From Bifidobacterium actinocoloniiforme DSM 22766 (GTDB taxonomy: Bacteria > Actinomycetota > Actinomycetes > Actinomycetales > Bifidobacteriaceae): DNA of 64,000 bases. This document shows, piece after piece, positions 1 to 64,000 of the stretch. The stretch's first letter is position 1; each line of letters opens with the position of its first letter. The notes beneath the pieces are model-generated. The model was given only the letters and a program-made list of their open reading frames with translations. It had not been told where the DNA came from and made no database searches. The DNA lies in the NCBI RefSeq assembly GCF_001263395.1, contig NZ_CP011786.1, positions 1,178,001-1,242,000 of the forward strand, read 5' to 3'. The translations under genes and the position numbers were made by a program.

Positions 1-142
1 GCAGGAGGATGGATAGGAGAGCCGCCAGGATGAAAGCCACCCAACGACCGGGACGGGCCCGCTTGCGCTCGATGTCCGCCAGGGAGTACTCGGAGTCGGC
101 GATTGTGGCCTCCGGATGGGCCGATACCTTTCGCTCACTCAA
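1..142 (-). CDS. Membrane protein, N-terminal fragment (cut by window edge)
   Basis: Reading the minus strand from a TTG at 142 gives an open frame to the window edge. It has a polar N-terminus, then a basic RKRARPGR-like stretch around residues 27-38, then the start of a hydrophobic segment (WVAFILAALLSILL). A purine-rich GGAAGGGAG lies about 7 nt upstream of the TTG; an in-frame ATG at 166 is the alternative start. This looks like a type II membrane anchor or the first helix of a polytopic protein. The family cannot be named from about 47 residues. It is divergent from the DUF6020-like gene at 552. Confidence 0.55.
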   Translation of the reverse strand, partial: MSERKVSAHPEATIADSEYSLADIERKRARPGRWVAFILAALLSILL

Positions 143-166
143 CCGCTGTCTCCCTTCCGCTGGCAT

Positions 167-537
167 GGTTACCCAGCTTTACCGCTCACATGAACTCCCG
201 GTCGTCGGCGTCCCGCCACCGGAGGAGCCGACGCGCGAACACAGAATCAGGATACCCTCAACCAGGGCCCAACTGCCAGCCGCGCGAGGACCGTTGCCGA
301 CAAATCCAGCCGGCCCAGTCAATGGATCGCGCCGGACGCCCAAGCGGATTAGGACCTTGGCGGGCGAAGCGCCCTTGGACGGCTGCCGCTGGTCCTACCC
401 CATCGTAACCCCTCACCGGGTTGGACAACTGTGCGCAGCGATGTTTGGCACCGTGCTCCACGGCCAGCGCAACCATCAAGCCATCCAGGCCCCCGCCCCG
501 CACCCTCCCTAGGCCGGGCGCTGGCCGGCAGTCGGGA
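167..537. other. Intergenic region, nothing recognised
   Basis: About 370 bp between the divergent membrane-protein genes. Short frames exist on both strands but none has a ribosome-binding site, family motifs or convincing codon use. I see no RNA gene. It may hold promoter elements or decayed sequence. Confidence 0.4.
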
Positions 538-543
538 TAGAAT
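538..543 (+). promoter_or_regulatory. -10 box (TAGAAT) for a probable leaderless mRNA
   Basis: TAGAAT ends 8 nt before the ATG at 552, and no Shine-Dalgarno sequence can fit between them. The spacing suits transcription starting at or next to the start codon. No clear -35 is visible. Confidence 0.5.
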
Positions 544-551
544 CGGTACCG

Positions 552-2552
552 ATGATCACCGGATTACGAGCTTCTTGGACCACCCACGAACCAGACGCGC
601 CCGCGTCCCGCCCGGCAGGGTCGGTCGCGGAGCGCCGGCGCACGCGCACCCAAGTCCCCTGCTGGATCGGGTGGACGCTGGCGGCGCTGGCTTGCGCCTG
701 GATTGCCCTCTGCACGGCGGTCGGTCCCATTTACCGGGCTGACGGCTCGATAGCCGACTTCGGCCCGCCCAACTGGCTCATCCTCCTGGGCGTTTTCGCC
801 GCATCCCTAGGCCTGGTGGCCAAGCTGGCCGCAATCGGCAGACGGCGTGGGAAAGCCAGGCAGTCGGCGCAGGCGGCCGGCGGGGCTGGCCTCTCCGGCC
901 CGATTCCTGCGATAGGCGCGGGCCGCCAGGGTTGGCTCCACGGCCGCGCCCGCTTGGAAGCTTGGTCCGCGACATCCCCCCTCATGCGGTTGCTTGGAAG
1001 GGCCGTGACCCGCGCCACCCGAAGCTGGCGAACGATCATGCTGGTCCTGCTGCTCGGATGGGCCTGGGCGTGGATCACTTTAGTGGCGGCCTATGGCGCC
1101 GATCTGATCTCCCAATCCAGGGAGGTGACCTCCTGGCTGGCCCAGCTGAACGGGGAGAGCCTGCCCTACCGCCAAGGGTCCACGATTATGGACGTCTACC
1201 CCACGGCCCACTACCTATGGCCGACGCACCCCACCTACTTGACCGACCAGCACAACCTGCCGCTGACCCTCCTTTACGGCGGCTCGCTCGCCCTTTCCCG
1301 GCGGCTGACCGGCGCCAGCGATTTGGCCATCATCATCCTGGCTGGTCTGCAAGTGGTCTTCGCCACCTTCTGCGCCGCCGCCAGCGCCAACCGCTTCCTT
1401 CAGCCGGCCCAGGCCTGCCGACTGCCCCAGAGCAGCGGCCAGCCGGACATGAAGCCTGCTGGACCCCTGGCTCGGGTGGCAATCCTCCTGGTCCTCCTGG
1501 TTTGCCCGCTGATTGTGTTCAGCACCATCAGCTTGACCAAGTCCCCCCTGTTCGCCTGGGCCTTCCTTTGGTGGATGGGCATTGGCTATGAGCTGCGCCT
1601 GACGAGGGCCGCCGGCCAGGGACTGCGCGCCCGTTCCAAGCTGGCTCTCCTGATTGCCACCCTGGTCATGCTGGCCTCGGCCAAGTACGCGGTCTATATC
1701 GTGGCGGTCCAGCTCCTGCTCGCCCTCCTGACCGACCGCCGGCGGTGGATGACCTACCTGCTCACGCTCCTGGCCCCGCTTTTGGTCTTTGAAGCCTGCA
1801 TGGGGGGCTTGTTCGCCACGGGCGCGGTGATCAAGGGGGACTCCATCGAGGGCAAGGGCATACAGCTCCAGCAGATCGCCCGTGTGGCCCAACGCGACCC
1901 CTCCGCCATCCCCGCTGCCGCGCGGGTGAATCTGGCGCCGATCATGGACCTGGACGCGGCCGGTTTCGCTTACTACCCCAACGACGCGGACCGGGTCAAG
2001 TCCTCCGGCAACAGCTCTAAGGTGGTCGTCTACCGTTGGAGGACCGTCACCGCAGGCGACATGAAAGACTTCAACCGGGCCTGGGCGCAGATCGGCCGCC
2101 AGGCTCCGACCATCTACTTGGACGCCTTCCTGGCCAAATGCTATGGCTATTTCGACCTGACCGACCACGCCTACGTGCCGATGGCTTATTACGTCAGCAA
2201 TGGTTATGTCCAACAGGATTCGGCCTGGATCAAGTACTGGTGCCACGGCTGGCGGGACCGGGTGGCCTGGTTCGCCTGCGTTTGGACCTCCACGCCCATC
2301 CTAGGCTGGCCAGCTTCCGGCAATTTCTGGGTCGTGTCCAGCCTGCTCCTGCTGGCCTACGAAGCCGCTCGCGGCCGCTGGAGGGACATCCTGGGCCAGG
2401 TTCCCCTGATCCTCCTCATGGGCGTCATGATCGCCGCCCCCGCGAACAACTTCGAGCGCCACATGCTCCCCCTGGTCTTCACCCTCCCCTTCCTGGTCAT
2501 CGCTGCCCGCCGCGCCCAGCCCGGTCCCTCCCATTCGCCCAGCGGTCGGTGA
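552..2552 (+). CDS. Polytopic membrane protein, DUF6020-like
   Basis: A 666-residue protein with many hydrophobic segments. The first is near residues 37-59, further helices follow through about residue 430, and two or three more lie near the C-terminus. A hydrophilic block at about 430-560, predicted outside the membrane, separates the two sets. The stretch around residues 215-235 (DVYPTAHY, then TDQHNLP) and the helix layout resemble the actinobacterial DUF6020 family, possibly GT-C-like glycosyltransferases; that link is inference. The ATG at 552 is preceded by TAGAAT at 8 nt and has no RBS, so it is probably leaderless. It converges on rplA and shares the terminator at 2606-2647. Confidence 0.75.
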   Translation: MITGLRASWTTHEPDAPASRPAGSVAERRRTRTQVPCWIGWTLAALACAWIALCTAVGPIYRADGSIADFGPPNWLILLGVFAASLGLVAKLAAIGRRRGKARQSAQAAGGAGLSGPIPAIGAGRQGWLHGRARLEAWSATSPLMRLLGRAVTRATRSWRTIMLVLLLGWAWAWITLVAAYGADLISQSREVTSWLAQLNGESLPYRQGSTIMDVYPTAHYLWPTHPTYLTDQHNLPLTLLYGGSLALSRRLTGASDLAIIILAGLQVVFATFCAAASANRFLQPAQACRLPQSSGQPDMKPAGPLARVAILLVLLVCPLIVFSTISLTKSPLFAWAFLWWMGIGYELRLTRAAGQGLRARSKLALLIATLVMLASAKYAVYIVAVQLLLALLTDRRRWMTYLLTLLAPLLVFEACMGGLFATGAVIKGDSIEGKGIQLQQIARVAQRDPSAIPAAARVNLAPIMDLDAAGFAYYPNDADRVKSSGNSSKVVVYRWRTVTAGDMKDFNRAWAQIGRQAPTIYLDAFLAKCYGYFDLTDHAYVPMAYYVSNGYVQQDSAWIKYWCHGWRDRVAWFACVWTSTPILGWPASGNFWVVSSLLLLAYEAARGRWRDILGQVPLILLMGVMIAAPANNFERHMLPLVFTLPFLVIAARRAQPGPSHSPSGR

Positions 2553-2605
2553 GGCACAGCCGCGCGAACTGCCATCCGGCCGCGCGGCAGGCAGCAGAGA
2601 ACGCG

Positions 2606-2647
2606 AAAGGCCCGGAACCAACCGGGATTGGTTGGTTCCGGGCCTTT
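2606..2647. terminator. Strong bidirectional terminator hairpin
   Basis: A perfect 18-bp inverted repeat (AAAGGCCCGGAACCAACC and its complement) with a 6-nt loop lies between the convergent DUF6020-like gene and rplA. The A/T ends provide a U-tract in both directions. Confidence 0.85.
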
Positions 2648-2667
2648 AAAGAGGCGCTAGCCTTACC

Positions 2668-3357
2668 TTACAGAGTAGCCAGGTCCAGGGGGACGCCGGG
2701 GCTCATGGTGGAGGCGATGGTGGCCTTGGTGATGTAGCGGCCCTTGACGGTGGCCGGCTTCAGGCGCTTGATCTCCTCGCTGACCGCGTGGAAGTTCTCG
2801 GCCAGAGCCTGCTCCTCGAAGGAGGACTTGCCAATCAGGAAGGACAGGTTGCCGTTCTTGTCGACGCGGAACTCAATCCTGCCGCCCTTGATCTCCTTGA
2901 CGGCCTTGGCGACATCCATGGTCACGGTGCCAGTCTTGGGGTTAGGCATCAAGCCGCGGGGACCCAGGACACGGCCTAGGCGGCCGACCTTGCCCATCAT
3001 GTCAGGCGTAGCCACCACGGCGTCGAAGTCCAGGTAGCCGCCAGCGACCTTGGTCACCAGCTCGTCGTCGCCGACCTCGTCGGCGCCAGCCTCAGCGGCG
3101 GCTGTGGCCTGCGGACCACGGGCGAAGACCAGGACCTTGACGGTCTTGCCGGTGCCGTTGGGCAGGTTGACCGTGCCGCGAATCAGCTGGTCGGCCTTGC
3201 GCGGGTCAACGCTCAGACGGTAGACGGCCTCGACGCTCTCGTCGAAACCATACTTCGGCATGGTCTTGATCAGCGCGATGGCCTCTTCCGGGGTGTAGAG
3301 GTTGGAGCGGTCAATCTTTTCGAGCGCCTCGCGGTACTTCTTGGAACGCTTTGTCAT
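2668..3357 (-). CDS. rplA: 50S ribosomal protein L1
   Basis: 229 residues, the normal length for bacterial L1. It begins [16 protein letters not shown] and carries the conserved core [16 protein letters not shown] near residues 130-145. L1 binds 23S rRNA at the L1 stalk and in many bacteria represses its own L11-L1 operon by binding the mRNA. It lies 56 bp downstream of rplK on the same strand, so the two are almost certainly co-transcribed, ending at the hairpin at 2606-2647. A good RBS (AGGAGAAGC) precedes the ATG. Confidence 0.97.
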
Positions 3358-3413
3358 CTGCTTCTCCTATCAGCAGTCGCGGTGCGGGCTAGCGTGGCCC
3401 TACCGCCAAACTT

Positions 3414-3848
3414 TCAGTCGGTGACGGTGATGCCCATGGAACGGGCGGTGCCTTCGATGATCTTCATGCCAGCCTCGACGTCGCGCGCCGACAGGTCGGG
3501 CATCTTGGTCTCGGCGATCTCGCGCACCTGGGCCTTGGTGACCGAACCGACCTTGGTGGTCAGCGGGTTGCCAGCGCCCTTTTGCACACCGGCTGCCTTG
3601 CGGAGCAAATCCGCGGCGGGCGGGGTCTTAGTGATGAAGGTGAAGGAGCGATCCTCGAAAACGGTGATCTCGACGGGGATGACCTGACCCATCTTGTCCT
3701 TGGTCGCATCATTGTAGGCCTTGCAGAAGTCCATGATGTTGACGCCGTGAGAACCCAACGCCGGGCCCAGCGGCGGAGCCGGGTTGGCCTTGCCGGCCTC
3801 GATCTGCAGCTTGATGAGCGCAGTGACTTTCTTCTTCTTTTGAGGCAT
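3414..3848 (-). CDS. rplK: 50S ribosomal protein L11
   Basis: 144 residues, full length. The N-terminal domain contains [21 protein letters not shown], the proline-rich region that contacts EF-G and RelA and is targeted by thiopeptides. The C-terminal rRNA-binding domain holds the GTARSMGI motif near the end. L11 forms the GTPase-associated centre with 23S rRNA. First gene of the rplK-rplA pair, 141 bp downstream of nusG. RBS AGAAAGAAGAAGC precedes the ATG. Confidence 0.97.
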
Positions 3849-3989
3849 TGCTGCTTCTTCTTTCTAGGAAGCGGTCTGTCGAAAGCGCGAAGCCTTCTCC
3901 CGCAACTATTACTTTCCGGCGCCCTGGACTAAGCCCTGGTCGCCAAGCCTTATCAGTATGCCACCCGCTGGAGACGGGCGGCGTCCAAT

Positions 3990-4904
3990 TCAGACGATCT
4001 TCTCGACCTGGTCGAAGCCCAGCTCGACCGGCGTATCGCGGCCGAAAATCGAGACCAGCACAGTGAGTTTTTGCGTAGTGGGCTCCACTTCGGAGACCGC
4101 TGCAGCCATCGTGGCGAATGGGCCCTCGGTGACGGTAACCTGATCGCCAACCTGGAAGGAGACCTCGACCGTGCGCTTCTTGGCGGCGGCGGGCTTATCG
4201 CCTGCGGCCTTGAGCGCTTCGGACGCGATCATCGGGGCCATCATCTTGACGACCTCCTTGTTCGACAGGGGCGTCGGGTCCTTGGTGGGTCCGACGAAGC
4301 CGGTCACGCCTTCGGTGTCCTTGACGATGCGGCGGGCGTTATCCTCCGGCCACATGCGAATCAGCACATAGCCAGGCACACGGACGCGGCTCACGACCTT
4401 CTTGCCCTTGTCGGTATGCTTCTCGACCTCTTCCATCGGCACCTCGACTTGGAAGATTTGGTCTTCCAGGCCGAAGGAGACGACGCGGGACTCGATGTTC
4501 GCCTTGACACGCTTCTCGTAGCCCGAGTAAGTGTGCAGGACGTACCACTTGCCTTCCAAGGTGCGCAGTTGCTTGGAGAATTCATCGACGGCCTTCTGAC
4601 CGGCGTCCTCCTGCCCGGAATCAGCCTGCGCTTCCTGCCCTTCAGGCTGAGGGGTTTGCGGGTTCTGACCGTCAGCCGCTTCAGCGGCCTCATTGGCGGC
4701 TTGGTGGACTTGCTCTTGCTCAGGCGCATCGGCCGATTGAACGGCTTCGCCTTCGGCCTGGTCTGGCCCCTCGACGGAGTCGGCCTGGCTGGCGTTCTCT
4801 TGCGGAGTGGGCGCGCCCTGCTCGGTCGCCGGGGTTGCGTTTGCGGCGAGGGCTTCAAACCCCTGAGCCTCATTCATCGCATCCGCCATTTGATCATCAC
4901 TCAT
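3990..4904 (-). CDS. nusG: Transcription termination/antitermination protein NusG
   Basis: About 304 residues from the ATG at 4904 (AAGGTGG upstream); a GTG at 4916 would add four residues. The NGN domain starts around residue 115 ([20 protein letters not shown]) and a KOW domain ([13 protein letters not shown]) lies near the C-terminus. NusG binds RNA polymerase, affects pausing and Rho termination, and couples to ribosomal protein S10. The first ~110 residues are an acidic, Gln/Ala/Glu-rich, probably disordered extension absent from the ~180-residue E. coli protein but usual in actinobacteria. It sits between secE and rplK in the conserved bacterial order. Confidence 0.96.
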
Positions 4905-4945
4905 GTAAAGAGCCACCTTTTCGCAAATCTACAAGTCTGTATGAA

Positions 4946-5173
4946 TCAGCCGAAGACCAGCATGACCAGCTTGCCCAGGCCGAAATCGAGAACCGTCACG
5001 AAGACCATCAGGAAGAGGACGAAGATGAACACGGCCACGGACCAGCCGAGAAGCTCCTTGCCGGTCGGCGCCACCACCTTGCGAATCTCGTCAATCACCT
5101 GCTTGATGAACATGCCGATACGCTTGAAGATATTGGGCCTCTTCTGTTCAGAAGCCTGAGCCTTCTTAGCCAT
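4946..5173 (-). CDS. secE: Preprotein translocase subunit SecE
   Basis: 75 residues from the ATG at 5173, which has AAGGA five nt upstream. Longer in-frame starts at 5179 and 5236 are unlikely because the last runs into the tRNA. The protein has a short polar N-terminus, the amphipathic motif FIKQVIDEIRKVVAPTGKEL and a single C-terminal transmembrane helix (AVFIFVLFLMVFVTVL), the minimal actinobacterial SecE. SecE clamps SecY in the membrane translocon. It lies between tRNA-Trp and nusG. Confidence 0.96.
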   Translation of the reverse strand: MAKKAQASEQKRPNIFKRIGMFIKQVIDEIRKVVAPTGKELLGWSVAVFIFVLFLMVFVTVLDFGLGKLVMLVFG

Positions 5174-5206
5174 ATCCATCCTTCGCTTGTTCCTGGAACC
5201 AACCAT

Positions 5207-5282
5207 TGGCAGGGAAGGCGGGACTCGAACCCACAACCTACGGTTTTGGAGACCGTTGCGCTACCAATTGCGCCACTTCCCT
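5207..5282 (-). tRNA. trnW: tRNA-Trp (CCA anticodon)
   Basis: The minus strand folds into a full cloverleaf. The acceptor stem AGGGAAG pairs with CTTCCCT, the anticodon loop is CTCCAAA giving CCA, and the T-arm contains GGTTCGAGTCC. The discriminator G is followed by an encoded CCA. It lies directly upstream of secE, as in many actinobacteria. Confidence 0.96.
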
Positions 5283-5499
5283 AAGGAGATATTTGCCCAT
5301 CCTACCCGGCCGGGTGGATACCGTTGGGCAGGGCGAGGTAAACCGCCAAGTTTCTACTGTAGCCCAAGCCTCCGATTCCGTCCACCCGCGCCGCCCGGTA
5401 GTGTCGCGCCCAGAGCGAACGTATGAATTCCCCCACTGATTCTCCGCCGGGCCCCAACCCAGCCGTGACCGGCAAAACGCAGGCGGCCGGGGCTACGGG

Positions 5500-6633
5500 T
5501 CACAGGAGGACCAGGTCATCCCGGTGAACGAAAGGATGGGCGTATTGCCGACCGTAGCGGCGGGACAATTCACTGGTCGTACGGCCCATCAGGTGTACCG
5601 CCTCCTCCGCGTCGTAGGCCGAAACCCCTTTGGCCAAGGGGCGACCGGACTCGTCACGAATCCAAACCGGGTCTCCGGCGGAGAACTCCCCCTCCACCCC
5701 AGTCACGCCTGCGGGCAAAAGACTGGCTCGACCGCCGTGGACCGCCCGTGCGGCACCGGCATCAGCCTGGTAGGAACCGCGCGGGGCCGAAGCGAATTTA
5801 ATCCACAGGCGGCGCGCGCTCCCCCGGTGCTTGACCGGGGCGAACACGGTACCCACAGGGTCGCCGAAGAGGGCCGGACCAGCCAGGCTGGCCTTGGTCA
5901 TCAGGACCGGGATGCCGGAGACCGCGCCAATGCGTGCCGCCTCCAGCTTGGTGGTCATGCCTCCGGTGCCCAGGCCTGAGGTGGAGCCTTCCGCGTCAAT
6001 CGACTCCATCGTTTGGACCACATCGGGCACGAACGCGACCTTCCTGGCCCCCGAGCGAGAAGGCGGCTCGGTGTACAGGGCGTCCACATCGGTCAGGAGG
6101 ACCAGGGCATCGGCGCGCACGATGTTCGCCACCAGCGCGGAGAGGCGGTCATTGTCGCCGAAACGAATCTCGTTCGAGGCCAGTGCGTCGTTCTCGTTGA
6201 CAATCGCCACGACGCCCAGGTCCAGCAAGCGGCCCAGGGTACGGCGCGCGTTGCGATATTGGGTGGCTTGGCGGGTGTCTTGGGCCGTCAGGAGGATTTG
6301 GCCCACCTTGAGCCCGTAAGACGCGAAAGCGGTTTCGTAATGGGCCATCAGCACGCCCTGGCCCACGGAGGCCGTTGCTTGCTGGGTCGCCAGGTCGTCG
6401 GGGCGCTCGGAGAAGCCCAGGGAGCCGAAACCGGCCGCTATGGCGCCGGAGGAGACCAGGACCAGCCGCGCCCCTTGGAGACAGACCCGGGCCAGGGCGC
6501 CGACCAGGGCCTGCAAACGCTCCGGGCGTAGATGGCCACTGGGCGAAGTCAGCGAGGAGGAGCCGACCTTGACCACTAGGGTGCGCGCCTGGGCCACAGC
6601 CCTGCGCACCGCCTCCTCATCCATCTTGGTCAT
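5500..6633 (-). CDS. proB: Glutamate 5-kinase
   Basis: 377 residues. The amino-acid-kinase domain starts TLVVKVGSSSLT (residues ~18-29). It includes LVSSGAIAAGFGSLG, the substrate-loop region NENDALASNEIRFGDNDRLSALVA and LLTDVDALYT. A C-terminal PUA domain (~285-377) gives the full ProB length. It phosphorylates L-glutamate as the first and feedback-inhibited step of proline synthesis. It lies 108 bp downstream of obg on the same strand, the common actinobacterial rplU-rpmA-obg-proB order. RBS-like AAGGGCG precedes the ATG. proA is not adjacent. Confidence 0.96.
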   Translation of the reverse strand: MTKMDEEAVRRAVAQARTLVVKVGSSSLTSPSGHLRPERLQALVGALARVCLQGARLVLVSSGAIAAGFGSLGFSERPDDLATQQATASVGQGVLMAHYETAFASYGLKVGQILLTAQDTRQATQYRNARRTLGRLLDLGVVAIVNENDALASNEIRFGDNDRLSALVANIVRADALVLLTDVDALYTEPPSRSGARKVAFVPDVVQTMESIDAEGSTSGLGTGGMTTKLEAARIGAVSGIPVLMTKASLAGPALFGDPVGTVFAPVKHRGSARRLWIKFASAPRGSYQADAGAARAVHGGRASLLPAGVTGVEGEFSAGDPVWIRDESGRPLAKGVSAYDAEEAVHLMGRTTSELSRRYGRQYAHPFVHRDDLVLL

Positions 6634-6741
6634 GACGCCCTTCCCGAAGCCCCTACCGCGCCCACGGCCGACCCGAGGCGGCCAACCCGTCAGCCTGCCG
6701 CACCCTTCGGTCGCGTTAGCCGACCGCAGCGCACCGCCGCC

Positions 6742-8442
<1,701 letters not shown>

Positions 8443-8469
8443 TCATCGGGCTGGCACGGGGTTACTACG

Positions 8470-8499
8470 AAAAAAGCCGCGTCCAATCGGGGCGCGGCT
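8470..8499 (-). terminator. Rho-independent terminator downstream of rpmA
   Basis: On the minus strand AGCCGCG and CGCGGCT form a 7-bp stem around an 11-nt loop, followed directly by six T residues. It lies between rpmA (stop at 8527) and obg (start at 8418). Confidence 0.8.
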
Positions 8500-8526
8500 A
8501 TAAAAGGTTCGTTCCGGGCTATTCGC

Positions 8527-8778
8527 TCACTCCGAGACGACGTCGACGACCTTGCGGTCCCGGCGCACGCCGAACTTGACGCTGCCGTCAGTCAGCGCGA
8601 ACAGGGTGTGGTCCTTGCCCAGGCCCACGTTCTTGCCGGGGTGGAACTTGGTGCCGCGCTGGCGAACCAAGATGTTGCCCGCGACAACCGCTTCGCCGCC
8701 GAATTTCTTAACGCCCAGGTATTGCGCGTTGGAATCACGACCGTTGCGCGAACTCGACGCGCCCTTCTTGTGTGCCAT
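8527..8778 (-). CDS. rpmA: 50S ribosomal protein L27
   Basis: 83 residues, starting [19 protein letters not shown] with the flexible N-terminal tail that reaches the peptidyl-transferase centre. It continues with [15 protein letters not shown], the L27 signature. There is no Firmicutes-type cleavable N-terminal extension. It follows rplU by 39 bp on the minus strand and ends just before the terminator at 8470-8499. Confidence 0.97.
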
Positions 8779-8817
8779 GTCTTGTCCTTTCCCGAATCAA
8801 CGACTCTGCCGACGCGC

Positions 8818-9126
8818 TCAGGCGATGGCGGTGATCTTCACCGCGCTCAGCTGCTGACGGTGACCCTTCCGACGTGCCACGCCGGTCTTGTTCTTGAACT
8901 TCTGAATACGAATCTTCGGGCCCTTGAGCTCGTCGTCCACGACCTCGCCCTTGGCGGAGACCTTGGCCAGGTCCTTGGCCGCCAGTGTCACCTTGGCGCC
9001 GTCCACGACGAGCGCGACCGGGAACTCGACCGCCTCGCCCTTCTTGGCCGCCAGACGGTTGACCTTAATCACGTCACCGACCTGGACCTTCTCCTGATGG
9101 CCGCCGGCCTTAACAATCGCGTACAT
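8818..9126 (-). CDS. rplU: 50S ribosomal protein L21
   Basis: 102 residues, full length. It starts [20 protein letters not shown] and ends with the L21 signature region ([23 protein letters not shown]). L21 binds 23S rRNA. First gene of the rplU-rpmA pair, with rne upstream across a 145-bp gap, the usual actinobacterial order. Confidence 0.97.
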
Positions 9127-9271
9127 AGCCCTACCTTTTGTCTGCTTCTAAGCTGCCGCGCCTGAAACCCGGACCCGCCAGGAGGCGGAGCGAACCAGAC
9201 ACCAGCTAATCAGTATATAAGCAGGCGCGCCACCTCGTCAAATGGCAGCGCGCCGACGAAACACGCCCAGT

Positions 9272-12200
9272 CTATGCCTCCTCGGAGACATCGCCTTGGG
9301 AGTCATCGAAACCGGTCGAGGCCCCGTCTTCGGGGGGACCCACGGGAATCGGGAGCCGAGAGCCCTGGCCAGACTCGCGCTCGCCCTCCTCGCCCGCGCC
9401 CTCATCCTGGCCCTCGGAGGCCTTTTCGGCGGCCGCAGCGATCTGCGCCAACTTGGCCTTCACGTCGGGCGAGGAGCCTTTGGGCGCCGAGGACTCCTTG
9501 ACGACCTTGGACCCGTGGCCGTGCTTGTTGGTCTTAACGAACGGGTCGCCGCCCTTGACCGCGTAAGGATCGTCGTACTTGCCGGAGATCGTCGGCTGGT
9601 CATGCAGGAGGAAGCCGCGTCCGCCGCAGGTGGGGCACTCCTCGGAGAAGGCCTCAACCAGGCCCTGCCCCACGCGTTTGCGGGTCATCTGCACCAGGCC
9701 CAGCGAGGTGACCTCGGCCACCTGGTGCTTGGTCCGGTCGCGCGCCAGGCACTCCACCAGCCGGCGCAGCACCAGGTCGCGGTTAGCGGGCAGGACCATG
9801 TCCACGAAGTCGATCATGACCATGCCGCCGATGTCGCGCAGGCGCAGCTGGCGGGCGATCTCCTCGGCCGCCTCCAGGTTGCAGCGGGTCACCGTCTCCT
9901 CAAGCGACTTGCCCTTGCCGATAAAGCGGCCGGTGTTCACGTCGATCGTGGTCATCGCCTCGGTGCGGTCAATGACCAGCGAGCCGCCGGAGGGCAGGTA
10001 GACCTGCCGCTCCATGCCCTTGCGCAGCTGGCTGTCGATCTGCCACTTGTCGAACACGTCCTTGCCCTTGTGGTCCTCCGGGTCCCAGCGCTCAAGCTTG
10101 TCCTTCAGGTCAGGCGCCATCGTGTCCAGGTAGCGCTCGATGTGCTCGTAGACGCGTTCGCCCTGCACGATCAACTGGTTGAAGTCGTCGTTGAAGATGT
10201 CCCTGACCACGCGGATGGCCACGTCCGGCTCGCCTTGCAGGAGCTTGGGACGCTTGCCATGCCAGAACTCCTGGCGCTTGGCTTCGATGTCCTCCCACTG
10301 CCGCTTGAGGTTCTCCAGGTCCTTCTCGATGGCCTCCTCGGAAGCGCCCTCGGCGGCGGTGCGGATGATCACGCCCATGTCTTTGGGGGCGATTTTCGAC
10401 ACGATGGACTTCAGCCTCGTACGCTCCTTGTCGGGCAGCTTGCGCGAGACGCCAGTCATGCCGCCGGAGGGCACGAGCACCAGGAAGCGCCCAGCGAGCG
10501 TCACCTGGGAGGTCAGGCGAGCGCCCTTGTGTCCGATTGGGTCCTTGGTCACCTGCACCAGCACCGGGTCGCCGGACTTGAAGGCCAGCTCGATGCGGCG
10601 GGGCTGCCCCTCCAGGCGGGTGGCGTCCCAGTTGACCTCGCCGGCGTAGAGCACACCGTTGCGGGCCTGGCCTATGTCTACGAACGCGGCCTCCATGCTC
10701 GGCAGCACGTTCTGCACGCGGCCCAGGTAGATATTGCCCACGGAGGAGACTTCGTCGATGTCGGAGACGTAGTGCTCCACCAGGATTCCGTCTTCAATCA
10801 CCGAAATCTGGGTATGGTGCTCCTTCTCCCGCACCACCATCAGCCGGTTCACGTCCTCGCGCCTGGCCAGGAAGTCCTGCTCGATCAGCTGCGTCTGCCG
10901 GCTGCGCTCACGCCGGTTGTCGCGCCGGCGCTGCTTCTTGGCTTCAAGACGGGTGGAGCCCTCGATGTCGGTGATCTCGTCCACGTACTGCTGGCGACGG
11001 GAGCGGCGGCTGGTCTCCTCCTCGGATTCCTTGGAGCCCCGGCGACGACGGCGACGGCGGGTCAGCCCAACCTCCTCCTCGTCGTCCTCGCTCTTGCGCT
11101 TGCGGCGGCGCGAATCGCGTTCGGAGCGCTCGACCCTCTCGGAGCCGGACTCCTCCTCGTCCTCAATCTCGGACCGGCTCCTGCGGCGGCGGGTGACGGG
11201 CTTGGATTCCTCCTCGTCGTCCTCGCCGTCGTCGTCTATGAAGCGAATGTCGTCGTCGCGCAGGTCTTGCTCAATCTGCCCCACCTCGTCGGCGGCGCGG
11301 CGCTCCTCGGCGTTGAGCCTGCGGGACCTGCGGCGGCGGGGCTCTTCCTGGCTCTCGCTGTCCTCGCGCTCATCCCCCTGGTCGCGTTGGTCATCGTCCT
11401 CGCGCTCGGCGACGCGGCGGATGCTGGTGCGTCCCTTGCGGCTGCGGGACCTGCGCGAGGGGCTCCTGCCCGAGGAGCCAGCCTCTTCGTCGTCCTCGTC
11501 GGCGCCTGCCGCGTCCTCGGCCGGAGCGGCCGGGCGGGCGGGGATGATGGGCTCCTGGAAGAGCAGTGAAGTCATAGGCTTGGCGTGCTTGGCGGACGAC
11601 TGGGCCCTGGTGGACCGGGAGCCCCTGGACCCCTTACTGGTCTTGGTCTCCTGGCTTTCGGCGCCCTGAGCGCTCCCGCGTCCGCGCTCGACCTCCTGGG
11701 CCTTGCGTGAGCCCCGGCCGGAGCCCTCCTCCTGGCTCTGGACGCCTTCGGTTTCGGCCTGGCTGGTGGTATCTCCGGCACGATGACGGGCGCTGACCCG
11801 ACGGGTCCTGCTGGGGCGGGGCTCTTCGCCGCCTTGGTTGGCGGCCTCGCCCTCGCCCTGGCTGGAGGCGGCGGACCGGCTGCGACGGCTGGTGGCGCTG
11901 CGGCGGCGGGTCCGGGGCTCTTCGGCCTCATCCTCGCCCTGGCGGCGGCCCTGGTTAGCGCTGGCCTGCTCGTCAGGCTCGTCGTGTTCGTCGACCCGGC
12001 TGGCCCGGCGGGTCCTGCTGCGGCCGCTCGCGCTGCCGGCAGAGCTGGACTGGCTCCTGGCGCTGGCCCGGCGGCGGCTGGCGCGTTCGGGCGCGGCTTC
12101 GCTGGAGGCCGATTCGTCCTCACGTGCAGCGGCGGAGGCGTCGGTGGACTGGTCGGCGCTGTCGGCGGCCCGGCGCGTCCTGCGGCGGGTCCGCTCCCGC

Positions 12201-12388
12201 TCTTCGGCTTCCACCTGCACTGGCACCGGCGCGTCGGCAGCCCCAGCCCCCCTCACCACTCGGCGTCCTCCCCTGCGGCGGCGCGCGGGCGCGGCTTCGG
12301 GGTTCTGCTGGGTTTCTTTCTGCTCGCTACGGTCTAAGTTCTGGGAGGACTCGCTCTGCACGGGGTCCTCATGCGTATTATTCGGCAC
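9272..12388 (-). CDS. rne: Ribonuclease E/G
   Basis: About 1038 residues from a GTG at 12388, chosen because AAGGAG lies 4 nt upstream; further upstream in-frame codons have no RBS. The first ~480 residues are a low-complexity Arg/Glu/Ser-rich extension with many RRR and DDEEE patches. The catalytic half follows: an S1-like domain from about residue 530 (GNIYLGRVQNVLPSMEAAFVDIG), the 5' sensor/RNase H-like region, and the DNase I-like core TTIDVNTGRFIGKG with its metal-binding Asp. The Zn-link CPTCGGRG lies near residue 925. This is the actinobacterial layout, with the scaffold region N-terminal instead of C-terminal as in E. coli. It starts mRNA decay and rRNA processing. Confidence 0.94.
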   Translation of the reverse strand: MPNNTHEDPVQSESSQNLDRSEQKETQQNPEAAPARRRRGGRRVVRGAGAADAPVPVQVEAEERERTRRRTRRAADSADQSTDASAAAREDESASSEAAPERASRRRASARSQSSSAGSASGRSRTRRASRVDEHDEPDEQASANQGRRQGEDEAEEPRTRRRSATSRRSRSAASSQGEGEAANQGGEEPRPSRTRRVSARHRAGDTTSQAETEGVQSQEEGSGRGSRKAQEVERGRGSAQGAESQETKTSKGSRGSRSTRAQSSAKHAKPMTSLLFQEPIIPARPAAPAEDAAGADEDDEEAGSSGRSPSRRSRSRKGRTSIRRVAEREDDDQRDQGDEREDSESQEEPRRRRSRRLNAEERRAADEVGQIEQDLRDDDIRFIDDDGEDDEEESKPVTRRRRSRSEIEDEEESGSERVERSERDSRRRKRKSEDDEEEVGLTRRRRRRRGSKESEEETSRRSRRQQYVDEITDIEGSTRLEAKKQRRRDNRRERSRQTQLIEQDFLARREDVNRLMVVREKEHHTQISVIEDGILVEHYVSDIDEVSSVGNIYLGRVQNVLPSMEAAFVDIGQARNGVLYAGEVNWDATRLEGQPRRIELAFKSGDPVLVQVTKDPIGHKGARLTSQVTLAGRFLVLVPSGGMTGVSRKLPDKERTRLKSIVSKIAPKDMGVIIRTAAEGASEEAIEKDLENLKRQWEDIEAKRQEFWHGKRPKLLQGEPDVAIRVVRDIFNDDFNQLIVQGERVYEHIERYLDTMAPDLKDKLERWDPEDHKGKDVFDKWQIDSQLRKGMERQVYLPSGGSLVIDRTEAMTTIDVNTGRFIGKGKSLEETVTRCNLEAAEEIARQLRLRDIGGMVMIDFVDMVLPANRDLVLRRLVECLARDRTKHQVAEVTSLGLVQMTRKRVGQGLVEAFSEECPTCGGRGFLLHDQPTISGKYDDPYAVKGGDPFVKTNKHGHGSKVVKESSAPKGSSPDVKAKLAQIAAAAEKASEGQDEGAGEEGERESGQGSRLPIPVGPPEDGASTGFDDSQGDVSEEA

Positions 12389-12688
12389 AATGCTCCTTGC
12401 GACGCGCTGCACCGGGTCGCGCTCACGGCGGCGGCGAACTCTCACACCGCGCTCTCACCGCGGCCGCGCACTGTGCGCATCGCCTGGACGCCTTCAAAAA
12501 GTCTTCCGGGACGTAAGCGGACACCGTCGCCTGCATTCGCACGAAGCAATCCATGCAAGGGGATCAACGCCTACGCTTCACAGTGGCCGTACAGAGCCAC
12601 CACTCCTCTAGTATGGCACACTTCCCCTATATCCGCTCCGCATTCCCCAACTCATCCCAACCCTATTCGTCATGTGCCCGCCCATCCG

Positions 12689-12698
12689 CCCCCCCCCC
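12689..12698. repeat. C10 homopolymer tract
   Basis: Ten consecutive C residues, followed immediately by TTATACG, lie 260 bp upstream of the RCC1 gene start. Tracts of this length are prone to slippage during replication. No -35 hexamer is visible at the right distance, so a role in promoter spacing is not demonstrated. Confidence 0.8.
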
Positions 12699-12811
12699 TT
12701 ATACGCTCATCGCGCGAGCCACCCCGCCTCTCCGGCAAGCTCGCCCCCGGCCGAGGCCTGTGTACGAAGCCCTTTCTCCCGTTTACTGCTCTTGTCGGGT
12801 TGTTTGGCTGC

Positions 12812-12817
12812 TATACT
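12812..12817 (+). promoter_or_regulatory. Probable -10 box (TATACT) for the RCC1 gene
   Basis: TATACT lies 140 bp upstream of the RCC1 start codon. TTGTCG at 12792-12797 is the best -35 but gives a short 14-nt spacer. It is the strongest sigma70-like -10 in the region. Confidence 0.5.
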
Positions 12818-12839
12818 AGGCAATCAGTGAAGGGGTTTT

Positions 12840-12902
12840 GTGCGTTCGGATCGGTTGGGGAGCCGGATTCGCTGTGCTCCGCCCCGCAATCAACACAGAT
12901 GA
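12840..12902 (+). CDS. Possible 20-residue leader peptide upstream of the RCC1 gene
   Basis: A GTG with AAGGGG four nt upstream opens a 20-codon Arg-rich frame ending at TGA 12900-12902. It lies between the TATACT box and the RCC1 start. No family is recognisable. It could be a translated leader or chance; I rate it low. Confidence 0.2.
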   Translation: MRSDRLGSRIRCAPPRNQHR

Positions 12903-12957
12903 GTAAAACACGGGCCGGGCGTCGCGTCGCGCCACCAGGGCCTGTTTTGGAGGGGTG

Positions 12958-15900
12958 ATGAGTCGTTTCCGCGCCGCCAGCGCCGCATTCGCGGCCCTGG
13001 CCATGATCCTCCTGGGGGGGGGGGTAATTCGACGGCCCGTCCCGCCCACGCTGAACCCAACCACCTGACCCGATCGGGAGCCCCCGCCTCGCAGACCGTG
13101 GACGGCTTCACCCTGTCCCCCACCAAAGGCCCCGCCAACCAAGACGCCATGGCCACGCTGACACCGCCAGCCCCGCCAACCAACGTGCGCTTCACCCGAA
13201 TCAGCGCAGGCTACGATCACAGCTTGGCGATCGGCTCGGACGGCAACACCTACGCCTGGGGATACAACAACGAAGGCGAACTGGGCGACGGCACCAACAC
13301 CCAGCGCAGCCTGCCCGTGCGGGTGAACACGCCAACCGGCGTGACCTTCACCCAAATCAACGCAGGAAAATATCACAGCCTAGCGATCGGCTCCGACGGC
13401 AACACCTACGCATGGGGAGACAACGGCTCCGGCGAACTGGGCGACGACTCCAAGATTAACCGCAGCACACCCGTACCCGTGCACGCGCCATCCGGCGTGA
13501 CCTTCACCCAAATCAGCGCAGGCGGCGCTCACAGCCTGGCCATCGGCTCCGACGGTAACACGTACGCGTGGGGAGACAACAGTTTCGGTCAGATGGGCAC
13601 CGGCACCAGCAGCAGCACCCTGCCCAAGCGCGTGAGCGCGCCAGCCGGCGTGACCTTCACCCAAATCAACGCAGGCTGGAATCACAGCCTAGCCATCGGC
13701 TCGAACCGTAACACCTACGCATGGGGAGCCAACTGGTACTACCAGCTGGGCGACGACTCCAAGATTAACCGCAGCACACCCGTACCCGTGCACGCGCCAT
13801 CCGGCGTGACCTTCACCCAAATCAGCGCAGGCTGGGGGCACAGCATGGCCATCGGATCGGACAACTACACCTATGCATGGGGTTACAACAATGAAGGCGA
13901 ACTGGGCGACGGCACCCCCAACCTACGCAGCACGCCCGTGCGCGTGAGCACGCCAGCCGGCGTGCGCTTCACCCGAATCAGCGCAGGCTACTGGCACAGC
14001 CTGGCCATCGGCTCAGACGGCAACACCTACACATACGGCAGCGCTTACGCATGGGGAAATAACAGCGAAGGCGAGCTGGGCCATGGCACCGGCGGCAACC
14101 AACACACGCCCGCACCGGTGAGCACGCCCTCCAGTGGCAACCCCACGAACACCTGGAAAACCATCAGCGCAGGCAACAGTCACAGCCTGGCCCTCGACTC
14201 GGACGGCCACGCCTACGCATGGGGATACAACCGGTTCGGTCAGCTAGGCGACGGCACCACCAACGACCACAGCAAGCCCGCGCCGGTGCTCACGCCCCGG
14301 TATGTGATCGACGGCGTCGCCTTCGGCGGGGCAAGCGTCACCAGTAAGACCGTCAACGCCACCACCGGCGCCTGGGACATGCACGTGCCCCAACACACCC
14401 CGGGCGCCGTCGACGTGACCGTCGCCTACCATCTCGACGGCCTCGACGTGAACGGCAACATCGCCAACCCCAGATACCAGTCCGGCACGGTCACCCTGCG
14501 TTACACGTACGCCACCCCGTACACCGTCAGCTTCCAACTGGGCGGGGCGCCGGGAACCCCGCCCGCCAGCCAGTACTCGTACCCGGACGACCCGCAGCCC
14601 ATCAACTGGCCGGTCCCCGACCCGGTTTGGGCGGGCCACTGGTTCGACGGGTGGGCCAAACCCGACGGCAGCCCCTGGGACTTCACCCAACCCGTCAGAA
14701 ACGACCTGACCCTGACCGCCACATGGAGGACCCCACGGTTCACCATGACCCCCACCCGGGGCCCGGACACCGGCGGAGCCGCCATCCACGTCACACCCCC
14801 CAACCCGCCCGACGACGGCATCACCTACATGCAGGTTAGCGCCGGCTATACGCACAGTCTCGCCATCGGCACCGACGGCAACGCCTACAGCTGGGGCGAC
14901 AACCAACACGGTCAGCTGGGCGACGGCACCACCGCCAACCGCAACCTGCCCGTGCGCGTGCACGCCCCCAACGGCGCACGCTTCACCAGCGTCAGCGCCG
15001 GCAACGGCTTCAGCCTCGCCATCAGCAGCGACGGCCGCCTCTACAGCTGGGGATCCAACAGCAACGGCCAACTCGGCGACGGCGCCGCCACCGACCGCGC
15101 CACGCCCGTCCCCGTCAACCCCGCCGCCGACGGCACCGCCACCTGGAAAACCATCAGCGCCGGCTACTACCACAGCCTCGCCCTCAGCAGCGACGGGCAC
15201 GCCTACAGCTGGGGAAGCAACGCCAACGGCCAACTCGGCAACGGCGGCACCGACGCCAACCCCCACACCACGCCCTCCCGCGTCACCGACCCAAGCGGCA
15301 CCACCACCTGGACCAGCGTCAGCGCAGGCGGCTACCACAGCCTCGCCATCAGCGGCGACGGCCACGCCTACAGCTGGGGAGCGAACCAGTACGGCCAACT
15401 CGGCAGCGGCACCAACCCCCACACCACGCCCGCGCCCGTCAGCGACCCGGCCGGCAAACCCAACACCACCTGGACCAGCGTCAGCGCAGGCCAGTACCAC
15501 AGCCTCGCCATCAGCGGCGACGGCCACGCCTACAGCTGGGGAAGCAACAATAACGGTCGGCTCGGTGACAACACCACCACTGACCGTACTACGCCCACAC
15601 CGGTCTCCGACCCGACAGGCAAACCCAACACCACCTGGACCAGCGTCAGCGCAGGCGGCGCCCACAGCCTCGCCATCAGCGGTGACCACCACGCCTACAG
15701 CTGGGGATGGAACACCTACGGACAACTCGGCAACGGCAGCAGCGACTCCAACCCCCACACCACGCCCGCGCCAGTCAGCGACCCGGCAGGCAAACCCAAC
15801 ACCACCTGGACCAGCGTCAGCGCAGGCGGCGCCCACAGCCTCGCCATCAGCGGTGACCACCACGCCTACAGCTGGGGATGGAACGCCTACGGTCAACTTG

Positions 15901-16301
15901 GCGACGGCGCCACCACCAACCGCGGCACACTCGCGCCCGTCCACGCACCCGCCATCACCGTCACCGGCGTCACACTCGACCAAACCAACGCCCCCGACCC
16001 CACCTGGAACACCACCAACAACACCTGGGACATCACAACCCCACCCCACCCCGAAGGACAAGCCACCGCCACCATCCACTGGACCCTAGGCGGCTCCCCC
16101 CAAACCGACTACCCCCTCACCTACGAGTACTACGACATCCGCACCCTGCCCAAAGCCGGCGGCACCCCCGCCCACCAGCTCGCGGGAGCCACCCTCCTCG
16201 CCCTCACCACACTCGCCGCACTCACCTTCACCGGCCACCAACTCGCCACCAAACACCACCACACCAACCAACCCACGACCACAACCACCAGCAGCAAATA
16301 A
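12958..16301 (+). CDS. RCC1-repeat cell-surface protein with sortase signal; currently out of frame at a G11 tract
   Basis: The ATG at 12958 (GGAGGGG upstream) opens a signal peptide, MSRFRAASAAFAALAMILL. This frame runs into 11 G at 13014-13024 and stops at TGA 13066. In the adjacent frame the peptide continues NSTARPAHA|EPNH, an ideal signal-peptidase site, and stays open to 16301. Joining the frames needs 9 or 12 G. The mature part has 14 RCC1 repeats (HSLAIGSDGNTYAWG...GQLGDG) in two groups of seven. These are separated by an Ig-like stretch and an InlB-B repeat ending WDFTQPVRNDLTLTATW. The C-terminus shows LPKAGG, a hydrophobic helix and a His/Lys tail, an LPXTG-like sorting signal. RCC1 repeats form seven-bladed propellers that bind partners; an adhesive role is inference. 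Only a signal-less product from the GTG at 13098 could be made in the present frame. Confidence 0.8.
13014..13024 (+). repeat. G11 homopolymer within signal-peptide codons
   Basis: Eleven consecutive G residues follow the CTCCT of the hydrophobic signal segment. With 11 G the frame ends after 36 codons; with 9 or 12 G it joins the 1,060-codon downstream frame. This is the typical arrangement of a slipped-strand contingency locus, although a homopolymer sequencing error would look the same. Confidence 0.9.
13437..13832 (+). repeat. Perfect 87-bp direct repeat (two copies) in the RCC1 gene
   Basis: Positions 13437-13523 and 13746-13832 are identical, 309 bp apart (103 codons). They encode LGDDSKINRSTPVPVHAPSG and the following blade edge. 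Recombination between them would remove or add two RCC1 repeats in frame. Confidence 0.9.
15616..15884 (+). repeat. Perfect 98-bp direct repeat (two copies) in the RCC1 gene
   Basis: Positions 15616-15713 and 15787-15884 are identical, 171 bp apart (57 codons, one RCC1 repeat). They encode GKPNTTWTSVSAGGAHSLA and the next strand. This indicates recent duplication of a blade. Confidence 0.9.
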
Positions 16302-16324
16302 CCAAGCAACCCCAACACGCAACA

Positions 16325-16354
16325 GGCCCGGCAGCCGCACCAAGCTGCCGGGCC
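16325..16354. terminator. Terminator hairpin after the RCC1 gene
   Basis: A perfect 10-bp stem (GGCCCGGCAG/CTGCCGGGCC) with a 10-nt loop, 23 bp past the RCC1 stop. There is no long U-tract. It also lies downstream of the convergent methyltransferase gene. Confidence 0.6.
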
Positions 16355-16473
16355 ATCCCATACCCCAACCCACTACGATTACCCCCCGGTCACCAACCCC
16401 ATACCTCCTGGGCTAATCAGCGGCGGCGAGGCGCGGCGAAAGCTCGCGGAGCCCCAACCCGCCCCATCAGCGC

Positions 16474-17241
16474 CTAAATACCCCTCTGCGTCACCCAAGC
16501 ATGCATGGCCACCGCAGCCGCCGCCCCGGCGTTAATGGACCGCACGGAGCCGAATTGCGAAATGTAAACCACATCATCCGCCAACTCCACAGCGGTTTGC
16601 GTGAGCCCAGGCCCTTCGGCCCCAAAAAGCATAAGGCAGCGCTCAGGAAAGTCATAGGTCTCAATCGGCACCGCGCCGGGAATGATGTCGAGCGCGACAA
16701 CGCGAGCGTCGGCCGCCGCTTGGGCCGCCCGTTCCAGGCGGTCGCGTTCGGCGTCGCTGCGGGCGACGAGGGCCTGAGCGCGCATGTCCCGGGCCTCCTG
16801 AGCAAGCTCACGCCTCCACCCGCTGACAAGTTCCTGGATGCTCGGATGGTGGTCCACGTGCTGGTAGAGCTCGGTCATGAGCGCGCCCTTGCGGTTCCAT
16901 TTGTGGGGGCCGACGATGTGGACGCGGCGGGCGCCGAAGGCGTTCGCGGAGCGGACCATGGAACCGATGTTGAAGTCGTGGGTCCAGTTTTCGACGGCCA
17001 CCTCGAAACCATGACGGCCACGGGCGTCCAGGTCGGCGCGGATGGCTTCGACCTTCCAGTAGCGGTAGCGGTCGAGCACGTTGCGCCGGTCGCCTTGGTC
17101 GAGCAGCTCCGGGTCGAACTCAGCGCCTTCCGGCCTGGGTTGGTCCGGGTGCTCCTGGTTCCAAGGGCCCAGGCCTACCCGCCGGAACACTGGTTCGCCC
17201 GACTCCATAGCGGCCTTGGTGACCGGATTAGGCTCCCTCAC
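16474..17241 (-). CDS. TrmH/SpoU-family RNA 2'-O-ribose methyltransferase
   Basis: 255 residues with a SPOUT fold. Motif 1 is NWTHDFNIGSMVRSANAFGARRVHIVG (about 83-110), motif 2 is CLMLFGAEGPGL and motif 3 is VYISQFGSVRSINAGAAAAVAMHAW, the residues that form the SAM-binding trefoil knot. It methylates a ribose in tRNA or rRNA; the target cannot be read from the sequence. The start codon overlaps the end of the upstream PRTase-like gene by 4 bp, so the two are translationally coupled. Confidence 0.88.
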   Translation of the reverse strand: MREPNPVTKAAMESGEPVFRRVGLGPWNQEHPDQPRPEGAEFDPELLDQGDRRNVLDRYRYWKVEAIRADLDARGRHGFEVAVENWTHDFNIGSMVRSANAFGARRVHIVGPHKWNRKGALMTELYQHVDHHPSIQELVSGWRRELAQEARDMRAQALVARSDAERDRLERAAQAAADARVVALDIIPGAVPIETYDFPERCLMLFGAEGPGLTQTAVELADDVVYISQFGSVRSINAGAAAAVAMHAWVTQRGI

Positions 17242-17981
17242 CGCTCGCTCTCCTCGGCGGGCCGGAAGAGCCGCTCGTCGAAGGCGCAGACGAAAGGCAG
17301 GGCCCGCCTGCTGGCATCCACTGGATCCACCAGCTCCAGTTCCGTTCTCAGGGCTTGCCCGGCCTGGAGTTCAGCGGTCCGGCCCGCCCCGCTGCCGACT
17401 TTGCTGGTCTCACCCACTCCTCCGACCAGCGAGGCTATGGCGACCAGCTCGGCTCCCTGCCTGCTGACGATGCCGCAGTCCAGGCTGAGCTCGTTGCCGT
17501 GGCGGAGGGTGACCAGGGAGGAGGTCTGCACGTACGATTTCTCACTCAGCCAGGCGTCCAGCAAGATGACCCGCTTGCCCGCGATTGAAGGGCCTTTGAT
17601 TGAAGGGTAAACGAAGTCCATCACGAAGGCGTCCAGGTCTTGCCCCCGCGAGGCGGCGGCGTGGAGCATGGCGTCAGCGAAGGGCACCGCGGCCGCAGTC
17701 AGCGCTCCAACGGCGTCGAAGTCGTTGGTCGAATACCCGGCATCCTCCAACGTGTCAAGCAGGACGTGCCCAGCCAGTTCCGCGCCTTCATGGTCGAAGG
17801 CCACCCCAGCTAGCTCGGTAAAGGCCCGTCCATCAATCTCCCGGCTCAGGAGCGCGCGGAGCTGCTCCCGGGAATCCACCAGTCCGAGCGCGTCATCGCC
17901 CGGATAGTCCGCGACACCCCCGGCTCCAGTCAGCCGAAATCCTGCGCGCCCGCTGCCCGTCTCCTCGTCCAAAGCATCCAT
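17238..17981 (-). CDS. Phosphoribosyltransferase-like protein (orotate PRTase-like)
   Basis: 247 residues. The central part (AGYSTNDFDAVGALTAAAVPFADAMLHAAASRGQ) resembles the hood/core of orotate phosphoribosyltransferases. The stretch KRVILLDAWLSEKSYVQTSS occupies the position of the PRPP loop, but the usual VDDVxTTG is not intact (LDAWLSEKS instead). It may use a different substrate or be a non-catalytic paralogue. It precedes and overlaps the SpoU methyltransferase by 4 bp. Name the fold, not the reaction. Confidence 0.6.
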   Translation of the reverse strand: MDALDEETGSGRAGFRLTGAGGVADYPGDDALGLVDSREQLRALLSREIDGRAFTELAGVAFDHEGAELAGHVLLDTLEDAGYSTNDFDAVGALTAAAVPFADAMLHAAASRGQDLDAFVMDFVYPSIKGPSIAGKRVILLDAWLSEKSYVQTSSLVTLRHGNELSLDCGIVSRQGAELVAIASLVGGVGETSKVGSGAGRTAELQAGQALRTELELVDPVDASRRALPFVCAFDERLFRPAEESER

Positions 17982-18095
17982 ACCGCCACCCTATCGCACC
18001 ACCCGAATCTCCCTGCCCCCGCCTACGCGCCTGAACCACGCTCCTCGGCAACTTGAGCGATTGGCCGGTGGACCCCCGAAGGCTCAGCAGACTGG

Positions 18096-19469
18096 TCAGA
18101 ACACCAGAGGCGACTGTTCGTTGGGGTCAGCGACGGCTTGGGTCTCGGGAGCGGTGAGTTCCCGGATGTCGGCTTTTCCCGGGTCGATCATGTCCACAGG
18201 GGCGATGATCGTGGCGGGGTCCACGTTCTGCAGCTTGCGTGCGGTGGGCAGGACGCGCGACTCCAAGGTGCCGGCGAACTGGTTGTAAGCCTTGACCGTG
18301 CGGGATATGGATGCGCCCAGGGCGCTGGCACGCTCCCCCAGCTTGGCGAAGCGGCCGTAGAGCTCGCGGGTCAAGGTGAACAGGCGCTTGGCGTCGTCGG
18401 TCAATGACTGCTGCTGCCAGGCGTACGCCACCGACTTAAGCACGGCCCACAGGGTCACCGGCGACGTCAGAGCGACCTTCTGGGCGAAAGCGTCGTCCAT
18501 CAGGGCGGGGTCGGCCTCCAAGGCAGCTTGCAGGAGGGACTCGCTGGGGATGAACGCCACCACGAAGTCGGGCGCTGTCTCGAAGGCGTTCCAATACTGC
18601 TTGTCGGCCAGGGCTTTCACATGGTCGCGCAGGGCCTTGGCGTGGGCTTTCAGGAGTTCGTTCTTGCGGGCGAGCTCCTCGTCCGAGGCGGTGTCGGGGA
18701 TCTCGCAGGCGCGCTGGTAGTCCGAGAAAGGCGCCTTGGCGTCAATCGGGATGGTCTTGCCGCCGGGCAGGTGGACCACCATGTCGGGCCGCAGCACCTT
18801 GCCGTCCGCCGCCGTGACGACCACCTGGGTGTCGAAGTCCACGTGCTCCAGGAGCCCCGCCGACTCCACGATGTTCTTCAGCTGGGCCTCGCCCCAAGCG
18901 CCGCGCACCTTGTTGTTGCGCAGGGCCGAAGCCAGTGAGCTCGTCTCCTTGTCAAGCCGCCCCTGCTGCTCGCCCAGGGACTTGAGCTGCTGGCCCAGAG
19001 CGCCCATCTCCTGCTTGCGCCCCTCCTCGATCTGGCTGACTTTCTGCTGGAGGGCGTCCAAGTTCTTCTGCACCGGAGCCAGGGCGGAGAGGACCCTGCT
19101 CTGCTCCTGCAAGGCCTTGGCCTGCTCCTGGCGTTTCTGCTCCTGAAGGGCCTGGGCCCGCTCGCGCTCATGAGCCAGGCGGACCTGCTCGGCCTGCTGA
19201 GCTTGGGCCAGCTCCGATTTGACGAATGCCAACTGCTCGTTAGCGCCTTCGAACCGCGCCCGGTACTGGGCCACCAGCTCCTGGGACTGGGACAGCTGCT
19301 CGCGCAGGTCGGCCAGCTGCTCATCGGCGTCCTCGCCAACCCTGCCCTGGGCCACGCGAAGGGCGTCCCGCCCCTGGGTCTTGCCCAGGATATAGCCGAT
19401 ATAGCCGCCTGCGGCCAGGGAGAGCGCTATGGCTATAATCAGCACAATCATCGAAGTAAGGTCGAACAT
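18096..19469 (-). CDS. rmuC: DNA recombination protein RmuC
   Basis: 457 residues. There is an N-terminal transmembrane anchor (residues ~7-28), then a long coiled coil rich in Gln/Glu/Ala (about 35-165). The conserved RmuC nuclease-like domain follows (RGAWGEAQLKNIVESAGL, then RPDMVVHLPGGKTIPIDAK with PD-(D/E)XK-type acidic and Lys residues). RmuC limits inversions at short inverted repeats in E. coli. The start codon ATG is embedded in a CGAACATATGTTC palindrome matching the Gram-positive LexA box, so SOS control is likely. Confidence 0.92.
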   Translation of the reverse strand: MFDLTSMIVLIIAIALSLAAGGYIGYILGKTQGRDALRVAQGRVGEDADEQLADLREQLSQSQELVAQYRARFEGANEQLAFVKSELAQAQQAEQVRLAHERERAQALQEQKRQEQAKALQEQSRVLSALAPVQKNLDALQQKVSQIEEGRKQEMGALGQQLKSLGEQQGRLDKETSSLASALRNNKVRGAWGEAQLKNIVESAGLLEHVDFDTQVVVTAADGKVLRPDMVVHLPGGKTIPIDAKAPFSDYQRACEIPDTASDEELARKNELLKAHAKALRDHVKALADKQYWNAFETAPDFVVAFIPSESLLQAALEADPALMDDAFAQKVALTSPVTLWAVLKSVAYAWQQQSLTDDAKRLFTLTRELYGRFAKLGERASALGASISRTVKAYNQFAGTLESRVLPTARKLQNVDPATIIAPVDMIDPGKADIRELTAPETQAVADPNEQSPLVF

Positions 19470-19476
19470 ATGTTCT
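19463..19476. promoter_or_regulatory. SOS (LexA) box overlapping the rmuC start codon
   Basis: CGAACATATGTTCT matches the actinobacterial/Bacillus LexA consensus CGAAC-N4-GTTCG, with one mismatch in the outermost pair. Its central ATG is the rmuC start codon. RmuC is a DNA-repair-linked protein, which supports the reading. Confidence 0.7.
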
Positions 19477-21511
19477 AGCCAACCATAAGCATTGGACGCG
19501 GGAGCGCAATTCGCACGTTCCGCAAGGAATCAGGCGAATCAACCCCATTCAGGCGCATTCGGGGGGACAATGGGGAAAGAAGCTTGATACCGCTCGCAGT
19601 ATCGGCAGGGGCTGCGATACACGCCGCCCTTGCCATGAGGAGGCCCAGTGGGAATCGACATCTTTCTGGCGGTGGGCGACATCCTGGTGGCCGCGGCGCT
19701 CACCTGGTTCATCGTCTGGTACTTCCTGAGCCCTCACCGGCGGACCCGCAGCGGCGGAGCATCCGGGGAGCGCACAGCAGGGCAGGCCGCCGCAGCGTCG
19801 GAAGCGCGCAGCAACGGGCCAGGGCTCGCATCGCGCCAGGAGGATTTGGAAACCTTGCGCAGGCGCACCGCCAAGCTGACCCTGGCCTCTGCGATTCTGA
19901 CCGCGCCGGTCCTCGCCATTGATTTGTGCGACAGGTTGATGCCGGGCTTCCTGCCCTCCTGGCTGGCCAGCCCGTGGATTCAAGCCATCCTGATCACGCC
20001 CGTGGTCTTTTACTGCGGCCGTCCTGTCTGCCAGGAAGGCTGGGCCCGGCTCAGGGCCCGGCAGACCGACCTGAATTCCCTGGTGTCCATCGCCACCGCC
20101 CTGGCCTACGCATACAGCCTTGCCGCTTGCGCCCTGACCGGGCTCCTGCCCGAGGGCTCCCGGCAGCCTTACTTCGACGTGGTTGGCGCCATTATGACCC
20201 TGGCGCTTTTTGCTCGCCTATGCGAGCTGAGCGCCCACACGGCCGCCCTGACCGGACGCCTGGGCCCTTCGTACGACCAGGATCGCGGCCAGGCGCTGAC
20301 CAGCAGCGTAGCGGCCACCTTATCCAAGCCATCCTCGGCCCAGCTGCGCGTGGAGCGGCTGATCGCCAGGGCCGAGCCTCTTGTGATGATCGTAGCCGTG
20401 TGGACCTTCATGATTTGGCTTTTGGCCGGTCCGCAGCCCCACCTGGCCCATGCGGTGGCCAACGCGGTCGGCGTCCTGATCATCGCCTGCCCAACGGCCC
20501 TGGCCATCTCCGTCTCGCTGACTTTCCGCACCGCGCTGGGGGCCGGGTTGGCTCACGGGATGCTCTTCACGTCGCCCCGCTCTATGGGACATCTGGCAGC
20601 CACCCAAGTGGCCGTGCTGGACGAATCCGCCCTAGGACCGGGACTAGCGGCGGACGAGGACTCCTCCGCAGCGGCTCCAGCCACTGCAACCGCCGACAAC
20701 GAGAGCCCGGACGGCTACGCCCAGGAACCCTGCGCGGAACTGGCTCGCGCGTCCACCCACTTGCGCGGCCTGGGGGTCAAAACCGTGGTCATGGATGGGG
20801 GTCATGGCGCCGACCCCGCCTTGGGCCATGAGCAGGACCCTGTGGAGCGCGCGGCCCGCCAGGCCGGCGTGGACTACCTGTTCACCGGAGTGGACGGCCG
20901 GCGCAAGGCCCGCTGGGTTGGACTGATAGCGCAAGACCTGAACCGTGCGGCCACGCAAGAGGTCAAGCGCAAGAAAACATCGAGAAGGCCGGGCCTGGTG
21001 GCGTTCGCCGCCTTGGGAAACGCCGAGCCACAGGCGCGGCAAGCCGCTCAGGTCCGCATACGTTTAGGGTCCGTAGCGGCGGGGCAGGCCGAGAGGGACG
21101 CTGACGCGGCCGCCGGAGCAGCCACCGCCGAAGGCCGGGACGCCGCCGAACCGGAGCTCCTGCTGGCTGCGGGCGACTTAGGGGGCATCGGCCGGGCCAT
21201 CGACCTGGCCAGGGCCGCCCGACGCACGATGAACCAGAACCTGTGCTGGGGCTACGCTTATAACCTCGTGGCGGTCGCGCTGGCCACCGGGGTGACCTAC
21301 CCCCTCTTCGGGTGGATGCTCAACCCGATGGTCGCGCCGGTCGCCACAGCGATCGCGGCCCTACTGCCGATGTTCAACGTGCGTCGGCTGGGCCGGCTCA
21401 GGAGACTTTCCCGACGCTGGCGGGTCTTGGCCCGCGTTCAGCCGGAGCTCCTGCCGACCTTGGCGGCCCACCGTCCGCAGGTCATCGCGGACGGGGGCCG
21501 TCGGTTCACGC

Positions 21512-24289
<2,778 letters not shown>

Positions 24290-24396
24290 GCTTCCTCCGC
24301 TTCTTGCGCGGCACCTCCTCAGCTTGTGCTTCAGTGGCGCCGCCTGCGTCATCGTCTGCTATGACCAACAGCGGGGGTTCGGCAAGTATTCCCAAA

Positions 24397-24417
24397 CTTG
24401 AGCCTCAAGGACTCAAG
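24397..24417. promoter_or_regulatory. HAIR element (HspR operator) upstream of clpB
   Basis: CTTGAGC-N7-ACTCAAG matches the actinobacterial HAIR consensus CTTGAGT-N7-ACTCAAG with one mismatch. It lies about 110 bp upstream of the clpB ATG on the minus strand. HspR represses dnaK and clpB operons through this site in actinobacteria. Confidence 0.85.
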
Positions 24418-24441
24418 TTTCATATCGCTACTTCGCGGCGC

Positions 24442-25263
24442 TTACTCCTGCTCCCCGATCACGACGTTGCGCAGGGAACCGATGCCATCAATCGTGACCG
24501 TGGCCTCGTCGCGGGAGTGCAGCTGGCCCGAACCGGAGGGCGAGCCGGTCATGATGACGTCGCCGGGAAGGAGGGTGGAGAAAGAGGAGATGAAGGCGAT
24601 TTGCTCAGGGATGGAGTGAATCAGGTTGGCGGTGGTGCCGCGCGCCTCGGGCACGTCCTGGCCGTTGAGCTGGAAGGAGATGCCCGCGTGGGCCCCATCG
24701 AGCTCCGTCTCGACCCAGGGGCCGAGCGGGCAGGAGGTGTCGAAGCCCTTGGCCCGGGTCCACGTGGGATCGGAGCCTTGGATGTCGCGCAGGGTCACAT
24801 CGTTGACGCACGTGTAGCCCAGCACGTAATCCAAGGCCTCGGCCTGGCTGACCCGGCGTGCGATGCGGCCAATCACCACGGCCAGCTCGGGCTCGAAGTT
24901 CATGTTCTGGCTGTATGAGGGCAGGACAATCGGGTCGTCCGGGCCAATCACCGAGGTGGATGGTTTCATGAACACGGTCATCTCTTCCGCCGACTGCGGC
25001 TTGATCTGCGGATTATCGGCCACGATCGCCTCCGCGTGGGCCCGGTAATTGAAGGCCAAGCCGTAGACCTTGGACGGGATGACCGGCGCCAGCAGCCTCA
25101 CCCAGTCATCATCGATCCTGTAGCGATTGCCGGTCGGCTCCACCTGTTGCCCGGACAGCGGGTAGCCGTCAATCTCGACCAGATAATCCTCGCCACTCGC
25201 CTGGTCCTTTTGCACAAAGGCGTAGTGCGGATTGCCGTTCATGGAAAAGCGTGCGATTCTCAT
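24442..25263 (-). CDS. Fumarylacetoacetate hydrolase family protein
   Basis: 273 residues from the ATG at 25263. The FAH fold shows KVYGLAFNYRAHAEA, then FMKPSTSVIGPDDPIVLP, the metal ligand pair in NFEPELAVVIG, and GPWVETELD...GDVIMTGSPSGSG near the C-terminus. Family members hydrolyse or decarboxylate 2-oxo acids (acylpyruvases, oxaloacetate decarboxylase, HpaG-like); the substrate is not determined. TAGAAT lies 6 nt before the ATG and there is no RBS, so the mRNA is probably leaderless. A GTG at 25269 is the alternative start. Confidence 0.87.
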   Translation of the reverse strand: MRIARFSMNGNPHYAFVQKDQASGEDYLVEIDGYPLSGQQVEPTGNRYRIDDDWVRLLAPVIPSKVYGLAFNYRAHAEAIVADNPQIKPQSAEEMTVFMKPSTSVIGPDDPIVLPSYSQNMNFEPELAVVIGRIARRVSQAEALDYVLGYTCVNDVTLRDIQGSDPTWTRAKGFDTSCPLGPWVETELDGAHAGISFQLNGQDVPEARGTTANLIHSIPEQIAFISSFSTLLPGDVIMTGSPSGSGQLHSRDEATVTIDGIGSLRNVVIGEQE

Positions 25264-25269
25264 AGGCAC

Positions 25270-25275
25270 ATTCTA
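25270..25275 (-). promoter_or_regulatory. -10 box (TAGAAT) for leaderless FAH-family mRNA
   Basis: TAGAAT on the minus strand ends 6 nt before the ATG at 25263, so the transcript would begin at the start codon. Confidence 0.55.
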
Positions 25276-25377
25276 CCCGCAAACCCCGCTACGCGCGCCG
25301 GGCATCAGGCCCGGTAACCACGCGACAAGCCGCGCGTGAGGCCAGGCCACGCCCTGGTCCACTCGGGCAGCGGGCCG

Positions 25378-26202
25378 CTAGATAAACGCGCGCTTCCCGA
25401 AGATGGCGGCGCCCACGCGCACGATTGTGGAGCCCTCAGCTATGGCGTAGGCCATATCGCCGGTCATGCCCATGGAAAGTTCCCGGCAGGAATCCGTACC
25501 CGCCTCGCCCGAATCGCGCACGCGGTCGCGAAGGCCGCGCAGGTGTGCGAATCCGCGTCGAATGGTCCGCTCGTCGTCCACGTGCGCGCCGATGGTCATC
25601 AGCCCCCGCAAGCTCAGCCCCTCGGTCCCGGCGATCCGATAGGCGAGTTCCTCGGCTTCGTCGGGGCTACAACCCGACTTCGCGGCCTCGCCGGATTCGT
25701 TGACTTCCAGCAGCACGCCCACGCTCAGCCCCCTGGCTTGGGCCCGCTTGCCCAGCTTGTCCGCCAACTCCAGGCTGTCCACCGATTCGACCGTATCCAC
25801 GCAAGGCAGGATCTTGTTGATCTTGTTGGACTGCAACTGCCCTATGAGATGAAAACCGATGCAGGAGGATGGCCCTGCAACCGAACCGGGTCCTTGACGC
25901 TGCCCCAGGGCCAGCTGTCGCTGGGCGCACTGCCTGGTCAGCCCCTCGAACTTGGCGGTCACCTCCTGGGGCCTGTTCTCGCCAATCAAACGAACGCCCG
26001 CGTCTATGGCGGCCATGATCTCGCCGACGTCGCGGGTCTTGGTGGCGGCCAGCAAGCGCACATCGCCCGGCCGCCGTCCAGCGGCCGCCTCGGCCTCGGC
26101 CATCCGCTCCATCACCCGATGCACGCCGTCCGCGATTTCGCGCCCACGCTCGGTGGGCAGGTCCTCCTTGGACAGATCCTTGTGCTGCATATATGCCGAC
26201 AC
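25378..26202 (-). CDS. YggS/PROSC-family PLP-binding protein
   Basis: 274 residues from a GTG at 26202 with GAGGTGG upstream. Conserved pieces are LLAATKTR (the PLP-binding Lys), GENRPQEVTAKFE, FHLIGQLQSNKINKIL and SMGMTGDMAYAIAEGSTIVRVGAAIFG. The alanine-racemase-like barrel is complete, with an insert near residues 95-110. YggS proteins buffer PLP and affect amino- and keto-acid balance, and are not known to catalyse a reaction. In many Gram-positives they lie near ftsZ/sepF, but not here. Confidence 0.93.
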   Translation of the reverse strand: MSAYMQHKDLSKEDLPTERGREIADGVHRVMERMAEAEAAAGRRPGDVRLLAATKTRDVGEIMAAIDAGVRLIGENRPQEVTAKFEGLTRQCAQRQLALGQRQGPGSVAGPSSCIGFHLIGQLQSNKINKILPCVDTVESVDSLELADKLGKRAQARGLSVGVLLEVNESGEAAKSGCSPDEAEELAYRIAGTEGLSLRGLMTIGAHVDDERTIRRGFAHLRGLRDRVRDSGEAGTDSCRELSMGMTGDMAYAIAEGSTIVRVGAAIFGKRAFI

Positions 26203-26324
26203 GCTACCACCTCACCGTTTCCACAGGTCTCCAGCCTAGCAGCGGCCGCCAAACCTGTCAGCAGCCGTGCGCGGGCGAGGATATGGATTCATGCGCGACC
26301 TACGCGGACCTGCGACGAGAACGC

Positions 26325-27410
26325 TCAGGCCAGAACGCTCAACAGCTCCTCGTCCACAACCCGGTCCTGCCGGTCAGCGGCCACAGCCGACCACTCGAAG
26401 CGCTCAACCAGGGAAGCGGCTTCCACCGGTTCCGCCCGCGGCACCAGCCCCAGCAGCCAGGCGCACAACCCCACCACCTGTTGGGGCGAACTGCCTCGAT
26501 CGCGCAAGGTGCCCAAGTCCAGCGAGCCGAAACGCTTGGAAAGCCGGCGGCCATCGGCCCCGTCCACCAGAGGCAGATGGGCCCAAGACACAGGCTGCGC
26601 CTGCTTAAAGTCGCCGCCAGCCCCTGCTTGCAAACCCTGGCGGATCCACAGCTGGATACCGGTGGAGCGCAGCAGGTCACGCCCGCGCACCACCTGATTG
26701 ACGCCCATCTCCAGGTCGTCCACGCTGACCGCCAGCTGGTAGGAGACGATGCCGTCCGATCGCACCACCACCACGTCACCCAGAGCATGGGGCAGGTCGA
26801 AAGTCTGCGCGCCGTACACCGCATCGTCGAAGCGGCAGACGGAGCCGGGCCGCCCCTCCCCCGGAACCGCGATGCGCCAGGCATGGCGACGACCCTCACG
26901 CACCCGCTCCTGAGCGAGCGCGCGGTCCAAACCCCGGCAGGTGCCCGGATACAGGATGAAGCCATCGCCCTCGTTGGGAGCCGAAGCAGCCCGGATATCG
27001 GCCCGCGAACAGAAACATGGGTAAATCAGGGGTTGGACGTCTTGCTTGGAGCCATCCCCCGAATCGCCGGTTTCAGCCCCACCAGCAGGACCGAGCGAAG
27101 CGGCGACCTCCTCCACGCTCAGGCCTTCCAAGTGCTCCATGGCCTGCCGGTAGAGGCCCTCCCTCTGGGATTGGTAGACCACCGGCCCGTCCCAGTCCAG
27201 CCCGAGCCAGGCCAGATCGTCCATGATCCAGCGGTCCGCATCTGCGACCACGCGCGGCCGGTCGATGTCCTCAATCCGCAGCCGGACCACGCCACCGGAG
27301 GCCCGAGCCCCCAGCCAAGCCGCCAATGCCGCATACACGTTCCCCAAGTGCATGCGACCGGTAGGGGAAGGAGCGATCCTCCCCACTACCGCAGTATCCG
27401 CTTGGTCCAC
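26325..27410 (-). CDS. gluQ: Glutamyl-Q tRNA(Asp) synthetase
   Basis: About 361 residues from a GTG at 27410. The class I synthetase HIGH-like motif lies in VGRIAPSPTGRMHLGNVYAAL, followed by RIEDIDRPR. The KMSKS-equivalent is RRLSKRFGSLDL near residue 285. The C-terminal anticodon-binding domain of GluRS is absent, and CFCSRADIRAA provides zinc-site cysteines. The length and missing domain match GluQ-RS, which attaches glutamate to queuosine in tRNA-Asp. The start is less certain; an open frame continues to 27491. It begins 14 bp after the end of the amidohydrolase gene. Confidence 0.88.
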   Translation of the reverse strand: MDQADTAVVGRIAPSPTGRMHLGNVYAALAAWLGARASGGVVRLRIEDIDRPRVVADADRWIMDDLAWLGLDWDGPVVYQSQREGLYRQAMEHLEGLSVEEVAASLGPAGGAETGDSGDGSKQDVQPLIYPCFCSRADIRAASAPNEGDGFILYPGTCRGLDRALAQERVREGRRHAWRIAVPGEGRPGSVCRFDDAVYGAQTFDLPHALGDVVVVRSDGIVSYQLAVSVDDLEMGVNQVVRGRDLLRSTGIQLWIRQGLQAGAGGDFKQAQPVSWAHLPLVDGADGRRLSKRFGSLDLGTLRDRGSSPQQVVGLCAWLLGLVPRAEPVEAASLVERFEWSAVAADRQDRVVDEELLSVLA

Positions 27411-27424
27411 CAACAGCCCCCGAA

Positions 27425-28768
27425 TCAGAAGCGGGTAAGGAGTTCTTCGACGCTCTCGATGCGCTTGACCTTCGGGCGCCAGACCGGCCATCCACGGGCG
27501 ATCACCAGCTTGGGGTCGGCCAGCACGGACAGGTCCTTGACCGGGTCGCCGTCCAGGACGATCATGTCCGCGTCCTTGCCGATGGCGATCGAACCGGTGA
27601 CGTCATCCACCCCCAGGTTGCGCGCATTGACCTGGGTGGCCGCGTGGAAGGCCTGGGCCGGGGTGTATCCAGCGAAACGGACCAGCAGGTCCAGCTCACG
27701 CCAAGTGTTGTACTGGGTGACCAGAGTCATGCCGGTGTCGGTGCCGACACCTTCGCTGATGCCTTCTTTCAGAGCCTGGCGGGCGCCTTCCAACATCCCC
27801 TCGACCACCTGCTCGGAGTTGGCGCGCGCGATGTCGGATATGCCCAGCTCTTCCTGACTGACCTCGATCAGCGGCAGTCCGGCGGACAAGGTCGAGTTCA
27901 GGCCGGAGAAGCCGCGCAGGGAGCGGGGGTTATGGTGGAAGAGCGAGATGATCTCATCGTCCATACGGCAACCGTGCTCGATGGTATCCACACCAGCGCG
28001 CAGGGCCGCCCGCACACCTTCGGGGCTCTGGGCGTGGGCCGCGACGATGACGCCGACCTCGTGCGCTTCCTCGCACACGGCCGCCATGGACTCCTCGTCC
28101 ATCTGGGGGCTTCCAGCCACGCCAACTTCCTTGGCGTCGGTCACACCGCCAGTCGCCGCCACTTTCAGGGCGTTCGCCCCATGCTCCAGGTTGATCCTCG
28201 CGTTGAGCCGAGCCTCTTCGGGGGTGCTGGACGACAGCGCGATATAAGGATCCCCGTGGCCACCGGGGATGGAGAGCATGGGACCGGAAGCGAGGATGCG
28301 GGGACCCATGGCCTCGTCCGAGTCGATCTTGTCCCGCAGGGCCACCGCTTCGTAGCCCGCATCGCCAAGCGTACGGATAGTGGTCACGCCCGAGTTGAGC
28401 AGCGCCTTGACGGAGGCCTTGGCCCTGGCCGCCAAATAAGCCTTACCGATCGGGCCGCGAATCAGCGCCAGAGCGGCGCGCTCCTTGCGCGGACTGGATT
28501 CGCCGGCCTCCAGGACCTTGCCGTCCGCGAACAGATGGGTATGGGCGTTGATAAGTCCGGGGGCGACCACCTTGCCGGTCGCGTTGATCCGATGGTAGCC
28601 TTCGGGCACATACGCCTGCAGGGAGGGCGAAATCTGCTCGATACGCCCGCTGTCACCGACCACAATCGTTGTGTCCGGCCAGAGAGTGCCCTTCTCATCG
28701 CCACTTGCCACGTCCGCGTGCTCCAGAGCGAACGGCTCCCGCGCCTTCCTACCGACAGCAGAACTCAT
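27425..28768 (-). CDS. Amidohydrolase-family protein (imidazolonepropionase/prolidase-like)
   Basis: 447 residues from the ATG at 28768, with AAAGGAAAAC upstream. The composite amidohydrolase fold shows the metal motif INAHTHLF (about 75-82), a barrel Lys region (LKVAATGGV), His ligands in VAAHAQSPEGVR and TIEHGC, and an Asp ligand region EGVGTDTGMTL. The C-terminal IAIGKDADMIVLDGDPVKDLS closes the small beta domain. It acts on a cyclic amide or peptide-like bond; the substrate is unknown. It lies just upstream of gluQ and is probably co-transcribed with it. Confidence 0.85.
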   Translation of the reverse strand: MSSAVGRKAREPFALEHADVASGDEKGTLWPDTTIVVGDSGRIEQISPSLQAYVPEGYHRINATGKVVAPGLINAHTHLFADGKVLEAGESSPRKERAALALIRGPIGKAYLAARAKASVKALLNSGVTTIRTLGDAGYEAVALRDKIDSDEAMGPRILASGPMLSIPGGHGDPYIALSSSTPEEARLNARINLEHGANALKVAATGGVTDAKEVGVAGSPQMDEESMAAVCEEAHEVGVIVAAHAQSPEGVRAALRAGVDTIEHGCRMDDEIISLFHHNPRSLRGFSGLNSTLSAGLPLIEVSQEELGISDIARANSEQVVEGMLEGARQALKEGISEGVGTDTGMTLVTQYNTWRELDLLVRFAGYTPAQAFHAATQVNARNLGVDDVTGSIAIGKDADMIVLDGDPVKDLSVLADPKLVIARGWPVWRPKVKRIESVEELLTRF

Positions 28769-28903
28769 GATGTTTTCCTTTCGTCCGGTCCGGGGGACCG
28801 CCGGGCGGCTGCTCGACACCTTCCCAGTAGCTTCCATCGTAGTGCCAAACGGTTACGGAAAGCACCCCCTAAACCCCATTACGAATAACCAGAGGCGAAT
28901 TAC

Positions 28904-28931
28904 AAAAATGGCCCGAGGCATATCGCCTCGG
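28904..28931 (-). terminator. Terminator after tRNA-Lys
   Basis: On the minus strand CCGAGGC-N5-GCCTCGG forms a 7-bp hairpin followed after four bases by TTTTT, 16 nt past the tRNA end. Confidence 0.8.
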
Positions 28932-28946
28932 ACCACTTGCTCTCTG

Positions 28947-29020
28947 TGCCCCCGCGGGGGCTCGAACCCCGGACACGCTGATTAAGAGTCAGCTGCTCTA
29001 GCCAACTGAGCTACAGGGGC
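28947..29020 (-). tRNA. tRNA-Lys (CTT anticodon)
   Basis: The minus strand folds as a cloverleaf with acceptor stem GCCCCTG/CGGGGGC, D-arm TAGCTCAGTTGG, anticodon loop CTCTTAA (anticodon CTT) and T-arm GGGTTCGAGCCC. The discriminator is A. CCA is not encoded. Confidence 0.95.
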
Positions 29021-29145
29021 GTAGCACATTCAAGAGCCAAGATGTAACTATAGCGCTTTTTCGCAGGGGCGCAAGTAAGCGGCCCCATCGGCGCGCCGGG
29101 GCCGCTGACCTTGATTCGGCGCGCCAACTCACGTGGACCCCTTGA

Positions 29146-30684
29146 TCAGACGATCTTGGGCATGGGGGTGGTCAAGGACTTGGTCAGGTTGACTTGGACC
29201 AGGCCAGCGCCCGTGTGGACCTCCATCTTCTTCAAGGTGACGGTGCGTTCGGCCTCGGGAGCGGAGTCGTCGTCGGTCATGGTGGCCGGGGACTTGACCG
29301 CCACCGGCACCAAATCGTTCAAGTCACGCCCTTCGGCATGGCACAAGGCCCGGGCGTTGGCCAGCGAATCAGCGAAAGCCGGGGCGGCCTGCACCCGTTC
29401 AGCTGGCACGCCGTATGCCGATGCGGCGATCCAGCGCAGCTGATCGACCATATCCATGCCTTTGTGGCTACGTAAGGCCTCGGCTGGAGCTTCATCCCGC
29501 CCCCCTGCCTGCCTGGGCCGCAGGACCGCGATCAGGGCGTCCAACTGACTGGCCAGGGCCTCGCCCCCGTCGCGGAAGAGGTTGCCCAGGATCGGCTCGC
29601 GCAAGCCCAGGCCGGCCGCGCTCTCCTTAAGCTCGCCCACCTGGCCGTCCTCCCCTTCCCAGAGGTTGACCAGCGGGAAAGCGGGGATGCCAAGCCCCTC
29701 CATGCGGTTGACGTGGAAGGGGTAGCGCCAGCGCAGGGCCGGTTCGTCACGCCAGGTGGAGGCGCGGGTCACGACGACCGCCGCGGCCGGCCAGGGGGCG
29801 CCGAACTCGCGGGCGGCGATGTCCAGCCACTTCTGGGCGCCTGCGTCGGCCCCGTAGCCGGCCTCGACGACGACCACATCGTGGCGGGCGCATGCCATCT
29901 CGACCGAGACCAGGCTGGGGATGCCCAGGGAGACGTTGGCGAACGGCCCGCAGTGGACGTAGACCGGGGAGCCGGCCTGGGTGGTCATCATGGCGGGCTT
30001 GACCGCGTCGGCCAGCATGTTCGTAATCCGCCACAGGTCGATGAACTCGCCGAAAAGCACTGGTTTGCCATCCAGGGTGCCGGCGGTCATGGCCGCCACG
30101 CGCCGGGAGATCTCCTCCATCGAGCGCGAGAGGACCACAATCTGCATCAGCTCGCAGGTAGGCGTCAGGACCATGCGCTCGGGGATGTTGGACTTGCCCC
30201 GGTCCACGACGATCTGGCGCAGGGCCCGCGAAGGCACCTCGGAGACTCGGGGAACCAGAATTTGGTCAAGCAAGCCCTCGTCAACCGCCTTCTCCGCAAA
30301 GGAGACGAGGAGGTTTTGGGCGTTCTCGATGGCCGCCATCTCCCCGCACAGCCCCCAGTCCACCAGCTCCGGGTGGGCCAACGAGGACTTGCCGCCGCCG
30401 GAGGCCCCGCCTTTTGATCCGGCTGCGGTGATGCCCATACTGGGCTGGCGCAGGACGGCGGCCGCGTCCACCCCCCGCTCGCGCAGGGCGTCGATCAGGG
30501 CGATCGTCGTCGTGGTCTTGCCCTCGCCACGGGAGGCTTTAAGCGGGGTATCGGCGGTCACCAGGACCACCTTGCCACGCTTGGTCCGCTCCTCGGGGTG
30601 GGTTTCGAGATAATCCAGATACCCGAAGGCATCCACCTTGCTGACCAGCCCATACGGGGCCACGAATTCATCGAATGCGCTCAT
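29146..30684 (-). CDS. fhs: Formate--tetrahydrofolate ligase
   Basis: 512 residues from the ATG at 30684 (AGGAGG upstream). The P-loop is TPLKASRGEGKTTTTIALIDAL. The protein also has RQPSMGITAAGSKGGASGGGKS, the folate/formyl-phosphate region ERMVLTPTCELMQI, and VYVHCGPFANVSLG. It makes 10-formyl-THF from formate, ATP and THF, supplying purine and fMet synthesis; in bifidobacteria formate comes from pyruvate formate-lyase. It is shorter than clostridial Fhs (about 555). The P-loop spacing TPLKASRGEGKT carries an insert compared with TPxxxGEGKT. Confidence 0.95.
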   Translation of the reverse strand: MSAFDEFVAPYGLVSKVDAFGYLDYLETHPEERTKRGKVVLVTADTPLKASRGEGKTTTTIALIDALRERGVDAAAVLRQPSMGITAAGSKGGASGGGKSSLAHPELVDWGLCGEMAAIENAQNLLVSFAEKAVDEGLLDQILVPRVSEVPSRALRQIVVDRGKSNIPERMVLTPTCELMQIVVLSRSMEEISRRVAAMTAGTLDGKPVLFGEFIDLWRITNMLADAVKPAMMTTQAGSPVYVHCGPFANVSLGIPSLVSVEMACARHDVVVVEAGYGADAGAQKWLDIAAREFGAPWPAAAVVVTRASTWRDEPALRWRYPFHVNRMEGLGIPAFPLVNLWEGEDGQVGELKESAAGLGLREPILGNLFRDGGEALASQLDALIAVLRPRQAGGRDEAPAEALRSHKGMDMVDQLRWIAASAYGVPAERVQAAPAFADSLANARALCHAEGRDLNDLVPVAVKSPATMTDDDSAPEAERTVTLKKMEVHTGAGLVQVNLTKSLTTPMPKIV

Positions 30685-30832
30685 GCCGTCCTCCTGATTC
30701 ACGCTCTAGCCGCTCTCCGCCGCTGCCTTCTCCGCCAGCTCGGCAGCGGATGACCACGATGGTTGCGGCAATCACAGCGACCGTGGCTACCGAACCGGCC
30801 ACCGGACGCCTGAAAGCGCGGACAGGCGGCGC

Positions 30833-30863
30833 GGCCCCGCCCGTACCTACGCGCGGCGGGGCC
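30833..30863. terminator. GC-rich inverted repeat downstream of pepD
   Basis: A 9-bp stem, GGCCCCGCC/GGCGGGGCC, with a 13-nt loop lies between fhs and pepD. It could terminate pepD transcription (minus strand), but no U-tract follows. Confidence 0.4.
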
Positions 30864-30928
30864 TAGTCCTTACCAGTATCCGCCGCTTGGGGCCTGATCG
30901 CGCTCCCAAGCCGACGGAGAAATCCGGC

Positions 30929-32455
30929 TCAGTGGTCGGACATATGGTAGGCGTTGCGCATCTTCAGACTGACCGTGTAGAGCACCTGGCCCAGCAGGTC
31001 GTCGGTCTCGGCCCGCAGCTGGTCGGCCATGGACTGGTTGGCGGCTTGCAGGACCTCGCGCACCTCCGCGTTGCCGGTGCCCCGGTCGGCGCCCTCCAAG
31101 CGGTTGACCTGCTCGTCGGTCGCGGCGATCATCCGATGACCCAGCCCGCCGATGCGCTGCTGGTAGCGCTCGTTAGCCGCGGCCGTGTCCGCGAAGGCCG
31201 AGTCGGACAGGGCGGCGATCAGGCGGTCGGACCAGTACAGGGTGTCGGTGGAGACGCGGTCGTCCACTTTCGACAGGTAGTCGGGCGTGGTGTCCACGTT
31301 CGCGTAGAAGGGAATCAGCGCATTGTAGACGTTGGAGCCGAAGGCCATCCACTGAATCGCCCTGCAGCCGGCCGGGGCGTAGGGACGCAGCTGAATGACG
31401 GCCAGCTGGTCGTTGCGGTTGATGCCAATCGGGCGGAAGAGCCCCTTGGTGTGCTCGTCGCCGATGATCGCGTAGGGGTCGTAAGCGGTGCCCTGGTAGT
31501 GGGAGCTCAGCGCGTACTTGACGTCTTCAATCGTCACCTTGCGCTCAGGCTGGCGGCACCAGGGGATGTCGTCGCTCATGGGGTTGTGGTCGGCGTCCGG
31601 TCCGTCCCACACCTCGTCGTAGGGGTTGAAGAAGCGCTGCATGTACCAGGCGCGCGGCGTGTTGTACACATGGTCGGAGTCCGAGTGGGAGCCGAAGGCG
31701 TAGCGGGGGTTGAACGGGGAGGCGGGCTCCACGGCCAGGTCCATATGGTTGGCCTCGATGAACTCACGCAGGTCCGCCGAGCACATGCACTCGCTCTGCT
31801 CGCCCAGCGCGTCGTCCAGGTCCAGCTCGTCGATGCCCAGCTGATTGGGCATGGTCACGTAGCAGTCGTCAGGCACCCGACGCGCGATCCAGTGGTGACC
31901 GCCGACCGTCTCCATCCACCAAATCTCGTCGGTGTCCGAGAAGGCGATGCCGTTCATCTCGTAGGTGCCGTACCGCTCCAGCAGGGCGCCCAGTCGCTGC
32001 ACGCCCTCGCGCGCCGAGCGGATGTAAGGCAGGACGATGGTGACCAGGTCCTCCTCGCCGATGCCGCCGGGCTGCTCAGGGATGTAGTCGGATGCGCCGG
32101 GCTCACCGACCGCAGGGGTCAGGTCCACCAGCGGGTCCGCGCCAAGCACGCGCTCGTTCGTGGTGATGGTCTCAGTGGCGGTCATGGCCACATTGGCTTC
32201 GTTGACGCCGTTCTGCCCCCAGATGCCCTTGTCGCGCAGGGAGTTGGGCACCGCCGTGTACCGCATCGGATCGTCGGGCAGCTCGATGGACACGTGGCTG
32301 AGCACGCTGGTGTAGTGCCGGGGCTGTTCCTCAGGCTGGACGACGATGAACTGCTTGGGGCGGAACTGACCGTTGGCGGAATCCTCGTTACGGGCGATGA
32401 TAGTGGAGCCGTCGTAGCTCGCGTTCTTACCGACTAGGAGCGTTGTGCAGGGCAT
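30929..32455 (-). CDS. pepD: C69-family dipeptidase
   Basis: 508 residues starting MPCTTLLVGKNASYDGSTIIARNEDS. Cys3 is the expected N-terminal nucleophile after processing of this Ntn-hydrolase. Family blocks YTAVPNSLRDKGIWGQNGVNEANVAM and WWMETVGGHHWIARRVPDDCY are present. There is no signal peptide, so it is cytoplasmic and cleaves dipeptides from imported peptides. RBS AAGGAAGGCG precedes the ATG. Length and motifs match bifidobacterial and lactobacillar PepD. Confidence 0.93.
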   Translation of the reverse strand: MPCTTLLVGKNASYDGSTIIARNEDSANGQFRPKQFIVVQPEEQPRHYTSVLSHVSIELPDDPMRYTAVPNSLRDKGIWGQNGVNEANVAMTATETITTNERVLGADPLVDLTPAVGEPGASDYIPEQPGGIGEEDLVTIVLPYIRSAREGVQRLGALLERYGTYEMNGIAFSDTDEIWWMETVGGHHWIARRVPDDCYVTMPNQLGIDELDLDDALGEQSECMCSADLREFIEANHMDLAVEPASPFNPRYAFGSHSDSDHVYNTPRAWYMQRFFNPYDEVWDGPDADHNPMSDDIPWCRQPERKVTIEDVKYALSSHYQGTAYDPYAIIGDEHTKGLFRPIGINRNDQLAVIQLRPYAPAGCRAIQWMAFGSNVYNALIPFYANVDTTPDYLSKVDDRVSTDTLYWSDRLIAALSDSAFADTAAANERYQQRIGGLGHRMIAATDEQVNRLEGADRGTGNAEVREVLQAANQSMADQLRAETDDLLGQVLYTVSLKMRNAYHMSDH

Positions 32456-32641
32456 GTGGCGCGCCTTCCTTTCCCTGGCCGATCGCAGGCCAAGCGGGGT
32501 TGCTGGAACAATCCGCCTGAGTCTCCTGCGCCGGCCTGCACGCAGGAGGCGTCATGCGTGGCTTCCACTCTACAGTCCCCAAGTAACGGGTGGAAGACCT
32601 GGGACCGGTACGGCGCCAAGGCTGGGCGCCACTTCCGGCCA

Positions 32642-33211
32642 TTAGGCTTCAGCGGGTAGCCAGGCCTCGGTGACGGCCAGCACGTCTGGGTTGGCATGGA
32701 CCGCGTGCTCCAGGGCGTTGAGCCAGAACCCATCCTCCAGACCAGGCAAGGGTTGGCCGCTGGCCCAGACCCGCAGGACGTAGTCGTGGGTCTGGTCGGG
32801 TGGCGTGGGCCCGTTGTAGCGGCAGGTGAGCGCGGGATTAGTGCCGCCCACGAATTTGGAAGCGGCGGAAGTACGGCCCTGGGGTACGCCGGGGACCAAG
32901 CCGGGCAGGCGGCGGGAGTAGTCGCGCGGAATCGAAACCGCGACTCCGGCGCCGCTCGGAGCCTGGGTCTGATCCTGCTCGCGCACCCGCTCGACCGGCA
33001 GATTGGCCAGGGACCAATGGATCCACTGGAAACCGCAGACCGGAATCGAGTCAGGATCCACCAGCTCCCAGCTCAGGAAACTGGCGGCTTCGGGCACGCC
33101 CTCCAGACGGAAGGGGAAGGAGATGATAGGCGTGCCCTCCAGGCTGGCTTCAGCCGGGGCGTGCTTGGCGTATTCGTTGGGGATGACCGCAAAATCGGTG
33201 ATGATTCTCAT
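32642..33211 (-). CDS. YbhB/YbcL (PEBP/Raf-kinase-inhibitor-like) protein
   Basis: 189 residues with the phosphatidylethanolamine-binding-protein fold. Visible features are SFLSWELVDPDSIP, then QWIHWSLANLP (the DPD...H pocket motif), GGTNPALTCRYNGPTPPDQTHDYVLRVWA and the C-terminal LEHAVHANPDVLA. Bacterial members are cytoplasmic with no settled function. The ATG is preceded at 6 nt by GAGAAT and no RBS, so it may be leaderless. It is monocistronic as far as visible. Confidence 0.9.
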   Translation of the reverse strand: MRIITDFAVIPNEYAKHAPAEASLEGTPIISFPFRLEGVPEAASFLSWELVDPDSIPVCGFQWIHWSLANLPVERVREQDQTQAPSGAGVAVSIPRDYSRRLPGLVPGVPQGRTSAASKFVGGTNPALTCRYNGPTPPDQTHDYVLRVWASGQPLPGLEDGFWLNALEHAVHANPDVLAVTEAWLPAEA

Positions 33212-33296
33212 ACCGCTATTCTCGCGCCTAATCCCGCTAAGTCAACCCGGCGCAGGACCGGTTCGGGCGCATGCCGCGAGCGAAGGGCCCCCTGGC

Positions 33297-34460
33297 TCAG
33301 ACCAGGAGGTTGCACATGAGGGCTTCCAAATCAAGCAGTTGCGATCCGTTGCCCTCGATGCGGCGCCTGGCCACGCTGATTTGCTGGATGCGTTCAATCG
33401 CCCCGCGGCGGTCCAGCCGGACCGAGAGCTCGGTGATCGCCGCCCTGTTCTCCAAGTTGACCAGGCCGACTTGCGACTCGGCGTCGTTCTGGAGGACGCA
33501 CACATCGCGGTAGACCGAAGCTAAGGTGGTCAGCCCCCGGTCGAGCACGTCGCGCGAACGGCGCACGGTCCTCCGCCGCAGTTCGTCTTTGCCGCTGATC
33601 TCATGGTAGGCGCCCAGGAGCTGGCGGGGCACCCGTTCATCGGCCCTAAGGCCGTTTATTCTGCGGAAGTTGGCCTCCAAGCTCGCAATCTGACGGTTGG
33701 CGTCACGCGCGGCCTGGTCGCGGGCCTGGTCGGCCAGGCGCACGGCTAAGAGCACCGCGTCCGAGGCCCGGCGCATCTCCAGCAGTCCGACCACCAGCTC
33801 GTCGCGGTCCTTAAGCACCTGCTCGTCGGTGGCGTACATCTTGGCCACGCCTATGTGCCCCTGGGCCAGGCGGGCGGCCCGGGCGGCCTGATGCTCGTCC
33901 ACTCCCAGGCTGGTGCGCAGGAATCCAGCGACCGCCGCATTGGTCGGCACGGCCAGGTTCACGATGCGGGTACGGGAACGGATGGTGGACAGGACGTCCT
34001 GGGCGCTGGGGGCGCACAGAATCCAGACCGTGTGGTCGGCCGGCTCCTCTATCTCCTTAAGGAGCACGTTGGTGGTGCGCTCCATCATGCGGTCCACGTC
34101 TTCGATCACGATGACCCGCCAGGGCGCGGTGGAGGGCATCTGCTCGGAGACCATGATCAGCTGACGGACTTCCTTGATGCCGATCGTCACCTTCTCCGTG
34201 GTCAGGAAGGTCACATCCGGGTGGGCGCCAGCGAAGACCTGCCGGCTCTCGCTGGTGGGTTCATCGCCCATACCGTGGTCGGGACTGACCAGGGCGGCCG
34301 CGAAGGCCCTGGCCAGGTTGGAGCGACCCGATCCGGGAGGGCCGCAGAAGAGCCAGGATTGGGTCATGTCGTCGCGGGAGGTGCCTTGCGAGGCCACTAC
34401 CCGCTTGAGGAGGTCAACCGCATGGTCCTGGCCGACCATCGAGTCCCAGACGCTCACCAA
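33297..34460 (-). CDS. holB: DNA polymerase III delta' subunit
   Basis: 387 residues. The clamp-loader AAA+ domain has Walker A CGPPGSGRSNLARAF (Arg in place of the usual Lys before Ser, consistent with the ATP-inactive delta' subunit). It also has VIVIEDVDRM and the sensor region LLKEIEEPADHTVWILCAPS with STIRSRTR, followed by helical collar domains. There is no zinc-binding cysteine cluster like that of E. coli HolB. It overlaps the end of tmk by 7 bp; the order topA-tmk-holB is usual in bifidobacteria, linking dTTP supply and replication. Confidence 0.93.
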   Translation of the reverse strand: MVSVWDSMVGQDHAVDLLKRVVASQGTSRDDMTQSWLFCGPPGSGRSNLARAFAAALVSPDHGMGDEPTSESRQVFAGAHPDVTFLTTEKVTIGIKEVRQLIMVSEQMPSTAPWRVIVIEDVDRMMERTTNVLLKEIEEPADHTVWILCAPSAQDVLSTIRSRTRIVNLAVPTNAAVAGFLRTSLGVDEHQAARAARLAQGHIGVAKMYATDEQVLKDRDELVVGLLEMRRASDAVLLAVRLADQARDQAARDANRQIASLEANFRRINGLRADERVPRQLLGAYHEISGKDELRRRTVRRSRDVLDRGLTTLASVYRDVCVLQNDAESQVGLVNLENRAAITELSVRLDRRGAIERIQQISVARRRIEGNGSQLLDLEALMCNLLV

Positions 34461-35371
34461 CCTTGCCCCGTCCGGCTTGGAGGCTCGTCCTCGGCGTCCG
34501 CGTCATCCGCATCGTCGTCGTAATCATACTCATCGTAGTCGGCGTCGTTCAAGTCGTCGCCGCCATCGAGGATCTCATCGCTGTCCTCGTCATCGCCATT
34601 ATCGTCCAGTTCGTCCTCGACGGCCTCATCCCCGCCGTCCGCCTCATCGAGACTTACCGCGTCGCCGTCGTCCTCGGCAGCGACCGGCATGGTGGGTGGC
34701 ATCCCGGCGGTCAGGGTCTCCAGGTCGCGCTGTATGACGCTCCACACCTCGTCAACGCTCAGGGAGGCGTCAATGACCAGAAAACGCTCCGGGTCTTGGC
34801 GGGCCAGTTCCAGGAACTTGGCGCGCACCTGTTCCTGGAAAGCGTCGCCTGCAGCCTCCAGGCGGTCGGGCTCATCGTTCACCCGCGCGTGGGATTGGGC
34901 CGGGTCCACGTCCAGCAGGTAGGTCCGAGCCGGCTGCAAACCGTCAGCGGCCCAGGAGCTGAGCTTGACGATGCAGTCCTCGTCGAGCCCACGACCCCCG
35001 GCTTGGTAGGCGATTGAGGAGTCCGAGTAGCGGTCGCACAGGATGATGTCGCCGCGATCCAGGTGGGGCCGGATCACCTGGGCCACGTGCTCGGCCCGGT
35101 CCGCCGCGTACAGGAGGGCTTCGGTTCGCGAATTCAGGTCGTCCGAGGAGTCCACTACGTCGGTGCCGGCCGTCACGGCGAAGGAGGGGAAGGCGCACAT
35201 GCCATGCAGAACCAGCTCACGGATGGCCAGCCCCGCCGGGGTGCCGCCGGGCTCCCGCGTGATCAACGAGCGCAGGCCCTTGGCCTGGAGGAAATCGTAC
35301 GCGCGGCGGGCCTGGGTGGTCTTACCGGCGCCGTCCACGCCCTCGAACGAGATGAACAATCCCTGACTCAT
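34454..35371 (-). CDS. tmk: Thymidylate kinase with acidic C-terminal tail
   Basis: 305 residues. The kinase core (1-220) has the P-loop SFEGVDGAGKTTQARR, DR[YH] motif ILCDRYSDSSIAYQ and a LID region after DVDPAQSHARVNDEPDRLE. It converts dTMP to dTDP. The last ~85 residues are almost entirely Asp/Glu with Gly and Ala (low complexity, disordered), far beyond the ~210-residue norm. The start overlaps topA by 4 bp and the end overlaps holB by 7 bp, so the three genes are translationally coupled. Confidence 0.94.
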   Translation of the reverse strand: MSQGLFISFEGVDGAGKTTQARRAYDFLQAKGLRSLITREPGGTPAGLAIRELVLHGMCAFPSFAVTAGTDVVDSSDDLNSRTEALLYAADRAEHVAQVIRPHLDRGDIILCDRYSDSSIAYQAGGRGLDEDCIVKLSSWAADGLQPARTYLLDVDPAQSHARVNDEPDRLEAAGDAFQEQVRAKFLELARQDPERFLVIDASLSVDEVWSVIQRDLETLTAGMPPTMPVAAEDDGDAVSLDEADGGDEAVEDELDDNGDDEDSDEILDGGDDLNDADYDEYDYDDDADDADAEDEPPSRTGQGW

Positions 35372-38300
35372 GCCTGGTCCTCACTGGTCTGGCGGCTGGC
35401 GCCCTTGCTCGACGTGGCAACCCTAGTCCTGCGCGTCGACGCGCCTGTGGACTTGCGGGCGCTGGCGGGCTTAGTGGCGGAAGCCTTGCCGCCCGCCGCC
35501 TTGGTAGCGGTGGACTTGCGGGTGCTGGCGGTCTTCGTCGCCGCCCTTTTCACCGTGGTCTTCTCAGCCGCAGTCTTCTTAGCCGTGGCCTTCTCAGTCG
35601 CGGTTTTCTTCGCGCCGGTCTTCTTGGACGCCGTCCCCTTGGCCGCGCTCTTGCGCGTAGCGGTCCGCTTGCGCCGCTTGGTCGGACCGGCGGCCCGCTT
35701 TTCAGCCAGCAGGCGGAATGCCACCTCGGGCTCAACCGAGGCTGGCGTGTACTGCTTAGGCAGCGTGCGATTGGTCTCGCCGTCGGTGATGTAGGCCCCA
35801 TAGAAACCGTCTTTAATGGTCACGGGCTTGCCGGTGTCAGGGTCCGGGCCCAGCTCGCGCAAGGGCGGTTTGGCCGCGCCTGCGCTCCGCCGCCCGTACT
35901 TGGGCTGGCTGAAGAGCTCCTGGGCCTTCGCCTGGTCCACGGTGAAAATCTCATCCTCGGAGGCCAGGGAACGGGTCTCGCTGCTCCCGTCCGGCTTAGT
36001 GGCGGTCAGGTAGGGGCCGTAGCGACCGTTGCTGGCTGTGACCGTGGCTGTAGCGCTCTGACCGGTCTTAGCGTCACTCACGCTGACTTGCCCCACCTCG
36101 CGGGGCAGGGAGAGCAGCTTCAGAGCATCGTCCAAGGTCACGGTCTCGGGGTTCATGGACTTGAACAAGGAAGCCATCTTGGGCTTGGGCTCAGTGGCCT
36201 TCTTGCCTGCGGCCTTGCGCTCCTCAGCCTCTTTCATCGCGGCGTCCACCTCGGGGGTGATCAGGGCCAGGTAGGGGCCGAAGCGCCCCTTGCGCAGCTC
36301 CACGCGGCCGCCGGTGCTCGAATCGGTGCCCAGCACGCGCGGACCGCCTGAGTTGGTCTCAATCAGCTCACGCGCCTTGGCGACGGTCAGCTCATCAGGG
36401 GCAAGGGTATCGGGCAGGGAGGCCCGCTTAGGGTTGCCCTTGTCGTCCAGGTGGGCGCTGTCCTCCAGGTAAGGACCGTAGCGGCCTACGCGCACCTGGA
36501 ACCCTTCCCCGATGGGGATGGTGTTGACCTGGTGGGCGTCAATCTCACCCAACTGGGCCACCTGCTCCTGCAGGCCCCGGTGGGCCTCCTGCGCGTTCCG
36601 GGCGGCGCCGGGACCGGAGCCGAAGTAGAAGCGGGTGAGCCAGTCGGTGCCCGTCTCGGTACCGTGGGCGATCTGGTCCAGGCCGTTCTCCATCTGTGCG
36701 GTGAAGCGGTAATCCACGTATTGGGGGAAGTTGGTCTCCAACAGCTTAATCACGGAGAAGGCCAGCCAGGAGGGGATCAAGGCGCGGCCACGCTCATAGA
36801 CGTACCCGCGATCGATAATCGTGGAGATAATCGAAGCGTAAGTGGATGGGCGGCCTATTTCCTTGGCTTCCAGGGTCTTGACCAGGGAAGCTTCGGTGTA
36901 ACGGGCCGGGGGCTGGGTCTCATGCCCCTCAGGCTCGACCGAGTCAGCCTTGAGCCGCTGTCCCTGGCTGACCGGGGGCAGGGAGCCGTCGCCCTCAGCC
37001 TTGCCTCCCTTACCGCCTTCAGCGGAGAAGCCCATGGCCTTCATGAAGCCAGGGAACTGAATCACGGTGCCTGAGGCTTGGAAGATGGACTCCCCCTCGC
37101 TCTGGGTGGGCGCGCTCAGGCGCACGGTCGCGGTCGATCCGGTGGCATCAGCCATCTGCGAGGCCAGGGTACGCTGCCAAATCAGCGTGTAGAGCTTCAA
37201 CTGGTCGGGCGGCAAGGAGGAGGCCAGCTCCTGCGGGCTGTGGAAGTGCGAGCCTGCGGGACGGATGCACTCGTGAGCCTCCTGGGCCCCGGCGCTCTTG
37301 GTCACATACTGCTTGGGACCTTCGACGAGGTACTGCTTGCCGTACACCTCTTCCACGCTCTGGCGGGCGGCGGCGATGGCCTGTTGGGACAGAGTCACCG
37401 AGTCAGTGCGCATATAAGTGATGTAGCCGTTCTCGTACAGGCTCTGGGCGGCGCGCATGGAGGCACGTGAGCTCATGCCCAGGCGGTTGCCGGCGGTCTG
37501 CTGCATGGTCGAGGTCGTGAAAGGCGGCTGCGGGCGGCGGCGGTAGGGCTTGGTATCCAGCCCGACCACAGTGAAGTCGGCGTCCTTGAGCTCGCCGGCC
37601 AGGCGCTCGGCTAGGGTCTGGTCCAGCTGGCGGGCCTCATCCTTCTTGGCGGAGGCGGTCAGTTGTCCATCCGAAGAGAAATCCCTGGAATTGACCAGGC
37701 GTTTGCCGCCCAATTCCACCATGCGAGCCTGGAAGCGGTCGGAGCCGGACTCGCTCAGGTCGCTGGCCGCGGACAGGTCGGCCACTAGGTCCCAGTAGGG
37801 GGCGCGGACGAAAGCGATGCGCTCGCGCTCGCGCTCCACAATTAGCCGCGTGGCCACGGACTGCACGCGCCCGGCGGACAGGCCCGGCCCCACTTTGCGC
37901 CAGAGGACGGGCGAGAGCTCATAGCCGTAGAGGCGGTCCAGCACGCGCCGGGTCTCCTGGGCCACCACCATGTTCGAGTCCACGTCGCGCGTGTGGTTCA
38001 AGGAGTCCTTGATCGCCTCGGGGGTGATCTCATGGAAGACCATCCGCTTGACCGGCACCTTGGGCTTCAAAGTCTGCACCAGGTGCCAGGCGATGGCCTC
38101 GCCCTCACGGTCCTCATCAGTGGCCAGGTAAAGCTCGTCGGCGTCCTTCAAGGCTTGCCGCAGGCCGGAGACGGTCTTCTTCTTATTGTCATCCACGATG
38201 TAATAGGGCTTGAAGTCGTGGTCCACGTCAACGCCGAACTTGCCGAAGCGCTCCTTTTGGGAGGTTGGTATCTGCGAGGGCTTGGCCAGGTCGCGGATGT

Positions 38301-38403
38301 GACCGACCGAAGCCATGACCGTGTAGCCCGGGCCCAAGTAACCGCTAATTTTCTTAGCCTTGGCTGGCGACTCCACGATGACCAGCTTATTGCCGTGTGT
38401 CAT
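35368..38403 (-). CDS. topA: DNA topoisomerase I
   Basis: 1011 residues. The TOPRIM domain starts KLVIVESPAKAKKISGYLG with LATDEDREGEAIAWHL. The strand-passage domains contain the active-site Tyr in GYITYMRTDSVTLS (near residue 330) and EIGRPSTYASIISTI. Four-Cys zinc fingers of E. coli TopA are absent, replaced by repeated C-terminal D1-type modules (GPRVLGTD, GRFGPYLALI, GRYGPYLTATK) that are typical of actinobacteria. The final ~115 residues are a Lys/Ala/Thr-rich basic tail. It relaxes negative supercoils. First gene of topA-tmk-holB. Confidence 0.97.
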   Translation of the reverse strand: MTHGNKLVIVESPAKAKKISGYLGPGYTVMASVGHIRDLAKPSQIPTSQKERFGKFGVDVDHDFKPYYIVDDNKKKTVSGLRQALKDADELYLATDEDREGEAIAWHLVQTLKPKVPVKRMVFHEITPEAIKDSLNHTRDVDSNMVVAQETRRVLDRLYGYELSPVLWRKVGPGLSAGRVQSVATRLIVERERERIAFVRAPYWDLVADLSAASDLSESGSDRFQARMVELGGKRLVNSRDFSSDGQLTASAKKDEARQLDQTLAERLAGELKDADFTVVGLDTKPYRRRPQPPFTTSTMQQTAGNRLGMSSRASMRAAQSLYENGYITYMRTDSVTLSQQAIAAARQSVEEVYGKQYLVEGPKQYVTKSAGAQEAHECIRPAGSHFHSPQELASSLPPDQLKLYTLIWQRTLASQMADATGSTATVRLSAPTQSEGESIFQASGTVIQFPGFMKAMGFSAEGGKGGKAEGDGSLPPVSQGQRLKADSVEPEGHETQPPARYTEASLVKTLEAKEIGRPSTYASIISTIIDRGYVYERGRALIPSWLAFSVIKLLETNFPQYVDYRFTAQMENGLDQIAHGTETGTDWLTRFYFGSGPGAARNAQEAHRGLQEQVAQLGEIDAHQVNTIPIGEGFQVRVGRYGPYLEDSAHLDDKGNPKRASLPDTLAPDELTVAKARELIETNSGGPRVLGTDSSTGGRVELRKGRFGPYLALITPEVDAAMKEAEERKAAGKKATEPKPKMASLFKSMNPETVTLDDALKLLSLPREVGQVSVSDAKTGQSATATVTASNGRYGPYLTATKPDGSSETRSLASEDEIFTVDQAKAQELFSQPKYGRRSAGAAKPPLRELGPDPDTGKPVTIKDGFYGAYITDGETNRTLPKQYTPASVEPEVAFRLLAEKRAAGPTKRRKRTATRKSAAKGTASKKTGAKKTATEKATAKKTAAEKTTVKRAATKTASTRKSTATKAAGGKASATKPASARKSTGASTRRTRVATSSKGASRQTSEDQA

Positions 38404-38605
38404 GGCCTCTCCTTTATATGCGCGCCATTCGCCGCCATCTTACCCACCAGCCATCGTCATCTGGTAAAACGCGCCGGGCATGTGGTCGAACGTTCCCACG
38501 CCGATGAATGGATAAAAAGGTCAAATCAAGCCCCGGATTCAGCCTGCGGAACGCTGCTGAAGGCCAGCCGATCGCAGACATCGCGAGAAGGCCGCTCTTA
38601 CTCTC

Positions 38606-39874
38606 TCAGCGTTTTTCGGGCGGGGTCGGCGGGGCTCCAAGCAGGCCGATCTTAGACAGGGGCGAGGCCGTGACCTGACGCATGGCCAGAACCGAGCCGA
38701 AAGCGAGTGCGGCCGCCGAAGCGATGAAGGCCAACGCCGAAGAGTAGGCCCCATAAAACGTCCAACGAGCACCCAGTTCAAACCCGGAGACCATCTGCCA
38801 GACCAGGTAACCGCCGTACAGGGCCCCTAGGACGCCTGCCGTAAGCATGACGGTGGAGACGATTTGCACTGAGGCGGAGCTGACGCGGGTGCCGGGGGCG
38901 TCCATGCCTGAAGCCCTGGTGCAGGCCATCATGATCAGGGCCAAACCGCCGGCGATCAGGATGGACATAATCACATCGGTGGGCCGGTGCCAACGCCCGT
39001 CAATCACCGAGCAGCCCACGGCCAGAGTGAAAGCGAATCCCAGCGCCGCGCACAGGGCCCGCCAAACGCGCGGCACCACGCAGACCAGCGCCAGGGTCAC
39101 CGTCGCGGCCAGAATCGTGTGGCCCGAAGGCGCGGAGTTGCCTCGCATGGACTCGGTGTTGATGAGGTAGGGCCTGGGCAGGAAGGACTTAAGCAGGCGA
39201 CCGGCCAAGTAAGCCACGGCCGAATAGGCGACCACCTGGGCCAAAAGCCACCAGCGCTTACGCAGGGCCGCGATCACGTAGGACAGCAGGCCGATAGCGC
39301 AGCAGAGCGCAATCGTCAGCCCGTTGACGCGAAAGATCCCCAAGACGCTCTGCAGAAGGGGCGCTCGTCCTATATAGCCGGCGAAATTACGGTAAACCTC
39401 GTCGTCATACTGCTGCCCGGCCAGGGTACGCACACCCAACCACCAGACCCCGGCCGCGGCCAGCAGGAAGCAAATCCCCAAGACCAGGCAGACGATCCAC
39501 GACGAAGTGCGCGGCCGCACGGTCAGTGGGTCCATCCGCTCCAGCTGCTCAGGGTCCTCAGCCGCCGCCCGCTCGCCCTGGGCCGCCAAACCTTGTAAGT
39601 CCTGAAGGGTGGACAGTGTGGCCGAATCGGCGCCTTGAGCCGAAGACGCCGTGGAGTCCCGCTCCGCGAACACGTCGTCGGAACCATAGCCGTCGGTTTG
39701 GGCATCCTGAAAAGCCGGTCCCCCCGCCAGTCCGGCCAGACCCGGATCAGGCGAGCCCGGAGTAAACGCCGACACCGAATCCGGTCCCCCAACCGGGCCG
39801 GGACCACTACCATATCCCTGCCCGCGCTGGGTCCCCGGCCCTTCACTCCAACCCTGCCCATGCTGATCTGTCAT
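38606..39874 (-). CDS. PAP2-family phosphatase, membrane
   Basis: 422 residues. A polar Gly/Pro/Asp-rich N-terminal ~110 residues precede six or more transmembrane segments. The three lipid-phosphatase motifs are KSFLPRP (KX6RP-like), PSGHTILAA and GRWHRPTDVI, giving the catalytic His and partner Asp. It likely dephosphorylates undecaprenyl-pyrophosphate, PA or a related lipid outside the membrane. TAGAGT lies 8 nt before the ATG and no RBS is visible, so it is probably leaderless. It stands alone between topA and the zinc-ribbon genes. Confidence 0.88.
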   Translation of the reverse strand: MTDQHGQGWSEGPGTQRGQGYGSGPGPVGGPDSVSAFTPGSPDPGLAGLAGGPAFQDAQTDGYGSDDVFAERDSTASSAQGADSATLSTLQDLQGLAAQGERAAAEDPEQLERMDPLTVRPRTSSWIVCLVLGICFLLAAAGVWWLGVRTLAGQQYDDEVYRNFAGYIGRAPLLQSVLGIFRVNGLTIALCCAIGLLSYVIAALRKRWWLLAQVVAYSAVAYLAGRLLKSFLPRPYLINTESMRGNSAPSGHTILAATVTLALVCVVPRVWRALCAALGFAFTLAVGCSVIDGRWHRPTDVIMSILIAGGLALIMMACTRASGMDAPGTRVSSASVQIVSTVMLTAGVLGALYGGYLVWQMVSGFELGARWTFYGAYSSALAFIASAAALAFGSVLAMRQVTASPLSKIGLLGAPPTPPEKR

Positions 39875-40236
39875 AGTTTCAAACTCTATCTACTCCCCCG
39901 GTCCGCCGCACCCCCGCTCCCCCAAGAATCGCACTACGTTTACAGGCCGGGGCCGGGACTATATGCGCTCTTCCAACCCCCGACGCTGACTTGCCCATCT
40001 CAGGCAAGGGCTGCCGCCTCCTTGAGCCCACAGTTGGGGAATCGCCGCGCAAGCGGACCACAGCCTTATGCGGACATGCCAGTTAATGCCGCCCGCGAAA
40101 GGATGCCATAGCCTTCCAAAGCGGTAGGTGGCCTTCTTGCGGTTGATGACCGCCGATCTTCGACAAGCAGGCGGGACGGGTGATTCGATCAGCGGCTCGT
40201 AGGCGCCTAACCATGCACACCTACGCCTGGCGGGAC
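39875..40236. other. Intergenic region, nothing recognised beyond a promoter
   Basis: 362 bp between the PAP2 gene and the zinc-ribbon gene. TAGAGT at 39883-39888 (minus) is the probable -10 of the PAP2 gene. I see no RNA gene, hairpin terminator or credible ORF in the rest. Confidence 0.4.
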
Positions 40237-41499
40237 TCAGTAGCTAGGACTTGAGTCGTCGATCTTGACAGTCAACTCGCCGTTCTTGATCGCGAACGTT
40301 CCAGCCAAGTAGCCGGAGGCGGAGGACGTGTCGTTGAGCCAATTGTCGTCCTCGTCGAACCGGTACTGGTAGCTGATGCCGGTGTGGATCAGGTCCGTTT
40401 TGAACTCACCGGTGCTCAGGTCGAGCTTGTCCAGTGAGGGCGCGCTGGCGACGGTACGCCGGATATTCGTGTACGCCGGATGCCCACCGCCGTCGAAGGA
40501 GCCATTGGAGAAATCGCAACCGCTCTTCCTCAGATCGCTGGAGGCGGTGCATGCGTCGATACGCTGCTGCACCTGCCCCAGGATTCCCTGCTCCAGGGCG
40601 TCCGTGGCCTGCGGGGATACATAGGCCACCTTCTCGGAATCGTTGAGTTTGACCGCCTCATCCTTGATGTACTTGGACTGGGGAAGATCCACCGTGGCGA
40701 CGCCCGGGTAGACCGGAAGGGTGTACTCGTCCATGGAGGTGTAGTGCGTCCCATCACTGTCGCTGGAGGAGGACCGTTCCGAAGGCGGGCTGACGACCTG
40801 CTTGTCCGTGCCGGCCTTGGCCAGGTTGACCCCGATGCCGTTGACCGTCACGGTATCGATGGTCTTGGGCGCCGCCACCTTGATCGAAGTGGTCAACGGG
40901 CTGGCAATCCGCCAGGAGTCGAAAATCAGGAAGCGCTTGCCGGAAGGCTCCACGGCCAGCTGCTTGGACTGCTTGACCCCATTGACCACGTAGGAGATTC
41001 GCACCTCGTAGCCGGCCCCCTTCGGGTCCTTGACCAGGGTCCCGACCTGCGCGTCCTTGATGCGTGAGCTGGCGTCCTTGCCGTAATCGTTCGTGAGCAG
41101 CACGCGCGAATCCTGCTCCACACCCGGGTCCACCATCTGGTTGGCCCGCTGGTAGTTGCCGCTGGATATAGCCGACACATAGGCGTTAATCTGCCCATTC
41201 GGAGTGAACACCGTGTTCTTCAGGACCGTATAGGCGCCCGCCAAGATCACGATCAGGGCGATGATCACGCCCCAGATGACCAGGGTCCGGCGCTGTGTCT
41301 TATGCGGGACCGGGATGGCGACCGTCTCTTGGGCCCGCGCTTGCGCAACCGGTTGAGCCGCTACCGCGTCCTCGGCCGGAGAGACTCCAGGCATGGCTTG
41401 CTCGGCCCCCTGAGCCTCCTCCGGCTCCAGCGGTTGCCCGCAAGACAGGCAAAACCGTGCGCCAGAATGATTCTCAGCTCCGCATTGGGTGCAATACAT
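40237..41499 (-). CDS. Zinc-ribbon membrane-anchored protein with large extracytoplasmic domain
   Basis: 420 residues from the ATG at 41499 (GTG at 41508 is an alternative). An N-terminal zinc ribbon, CTQCG...CLSCG (about 3-21), is followed by a low-complexity linker and one transmembrane helix (RTLVIWGVIIALIVILAGAYTVL, about 72-94). A ~320-residue domain, predicted outside the membrane, follows (INAYVSAISSGNYQRANQMVDPG, resembling TcaA-like and other bifidobacterial zinc-ribbon proteins). No catalytic motif is visible. Its function is unknown; the layout suggests a sensor or envelope protein. Confidence 0.75.
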   Translation of the reverse strand: MYCTQCGAENHSGARFCLSCGQPLEPEEAQGAEQAMPGVSPAEDAVAAQPVAQARAQETVAIPVPHKTQRRTLVIWGVIIALIVILAGAYTVLKNTVFTPNGQINAYVSAISSGNYQRANQMVDPGVEQDSRVLLTNDYGKDASSRIKDAQVGTLVKDPKGAGYEVRISYVVNGVKQSKQLAVEPSGKRFLIFDSWRIASPLTTSIKVAAPKTIDTVTVNGIGVNLAKAGTDKQVVSPPSERSSSSDSDGTHYTSMDEYTLPVYPGVATVDLPQSKYIKDEAVKLNDSEKVAYVSPQATDALEQGILGQVQQRIDACTASSDLRKSGCDFSNGSFDGGGHPAYTNIRRTVASAPSLDKLDLSTGEFKTDLIHTGISYQYRFDEDDNWLNDTSSASGYLAGTFAIKNGELTVKIDDSSPSY

Positions 41500-41575
41500 G
41501 GTGTCCACTTCCGCTCATTGTTGAGAGTCGCGCCGGTCGACGGACCGGTCGGTCATGCTCCTATCCCCGCCTGTC

Positions 41576-42634
41576 TCAGTTCCACCGGGACAGGGCGCCC
41601 ATGAAGGCGGAGCCCGCGATGTTGGAGAAGATGATCATCAGCAGCACGAGGATGAAGAAAACCGCGATCATGGCGAACAGCCAGAGCCAGAAAGAGTCCA
41701 ACTTGCGGTGGTTGGCGGAGATGGCGACCAAGTATGAGGGCAGCAGGGCCATGAAGGCGAGGCTGAGGAAGAAGAGGACGCCAGCCACAACCGAAGCGCC
41801 CACGAGCGAAAGCAGGACCAGCGCCAGGTGGAAGACGGCGAACGGGATCACGATTTGCGCGAACGTATCGTGGACTTGCCTGAAGGTGTCGGCGTCACCA
41901 AAGATTTTCCTGCCAAGGAAGACGATCAGGACCAGCGCGTAGAGCACGAGAGCCACACCGATGAATCCCCGGAAGAAAAGGGAGAAATAGTCGGAGGAAC
42001 TGACGGAAATGGACCGGGAGGACTCGCCCATCATCGAAAGGATGGATTCAGCGGGGTACAAGACCGCCGAAGCCGCCTTCGCGGCCCAGATCGTGACCAG
42101 GAGCGAGACGATCGCCGCTTCCACGAACATGGGCACGCAGGCCCACCAGGTAGGTGTGGCCATGCGGAGGCTGGGCTTCTTCAAAGCGGCGAGGACCCAG
42201 TCGAAGAAGAGCTTGAACTGGCTGGGGCCGGTCTGCTGGGCCGGAGCCATCCCAGGGACCGCGCCGGGCATCGCGCCTTGGGTGGGAACCTGCGCCGGCT
42301 GGGGTTGCGGCGCCGACTGGGGTTGCTGACCGGCGAAAGCTTGACCTGCGGGAGCGGGCTGGACCTGAATCGGAGCCGTCTGCGCAGCGATGGGCTGGGG
42401 TTGCGCCATGACAGGGACGGGGGAAGCTCCCGCGCTGGCAGGCTGTTGGAACTTTTGGGGCTGCTGCCGGTCAGCCTGGTCTTGAACGTCCCGCCCTTCA
42501 GCCGTCGGCTCGGTGGTTGGCTCCGGGGCCGCTGCGGGCTCGGGCTGAGCGTCCTTAGCGAACGATGTGCCGCACTTGCGGCAGAAATTAGCCGAATCCG
42601 GGTTCTCGGCATTGCACGCGGCGCATACCTTCAT
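41576..42634 (-). CDS. Zinc-ribbon membrane protein, C-terminal helices
   Basis: 352 residues from the ATG at 42634 (GAGGGGA upstream). It has an N-terminal zinc ribbon CAACN...CRKCG and a long Gln/Pro/Ala-rich linker (about 30-145), then five or so transmembrane helices to the C-terminus. Similar architectures (zinc ribbon, Pro/Gln linker, polytopic domain) are common in bifidobacteria with no known role. It lies 77 bp upstream of the other zinc-ribbon gene on the same strand, so they may be one transcript. Confidence 0.75.
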   Translation of the reverse strand: MKVCAACNAENPDSANFCRKCGTSFAKDAQPEPAAAPEPTTEPTAEGRDVQDQADRQQPQKFQQPASAGASPVPVMAQPQPIAAQTAPIQVQPAPAGQAFAGQQPQSAPQPQPAQVPTQGAMPGAVPGMAPAQQTGPSQFKLFFDWVLAALKKPSLRMATPTWWACVPMFVEAAIVSLLVTIWAAKAASAVLYPAESILSMMGESSRSISVSSSDYFSLFFRGFIGVALVLYALVLIVFLGRKIFGDADTFRQVHDTFAQIVIPFAVFHLALVLLSLVGASVVAGVLFFLSLAFMALLPSYLVAISANHRKLDSFWLWLFAMIAVFFILVLLMIIFSNIAGSAFMGALSRWN

Positions 42635-42783
42635 TGTCCCCTCATCTCCTCGACAGTCCCCTCCCAAGACCTTCCATCGGTCTTGGCGATTCTTCACCAT
42701 TGAATCACGAGGCGGGAATATCAAACCCCACGGATTGGACCGGCCCAGCGGCCGCGCCGACGCTGACGACCAGGCATAAGAAA

Positions 42784-42867
42784 ACTCTCACGCACCCGTC
42801 AGAGGCCACTTACCCTTGCTGCATTCCTGCCCTGGGGGGATTGGGTGACGTAACGCCACGTGAGAGC
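42784..42867 (-). ncRNA. ffs: Signal recognition particle RNA (small, 4.5S type)
   Basis: The minus strand contains the conserved apical element CCCCAGGGCAGGAATGCAGC followed by AAGGGTAAG, with the GGAA tetraloop that binds Ffh. The ends (GCTCTCACG and CGTGAGAGT) pair to close a long hairpin, followed by TTTTCTT that serves as terminator. Length is about 84 nt, a bacterial short SRP RNA. One change from the common CCGGAAGG loop closure to CAGGAATG keeps the tetraloop paired. Confidence 0.9.
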
Positions 42868-42941
42868 TTTCTTTATTCTAACCGATTGCGAGGATTATTG
42901 CAGCCAGCGTATGTCTCGCCGCCGGCTCAACCCGCGAACCG

Positions 42942-43928
42942 CTAATAGTTGTCGCCGTTCAAGACGGAGTTGTTGACGACCACGTAGTCGACGTGACGGA
43001 TGTCCGTCAGCTTGCAACCGCCCGCGTAGGAGATGGAGGACTGGAGATCCTGCTCGATCTCATGCAGGGTGTCAGCGATTGAGCCCCGGTAGGGCACCAG
43101 CATCTGCTTACCTTCCACATTGCGGTAGGCGCCTTTCTGCCGCTCCGAGGCCGAGCCCCAGTACTGCTTGTAGGTCTTGCCGTCAATCGTGATTGTGCCT
43201 CCGGGCGACTCGTCGTGGCCTGCCAGCAGGGAGCCGACCATCACCATCGTAGCGCCGAAGCGGATGGATTTGGCGATGTCCCCGTTGTAGCGGATGCCAC
43301 CGTCAGCGATGATGGGCTTGCGCGCGGCCTTGGCGCACAGCCGCACCGCAGCCAGCTGCCAGCCGCCGGTGCCGAACCCGGTCTTGAGCTTGGTGATGCA
43401 TGCCTTGCCTGGCCCGATGCCCACCTTGGTGGCGTCCGCGCCCGCGTTCTCCAGCTCGCGCACGGCCTCGGGCGTGCCCACATTGCCAGCGATCACGAAA
43501 GCGCCAGGCAGGGCCTCCTTCAGGTGGCGGATCATACGGATCACATGGTCCGAGTGGCCGTGCGCTATATCTATGGTCACGTACTCCGGGGTCAGACCGG
43601 CGGCGGCCAGCTCGTCCACGAAGTCATGCTCGCCTTGCTTGACCCCCACCGAAATCGAGGCATACAGCCCTCGCTCATGCATGTCCCGCACAAAACCGGC
43701 GCGCGCGCCCGGCTCAAACCGGTGCATCACATAGAAGTATCCGTTGGCGGCCAACCACTGCGCCAACTCCTCGTTAATCACGGTTTCCATGTTCGCCGGC
43801 ACTACAGGTATCTTGAAGGTGCACGGCCCGAACTTCACCGAGGTGTCAGCCTCGGAACGGCTTTCGATGATGCACTTGTTCGGAATGAGTTGCACATCGT
43901 CGTAATCGAAAACTACCGAAGGGATCAT
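42942..43928 (-). CDS. guaC: GMP reductase
   Basis: 328 residues. The IMPDH/GMPR barrel is visible with [41 protein letters not shown] and the catalytic-Cys loop [23 protein letters not shown]. The IMP-site motif [26 protein letters not shown] follows. There is no CBS domain, which separates it from GuaB. It reduces GMP to IMP with NADPH for purine salvage. The length matches the Firmicutes/GuaC2 type. Confidence 0.92.
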
Positions 43929-43985
43929 AGCCCTTGCCCTTTCGTACGTCGGCCAGGCTGCGGCCCAACCGTCCGTGGCTACAGC

Positions 43986-44492
43986 CTAGCAAAAGGGGTT
44001 ACCGAAAAGCCGGCCAAGCGTTAAACCGGAGCCAGCGGCCACTACCCAGGGGACAGCCGTCGGCGCATCCAGTAAGAGAGCGTGTTGCACAACACCGCAT
44101 GCCCAGAACCAGAGCGTTTCCACCGGCAAATCGGCGGCCCGCATCCCCTGCGCACGATCAACGGCTTTTACCGGAACACCGATGAATGGTTGGTATACAC
44201 GCGGATGAGCTACATACCAATTGTTAGGATGCCAGCACTTATCATCGGTATCGGCGCACGACAAGATTCCAGACCCTAAGAGACTGCTCCACACTCCCCT
44301 TCCCACGCCCTGCTCCTGGTGGAACACAGATTCCGAAGCATCAGCCCTCCCCAGTCCCATCGCCTTCATCGGCTGGAGCTTAGGCGAGCCATCCCCGTCA
44401 ACAACCTCGAACACACTGACTCTGGTTCGGGCGCAGCGCGCATTTTCAGCAACCACGCTCACAAGCGTCCTGAGCAAGTTCGCGAGGATCAT
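43986..44492 (-). CDS. Hypothetical protein, possibly GAF-like
   Basis: 168 codons on the minus strand ending 57 bp before guaC. The frame has lower GC and more A/T-ending codons than its neighbours. The region SGILSCADTDDKCWHP...RVYQPFIGVPVKAVD resembles the second half of a GAF domain. The RBS is poor (GAAGG one nt from the ATG), and no other start is better. It may be a real acquired gene, a truncated remnant or chance; no function can be assigned. Confidence 0.35.
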   Translation of the reverse strand: MILANLLRTLVSVVAENARCARTRVSVFEVVDGDGSPKLQPMKAMGLGRADASESVFHQEQGVGRGVWSSLLGSGILSCADTDDKCWHPNNWYVAHPRVYQPFIGVPVKAVDRAQGMRAADLPVETLWFWACGVVQHALLLDAPTAVPWVVAAGSGLTLGRLFGNPFC

Positions 44493-44652
44493 GCCTTCGT
44501 CCAGCAGGCGCCTTTGGAGGAGGCGCGAGGGGGATTGATAGGATTAAGTTCGCCGCTTGACGGCTGCTGCATACGGTAGTCACGAGCGCCGAACCGCCGA
44601 TGGCAGCGGTTATGCAGGAATGGAACGGATGCAGTTAAGGAGAATTCTGACC

Positions 44653-45813
44653 ATGGACGCGGATTTAGTGGTAGTAGGGGCCGGGCTCTTCGGGCTGACC
44701 GTGGCCCAGCAGGCGGTGGAGCGGACCGGGGCGCAGGTGCAGATCATCGACGTGCGCGACCACATCGGGGGCAACGCCTACTCCTATATGGACGAGGAGA
44801 CCGGGGCCGAGATTCATAAGTACGGCGCCCACCTCTTCCACACCTCCAACCGACGTGTGTGGGACTACGTCAACCGTTTCACCGCGTTCACCGACTACAC
44901 CCACCGGGTCTACACCACCCACCGGGGCGAGGTCTTCCCGCTGCCAATCAACCTGGGCACGATCAACCAGTTCTTCCACGCCCACTACACGCCAGCCCAG
45001 GCTCAAGCGTTGGTGCAGGAGCAAGCCGGGGAACTGGCGGGCACCGATCCAGCCAACTTGAACGACCAGGGCATCTCCCTGATCGGCAGGCCCTTATACG
45101 AGGCCTTCATCAAGAACTACACGGCCAAGCAGTGGCAGACCGACCCCAGCGAGTTGCCGGCCTCCATCATCAAGCGCCTGCCGGTGCGGTTCAACTACGA
45201 TAACCACTACTTCAAGGACACCTGGGAAGGCCTGCCCAAAGACGGCTACACGGCCTGGTTCGAGCGGATGATCGACGACCCCCGCATCAGCGTGAAGCTC
45301 TCCACGGACTTCTTCGACGACTCGCAGCCCTGGAACCGGGACGCCCTGGTGGGCCAGGTGCCAGTGGTCTACACAGGCCCGGTGGACCGTTACTTCGACT
45401 ACCAGCTGGGCGAGCTCAAATGGCGCACGGTCGAGTTCAAGGAGCGTCGCTACAACGAGGACGACCACTTCGGCTGCCCGGTCATGAACTTCTCCGACCC
45501 GGACGTGCCCTACACCCGCGCCATCGAGTTCAAGAATTTCAACCCCGAGCGCTACGACCGGCAGTCCCACGACTCCACGGTCGTCTGGGAGGAGTACTCC
45601 CGCTTCGCCGGCAAGGGCGACGAGCCTTACTACCCGATCAACACGGCCGACGACCGTAGCCTTTACAACCAGTACAAGGAGCTGGCAGCCGCCCAGCCCC
45701 AGGTCGTCTTCGGCGGTCGCCTGGGCACCTACGCCTACTACGACATGCACCAGGTCATCAACTCCGCCCTGGTCGCCTTCGACAAGCAAATCGAGCCGCT
45801 GTTGGGCGAGTGA
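44653..45813 (+). CDS. glf: UDP-galactopyranose mutase
   Basis: 386 residues from the ATG at 44653 (AAGGAG upstream), with the FAD Rossmann motif DLVVVGAGLFGLTVA at the very N-terminus, as in the family. Conserved blocks are IGGNAYSY, EIHKYGAHLFHT, FPLPINLGTINQFF, YTAKQWQTDPSELPASIIKRLPVRFNYDNHYF and GGRLGTYAYYDMHQVI. It interconverts UDP-galactopyranose and UDP-galactofuranose for cell-surface glycans. Earlier in-frame ATGs add residues before the FAD motif and are unlikely. It is isolated from other glycan genes. Confidence 0.96.
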   Translation: MDADLVVVGAGLFGLTVAQQAVERTGAQVQIIDVRDHIGGNAYSYMDEETGAEIHKYGAHLFHTSNRRVWDYVNRFTAFTDYTHRVYTTHRGEVFPLPINLGTINQFFHAHYTPAQAQALVQEQAGELAGTDPANLNDQGISLIGRPLYEAFIKNYTAKQWQTDPSELPASIIKRLPVRFNYDNHYFKDTWEGLPKDGYTAWFERMIDDPRISVKLSTDFFDDSQPWNRDALVGQVPVVYTGPVDRYFDYQLGELKWRTVEFKERRYNEDDHFGCPVMNFSDPDVPYTRAIEFKNFNPERYDRQSHDSTVVWEEYSRFAGKGDEPYYPINTADDRSLYNQYKELAAAQPQVVFGGRLGTYAYYDMHQVINSALVAFDKQIEPLLGE

Positions 45814-45865
45814 GCTCCGCATCGGCCCGGGCCGCCCTCCGTTACAGAGTCGGCACGGGCCAGTC

Positions 45866-46570
45866 TTAGCAGCAACCGTCCCACTCGGGAGAGGGGAAGA
45901 GCACCGGCTCCGCATTGGCCCACAGGCCCATGATGTCGTCGTCCGGGTTGGTCAGCGCCTGCACCTGCACCCCATCCATCGTGCAGTAAACGGTGCGGAT
46001 GAGTCCATGGAAGGCTTGCTCACCCTGATAGCGCTCCGGCAGCTTCCAGGGTATCGAGTCCATAAAATCGAGCATCTTGGCGTGCCGCGCCTGGTAGTAA
46101 TCGTGCGCCGGATGCCGCGGATCGTGGGCCTCGATGGCCAGCCGCATGAAGAGCATGACCAGTTCCAACCGCTGTGAGTTGACTTTGACAATGCCAGCCA
46201 GGTAGCGCGGCAGACTATACAGTTGCCGCCCCTGCCCATCCTTGCCCACCTCCAGGGTTGTGAGCTCGCTGGCCGGAAGGCTGGTCTCAAAGGAGAACGC
46301 GCCTGCGTCGTAGTATGTCTCGATGATGAGCGCCAGCAGCTCTTCGCGGTTACGCACATAGTGGTACAACCCCGGCAGAGTCAGCCCCACGGCGTCGGCT
46401 ATGGTCTGCATGGAGACCCCATAGCTGCCATAATAAGCGATGAGTTTGGCGGCTTCCTGCGCTATCTGCCGCCGGCGCCGGTCGGGTGACATCCTGCGAT
46501 GCCGGTTAATCGGGCCGTGGTTCGCCGCATTGTTCTCCGGGGTGTCGAGCCCCTCGTCTGACTTACTCAT
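45866..46570 (-). CDS. TetR-family transcriptional regulator
   Basis: 234 residues from the ATG at 46570. A basic N-terminal tail (RHRRMSPDRRRRQI) precedes the TetR HTH with GVSMQTIADAVGLTLPGLYHYVRNREELL as the recognition region. A ligand-binding helical domain of ~150 residues follows. It is divergent from the MFS/GH51 pair, so it likely senses a plant-cell-wall sugar or related effector and represses them. TAGTAT lies 8 nt before the ATG, so the mRNA may be leaderless and could be autoregulated. Confidence 0.85.
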   Translation of the reverse strand: MSKSDEGLDTPENNAANHGPINRHRRMSPDRRRRQIAQEAAKLIAYYGSYGVSMQTIADAVGLTLPGLYHYVRNREELLALIIETYYDAGAFSFETSLPASELTTLEVGKDGQGRQLYSLPRYLAGIVKVNSQRLELVMLFMRLAIEAHDPRHPAHDYYQARHAKMLDFMDSIPWKLPERYQGEQAFHGLIRTVYCTMDGVQVQALTNPDDDIMGLWANAEPVLFPSPEWDGCC

Positions 46571-46673
46571 CACTATTGATACTAGCGCACCAGCCCAATC
46601 GTTCCGGGCTTGAAGAGTGGCGCGCCAGCCGCCCCGGCCCGACTGCACACATACAATCCGGCAACCACGCAGC

Positions 46674-46710
46674 TTGCTTATTTAATATTTATAATATATA
46701 AAATAAAGGT
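46674..46710. promoter_or_regulatory. AT-rich promoter/operator patch between tetR and the MFS gene
   Basis: A 37-bp stretch almost free of G/C stands out in the local ~62% GC. It holds a perfect TATAAT at 46690-46695 and an imperfect inverted repeat TATTT-N10-AAATA. It lies about 63-99 bp before the MFS start. This is the likely transcription start zone and the natural place for TetR binding. Confidence 0.55.
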
Positions 46711-46772
46711 GAAGCATAGCGCTTCAGAGTCGTGCACAGCAGCACGGCGTCGTACTACAAAGGAGTTCTGAT

Positions 46773-48026
46773 ATGTCGCAAGCCAGCCCATCAGGCGGGC
46801 AGATCAAGTCTGGCCCACTTGAAAAGTCGCGTTACTGCATCGCTTTCTTCGTATTCAACCTCTTCTGGATGATGGCCCTGTCCATCGTCGCCTCGGTGCT
46901 GCTTCCCCAGCGGCTCACCGACATCGCCCCAAGCTCCAAGGTGGCCATCTCGGGTGTCTTTAACGCCACCACGGCCCTGACCTCACTGGTCTCGAACCTG
47001 ATCGTCGGCAACCTCTCCGACCGTACGCGCTCCATCTTCGGCCGCCGCACCCCGTGGATCGTCTCCGGCGGCGTCCTGGCCGGAGTCTCCCTCTTCCTGA
47101 TGGGCGTTTTCAGCAACATCTGGGCCATCGGCATCGTGTACTGCCTGGCTATGGTGGGTCTGAACATGATGATCTCGCCCGTGGTGGCCTCCCTGTCCGA
47201 CCGCGTGCCGGACACGCAGCGCGCCACCATGTCGGCCTTCATCTCCGCCGGCAACATGGTCGGCAACTCCCTGGGCACCCTGGTCGGCGCCCACTTCATC
47301 ACGATGCAGGTCCCCGGCTGGATCCTCTCCGGCATCGTCATGGGCATCTCCGGCTTGGTGACCATCATCATCTGGCCCAAGGAGCCCTCGGCCAAGGACC
47401 TGCCCCAGGTGGAAGCCTCCTGGAAGTCCCTGCTCGAATCCTTCCGCCCGCCCCGCAACGCCCCCGACTTCTGGCTGGCTTTCGCCGGGCGCAGCCTCTT
47501 GCTTTTCTCCTACTACATGGTCCTCAACTACCAGCTCTTCATCCTCCAGGACTACATGGGCCAGTCGGTCAAGGATTCCGCCGCCACCATGTCCACCATG
47601 TCGATGGTGCTGATCGTGGTCTCCATGATCGCGTCCCTGGGCGCAGGCCCCATCTCCGACAAGCTCGGCCGGCGCAAAATCCCCGTCGTGATCGCATCCC
47701 TGCTTCTGGCCATCGGCTACGCCATGCCCTGGATCCTGCACAGCCCCATGGGCATGATCCTGTTCACCGCTATCGGCGGCTTCGGCTACGGCATGTACGG
47801 CTCGGTGGACCAGGCGCTCAATGTGGACGTACTGCCCAACGCCAGGGAAGCCGGCAAGGACCTCGGCATCCTCAACATCGCCACCACCTTGGGTCAAATG
47901 GTCGGCCCGCTGGCCACCTCGCTCATCGTCTCGGTCACCAAGTCCTATGAGCTGGTCTTCCCCACCGCCATCGTGTTGGTGATCCTGGCCTGCTTCTTCA
48001 TCAGCCGCATCAAGTCCGTCAAGTAA
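46773..48026 (+). CDS. MFS transporter (probable arabinoside uptake)
   Basis: 417 residues, about 12 transmembrane helices. The loop-2/3 MFS signature GNLSDRTRSIFGRRTPW and the second copy GPISDKLGRRKIP are clear, and the family is related to sugar (GPH/SLC45-like) porters. RBS AAGGAG is 8 nt upstream. It lies 30 bp before the GH51 arabinofuranosidase and opposite the TetR gene, so import of arabinosides or arabino-oligosaccharides is likely; the substrate is inference from context. Confidence 0.85.
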   Translation: MSQASPSGGQIKSGPLEKSRYCIAFFVFNLFWMMALSIVASVLLPQRLTDIAPSSKVAISGVFNATTALTSLVSNLIVGNLSDRTRSIFGRRTPWIVSGGVLAGVSLFLMGVFSNIWAIGIVYCLAMVGLNMMISPVVASLSDRVPDTQRATMSAFISAGNMVGNSLGTLVGAHFITMQVPGWILSGIVMGISGLVTIIIWPKEPSAKDLPQVEASWKSLLESFRPPRNAPDFWLAFAGRSLLLFSYYMVLNYQLFILQDYMGQSVKDSAATMSTMSMVLIVVSMIASLGAGPISDKLGRRKIPVVIASLLLAIGYAMPWILHSPMGMILFTAIGGFGYGMYGSVDQALNVDVLPNAREAGKDLGILNIATTLGQMVGPLATSLIVSVTKSYELVFPTAIVLVILACFFISRIKSVK

Positions 48027-48055
48027 GGCAGACTTTCAACAGGAAAGGAAGTACC

Positions 48056-49576
48056 ATGACCATCGCATTGGACCCCGGCAACACCACCAGTACGATTAGC
48101 CCCCTGCTGCACGGACAGTTCATCGAGTTCCTAGGTGAGTGCATCGACGAGGGTCTGTGGGTCGGGCCCGACAGCGCCATCCCCAACCAGAACGGTATCC
48201 GCACAGACGCCCTTGAGGCCCTGAAACGGCTGGCACCACCCCTGCTGCGCTGGCCCGGCGGCTGCTATGCCGACACCTACCACTGGCGTGATGGAGTTGG
48301 CCCCCAGGACCAGCGCCGCACCACCTACAACGAGAATTTCGGCACCTATGAGCTGGACCGCCACGGATTCGGCACCGACGAATACCTGCGCCTGTGCGAA
48401 CAGGTCGGCGCCCAGCCATGGGTGAACGTGAACATGCTGTCCGGCTCCGTCAGCGAGATGCGCGACTGGATGGAATACTGCAACCGCGCCGAGCCTACCG
48501 ACCTGGCGCGGTCGCGGGCCGCCAACGGACATGCCGAACCATACGGCGTGCGCTACTGGGGTCTGGGCAACGAGCCCTGGGCCGGCGGCGGCACGATGAC
48601 GCCCTCCACCTACATGGACCTCTACCGGCTGTTCGCCTCCTCCATGCCCTCGTTCACCCATTCCAACGACGAACCCGGCATGATGTATCCCATCGCCTGC
48701 GGACCGGACGGCAATAAGCCGGTGGAACGGGTGGAGTGGACGCGGGAGTTCTTCCGCGAACTAGCCTCCTTCCGCCAGCCGCCCATCAGCGCCTACGATT
48801 TGCACTTCTACAACTGGAACATCGACCATGAGGAGGACTCCTCCACACAGTTCGACCAGGCCGGATGGCGGCGGGTGGTGGAAGGCTGCCTGGAGCTGGA
48901 GGACATCATCGATGAACAGTGGGGCCTCATACGCGCAGGGCTGTCCGCCATGCCGAGGCCGGAGGTCCCCCAGGACCCGCGGCTGGAGTCCGTGGATCTG
49001 GTCATCGGGGAATGGGGCAACTGGCACCGAGACGCCTTTGAGGTCCGGCCCGCCCTGCGCCAGGAGGTGACCATGCGCGACGCCGTGACCACGGCGCTGA
49101 CCCTGGACATCCTCCAACGCAATTGCGACAAGATCAGCATGGCCTGCAACGCGCAGACTATCAACGTGCTCAACTCGCTGATCCTCACCGACGGCGACGC
49201 CACCATCCTGACGCCCAATTACGACGTCTTCATGATGTACCAAGGACATCGGGGCGCCCAGGCGATCGAAACACCCCGACAGGACCAGCAGACCGGAGTC
49301 TACGCATTCGCATCGGTCAAGAACCGCAAGCTGTTGGTCGACTTGACCAACGCCGACATGGACGCGGCGGTGGACCAGACACTGACCCTGCCGGTGGACG
49401 TGCGCGTGGAGGACATGCGAACTCTGGTGGGCGAAGACCCGCACCAGTTCAACAGTAAACAGAATCCGGACCTTCTGCGCGCCCGCAGGAACGCCTTTGA
49501 CGCCCCGATCGGCCGCGAGGTCACTGCCCATCTGGAGCCGGCTTCGGTCAACACCCTGACCCTATCGCTGGCCTAG
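48056..49576 (+). CDS. GH51 alpha-L-arabinofuranosidase
   Basis: 506 residues with no signal peptide, so it is intracellular. The (beta/alpha)8 clan GH-A pattern shows LRWPGGCYADTYHWRDGVGP, the acid/base Glu in YWGLGNEPWAG (about residue 178) and the nucleophile Glu in LVIGEWGNWH (about 321). A C-terminal beta-sandwich follows. It removes terminal arabinofuranose from imported arabino-oligosaccharides. RBS AGGAAAGGAAG precedes the ATG. It follows the MFS transporter in one operon and ends before the terminator at 49618-49652. Bifidobacteria usually have several GH51/GH43 paralogues. Confidence 0.92.
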   Translation: MTIALDPGNTTSTISPLLHGQFIEFLGECIDEGLWVGPDSAIPNQNGIRTDALEALKRLAPPLLRWPGGCYADTYHWRDGVGPQDQRRTTYNENFGTYELDRHGFGTDEYLRLCEQVGAQPWVNVNMLSGSVSEMRDWMEYCNRAEPTDLARSRAANGHAEPYGVRYWGLGNEPWAGGGTMTPSTYMDLYRLFASSMPSFTHSNDEPGMMYPIACGPDGNKPVERVEWTREFFRELASFRQPPISAYDLHFYNWNIDHEEDSSTQFDQAGWRRVVEGCLELEDIIDEQWGLIRAGLSAMPRPEVPQDPRLESVDLVIGEWGNWHRDAFEVRPALRQEVTMRDAVTTALTLDILQRNCDKISMACNAQTINVLNSLILTDGDATILTPNYDVFMMYQGHRGAQAIETPRQDQQTGVYAFASVKNRKLLVDLTNADMDAAVDQTLTLPVDVRVEDMRTLVGEDPHQFNSKQNPDLLRARRNAFDAPIGREVTAHLEPASVNTLTLSLA

Positions 49577-49617
49577 ACGGTACGCGGGGCGCTGCACGGC
49601 GCCCCTAGGATACGGCT

Positions 49618-49652
49618 GAGGGCCGCCCCCCGGAACTTGGGGGGCGGCCCTC
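49618..49652. terminator. Strong terminator between GH51 and ino1
   Basis: A 13-14 bp stem (GAGGGCCGCCCCC/GGGGGCGGCCCTC) with a 9-nt loop lies between the two convergent genes. Confidence 0.8.
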
Positions 49653-49725
49653 AACATGCATTAAGAACCACAGTCTCTCGTTACCGACTCAACCGAACCG
49701 GAACCGAGGAGAACCGGACTCAGGC

Positions 49726-50868
49726 TCAGGCGTGCCAGACGTCCTTGCCGCCGTCCTGGGCGGCCTTCACGTCGGCGTCCAGGGAGGCCTCGTCGGCCTC
49801 GACCTTGCCGGTGATGTAATCCTCGACCAGCTGGTGGGCCTCGTTGTCCTCGTGCTGCACGGCAGGGGACTTCATGAAGTAGGAGGAGGGAGCCAGGACC
49901 GGACCCGCCAGGTGGCGGTCCAAGGCAATCTTGGCGGCGCGCACCGCATCAATCACGATACCGGCGGAGTTAGGCGAATCCCAGACCTCCAGCTTGTACT
50001 CCAGGTTCAGCGGCACATCGCCGAAAGTGGTGCCTTCCAGGCGCACGAACGCGAACTTGCGGTCGTCCAGCCAGGCCACGTAGTCCGAGGGGCCGATATG
50101 GACGTTGTGGGCGTCCATCTCGTGGGGCACGATCGAAGTGACGGCGCGGGTCTTGGAGACCTTCTTGGACTCCAGGCGGGTGCGCTGCAGCATGTTCATG
50201 AAGTCCATGTTGCCGCCCACGTTCAGCTGGTAGGTGCGATCCAGGCGCACGCCGCGATCCTCGAACAGACGGGCCATGACGCGGTGGGTGATGGTAGCGC
50301 CCACCTGGCTCTTGATGTCGTCGCCGATGATCGGCAGGCCGGCATCGCGGAACTTCTGCGCCCATTCCGGGTCGGAGGCGATGAAGACCGGCAGGCAGTT
50401 GACGAACGCGCAGCCAGCGTCGATCGCGGCCTGGGCGTAAGCCTTGTCGGCCTGCTCGGAGCCGACCGGCAGGTAGGAGACCAGGACGTCCACCTTCTTG
50501 TCGCGCAGAACCTGGGCCACGTCCACCGGCTGGGCGTCGGATTCCTCGATCATCTGCTTGTAGTACTCGCCCAGGCCGTCGCCGGTGGGCCCGCGGAGCA
50601 CCTCAACGCCCTGGTTGGGCACATCGCAGAACTTGTAGGTGTTGTTCTGGGAGGCGTAAATCGCCTCGGACAGGTCCTTGCCCACCTTCTTGGCATCCAC
50701 GTCGAACGCGGTGACGAATTCGACGTCGCGGATGCGGTAGCCGCCAAAGTTGGCGTGCATAATGCCCGGAATCTTCGCGTCATCCTTGGCGTCCTTGTAA
50801 TATTCGACTCCCTGCACCAGCGACGAAGCGCAATTGCCAACGCCAGCTATAGCTACACGGATACTCAT
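49726..50868 (-). CDS. ino1: myo-Inositol-1-phosphate synthase
   Basis: 380 residues from the ATG at 50868 (GAGGAG upstream). The NAD-binding region is [20 protein letters not shown]. Other conserved blocks are [36 protein letters not shown], the active-site segment [26 protein letters not shown] and [12 protein letters not shown]. It turns glucose-6-P to inositol-1-P, used for phosphatidylinositol in actinobacteria. The short bacterial form lacks the eukaryotic insert. It is divergent from the PBP gene, with a 29-bp inverted repeat between them. Confidence 0.95.
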
Positions 50869-50930
50869 ACAAAACTCCTCTGATAATAACCAATACCAAT
50901 TCCAGCATAGCCTTTGGTGGCGAGAGGCGA

Positions 50931-50959
50931 CCGCTGTGGGGGCAAATGCTTCACAGCGG
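50931..50959. promoter_or_regulatory. Inverted repeat between ino1 and the PBP gene
   Basis: CCGCTGTG-N13-CACAGCGG is a perfect 8-bp inverted repeat 63 bp upstream of ino1 and 97 bp upstream of the PBP gene. It could be an operator for either gene; no known regulator site matches. Confidence 0.4.
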
Positions 50960-51055
50960 CAACGCAAGGGGTGACGGGCGCGTAAACGTACTAAAAGTAT
51001 GGAACCTTACTCTTTGAGCGGACTCTTGACATAGCCAGAGATTAGCCTGGTTGGC

Positions 51056-53389
51056 ATGATATTTGAGAACCGGTCATCGTTTTCCGCGCCCAGACCGCCC
51101 AGGAAGGCCCGTTCGGCCTCCTCCGCGGGCCGCCCAGGCGCAGGCGGCGGAAGGGCCGCGACTTTCCGCCCATCCGGGGGCCCCAAGCTGCGCGCCCCCC
51201 GCGGGACCGACCCCATCACGGAAGCGGGCAAGAGCCGCCACGGGGCCAAACGCAGGGGCGGCTCCGGGCCAGCCAAGACGCCCAAGCTGGGGCGCGACGG
51301 CAAACCCCGCAAACGTCACCTGATCCTCAAGTGGACCTTAGGCATCCTGGGATTCCTGCTCCTGGCCGGGGTGGCCGCCTTCGCCTACCTGTACCTGACC
51401 ACCGAAGTGGTGCCGCCGGAGAAGCAGGCCCTGGCGCAGAAAACGACCGTCTACTATGCGGACGGCGTGACGCCGGTGGGCTCCTTCGCGGAGCAAAACC
51501 GCGAAATCATCCCCTGCTCGACCCTGCCCAAGCACATGAGCAACGCGATCGTGGCCTCGGAAAACCGCTCCTTCTACTCCGATAACGGCATCGACCTGAA
51601 GGGCATCGGCCGCGCCCTGTTCAACAACGTGACCAAGGGCACCCGCCAGGGCGGCTCCACCATCACCCAGCAGTACGCCGAGCGCTACTATCTGGGCGAA
51701 ACCACCTCCTACACCGGCAAACTGCGGGAGGCCATGCTCTCGCTTAAGATCGCGCAAACCGAGGATAAAGACACGGTCTTGTGCAATTACATGAACACGA
51801 TCTACCTAGGGCGCGGCGCCTACGGCATCCAAGCGGCGGCCCAGGCCTACTACGGCAAGGACGCCAAGGACATGACCTTGCCCGAATCGGCCATGCTGGC
51901 GGGCATCATCCCAGCGCCCACCACCTGGGATCCGGCGGTCAACCCCCAGCAGGCGCAGTCCCGCTACAAGCGCGTGCTAGGCATCATGCAAGAGGATGGC
52001 TATATCTCGGCCAAAGACAAGAGCGAAGCCCTGAAAGCGCCGCCCAAGACCATCGACTACTCGCCGCAGAACGTCTACCAGGGGCCCAACGGCTACCTGC
52101 TGCGCATGGTGCGCACGGAGTTGGCTGGCGGCAAAAAAGCGCCCTTCACCGCTGACGAGCTCGACACCGGCGGCTACAAGATCATCACCACAATCGACAA
52201 GAGCAAGCAGGACCTCATGTACCAGGTGGCCTCGCCTTCAGTGGAGGGCAAGCGGCTGCCGGACGGCTTGCAGGTGGGCGGCATGTCCGTCAACCCCAAG
52301 GACGGCTCCATCATCTCCCTCTACGCCGGTGACGATTACCTTAAGCACCAGCTGAATAACGTGAGCCAGGCCCGTTTCCAGGTGGGCTCCACGATGAAAG
52401 TGTTCACGCTGCTGGGGGCCATCCAATCGGGCGTGAACCTGAACACGGTCTTTAACGGCAATTCGCCGCGCACCTTCAACTCCGTGGGCAAATCCGTGGC
52501 CAACGCGGAGGGCATCAGCTACGGTTACGTGAACCTGTATTCGGCGCTGGCGAACTCGGTCAACACCGTCTTCATGGACCTGAACGAGCATGTGACCTCA
52601 CAAAAGACCGCGCAGGTGGCGCACGCAGCCGGCATCGAAGGCAAGATCGACGACACCACCACCTTCGACGCGCTGGGCGTGGACGCGCTGACCGACTGGG
52701 ACCTGACCCAGGGCTACCAGACCATCGCCAACGGGGGCAAGAAAATACCCTTGCACCTGGTCAGCCAAGTCAAAGACACTAAAGACCAGCAGCTCTACAC
52801 AGCCTCCAACCAGGGCGAGCAGGTCTTCAACGCCGAGCAGGTGGCCCTCCTGCAGAAGGCCATGACGGGCACCGTGCAGTACGGCACCGGCACCCAGGCG
52901 CGCGCGGTGGGTAAGACCATCGCCGCCAAGACCGGCACCGCTAACGACGACACCGCGGCCTCTATGGCCGGCTTCACGCCCTCCGTGCTGACCACCTTCG
53001 GAATCTGGCAGCCCGGACCGGACGGTTCGGCACAGAAGGTCCCGAACTTCGCCGGCTACCCGCATGGTTCCGGCTACCCCACCTACCTGTTCACCCAGTA
53101 CATGAAGCAGGCCACAGCCGGCATGGCCGACGAGAAATTCCCCGTCGCTAAGGACGTAGGCAAGGTGGGCGGTCCCGATGGCACTTGGGGCACAGGCCGC
53201 GCCTCATACAGCTACGGCTACCAGCGCTCCTACGGAAACACCAACGGTTATGGCAATGGCTACAAGAATTACAACTACAACTACAACTACAACAACACCC
53301 AGGGTGGCACCCAAACCACCCCGAACCAGCAAACCAACCCAGGCCAGCAATCCACCCAGCCGCAAACCCAGCCAAACTCCGGTCAGTAA
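51056..53389 (+). CDS. Class A penicillin-binding protein (transglycosylase/transpeptidase)
   Basis: 777 residues. A basic Pro/Arg/Gly-rich cytoplasmic tail (1-90) and one transmembrane helix (about 92-115) come first. The GT51 domain follows (IVASENRSFYSDNGIDLKGIGRA with catalytic Glu, QGGSTITQQYAERYYLG). The transpeptidase has SxxK GSTMKV (about 443), SxN SVN and KTG AAKTGTAND (about 624). The C-terminal ~70 residues are a Tyr/Asn/Gly/Gln repeat tail of unknown role. It polymerises and cross-links peptidoglycan. TAGCCT lies 7 nt before the ATG and no RBS is visible, so it is probably leaderless. It is divergent from ino1. Confidence 0.94.
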   Translation: MIFENRSSFSAPRPPRKARSASSAGRPGAGGGRAATFRPSGGPKLRAPRGTDPITEAGKSRHGAKRRGGSGPAKTPKLGRDGKPRKRHLILKWTLGILGFLLLAGVAAFAYLYLTTEVVPPEKQALAQKTTVYYADGVTPVGSFAEQNREIIPCSTLPKHMSNAIVASENRSFYSDNGIDLKGIGRALFNNVTKGTRQGGSTITQQYAERYYLGETTSYTGKLREAMLSLKIAQTEDKDTVLCNYMNTIYLGRGAYGIQAAAQAYYGKDAKDMTLPESAMLAGIIPAPTTWDPAVNPQQAQSRYKRVLGIMQEDGYISAKDKSEALKAPPKTIDYSPQNVYQGPNGYLLRMVRTELAGGKKAPFTADELDTGGYKIITTIDKSKQDLMYQVASPSVEGKRLPDGLQVGGMSVNPKDGSIISLYAGDDYLKHQLNNVSQARFQVGSTMKVFTLLGAIQSGVNLNTVFNGNSPRTFNSVGKSVANAEGISYGYVNLYSALANSVNTVFMDLNEHVTSQKTAQVAHAAGIEGKIDDTTTFDALGVDALTDWDLTQGYQTIANGGKKIPLHLVSQVKDTKDQQLYTASNQGEQVFNAEQVALLQKAMTGTVQYGTGTQARAVGKTIAAKTGTANDDTAASMAGFTPSVLTTFGIWQPGPDGSAQKVPNFAGYPHGSGYPTYLFTQYMKQATAGMADEKFPVAKDVGKVGGPDGTWGTGRASYSYGYQRSYGNTNGYGNGYKNYNYNYNYNNTQGGTQTTPNQQTNPGQQSTQPQTQPNSGQ

Positions 53390-53431
53390 GTCCAACAGCC
53401 GCGGGTTGATCAACCGCTCGTCGGGGGAAGG

Positions 53432-54345
53432 ATGCGGCTCGTGCTTCAGCAGATGACCTATTTCGTGGCCGTCGTAGAAGAGGGCACCTTTTTGCGAGCC
53501 GCCGAGCGTTGCAACATCTCCCAATCGGCCATTTCCCAGCAGATCAAAGCCCTGGAGGGGAGGCTGGGTGTACCGCTCCTACGGAGATCCGGCCGCGGTT
53601 TCGAGCTGACCGAGGCCGGTGAATATTTCTACAACCGCAGCCGCTCCCTCTTGCGCTCGGTGGACACGCTGACCAAGCGAACCCGCGAGATTGGCGACCA
53701 GGCCCATAGCTCGCTGGCCGTCGGCTACCTCCATCTTTCGGCTCGACTGAATTCCTGCAAGCGGTAGCCGCCTTCTCCCGGCGGTTTCCCCGCATCGGGC
53801 TGGACATCAGCGGCGGCAGCCATGGACGCCTCTACCAGTTGCTGACCGGAGGCCAGGCGGACCTGGTCTTCAGCGACCAGCGACGGGACCTGTCCCGCAA
53901 TTTCGTCAACTTGTACCTGACTTCCAGCCGACTCGTGGCCGTCGTGGCGAGGCAGGGCCGGCAGCGGGACTCGCGGCAATCCCCACAGCGGGCCACAGGC
54001 AGCGCGGACGTGCGCGAACTGGCCGACCTGCCCGTCATCCTGCTGGCCAGCGACGATCAACGCTCGGCCGAGGAGGATTTTCACCACAGCGCCCTGGGAC
54101 TGACCAGCCGGTGCATCTTCGCAAGCTCCCGGGAGGAGGCGCAGCTGCTGATGGCGGCCAACCAGGGCTACCTGCTGATGGACGAGGGCGAAAGCGCGCA
54201 GGTGGATCCACAGGTGGGACGGGCCCTGGCTTTGACGCGGCAGGGGGAGCCCCTGGTGCGCAAGTATTACGCCTTCTGGAGCCGAGATAACTCGGGTTAT
54301 TATGTGGAGGCCTTCGCCCAGCTGCTCAAATCCCAGTTTCAATAA
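53432..54345 (+). pseudogene. LysR-family regulator, frameshifted
   Basis: The N-terminal HTH domain (LQQMTYFVAVVEEGTFLRAAERCNISQSAISQQIKALEGRLG) is intact. The frame stops at TAG 53765. In the next frame the effector domain resumes exactly in register (GSTEFLQAVAAFSRRFPRI) from about 53733 and runs to 54345. One missing base near 53730-53735 (CTTTCGGCTC) explains this. The rest looks normal, so it is a recent disruption or a sequencing error. It is 42 bp downstream of the PBP gene. The natural target is the LTTR box at 54433 in front of the CMD/SDR pair. Confidence 0.75.
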
Positions 54346-54432
54346 GGCGCAGAGCGCTCCTCGCCGCGGTTGCGGCGATATCAGCAAGCCCTGGCCACCG
54401 CTGGCTCCCCTCGTCTGACGGGCGGGCGACAT

Positions 54433-54447
54433 ATAAGTAAAACTTAT
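54433..54447. promoter_or_regulatory. LysR-type operator upstream of the CMD/SDR operon
   Basis: ATAAGT-AAA-ACTTAT is a perfect 15-bp inverted repeat with the T-N11-A core expected for LysR regulators. It lies 105 bp upstream of the CMD gene, with CATAAT at 54458-54463 as a likely -10, so the box would be placed for activation. Confidence 0.65.
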
Positions 54448-54552
54448 CAATCAGGCCCATAATCGAGATTGTTTCGACCCTCTCCAAGCCTTAGCGTAAC
54501 AGCATGAACGCCGGTCAACCAGACCGGCCGCCAGCGCGAAAGGAGACGGCCC

Positions 54553-55335
54553 ATGCCCATCACCGACTTCGCCCATGACTTTCATGAGAGGATGTTCCCG
54601 GGCTACCGGTCCGACTTTCTGCGGACCGACCCGGAGTTCATCGAGCGATTCGGCAGCTTCGCCTTCGACCAAGTGATCCACCAGAGCGACCTGCCCGACC
54701 CCACCCGGTTCATAGCCATCCTCGCCAGCCTCATCGGATGCCAGGGCATCGACGAGTTCAGAGCCATGATTCCGGCCGCGCTGAACTTCGGCCTAAGCCC
54801 GGTCCAGCTCAAGGAGGTGGTCTACCAGGCCGTGGCCTACCTGGGCATCGGCCGGGTCTTCCCCTTCCTGAAGGCCGCCAACCAGGCCCTGTCCGAGGCC
54901 GGCGTCGAGCTGCCCTTGGAGCCGCAGGCAAGCACGACCAGCGACGAGGGCAGCCGCCTCCAGGCCGGCGAACGGGCCCAGGTGGACATTTTCGGCGAGG
55001 ATATGCGCGGATTCGCCCAATCCGGGCCCGAGGACAGCAGGCAGATGAACTACTGGCTGACCAGCAACTGCTTTGGCGACTACTACAGCCGATCAGGGCT
55101 GAGCCGCCAGGAGCGGGAGATGATCACCTTCTGCTTCCTGGCGGCCCAGGGCGGGGTCGAACCGCAACTGACCTCCCACGCGGTGGCCAACCTGCGCATC
55201 GGCAACGACAAGGACTTCCTTATCGCCGCCATCTACCAGCTCCTGCCCTTCATCGGCTACCCTCGCTGCCTTAACGCCCTGCGCTGCCTGCGCAAGGCGG
55301 TCGATCAACGGCAGCCCAGCCGGACCGACCACTAG
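54553..55335 (+). CDS. Carboxymuconolactone decarboxylase-family protein (two CMD domains)
   Basis: 260 residues. Two CMD helical repeats are visible (FDQVIHQSDLPDPTRFIAILASLIGCQGIDEFRAMIPAAL and SREEMITFCFLAAQGG-like LSRQEREMITFCFLAAQGGV). The AhpD-type CxxC is not present; IGCQGIDE has a single Cys, so peroxidase activity is doubtful. Members act as lactonase-like or as uncharacterised oxidoreductase partners. RBS GAAAGGAG lies upstream. It is 45 bp before the SDR gene and downstream of a LysR box. Confidence 0.8.
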   Translation: MPITDFAHDFHERMFPGYRSDFLRTDPEFIERFGSFAFDQVIHQSDLPDPTRFIAILASLIGCQGIDEFRAMIPAALNFGLSPVQLKEVVYQAVAYLGIGRVFPFLKAANQALSEAGVELPLEPQASTTSDEGSRLQAGERAQVDIFGEDMRGFAQSGPEDSRQMNYWLTSNCFGDYYSRSGLSRQEREMITFCFLAAQGGVEPQLTSHAVANLRIGNDKDFLIAAIYQLLPFIGYPRCLNALRCLRKAVDQRQPSRTDH

Positions 55336-55380
55336 GGCGCACCCACTTCGATAAGTATCCGTCTCAGCAAGGAGAGCAAT

Positions 55381-56218
55381 ATGAACAAGCAAACATGGCT
55401 CATTACCGGCGTCAACTCCGGTTTCGGGCTGGAACTGACCCGACAGCTACTGGCTGCGGGCCACAAGGCGGTCGGCACCATCCGCCGCGAATCCCCGGCC
55501 GTGGCCGAGCTCAAGGCCCAGTACCCCGACACCCTGGAGACGCCGAACCTGGATGTGACCGACGTGGAGGCCGTCCACCGAGTGGTGGGCGCCGCCTTCG
55601 AGCGCCAGGGCCGCGTCGACGTGGTGGTTAACAACGCCGGCTACGGGCTCTTTGGCGCGGCCGAGGAGCTGAGCGACCAGCAGGTGGAGCACATCATCGC
55701 CACCAACCTGCTTGGCTCCATCCAGGTCATCCGCACCGCCCTGCCGTACTTACGCAGGCAGGGCGCGGGCATCATCGTGCAGATATCCTCTTACGGCGGG
55801 CAGGTGGCCTACCCAGGCAACTCGATGTATCACGCCACTAAGTTCGGCATTGAGGGGTTCGTGGAGTCGGTGGCCCAGGAGGTCAAGCCCTTCGGCATCC
55901 GCACCATGATCGTGGAGCCCGGTGGCGCCCGGACCGAATTCCGCTACGGGAGCGCCCAGGTGGCCCAGCTGATGCCCGAGTACGACGGCCCCACGCACGC
56001 CTTCCTGAAGATGCTCGACCCGGCTAACGGCCTGGCCCCCGGCGACCCCGCCGAGATGGCCGCCCGCATCATCGAGTGCGCCGCCGACCCCGAGACCCCC
56101 CCTGCATGTCGTATTAGGCTCCGAGGCCCTGCGCAACGCCATCCAGCGGCTTGAGGACCGCCTGGGCGAATACCGCAGCGAGACCGACCTGGCCTGCTCC
56201 ACCGACATCGACGAGTGA
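55381..56218 (+). pseudogene. Short-chain dehydrogenase/reductase, frameshifted at a C7 tract
   Basis: The Rossmann motif is TWLITGVNSGFGLELT. The protein also has VVNNAGYGLFG, the catalytic Ser in QISSYGGQVAYPGNSMYHATKFG (YxxxK) and the PGG...T loop. In the present frame it ends ACRIRLRGPAQRHPAA at 56154. With one C fewer in the C7 run (56096-56102) the usual C-terminus follows (LHVVLGSEALRNAIQRLEDRLGEY) to a TGA at 56216-56218. The active site precedes the shift, so the altered product might still fold. It may be a recent mutation, slippage or a sequencing error. Confidence 0.75.
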
Positions 56219-56226
56219 ATAAATTT

Positions 56227-56247
56227 GGCCCGGCCAGCCGTCGGGCC
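56227..56247. terminator. Weak hairpin between SDR and DUF5701 genes
   Basis: A 6-bp stem GGCCCG/CGGGCC lies between the convergent genes, followed on the minus strand by AAATTTATT. A possible bidirectional terminator. Confidence 0.4.
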
Positions 56248-56331
56248 ATAGATACCCGCCACCGCTTGCGTAGGCCAGTACGGCCGCCGCAACCGGTGGC
56301 GGCGCGATAGCGGCCACCGACGAACGGGGGG

Positions 56332-56952
56332 CTATTGGAAGAGGGAGACGCCCCGGCGAGCGACGCAGAAGGCGTTGCCCAGCCAAGTGTGGCGGGAGTT
56401 GGGCCAGACCGCGCCCAGTCGGGGAGCGTTCTGGCTCATCCAGATGCTAGGCACGCGGCCGTCGGCCGAACGCGATCCGAGCAGGTTGAAACCGTTCTTT
56501 TTGACCAGCCAATCCGGGTGCTGGGTGGCGATGGCCAGGCCTTCCTCCAGGGTGAGCGGAAGGCAGTCGTCGGAGTCGATCAGCTTGCGGGCCACGTCCG
56601 GTTCACGATTGGTGTAGCGGCTGCCAGTGTGGGGCTCAACCACGATGTAGAAGGGTCCTTCGGGCGGCTCGAACCCATCCTGGGGCAGGAAGGAAGCGAT
56701 GTCCCGGGGGGGCATGGTGGTGAAGCCGGCCATGCGCCCTATCGAGGTACGGGCAATCAGGGATTCGGGGGTGACCAGCTCGCGTGTGGGCACCAGCAGG
56801 ATCTTGTCGCCCAAATCCACCTGCTCCAAGACGCTGATGAGAGGAGCGGCCAGGGAGCGGAATGCCGCCGCGCTCAAATCGGCGACATCCGGGTATCCCA
56901 GGGCCACGATGCGGTCCAGCTGGCGGACGGCCTCCTGCGAAGAAGTAGTCAT
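56332..56952 (-). CDS. DUF5701-family protein
   Basis: 206 residues. The family blocks GFTTMPPRDIASFLPQDGFEPPEGPFYIV, GSRYTNREPD...SLEEGLAI-like LTLEEGLAIATQHPDWL and GFNLLGSRSADGRVPSIWMS with HTWLGNAFCVARR are visible. Actinobacterial DUF5701 proteins have no known function. TAGACT lies 6 nt before the ATG, so it may be leaderless. It is divergent from the EXLDI gene. Confidence 0.8.
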   Translation of the reverse strand: MTTSSQEAVRQLDRIVALGYPDVADLSAAAFRSLAAPLISVLEQVDLGDKILLVPTRELVTPESLIARTSIGRMAGFTTMPPRDIASFLPQDGFEPPEGPFYIVVEPHTGSRYTNREPDVARKLIDSDDCLPLTLEEGLAIATQHPDWLVKKNGFNLLGSRSADGRVPSIWMSQNAPRLGAVWPNSRHTWLGNAFCVARRGVSLFQ

Positions 56953-57031
56953 GCCCCCAGTCTAATTCACGGCGTTACCGCGCGCCGCGCCATCAATCGT
57001 CTTGCTGGATACTGTGCGCATAGTGATAGTC

Positions 57032-57527
57032 ATGCCTGCTAAGAACGTGTGCATCTTGGATCAGGATCTGCATCTCGTGCGGGCGGCGACCAAGCGAGCG
57101 GGGAGCCTGTCCGGCTCCGTCATGGCAGGGCTCAGGCTCTACCCGCGCTCCCAGAAGGACGGCGGAGCCCAGTCTGGAAGCGGTCGAGCTGGAGGTCAGC
57201 GACCACGGGCGCACCGTCCGCAAGCGCTTCGTCGGCCGCCGACTTTCCCGCTTCGACCAGCAGGCGGACCGCCGGCAGAGCGTCACGGAGATTTTCACCT
57301 TCCGCAAGGGCAAGTATGTGCTCCACCAACGTTCAATGTTGCTGTGGCGAACCGCCAGCGACCGGGTCGGCGACCAGTGGACCAGCCCCGCCCCCAACCA
57401 GTCGGTCTCCCGCTCCATGGCCATATTCGACACCCTGAGCGAACTGACCGCCCAACTTCCCCCGGCCCTGGCCGCCGAAGTCGCCGCCGCCGCTGAAACA
57501 GGGCCCATCGAAGACCTCGATATCTGA
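57032..57527 (+). pseudogene. EXLDI-family protein, frameshifted
   Basis: The start (MPAKNVCILDQDLHLVRAATKRAG) and the C-terminal signature GPIEDLDI fit the small EXLDI family of actinobacteria. They lie in different frames. The shift falls around 57140-57175, where the second frame picks up SLEAVELEVSDHGRTVRKRF and runs to TGA 57525-57527. One extra base (or two missing) explains it. The family's role is unknown. CATAGT lies 7 nt before the ATG. Confidence 0.7.
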
Positions 57528-57538
57528 TCAGACCACCC

Positions 57539-57597
57539 AAAAACCTGCGCCAGGCGGCCCGTGAGCGAAAACAGCTGACGGGACGCCTGGACGCAGG
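57539..57597 (-). terminator. Strong terminator of the lactone/pentose-phosphate operon
   Basis: A hairpin of about 19 bp with one bulge (left arm begins CCTGCG, right arm ends CGCAGG, 15-nt loop) is followed on the minus strand by TTTTT. It marks the end of the six-gene operon that begins at 63445. Confidence 0.85.
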
Positions 57598-57617
57598 CTT
57601 ATTGGAGCGCATTTGGG

Positions 57618-58310
57618 TCAGTGTTGACCGTAGACGTTCTGGTAGCGGTCGTTGAGCTTGTCGATGTCGGACTGGTCGATCTCGATGATTCCGCCCAACT
57701 GGCGGGCGGCCCACATGGTATGCGCCACCTCCTCCGTCATCGCAGCGGCCTTCACGGCCGACTCAGCGTCCTCACCAATCGTGAAAGGCCCATGGTTCTG
57801 CATCAGCACAGCCGGCGAGTTGGGGTAGCGTTTCAAGGTCTCGACCACGCCCTCGCCAATCGCCTCCGAACCGATCAAGCGGAAGGGGCCGACCGGCACA
57901 GGACCGCCGAACTCGTCACCCATCATAGTCAGGCCACAGGGAATGTTCTGCCCCGTCGCCGCCCAAGCGGTCGCATACGTGGAATGCGTATGGACCACCC
58001 CGTACACATCCGGCATATTACGGTAGATATACGCATGCGAAGCGGTGTCCGAACTGGGCGCTTCAGCCCCATCCACCGGGTTCCCTTCCAAATCAGTGAC
58101 CACCATCGAGGCCGGCGTCAGATACTCATAACGCACGCCAGACGGCTTAATCACCATCAAATCGGCGGAATGCAGCCTCTGCGAGACGTTGCCCGCGGTC
58201 CACACCACCAGATTCCACTTCAACAACTGCTCATGCAGGGTCGCCACCTGCTCACGCACCAGCTTGACCTCAGCGCGCACCTCAGGCGAAAAATCAGCCA
58301 ATGTAGCCAT
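57618..58310 (-). CDS. L-ribulose-5-phosphate 4-epimerase (AraD/UlaF/SgbE)
   Basis: 230 residues. The class II aldolase fold shows NLVVWTAGNVSQRL, the zinc ligands in VVHTHSTYATAWA, QNIPCGLTMMGDEFGGPVPVGPF and NHGPFTIGEDAESAV (third His). It converts L-ribulose-5-P to D-xylulose-5-P. AraD, UlaF and SgbE cannot be told apart from sequence. The neighbours (UlaE- and UlaD-like) point to the gulonate/ascorbate type. RBS AAGGAG precedes the ATG. It is the last gene of the operon, before the terminator at 57539-57597. Confidence 0.92.
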   Translation of the reverse strand: MATLADFSPEVRAEVKLVREQVATLHEQLLKWNLVVWTAGNVSQRLHSADLMVIKPSGVRYEYLTPASMVVTDLEGNPVDGAEAPSSDTASHAYIYRNMPDVYGVVHTHSTYATAWAATGQNIPCGLTMMGDEFGGPVPVGPFRLIGSEAIGEGVVETLKRYPNSPAVLMQNHGPFTIGEDAESAVKAAAMTEEVAHTMWAARQLGGIIEIDQSDIDKLNDRYQNVYGQH

Positions 58311-58343
58311 AACATGAACTCCTTATCATTCGATGCTTGAACC

Positions 58344-59705
58344 CTACAGGCTCTCCAGGTCCTTACCCTTGGTCTCCTGGGCGAACAGGTAGGTAACCGC
58401 GCCGATGACCAGGCAGACACCGAAGAAGGTGAAGGCCTTGGTGATGACCGAGATGTCGATGTGCTGGGCAACGTAGCTGCCGCCCACCAGGGCGCCCATG
58501 ACGATCGGGCCGACGATCTTGGCGATGGCGCCAATGCCGTAGCCCAAACCAAGGCCGGTGGAGCGCACGTCGTTGGGGAACTGCTCGCCGCCAAAGGCGT
58601 TCAGAATGCCGAAAACGCCATCCGCGAAGGTCATGATGATCAACACGGCGATGTAGAACTGCCAACCCGAGCTATGGAAGAATGCGGCGTAGAAGCAGCC
58701 GGCCGCGCCAATGATGCCGAACGAGAACATGGTCCAGCGACGGCCGATCACGTCGGCCAACCAAGCGGAGCCGAAGCGGCCGATGCAATCCGCCACGGAG
58801 ACGCCCATGAACAGGTAGGCGACCATCTGGGTGGAGAAGCCGAAGGCGTCCTTCATCAGGGTCTGGCCCCAGGACTGGATGGCGAAGGAGCCAAGGATGA
58901 AGCAGAAGGAACCGAGCGAGATGATGACCAGCGGCTTCAGGCTCTTGGAGAAGAGCAGGGAGTACGAAGCCTTCTTCTCCTCCTTGACCTCGGGCAGGGC
59001 GCCGACCTCGCTGGCCGGCATCTCCAGGGCCCAGGCCAGGGCCTCGCGGGCCTTGTCATCCTTGCCGATGGACTGGTAGAAGCGCGGGGACTCCGGCACG
59101 GTGGCCAACCAGAAGAGGAGGAGGACCGGGATGACTCCCAAGGCCACCAGCAAGCGCCAGTTGCCGCCAATCAGGGACTGCGCCACCGAACCCAGCAGGA
59201 GGCCCATGGGGATGAAGACCGAAGCCAAACCGGAGAGCACGCCCCGCTGCTTGGCGGGCACGAACTCCTGGACGTAAGGGATGGAGATGATATTCAGGCC
59301 ACCCACGCCGATGCCCACGCCCACGCGCAGGATGGCCAGGAGGACCCAGGCGCCGTCCGGCAGGAAGACCGAGAGGGCGGTGAATATCACGAAGCAAATC
59401 ACGCACCACTGGAAGGCGTGCTTGCGGCCGAACTTGTCGGACAGGCGACCCCAGACGATGGAGCCAATGACCGTGCCCAAACCGGAGCAGGCCAGGATGA
59501 TGCCCACCGAAGTGCCGGTCAGATGCCAGGCGGAGGTGAGCAGGGAAACGACGAAGCCGATCAGGAACATGTCGAAGAACTCCGAGATGTTACCGGCGAT
59601 GGCCAGGCCGATAATGGATTTCTGGTGCCCGGTCAGGGGCCGGGAGTCGATCAGCTCATAGGCTGTCTGCTGGGGTCGCGCCACGGAAGCGTTGGAATCA
59701 CTCAT
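58344..59705 (-). CDS. MFS transporter (probable acid-sugar/lactone permease)
   Basis: 453 residues, about 12 transmembrane helices. The MFS signature is GRLSDKFGRKHAFQW after helix 2, with PESPRFY at the end of the N-half, as in sugar-porter/metabolite:H+ symporter subfamilies. The central loop is EALAWALEMPASE...KEEKKASY. It replaces a PTS or ABC system in this operon, so the substrate enters unphosphorylated and must be activated by the adjacent PfkB kinase. Substrate inferred from context only. Confidence 0.85.
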   Translation of the reverse strand: MSDSNASVARPQQTAYELIDSRPLTGHQKSIIGLAIAGNISEFFDMFLIGFVVSLLTSAWHLTGTSVGIILACSGLGTVIGSIVWGRLSDKFGRKHAFQWCVICFVIFTALSVFLPDGAWVLLAILRVGVGIGVGGLNIISIPYVQEFVPAKQRGVLSGLASVFIPMGLLLGSVAQSLIGGNWRLLVALGVIPVLLLFWLATVPESPRFYQSIGKDDKAREALAWALEMPASEVGALPEVKEEKKASYSLLFSKSLKPLVIISLGSFCFILGSFAIQSWGQTLMKDAFGFSTQMVAYLFMGVSVADCIGRFGSAWLADVIGRRWTMFSFGIIGAAGCFYAAFFHSSGWQFYIAVLIIMTFADGVFGILNAFGGEQFPNDVRSTGLGLGYGIGAIAKIVGPIVMGALVGGSYVAQHIDISVITKAFTFFGVCLVIGAVTYLFAQETKGKDLESL

Positions 59706-59755
59706 TATTGCACTCTTTCAAGGTTGCTGGACAGGGAAACTGCGCCCTAGGGCAG

Positions 59756-60712
59756 TCAGCGGTTGATGTCGTCGCCCATGGGGATGTCAAGCTCCTCGGG
59801 GCGCATGCGGGTCAGGTCGCCCATGTGCGTCAGGGCGAACTCGGCGGCCTTCTGGCCCCATTTGACGCCGCACTCCACGTCGCCGGAGAGGAAGCCGTGC
59901 AGGGTGGCGGAGACGAAGGAATCGCCGGCGCCGGGACGGTCCACCACAGGTACGGTGGTCGTTGTGTACTTGTGCAGCCCGTTCTTGTCGCGCAAGTAGG
60001 GGCCGTCGAGATGGTTAGTGGAGACCACGTACTCGTTGCCGAAACGCTGGTAGAGCTGTTCCGCCACCTCCTCGCCGGTGCCTTCGATGCCGAAGACCGC
60101 CTTGGCGTCCTTGATGGAGCAGAAGAGGATCCGCGCCTTCTCGGCGATGGGCTCCAGGACCTTGCGGGCTTGGTCGCCGGACCAGAGCTTGGAGCGGAAG
60201 TTGACGTCCAGGGCGACGTCGACGCCCCTCTTCTCCGCCTCGTCGGCGGCGAAGCTGACCACGGAGGCGGTCGTGTCGGTCAGGGCCGCGGTGATGCCGG
60301 TCAGGAAGACCAAACGCGTGTCCAGGATCTTATCCCAGTCGTACTCGTCGATGCCGGTGGTGCGGAAGGGCGTGTACTCGCGGTCGTAGATGACGTTGGC
60401 CGGCATCGGAGGCTCGCCGGGCTCCATGAAGTAGAGGGCGATGCGGCTTGTGGGCTTGCGCACCATCGTGGACAGGTCCACGCCGACCGAGCGGTACTCG
60501 CTGAGCACATACTCGCCCAGATCGCCTTCGGGCAGGGAGGAGGTCCACAAGGTCTTGCGCTTGAGCTCAGACAGCAAACCGGCCACGTTGGCCTCAGAGC
60601 AAGCGGGGTTCATGCGCACGGAGCGGGCGTTCATCAAGCGTTCGCCGCGGTTGACGGTCAGTCGGATCTGGCCCTCGCCGATGGTCGACAAATCATAGGT
60701 AGGTGTTGGCAT
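59756..60712 (-). CDS. PfkB-family sugar kinase
   Basis: 318 residues. The ribokinase fold has the N-terminal substrate region (NPACSEANVAGLLSEL), VDVALDVNFRSKLW (2-keto-3-deoxygluconate-kinase-like) and the ATP/anion-hole motif DRPGAGDSFVSATLHG with the catalytic Asp. It phosphorylates a sugar or sugar acid. In this operon it would activate the MFS-imported substrate. It resembles KDG kinases by motif, but there is no KDPG aldolase gene here. RBS AGGAGAAGC precedes the ATG. Confidence 0.88.
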   Translation of the reverse strand: MPTPTYDLSTIGEGQIRLTVNRGERLMNARSVRMNPACSEANVAGLLSELKRKTLWTSSLPEGDLGEYVLSEYRSVGVDLSTMVRKPTSRIALYFMEPGEPPMPANVIYDREYTPFRTTGIDEYDWDKILDTRLVFLTGITAALTDTTASVVSFAADEAEKRGVDVALDVNFRSKLWSGDQARKVLEPIAEKARILFCSIKDAKAVFGIEGTGEEVAEQLYQRFGNEYVVSTNHLDGPYLRDKNGLHKYTTTTVPVVDRPGAGDSFVSATLHGFLSGDVECGVKWGQKAAEFALTHMGDLTRMRPEELDIPMGDDINR

Positions 60713-60843
60713 TGCTTCTCCTATTTAAAACAAGCGGATGCAGTTCGCGGGACCGCTCGTCGTAGAGCCGGTCCGGCAGGCATAGGTTGGGGGGAGCCGG
60801 TGCGGGAGGCCCATCTTTGATACCACCCGCGCCGGGACCTGCA

Positions 60844-60876
60844 TATTCAATTCGGTATTCGATATTCGGTATTCAG
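60844..60876 (-). repeat. Short AT-rich tandem repeats in the pfkB-ulaE gap
   Basis: On the minus strand the 200-bp gap between ulaE and pfkB holds four to five copies of a 7-bp unit (GAATACC/GAATATC/GAATACC/GAATT/GAATATG). Its low GC and iteration stand out from the neighbouring coding sequence. Confidence 0.7.
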
Positions 60877-60912
60877 TGTTCGTTTGTTGTCGGTTGCGCG
60901 CCGCCGTAGCGC

Positions 60913-61785
60913 TCACGCCCGCCTGGGAATCACCTCGATGCCAGCCGCCTCAAGCCAGGTCGATACCTTGCTCCGGGCGTCCGTCACGATGCGGTCCGCG
61001 TTGGGATCGTCGTCGTTCCACATCTCGATCATAATGCGACCCGACCAATGCTGCCTGGCCAACTCGGCGAACGCTGTCGGGAAATCGGCGCTGCCTTCGC
61101 CCATGGGCACCCGGCGAGGCTCGCCCGGACGCACATCCTTGACATGGATGGCCAGCATACGGCCCTGCCCGGCCTTGAGCTCGGAGACGGCATCCAACCG
61201 CTGCTCGTAGAGGTTGCCGATGTCCGGGTACATGGTCAGCCAGGAGGAACCCACCTGATCGCAAATCTCCAACCCCTTGGAGATGGAAGTGATGTCGTTG
61301 CCGTCCACGTTCTCGATGCCCAGCATCACGCCCGCCTGGGCCGCGTACTGCGCAGCCTGGGCCAGGGTATCGAGGTAGCGGTCTCGCTGACCGGCGTCCG
61401 GCTCCTCGTAGTAGGCGTAGTAGCCGGCCACTTGGATGACTGGGATGCCGGCCTCATGGGAGAGGTCGATGGCCTTGCGGAAGATGTCGGCGGCTTCCCG
61501 CCGCACCTGGGGGTCGGCCGAGCCTGGGCCGACCTTGCGATGGCAGGACAGGCACATGCCGCCGATTTGGACGCCCTGGCGGTCCGCGGCCGCGCGGAAG
61601 GCACGGGCCTGGGCTGGGGTCCAGTCCAGGCGGGCCATGCGTTCGGCGCTCTCATCCACCGACAAGTCCATGAAAGAGAAACCATCGCGGGCGGCCTGGG
61701 CCATGAAGAGGCCCCAATCGCTCGGGTCGGCCACGGCCTTCAGGGCTTTCTCATAGATGCCGAGGGTAACGGATCCGGCGCTCAT
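60913..61785 (-). CDS. ulaE: L-xylulose-5-phosphate 3-epimerase homologue (UlaE/SgbU-like)
   Basis: 290 residues of an AP-endonuclease-2-like TIM barrel. Features are LGIYEKALK at the start, DGFSFMDLSVDESAERM...LDW, IQVAGYYAYYEE, the metal-site Glu in LGIENVDGND, MYPDIGNL and HVKDVRPGEPRRVPMGEGSADF with IEMWND. These match E. coli UlaE throughout. It turns L-xylulose-5-P into L-ribulose-5-P, the substrate of the AraD homologue four genes on. The start overlaps ulaD by 4 bp. Confidence 0.9.
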   Translation of the reverse strand: MSAGSVTLGIYEKALKAVADPSDWGLFMAQAARDGFSFMDLSVDESAERMARLDWTPAQARAFRAAADRQGVQIGGMCLSCHRKVGPGSADPQVRREAADIFRKAIDLSHEAGIPVIQVAGYYAYYEEPDAGQRDRYLDTLAQAAQYAAQAGVMLGIENVDGNDITSISKGLEICDQVGSSWLTMYPDIGNLYEQRLDAVSELKAGQGRMLAIHVKDVRPGEPRRVPMGEGSADFPTAFAELARQHWSGRIMIEMWNDDDPNADRIVTDARSKVSTWLEAAGIEVIPRRA

Positions 61786-62459
61786 TGGGCCCAGACCTGA
61801 TCTATGGTATCGCTTAGCTCGGTGGCGGCGGCCAGCGGATCGTCCGCTTGGACGATGCCACGGCCGGAGATGATGACGCCCACGGGCTCACCCTTGAAGA
61901 AGGGGATGTCCTTGGCTTTGACGCCGCCGGTGATGGTGACCTTGAAGCCCATATCGTGGAGCTCGCGGATGCGCCGCTTGTCATCCTCGCCCCAGGTGAG
62001 CTTGCCAGCCGCCTCGGCGTCGCGGGAGCGATGGACGATGACCTGGGTGGCACCCAGACGCCGCCATTGCCGGGCTTGCTCGGGGTCGTACTTCTCCCCC
62101 AGCTCAATCTGGACTTCGCCGCCGAACTCGTTGGCGACCTTGACCACCTGCTCGACTGTGGTCATGCTGGCGCCGGCCACGACCGAGACCCAGCTGGCCC
62201 CAGCCTCGAAGCAAGCCCGGGAGATGACCGCTCCGGCCTCGGCGATGCGCACATCGGCCAGGATGGTCTTATCGGGGTAGAGGGCGCGAATCTCGCGAAC
62301 CGCCCTGAGCCCTTCGGCGATGATCAGCACGGTGCCGCATTCGATCACGTCGATTTTGGAAATCGCCGCGTTAAGCGGACGCAGGGCGGACGGCATGTCG
62401 AAGGTGTCGAGCGCTATCTGCAGCTGGGGACGCTCAAGTTGCTCCGCCATGGGTCTCAT
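61782..62459 (-). CDS. ulaD: 3-Keto-L-gulonate-6-phosphate decarboxylase homologue with altered triad
   Basis: 225 residues (an ATG at 62450 has better spacing from AAGGAGG). The OMP-decarboxylase-suprafamily barrel aligns along its length with E. coli UlaD: QIALDTFDMPSA, VIECGTVLI, RALYPDKTILAD, HRSRDAEAAG, KVTITGGV, ISGRGI. The family D-x-K-x-x-D catalytic motif reads D69-V-R-I-A-E74 here, so Lys is Arg and the second Asp is Glu. Either the family tolerates these changes or the substrate differs. The reaction, decarboxylation of 3-keto-L-gulonate-6-P to L-xylulose-5-P, is inferred. It overlaps both neighbours by 4 bp. Confidence 0.85.
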   Translation of the reverse strand: MRPMAEQLERPQLQIALDTFDMPSALRPLNAAISKIDVIECGTVLIIAEGLRAVREIRALYPDKTILADVRIAEAGAVISRACFEAGASWVSVVAGASMTTVEQVVKVANEFGGEVQIELGEKYDPEQARQWRRLGATQVIVHRSRDAEAAGKLTWGEDDKRRIRELHDMGFKVTITGGVKAKDIPFFKGEPVGVIISGRGIVQADDPLAAATELSDTIDQVWAQ

Positions 62460-63445
62460 GCCTCCTTACGCAGGGTGAAGAAGCGCTGAGCGTTGGTCAT
62501 CAGCAACTTGTCGACGTATGCGGGGTCGAAGCCTTCGGCGATCATGCGGGGGCCGTCGACGGCGGGATTGTAGTCCACGCCGCTGACCGAGCCATAGACC
62601 TTCTGGTAGGAGCGCTTGCCGGAGTCAGTGCCCAGGAGGATGCGGTCTTCGAAACCGTCCTTCTTGAAGGCGGCCAGCTCCATGAAGCGGTTGGAGTCGG
62701 GCTGGTACTTGATGCGGTTGGTGCCGTCGATCTCCAGGTAGACGCCCAGGTCGAGGATCTGCTCCAGGTAGTAGACATCGGCGTTGCGCTGGATGTGGCC
62801 GATGGCGATCTGGTCGGCGGGCACGCCCATGTCGATCAGGGTCTGGGCCTGCTCAAGGCCGCAAGTGCCATAGGTGGTGTGGGTGTTGATGGGGGCGCCG
62901 GTCTCGATGGAGGCCATGGCGGCCGCTTCCATGCACTTATGCTCGAAGGGCGTGATCTCGCCATACGCGGTCCCGACCTTGATGACGCCGGCCTTGTAGG
63001 GGGAGCGCTCGACGATGGGGCCGGAGTAATCGTTCTGGTCAATGCCCTCGCGGATGTCGGCGATCACGAGCTCGGCGATCTGGTCGGGGGTGTAACGGTT
63101 GATCCAGTGCGACTGAGTCTCCAGGTAGACATGCTCGCGGTGGAAACCGGTGGCCGCGATGACCTGCAGGTGGTCCACGGAACGGGCCACCTCGGACAGC
63201 TTGCGGGGATCACGACCGCAGTTGATCGGGCACATATCGACGACCGTGCCGCCATTCTTGCTCCAATTCAGGGAGGCCTGCGCGAAGTAGCCAGCCTCGG
63301 TCTCGGCCTTCTCGACCGAATCCAACTGGTGGTCGCCATCGATGTAGACCTCGCCAGCGCCCACGCGGATCAGGTGGTCGTGGCTGTCGACGACACCGAG
63401 GGTTGAAGGATCCACGTCACCGAGGATTGTACGTGCGATTGCCAT
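62456..63445 (-). CDS. PTE-family lactonase (phosphorylated lactone hydrolase-like)
   Basis: 329 residues with an amidohydrolase TIM barrel of the phosphotriesterase type. Metal ligands appear as H22 and H24 in VDSHDHL, the carboxylated Lys in AGVIKVGTAYGE (about 154), His in NTHTTYGTCG and IGHIQRN, and Asp in LLGTDSG. Related enzymes in Mycoplasma/Listeria hydrolyse phosphorylated aldono-lactones, and the present context fits. It would play the part of UlaG. RBS AAAGGAG precedes the ATG. First gene of the operon, divergent from the regulator at 63687. Confidence 0.88.
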   Translation of the reverse strand: MAIARTILGDVDPSTLGVVDSHDHLIRVGAGEVYIDGDHQLDSVEKAETEAGYFAQASLNWSKNGGTVVDMCPINCGRDPRKLSEVARSVDHLQVIAATGFHREHVYLETQSHWINRYTPDQIAELVIADIREGIDQNDYSGPIVERSPYKAGVIKVGTAYGEITPFEHKCMEAAAMASIETGAPINTHTTYGTCGLEQAQTLIDMGVPADQIAIGHIQRNADVYYLEQILDLGVYLEIDGTNRIKYQPDSNRFMELAAFKKDGFEDRILLGTDSGKRSYQKVYGSVSGVDYNPAVDGPRMIAEGFDPAYVDKLLMTNAQRFFTLRKEA

Positions 63446-63543
63446 GTGAACTCCTTTGTTGTGCTTGGTCTGCCACCATGCCGCGGACCCAGGTAGGCGC
63501 TCGCGGCCTTGGTAGTTGTAAACCTAGGGGAGTTCTAGCAAAA

Positions 63544-63549
63544 AGTATA
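63544..63549 (-). promoter_or_regulatory. -10 box (TATACT) of the lactonase operon
   Basis: TATACT on the minus strand lies 98 bp upstream of the lactonase ATG. The expected -35 zone overlaps the palindrome at 63560-63571. Confidence 0.6.
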
Positions 63550-63559
63550 GCTTCGTTAT

Positions 63560-63571
63560 GAACATATGCTC
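63560..63571. promoter_or_regulatory. Regulator operator O1 (GAACATATGCTC)
   Basis: A 12-bp near-palindrome (one mismatch), extended to TGAACATATGCTCA, over the -35 zone of the catabolic operon. It matches O2 at 63681-63692. Confidence 0.65.
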
Positions 63572-63613
63572 AGAAAGTGGAAATCATCATTCGATCCCAT
63601 GCGAGAATAAACA

Positions 63614-63650
63614 TTGTTTCGAGCAATATGTCAGAACAAACATGAAACAA
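63614..63650. promoter_or_regulatory. Inverted repeat TTGTTTC...GAAACAA
   Basis: Two 7-bp arms (63614-63620 and 63644-63650) with a 23-nt spacer lie between O1 and O2 in a low-GC promoter region. This could be a second regulator's site or a spaced operator. Confidence 0.35.
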
Positions 63651-63672
63651 ATACGCATCAGTTGGGTCATGA

Positions 63673-63678
63673 TATAAC
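63673..63678 (+). promoter_or_regulatory. -10 box (TATAAC) of the regulator gene
   Basis: TATAAC ends 8 nt before the ATG at 63687 and overlaps the edge of O2, suggesting a leaderless mRNA and autoregulation. Confidence 0.5.
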
Positions 63679-63680
63679 AT

Positions 63681-63692
63681 GAACATATGTTC
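63681..63692. promoter_or_regulatory. Regulator operator O2 (GAACATATGTTC)
   Basis: A perfect 12-bp palindrome, extended to TGAACATATGTTCA, that includes the regulator's start codon. The core also fits a LexA box, but the flanks match O1 instead. Confidence 0.65.
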
Positions 63693-64000
63693 AACAATGA
63701 CGCCTCGCTGACATCATCGGACGAACGCCAGCGAATCTCCGAGATCCTCGACGTTGCACGCATGTATTACCAGCGAAACATGACCCAACTGCAAATCGCC
63801 AAGACCGTGGGCTACTCCAGGCCCACAGTCTCACGCATGCTCCAGGAGGCCCTGGGCCGTGGAATCGTCCGCATCACCATCTCCGACCCCCTGGAGCGCC
63901 TGCAGAATCTGGAATCGCAGCTGGTGAGCCGGTTTGGCCTGATGTACGCGCGGGTGGCCGAGCCTCCCGCCGGTGGAGGGCCCATCGACGTAATCCCCCG
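63687..64000 (+). CDS. DeoR/SorC-type sugar-responsive regulator, N-terminal part
   Basis: The first 104 codons before the window edge. A winged-helix HTH, ISEILDVARMYYQRNMTQLQIAKTVGYSRPTVSRMLQEA, is followed by GIVRITISDP and LESQLVSRFGL. The latter is where the sugar-binding domain of SorC-type regulators begins. It is divergent from the lactonase operon and has palindromic operators at its own start and at the operon promoter, so it most likely represses both until a phosphorylated sugar binds. Incomplete at 64000. Confidence 0.85.
   Translation, partial: MFNNDASLTSSDERQRISEILDVARMYYQRNMTQLQIAKTVGYSRPTVSRMLQEALGRGIVRITISDPLERLQNLESQLVSRFGLMYARVAEPPAGGGPIDVIP

Follow-up and report, generated by a model that had tools for sequence, protein, structure and literature searches.

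A poly-G tract in the signal-peptide codons of an RCC1-propeller gene of Bifidobacterium actinocoloniiforme as a probable phase-variation switch of a hypervariable surface protein family

The window analysed here comprises the bases 1,178,001–1,242,000 (64,000 nt) of the 1,830,060 bp single-contig genome of Bifidobacterium actinocoloniiforme DSM 22766 (CP011786), a strain of bumblebee-gut origin whose genome was sequenced by Illumina only, with gaps closed by PCR (PMC4582582). The gene under study lies on the plus strand of the window. A Shine–Dalgarno sequence, GGAGGGG (12949..12955), which is kept before the ATG in near-identical paralogs, is followed by the ATG and the first signal-peptide codons (MSRFRAASAAFAALAMIL-L, 12958..13013), a block that is shared by four paralogs and diverged in two others. 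Adjacent to this block is a run of eleven G (13014..13024), whose first G is the last base of codon 19 (CTG) and which continues with Gly codons. The RCC1 frame, which is open from stop to stop (12903..16298, stop codon 16299–16301), reads from here through an AHA signal-peptidase motif (13044..13052, matched by eye, cleavage before the Glu of the following EP) into RCC1 repeats.

In the assembled sequence the 1,067-codon RCC1-propeller ORF is out of frame with the ATG at 12958, and translation from this ATG yields the 36 aa product MSRFRAASAAFAALAMILLGGGVIRRPVPPTLNPTT. By frame arithmetic we calculated the products for tract lengths of 7–14 G. A tract of 9 or 12 G gives a single protein of 1,113 or 1,114 aa, respectively, whereas 7, 8, 10, 11, 13, and 14 G give products of 21–38 aa. 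As expected of a contingency locus, a long coding homopolymer sets the reading frame of the window gene by its length. GGG makes up only 5 of the 139 Gly codons of the RCC1 ORF, whereas the Gly codons of the leader are all GGG. A previous sequence-only reading of this DNA had placed the G11 run exactly at these positions within signal-peptide codons, had joined the leader to the long downstream frame only at 9 or 12 G, and had described that frame as open through the AHA site; sequence and frame arithmetic agree with it on all three points. It had also called the gene currently OFF. This holds for the frame as assembled, but the assembled frame reflects a consensus built from Illumina data only (PMC4582582). 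By analogy a mixed ON/OFF population is likely in culture, because in Bifidobacterium breve most of the culture had a poly-G length other than the deposited one (PMC9187656).

Upstream of the gene a scan for the sigma-70 consensus found no promoter. A weak candidate −10 element, TATACT (12812..12817, plus strand), was picked out by eye, TATACT or TACACT being present upstream of the near-identical paralogs. Just 3′ of the gene a GC-rich inverted repeat of 10 bp (16325..16354, plus strand) could serve as terminator, although a consensus terminator scan gave no match for it. The next gene downstream (16474–17241) is on the minus strand. A second long tract, C10 (12689..12698, G10 on the minus strand), is situated in the intergenic region between the RCC1 gene and rne, 316 bp before the G11 tract and without an obvious promoter around it; we assign no role to it. 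Switching of a promoter by this C10 tract was considered and rejected, as the only −10-like box is found about 110 nt downstream of the tract. The genome contains three sortase genes, the nearest about 260 kb from the window gene.

The first RCC1 domain (13182..14312, Pfam RCC1) is predicted with high confidence to form a seven-bladed β-propeller (AlphaFold, mean pLDDT 91.6). Its model matches UVR8 (Z 56.3, 29% identity) and BLIP-II (Z 26.6, 33% identity over 240 residues). A Listeria–Bacteroides repeat (Flg_new, PF09479, 30.0 bits at a cut-off of 27; 14520..14720) separates it from the repeats of the second RCC1 domain (14874..15950, PF00415 matches); altogether 14 stretches match Pfam RCC1. 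The C-terminal part carries the sortase-type motif LPKAG (16146..16160), LPxAG rather than strict LPxTG, followed by a hydrophobic stretch and a positive tail up to 16298. According to two studies, bee bifidobacteria possess RCC1-repeat cell-wall proteins with RCC1 domains, a Flg_new repeat, and an LPxTG-type anchor in 7–24 copies per genome, diversified by duplication (PMC3447821, PMC4449606); for B. actinocoloniiforme ten such proteins are counted there (PMC4449606). The window protein shares the RCC1 domains, the Flg_new repeat, and an LPxTG-type C-terminal motif and belongs to this family.

We aligned 53 repeats of the near-identical paralog group. The scaffold is nearly fixed (ISAG[xx]HSLAIGSDGNTYAWG[x]N[xx]GQLG), and five positions are hypervariable with entropies of 2.6–3.6 bits, being occupied mostly by Y, W, S, G, N, and D. 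The next most variable positions reach up to 1.8 bits and most others remain below 1 bit. In the model of domain 1 the hypervariable positions map to the A–B and C–D loops of each blade; from the strand alternation we infer that these loops lie on one face of the predicted propeller and the conserved B–C turn (SDGN) on the other. The paralogs are mosaic: over about codons 250–550 the window gene shows 100% identity to the 57-kb gene, which thereafter falls to roughly 60–90%. A diversity-generating retroelement as source of the hypervariability was rejected, as no match to reverse transcriptase (PF00078) was found in the genome. Between recent paralogs dN/dS amounts to 0.76–1.07, and among the 267–633 substitutions that separate the window gene from the paralogs B, C, and F not a single one creates a stop codon, where 7–17 would be expected without constraint. 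Judged from these substitutions, the RCC1 sequences are diversifying and not decaying, because dN/dS is near 1 and yet the expected stops are absent. The earlier description of the protein as fully maintained is therefore right as to the open, stop-free frame, but the gene is diversifying (dN/dS about 0.8–1.1) rather than strongly conserved.

Seven RCC1 genes of the genome are sizeable; of two further, minor matches one is a decayed fragment. Six of the seven genes carry a tract of G11–G13 exactly 56 nt after the ATG, two of them in frame and four out of frame. The tracts of the window gene and of the genes at 57.9 kb and 928.0 kb are G11 and OFF, the gene at 1,762.0 kb is OFF with G13, and the gene at 1,079.0 kb is ON with G12. 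The gene at 1.5 kb is ON with G11, because the bases after its tract differ and put it into another register. The seventh gene contains a short in-frame G6 at the equivalent place and looks locked ON. Four of the six tract-bearing leaders are near-identical and hence not independent. The leaders of the 1,079-kb and 1,762-kb genes, however, are clearly diverged from the others (MRCYRSLSAIVALISLIVLGGG, MRRFRTASAILALISMIVLGGG) and have kept the tract; therefore, recent shared ancestry is not the whole explanation. The decayed fragment at 143.3–143.5 kb (L198) consists of a 210 aa frame running into unrelated sequence ending ALGGLSHQDPEMLSNLMRFK; it contains stops, and its leader is without a G run. 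The circular chromosome was closed inside an RCC1 gene (L039, 1–1547; L197, 1828978–1830060), and the joined frame breaks there. The repeat scores of this chromosome-end segment equal those of the 57-kb paralog, and its tail repeats the 57-kb gene with the frame lost, which suggests that the junction is misassembled; the 3′ part of this copy is doubtful.

How exceptional are such runs? Dinucleotide shuffling of the window gave 12.1 expected G8 matches as compared to 7 observed, by which runs of G8 or longer would not be rare. We discarded this shuffle as a test of rarity since first-order models over-predict long runs here and it is uninformative. The run lengths in the window drop about five-fold per additional base; there are none of 8 or 9, one of 10, and one of 11. 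Extrapolated from this decay, 0.03 G/C runs of at least 10 are expected in the window, where two were observed. Genome-wide, overlapping 9-, 10-, and 11-mers of G occur 125, 80, and 44 times, which corresponds to 45 runs of at least 9 and 36 of at least 10, as compared to about 5 and about 1, respectively, when the decay in the 64 kb of the window is extrapolated to the genome. Runs of exactly 9 (n = 9) are rarer than runs of at least 11 (n = 22), and the tail of the distribution is not geometric. About 30 runs of G10–G15 are intergenic, some of them approximately 70–120 bp upstream of genes (metE-like, lepA-like, SDR dehydrogenase).

In a survey of the nearest genes and a Pfam scan of small tract-containing ORFs, the examined tracts of at least nine G outside the RCC1 leaders were, with one exception, intergenic or placed in short ORFs that match no Pfam family. 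The exception, a MerR regulator, was discarded, its helix–turn–helix domain beginning at residue 89, downstream of the tract. As no real coding tract was found, the other poly-G tracts were rejected as phase-variable genes. Among the tracts examined in this genome, only those of the RCC1 leaders thus lie in recognisable coding sequence. The placing of their tract is clearly above chance, the same nucleotide offset being found in paralogs with diverged leaders.

To look beyond this strain we compared the RCC1 genes of 20 Bifidobacterium genomes, a sample that is not exhaustive and in which some RCC1 ORFs are truncated where a contig or stretch ends. A G run of at least eight near the 5′ end is present in 52 of 104 RCC1 genes, of which 14 are ON and 38 OFF, calls that in the relatives depend on a heuristic choice of the start codon. 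There are three tract sites, which are clade-specific. In the genomes G007 and G018 the tract is found in 13 of 13 and 7 of 9 sampled RCC1 genes, respectively, at an offset of 56–57 nt with one exception at 64 nt. In the asteroides-type clade a subset of the RCC1 genes has G11–G15, mostly 162–177 nt after the start and beyond the signal peptide, and in G023 and G026 the tract is at 138 nt. The differing sites suggest that the tracts arose independently in these clades. In two cross-genome pairs, neither of which includes the window gene, the tract length differs between close relatives with near-identical flanks. L079 of G018 (G10, ON) and L085 of G007 (G11, OFF) are 99.5% identical over the 206 nt before the tract; L109 of G026 (G13, ON) and L106 of G023 (G14, OFF) are 99.7% identical before and 99.0% after it. 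A like difference is seen in less close pairs, between L074 of G018 (G10, ON) and L082 of G007 (G11, OFF) and between G024 (G11, ON) and both G014 and G021 (G12, OFF). In the RCC1 ortholog starting with MRHRRKKQ the tract is an out-of-frame G12 in each of the six asteroides-clade species examined (L202, L097, L207, L209, L212, and L215). This constancy is odd, as it fits a freely slipping tract less well; culture may select for its OFF state, as it largely does for the pili of B. breve, or the ortholog may use another form of slippage.

Poly-G switching as such is known from the genus. In B. breve UCC2003 the G tracts of the sortase-pilus genes bbr_0113 and bbr_1889 were shown to slip by Maximum Depth Sequencing, further relevant G tracts of this strain are mentioned without detail, and pilus genes with similar tracts are listed for further Bifidobacterium species (PMC9187656). 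As in the window gene, a G10–G11 tract splits the ORF with the secretion signal from that of the mature surface protein, and slippage restores the frame. In B. breve, however, the tract belongs to the leading gene of a pilus operon that includes a sortase of its own, with one or two such loci per genome (PMC9187656), whereas here single RCC1-propeller genes with hypervariable repeats occur in up to 13 tract-bearing copies per genome, and no sortase adjoins the window gene. A pilin operon with a dedicated downstream sortase was not found at the window gene. The available text of the two studies on the RCC1 family mentions neither phase variation nor homopolymers nor frameshifts and does not describe hypervariable loop positions (PMC3447821, PMC4449606). 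Searches for RCC1, B. asteroides, or the bee gut together with phase variation returned nothing relevant, subscription journals and preprints being outside their scope. The statement that such tracts are rarely documented in bifidobacteria thus needs to be qualified: switching by poly-G is on record for sortase pili (PMC9187656), and for the RCC1 family we found no report.

Taken together, we consider it highly probable that the G11 tract is a slipped-strand phase-variation switch of a multigene, hypervariable, putatively sortase-anchored surface family. We infer that within populations the tract frequently becomes longer or shorter by one G during replication. The gene would be ON with 9 or 12 G: the signal peptide would read into the RCC1 frame, and the two-propeller protein of 1,114 aa would be exported, cleaved after AHA, and attached through LPKAG by sortase. 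With other tract lengths it would be OFF, translation ending after 21–38 residues. Six of the seven RCC1 genes would toggle independently, each by its own tract length, and a clone would show many combinations of proteins. Switching would probably alter binding or antigenic surfaces presented to the bee gut, phages, or immunity. The proposal of the sequence-only reading, a phase-variable surface protein in the OFF state, is strongly supported by paralogs and relatives, with the correction that the gene is one member of a switching multigene family and no lone locus.

We weighed four other explanations. An error of sequencing or assembly, with a true tract that is stable and in frame and a gene that is always ON, is unlikely. 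An Illumina-only genome with gaps closed by PCR (PMC4582582) invites such errors, as Illumina sequencing struggles in G tracts (PMC9187656), and the chromosome ends meet in the frame-broken RCC1 gene described above; therefore RCC1 genes were assembled badly. Nevertheless, out-of-frame tracts recur across the RCC1 family in many independently sequenced genomes, and one wrong length would leave unexplained why diverged leaders keep a near-pure GGG run at one place although Gly is rarely encoded by GGG.

Alternatively, the tract could be fairly stable in the DNA and RNA polymerase or the ribosome could slip on it, so that some full-length protein is made at a constantly low level. Slippage during transcription is favored by long homopolymers, and the MRHRRKKQ ortholog, which stays at G12 (OFF) in six species, would suit such a programmed site. 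But a programmed site would hold one offset, whereas the RCC1 genes of this genome lack a constant one (G11 OFF, G11 ON, G12 ON, G13 OFF) and near-identical pairs differ by one G. We regard this explanation as quite improbable.

It is very improbable that the tract is a by-product, free of selected function, of a general growth of G runs in these genomes. The roughly 30 further runs of at least ten G outside recognisable genes would agree with such growth, and so would an observation in the relative G007, in which runs of at least 11 G follow the direction of replication (before 1.03 Mb the minus strand carries 26 of 28 such runs, and beyond that point the plus strand carries 19 of 19). Neutral runs, however, would fall mostly in coding DNA, whereas here they enter the RCC1 leaders alone, at one offset, and the tracts of the relatives are at clade-specific offsets. 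In B. actinocoloniiforme the orientation of the G runs is patchier than in G007, which may hint at inversions or at errors in contig order.

Hardly any weight remains for a decaying pseudogene with the tract as fixed frameshift: dN/dS near 1 in recent paralogs would allow it and the 143.3-kb fragment shows that RCC1 genes can decay, but the window gene has 1,067 stop-free codons and no nonsense changes relative to the paralogs B, C, and F where 7–17 are expected, its variation is mainly confined to five repeat positions with the scaffold residues nearly fixed, and in the truly decayed copy stops are present and the G run is gone.

The Opa proteins of Neisseria form a multigene hypervariable surface family, whose genes are switched independently by a simple repeat in the signal-peptide codons and undergo mosaic exchange. 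In its logic the RCC1 family, being multigene, hypervariable, probably switched gene by gene through a repeat, and mosaic, is closest to this system, which is mentioned in PMC3745409. The two differ in their parts: the repeat of Opa is a CTCTT pentamer and its protein a Gram-negative β-barrel, whereas the RCC1 family of this Gram-positive gut symbiont has a G run and a putatively wall-anchored propeller. BLIP-II (3qhy, 1jtd), a secreted bacterial binding protein that inhibits β-lactamase, shares the RCC1-type propeller. Unlike the multigene RCC1 family, BLIP-II is encoded in single copy and binds an enzyme. We know of neither phase variation nor family-wide hypervariability in BLIP-II. Switching by a G tract is an already known mechanism; its use across a whole family of hypervariable RCC1 propellers appears to be unreported.

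On balance, we think it somewhat probable that bee-gut bifidobacteria possess an Opa-like repertoire. The wall-anchored RCC1 propellers would be phase-variable by independent G tracts in many genes, which arose at differing sites in three or more clades; they would also be hypervariable in the loops of one binding face rich in Tyr, Trp, Ser, Gly, and Asn, reshuffled by recombination. Together they would give a beneficial symbiont of insects a combinatorial, variable binding coat.

To our knowledge, the RCC1 proteins form the most diverse of the surface families in bee-gut bifidobacteria, and no function is known for them. Should most RCC1 genes be phase-variable, a clone would be a mixture of surface types, expression in culture would mislead, and annotations of these genes as pseudogenes or as late-starting cytoplasmic proteins would be wrong. 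The predicted hypervariable, Tyr/Trp-rich propeller face would represent a natural repeat binding scaffold, which makes it of interest for possible ligands. The finding also raises the question why the mutualist of an invertebrate, a host without antibody-based immunity, needs an Opa-like variation; adhesion to particular tissues or host genotypes, competition between strains, and escape from phages are candidate reasons.
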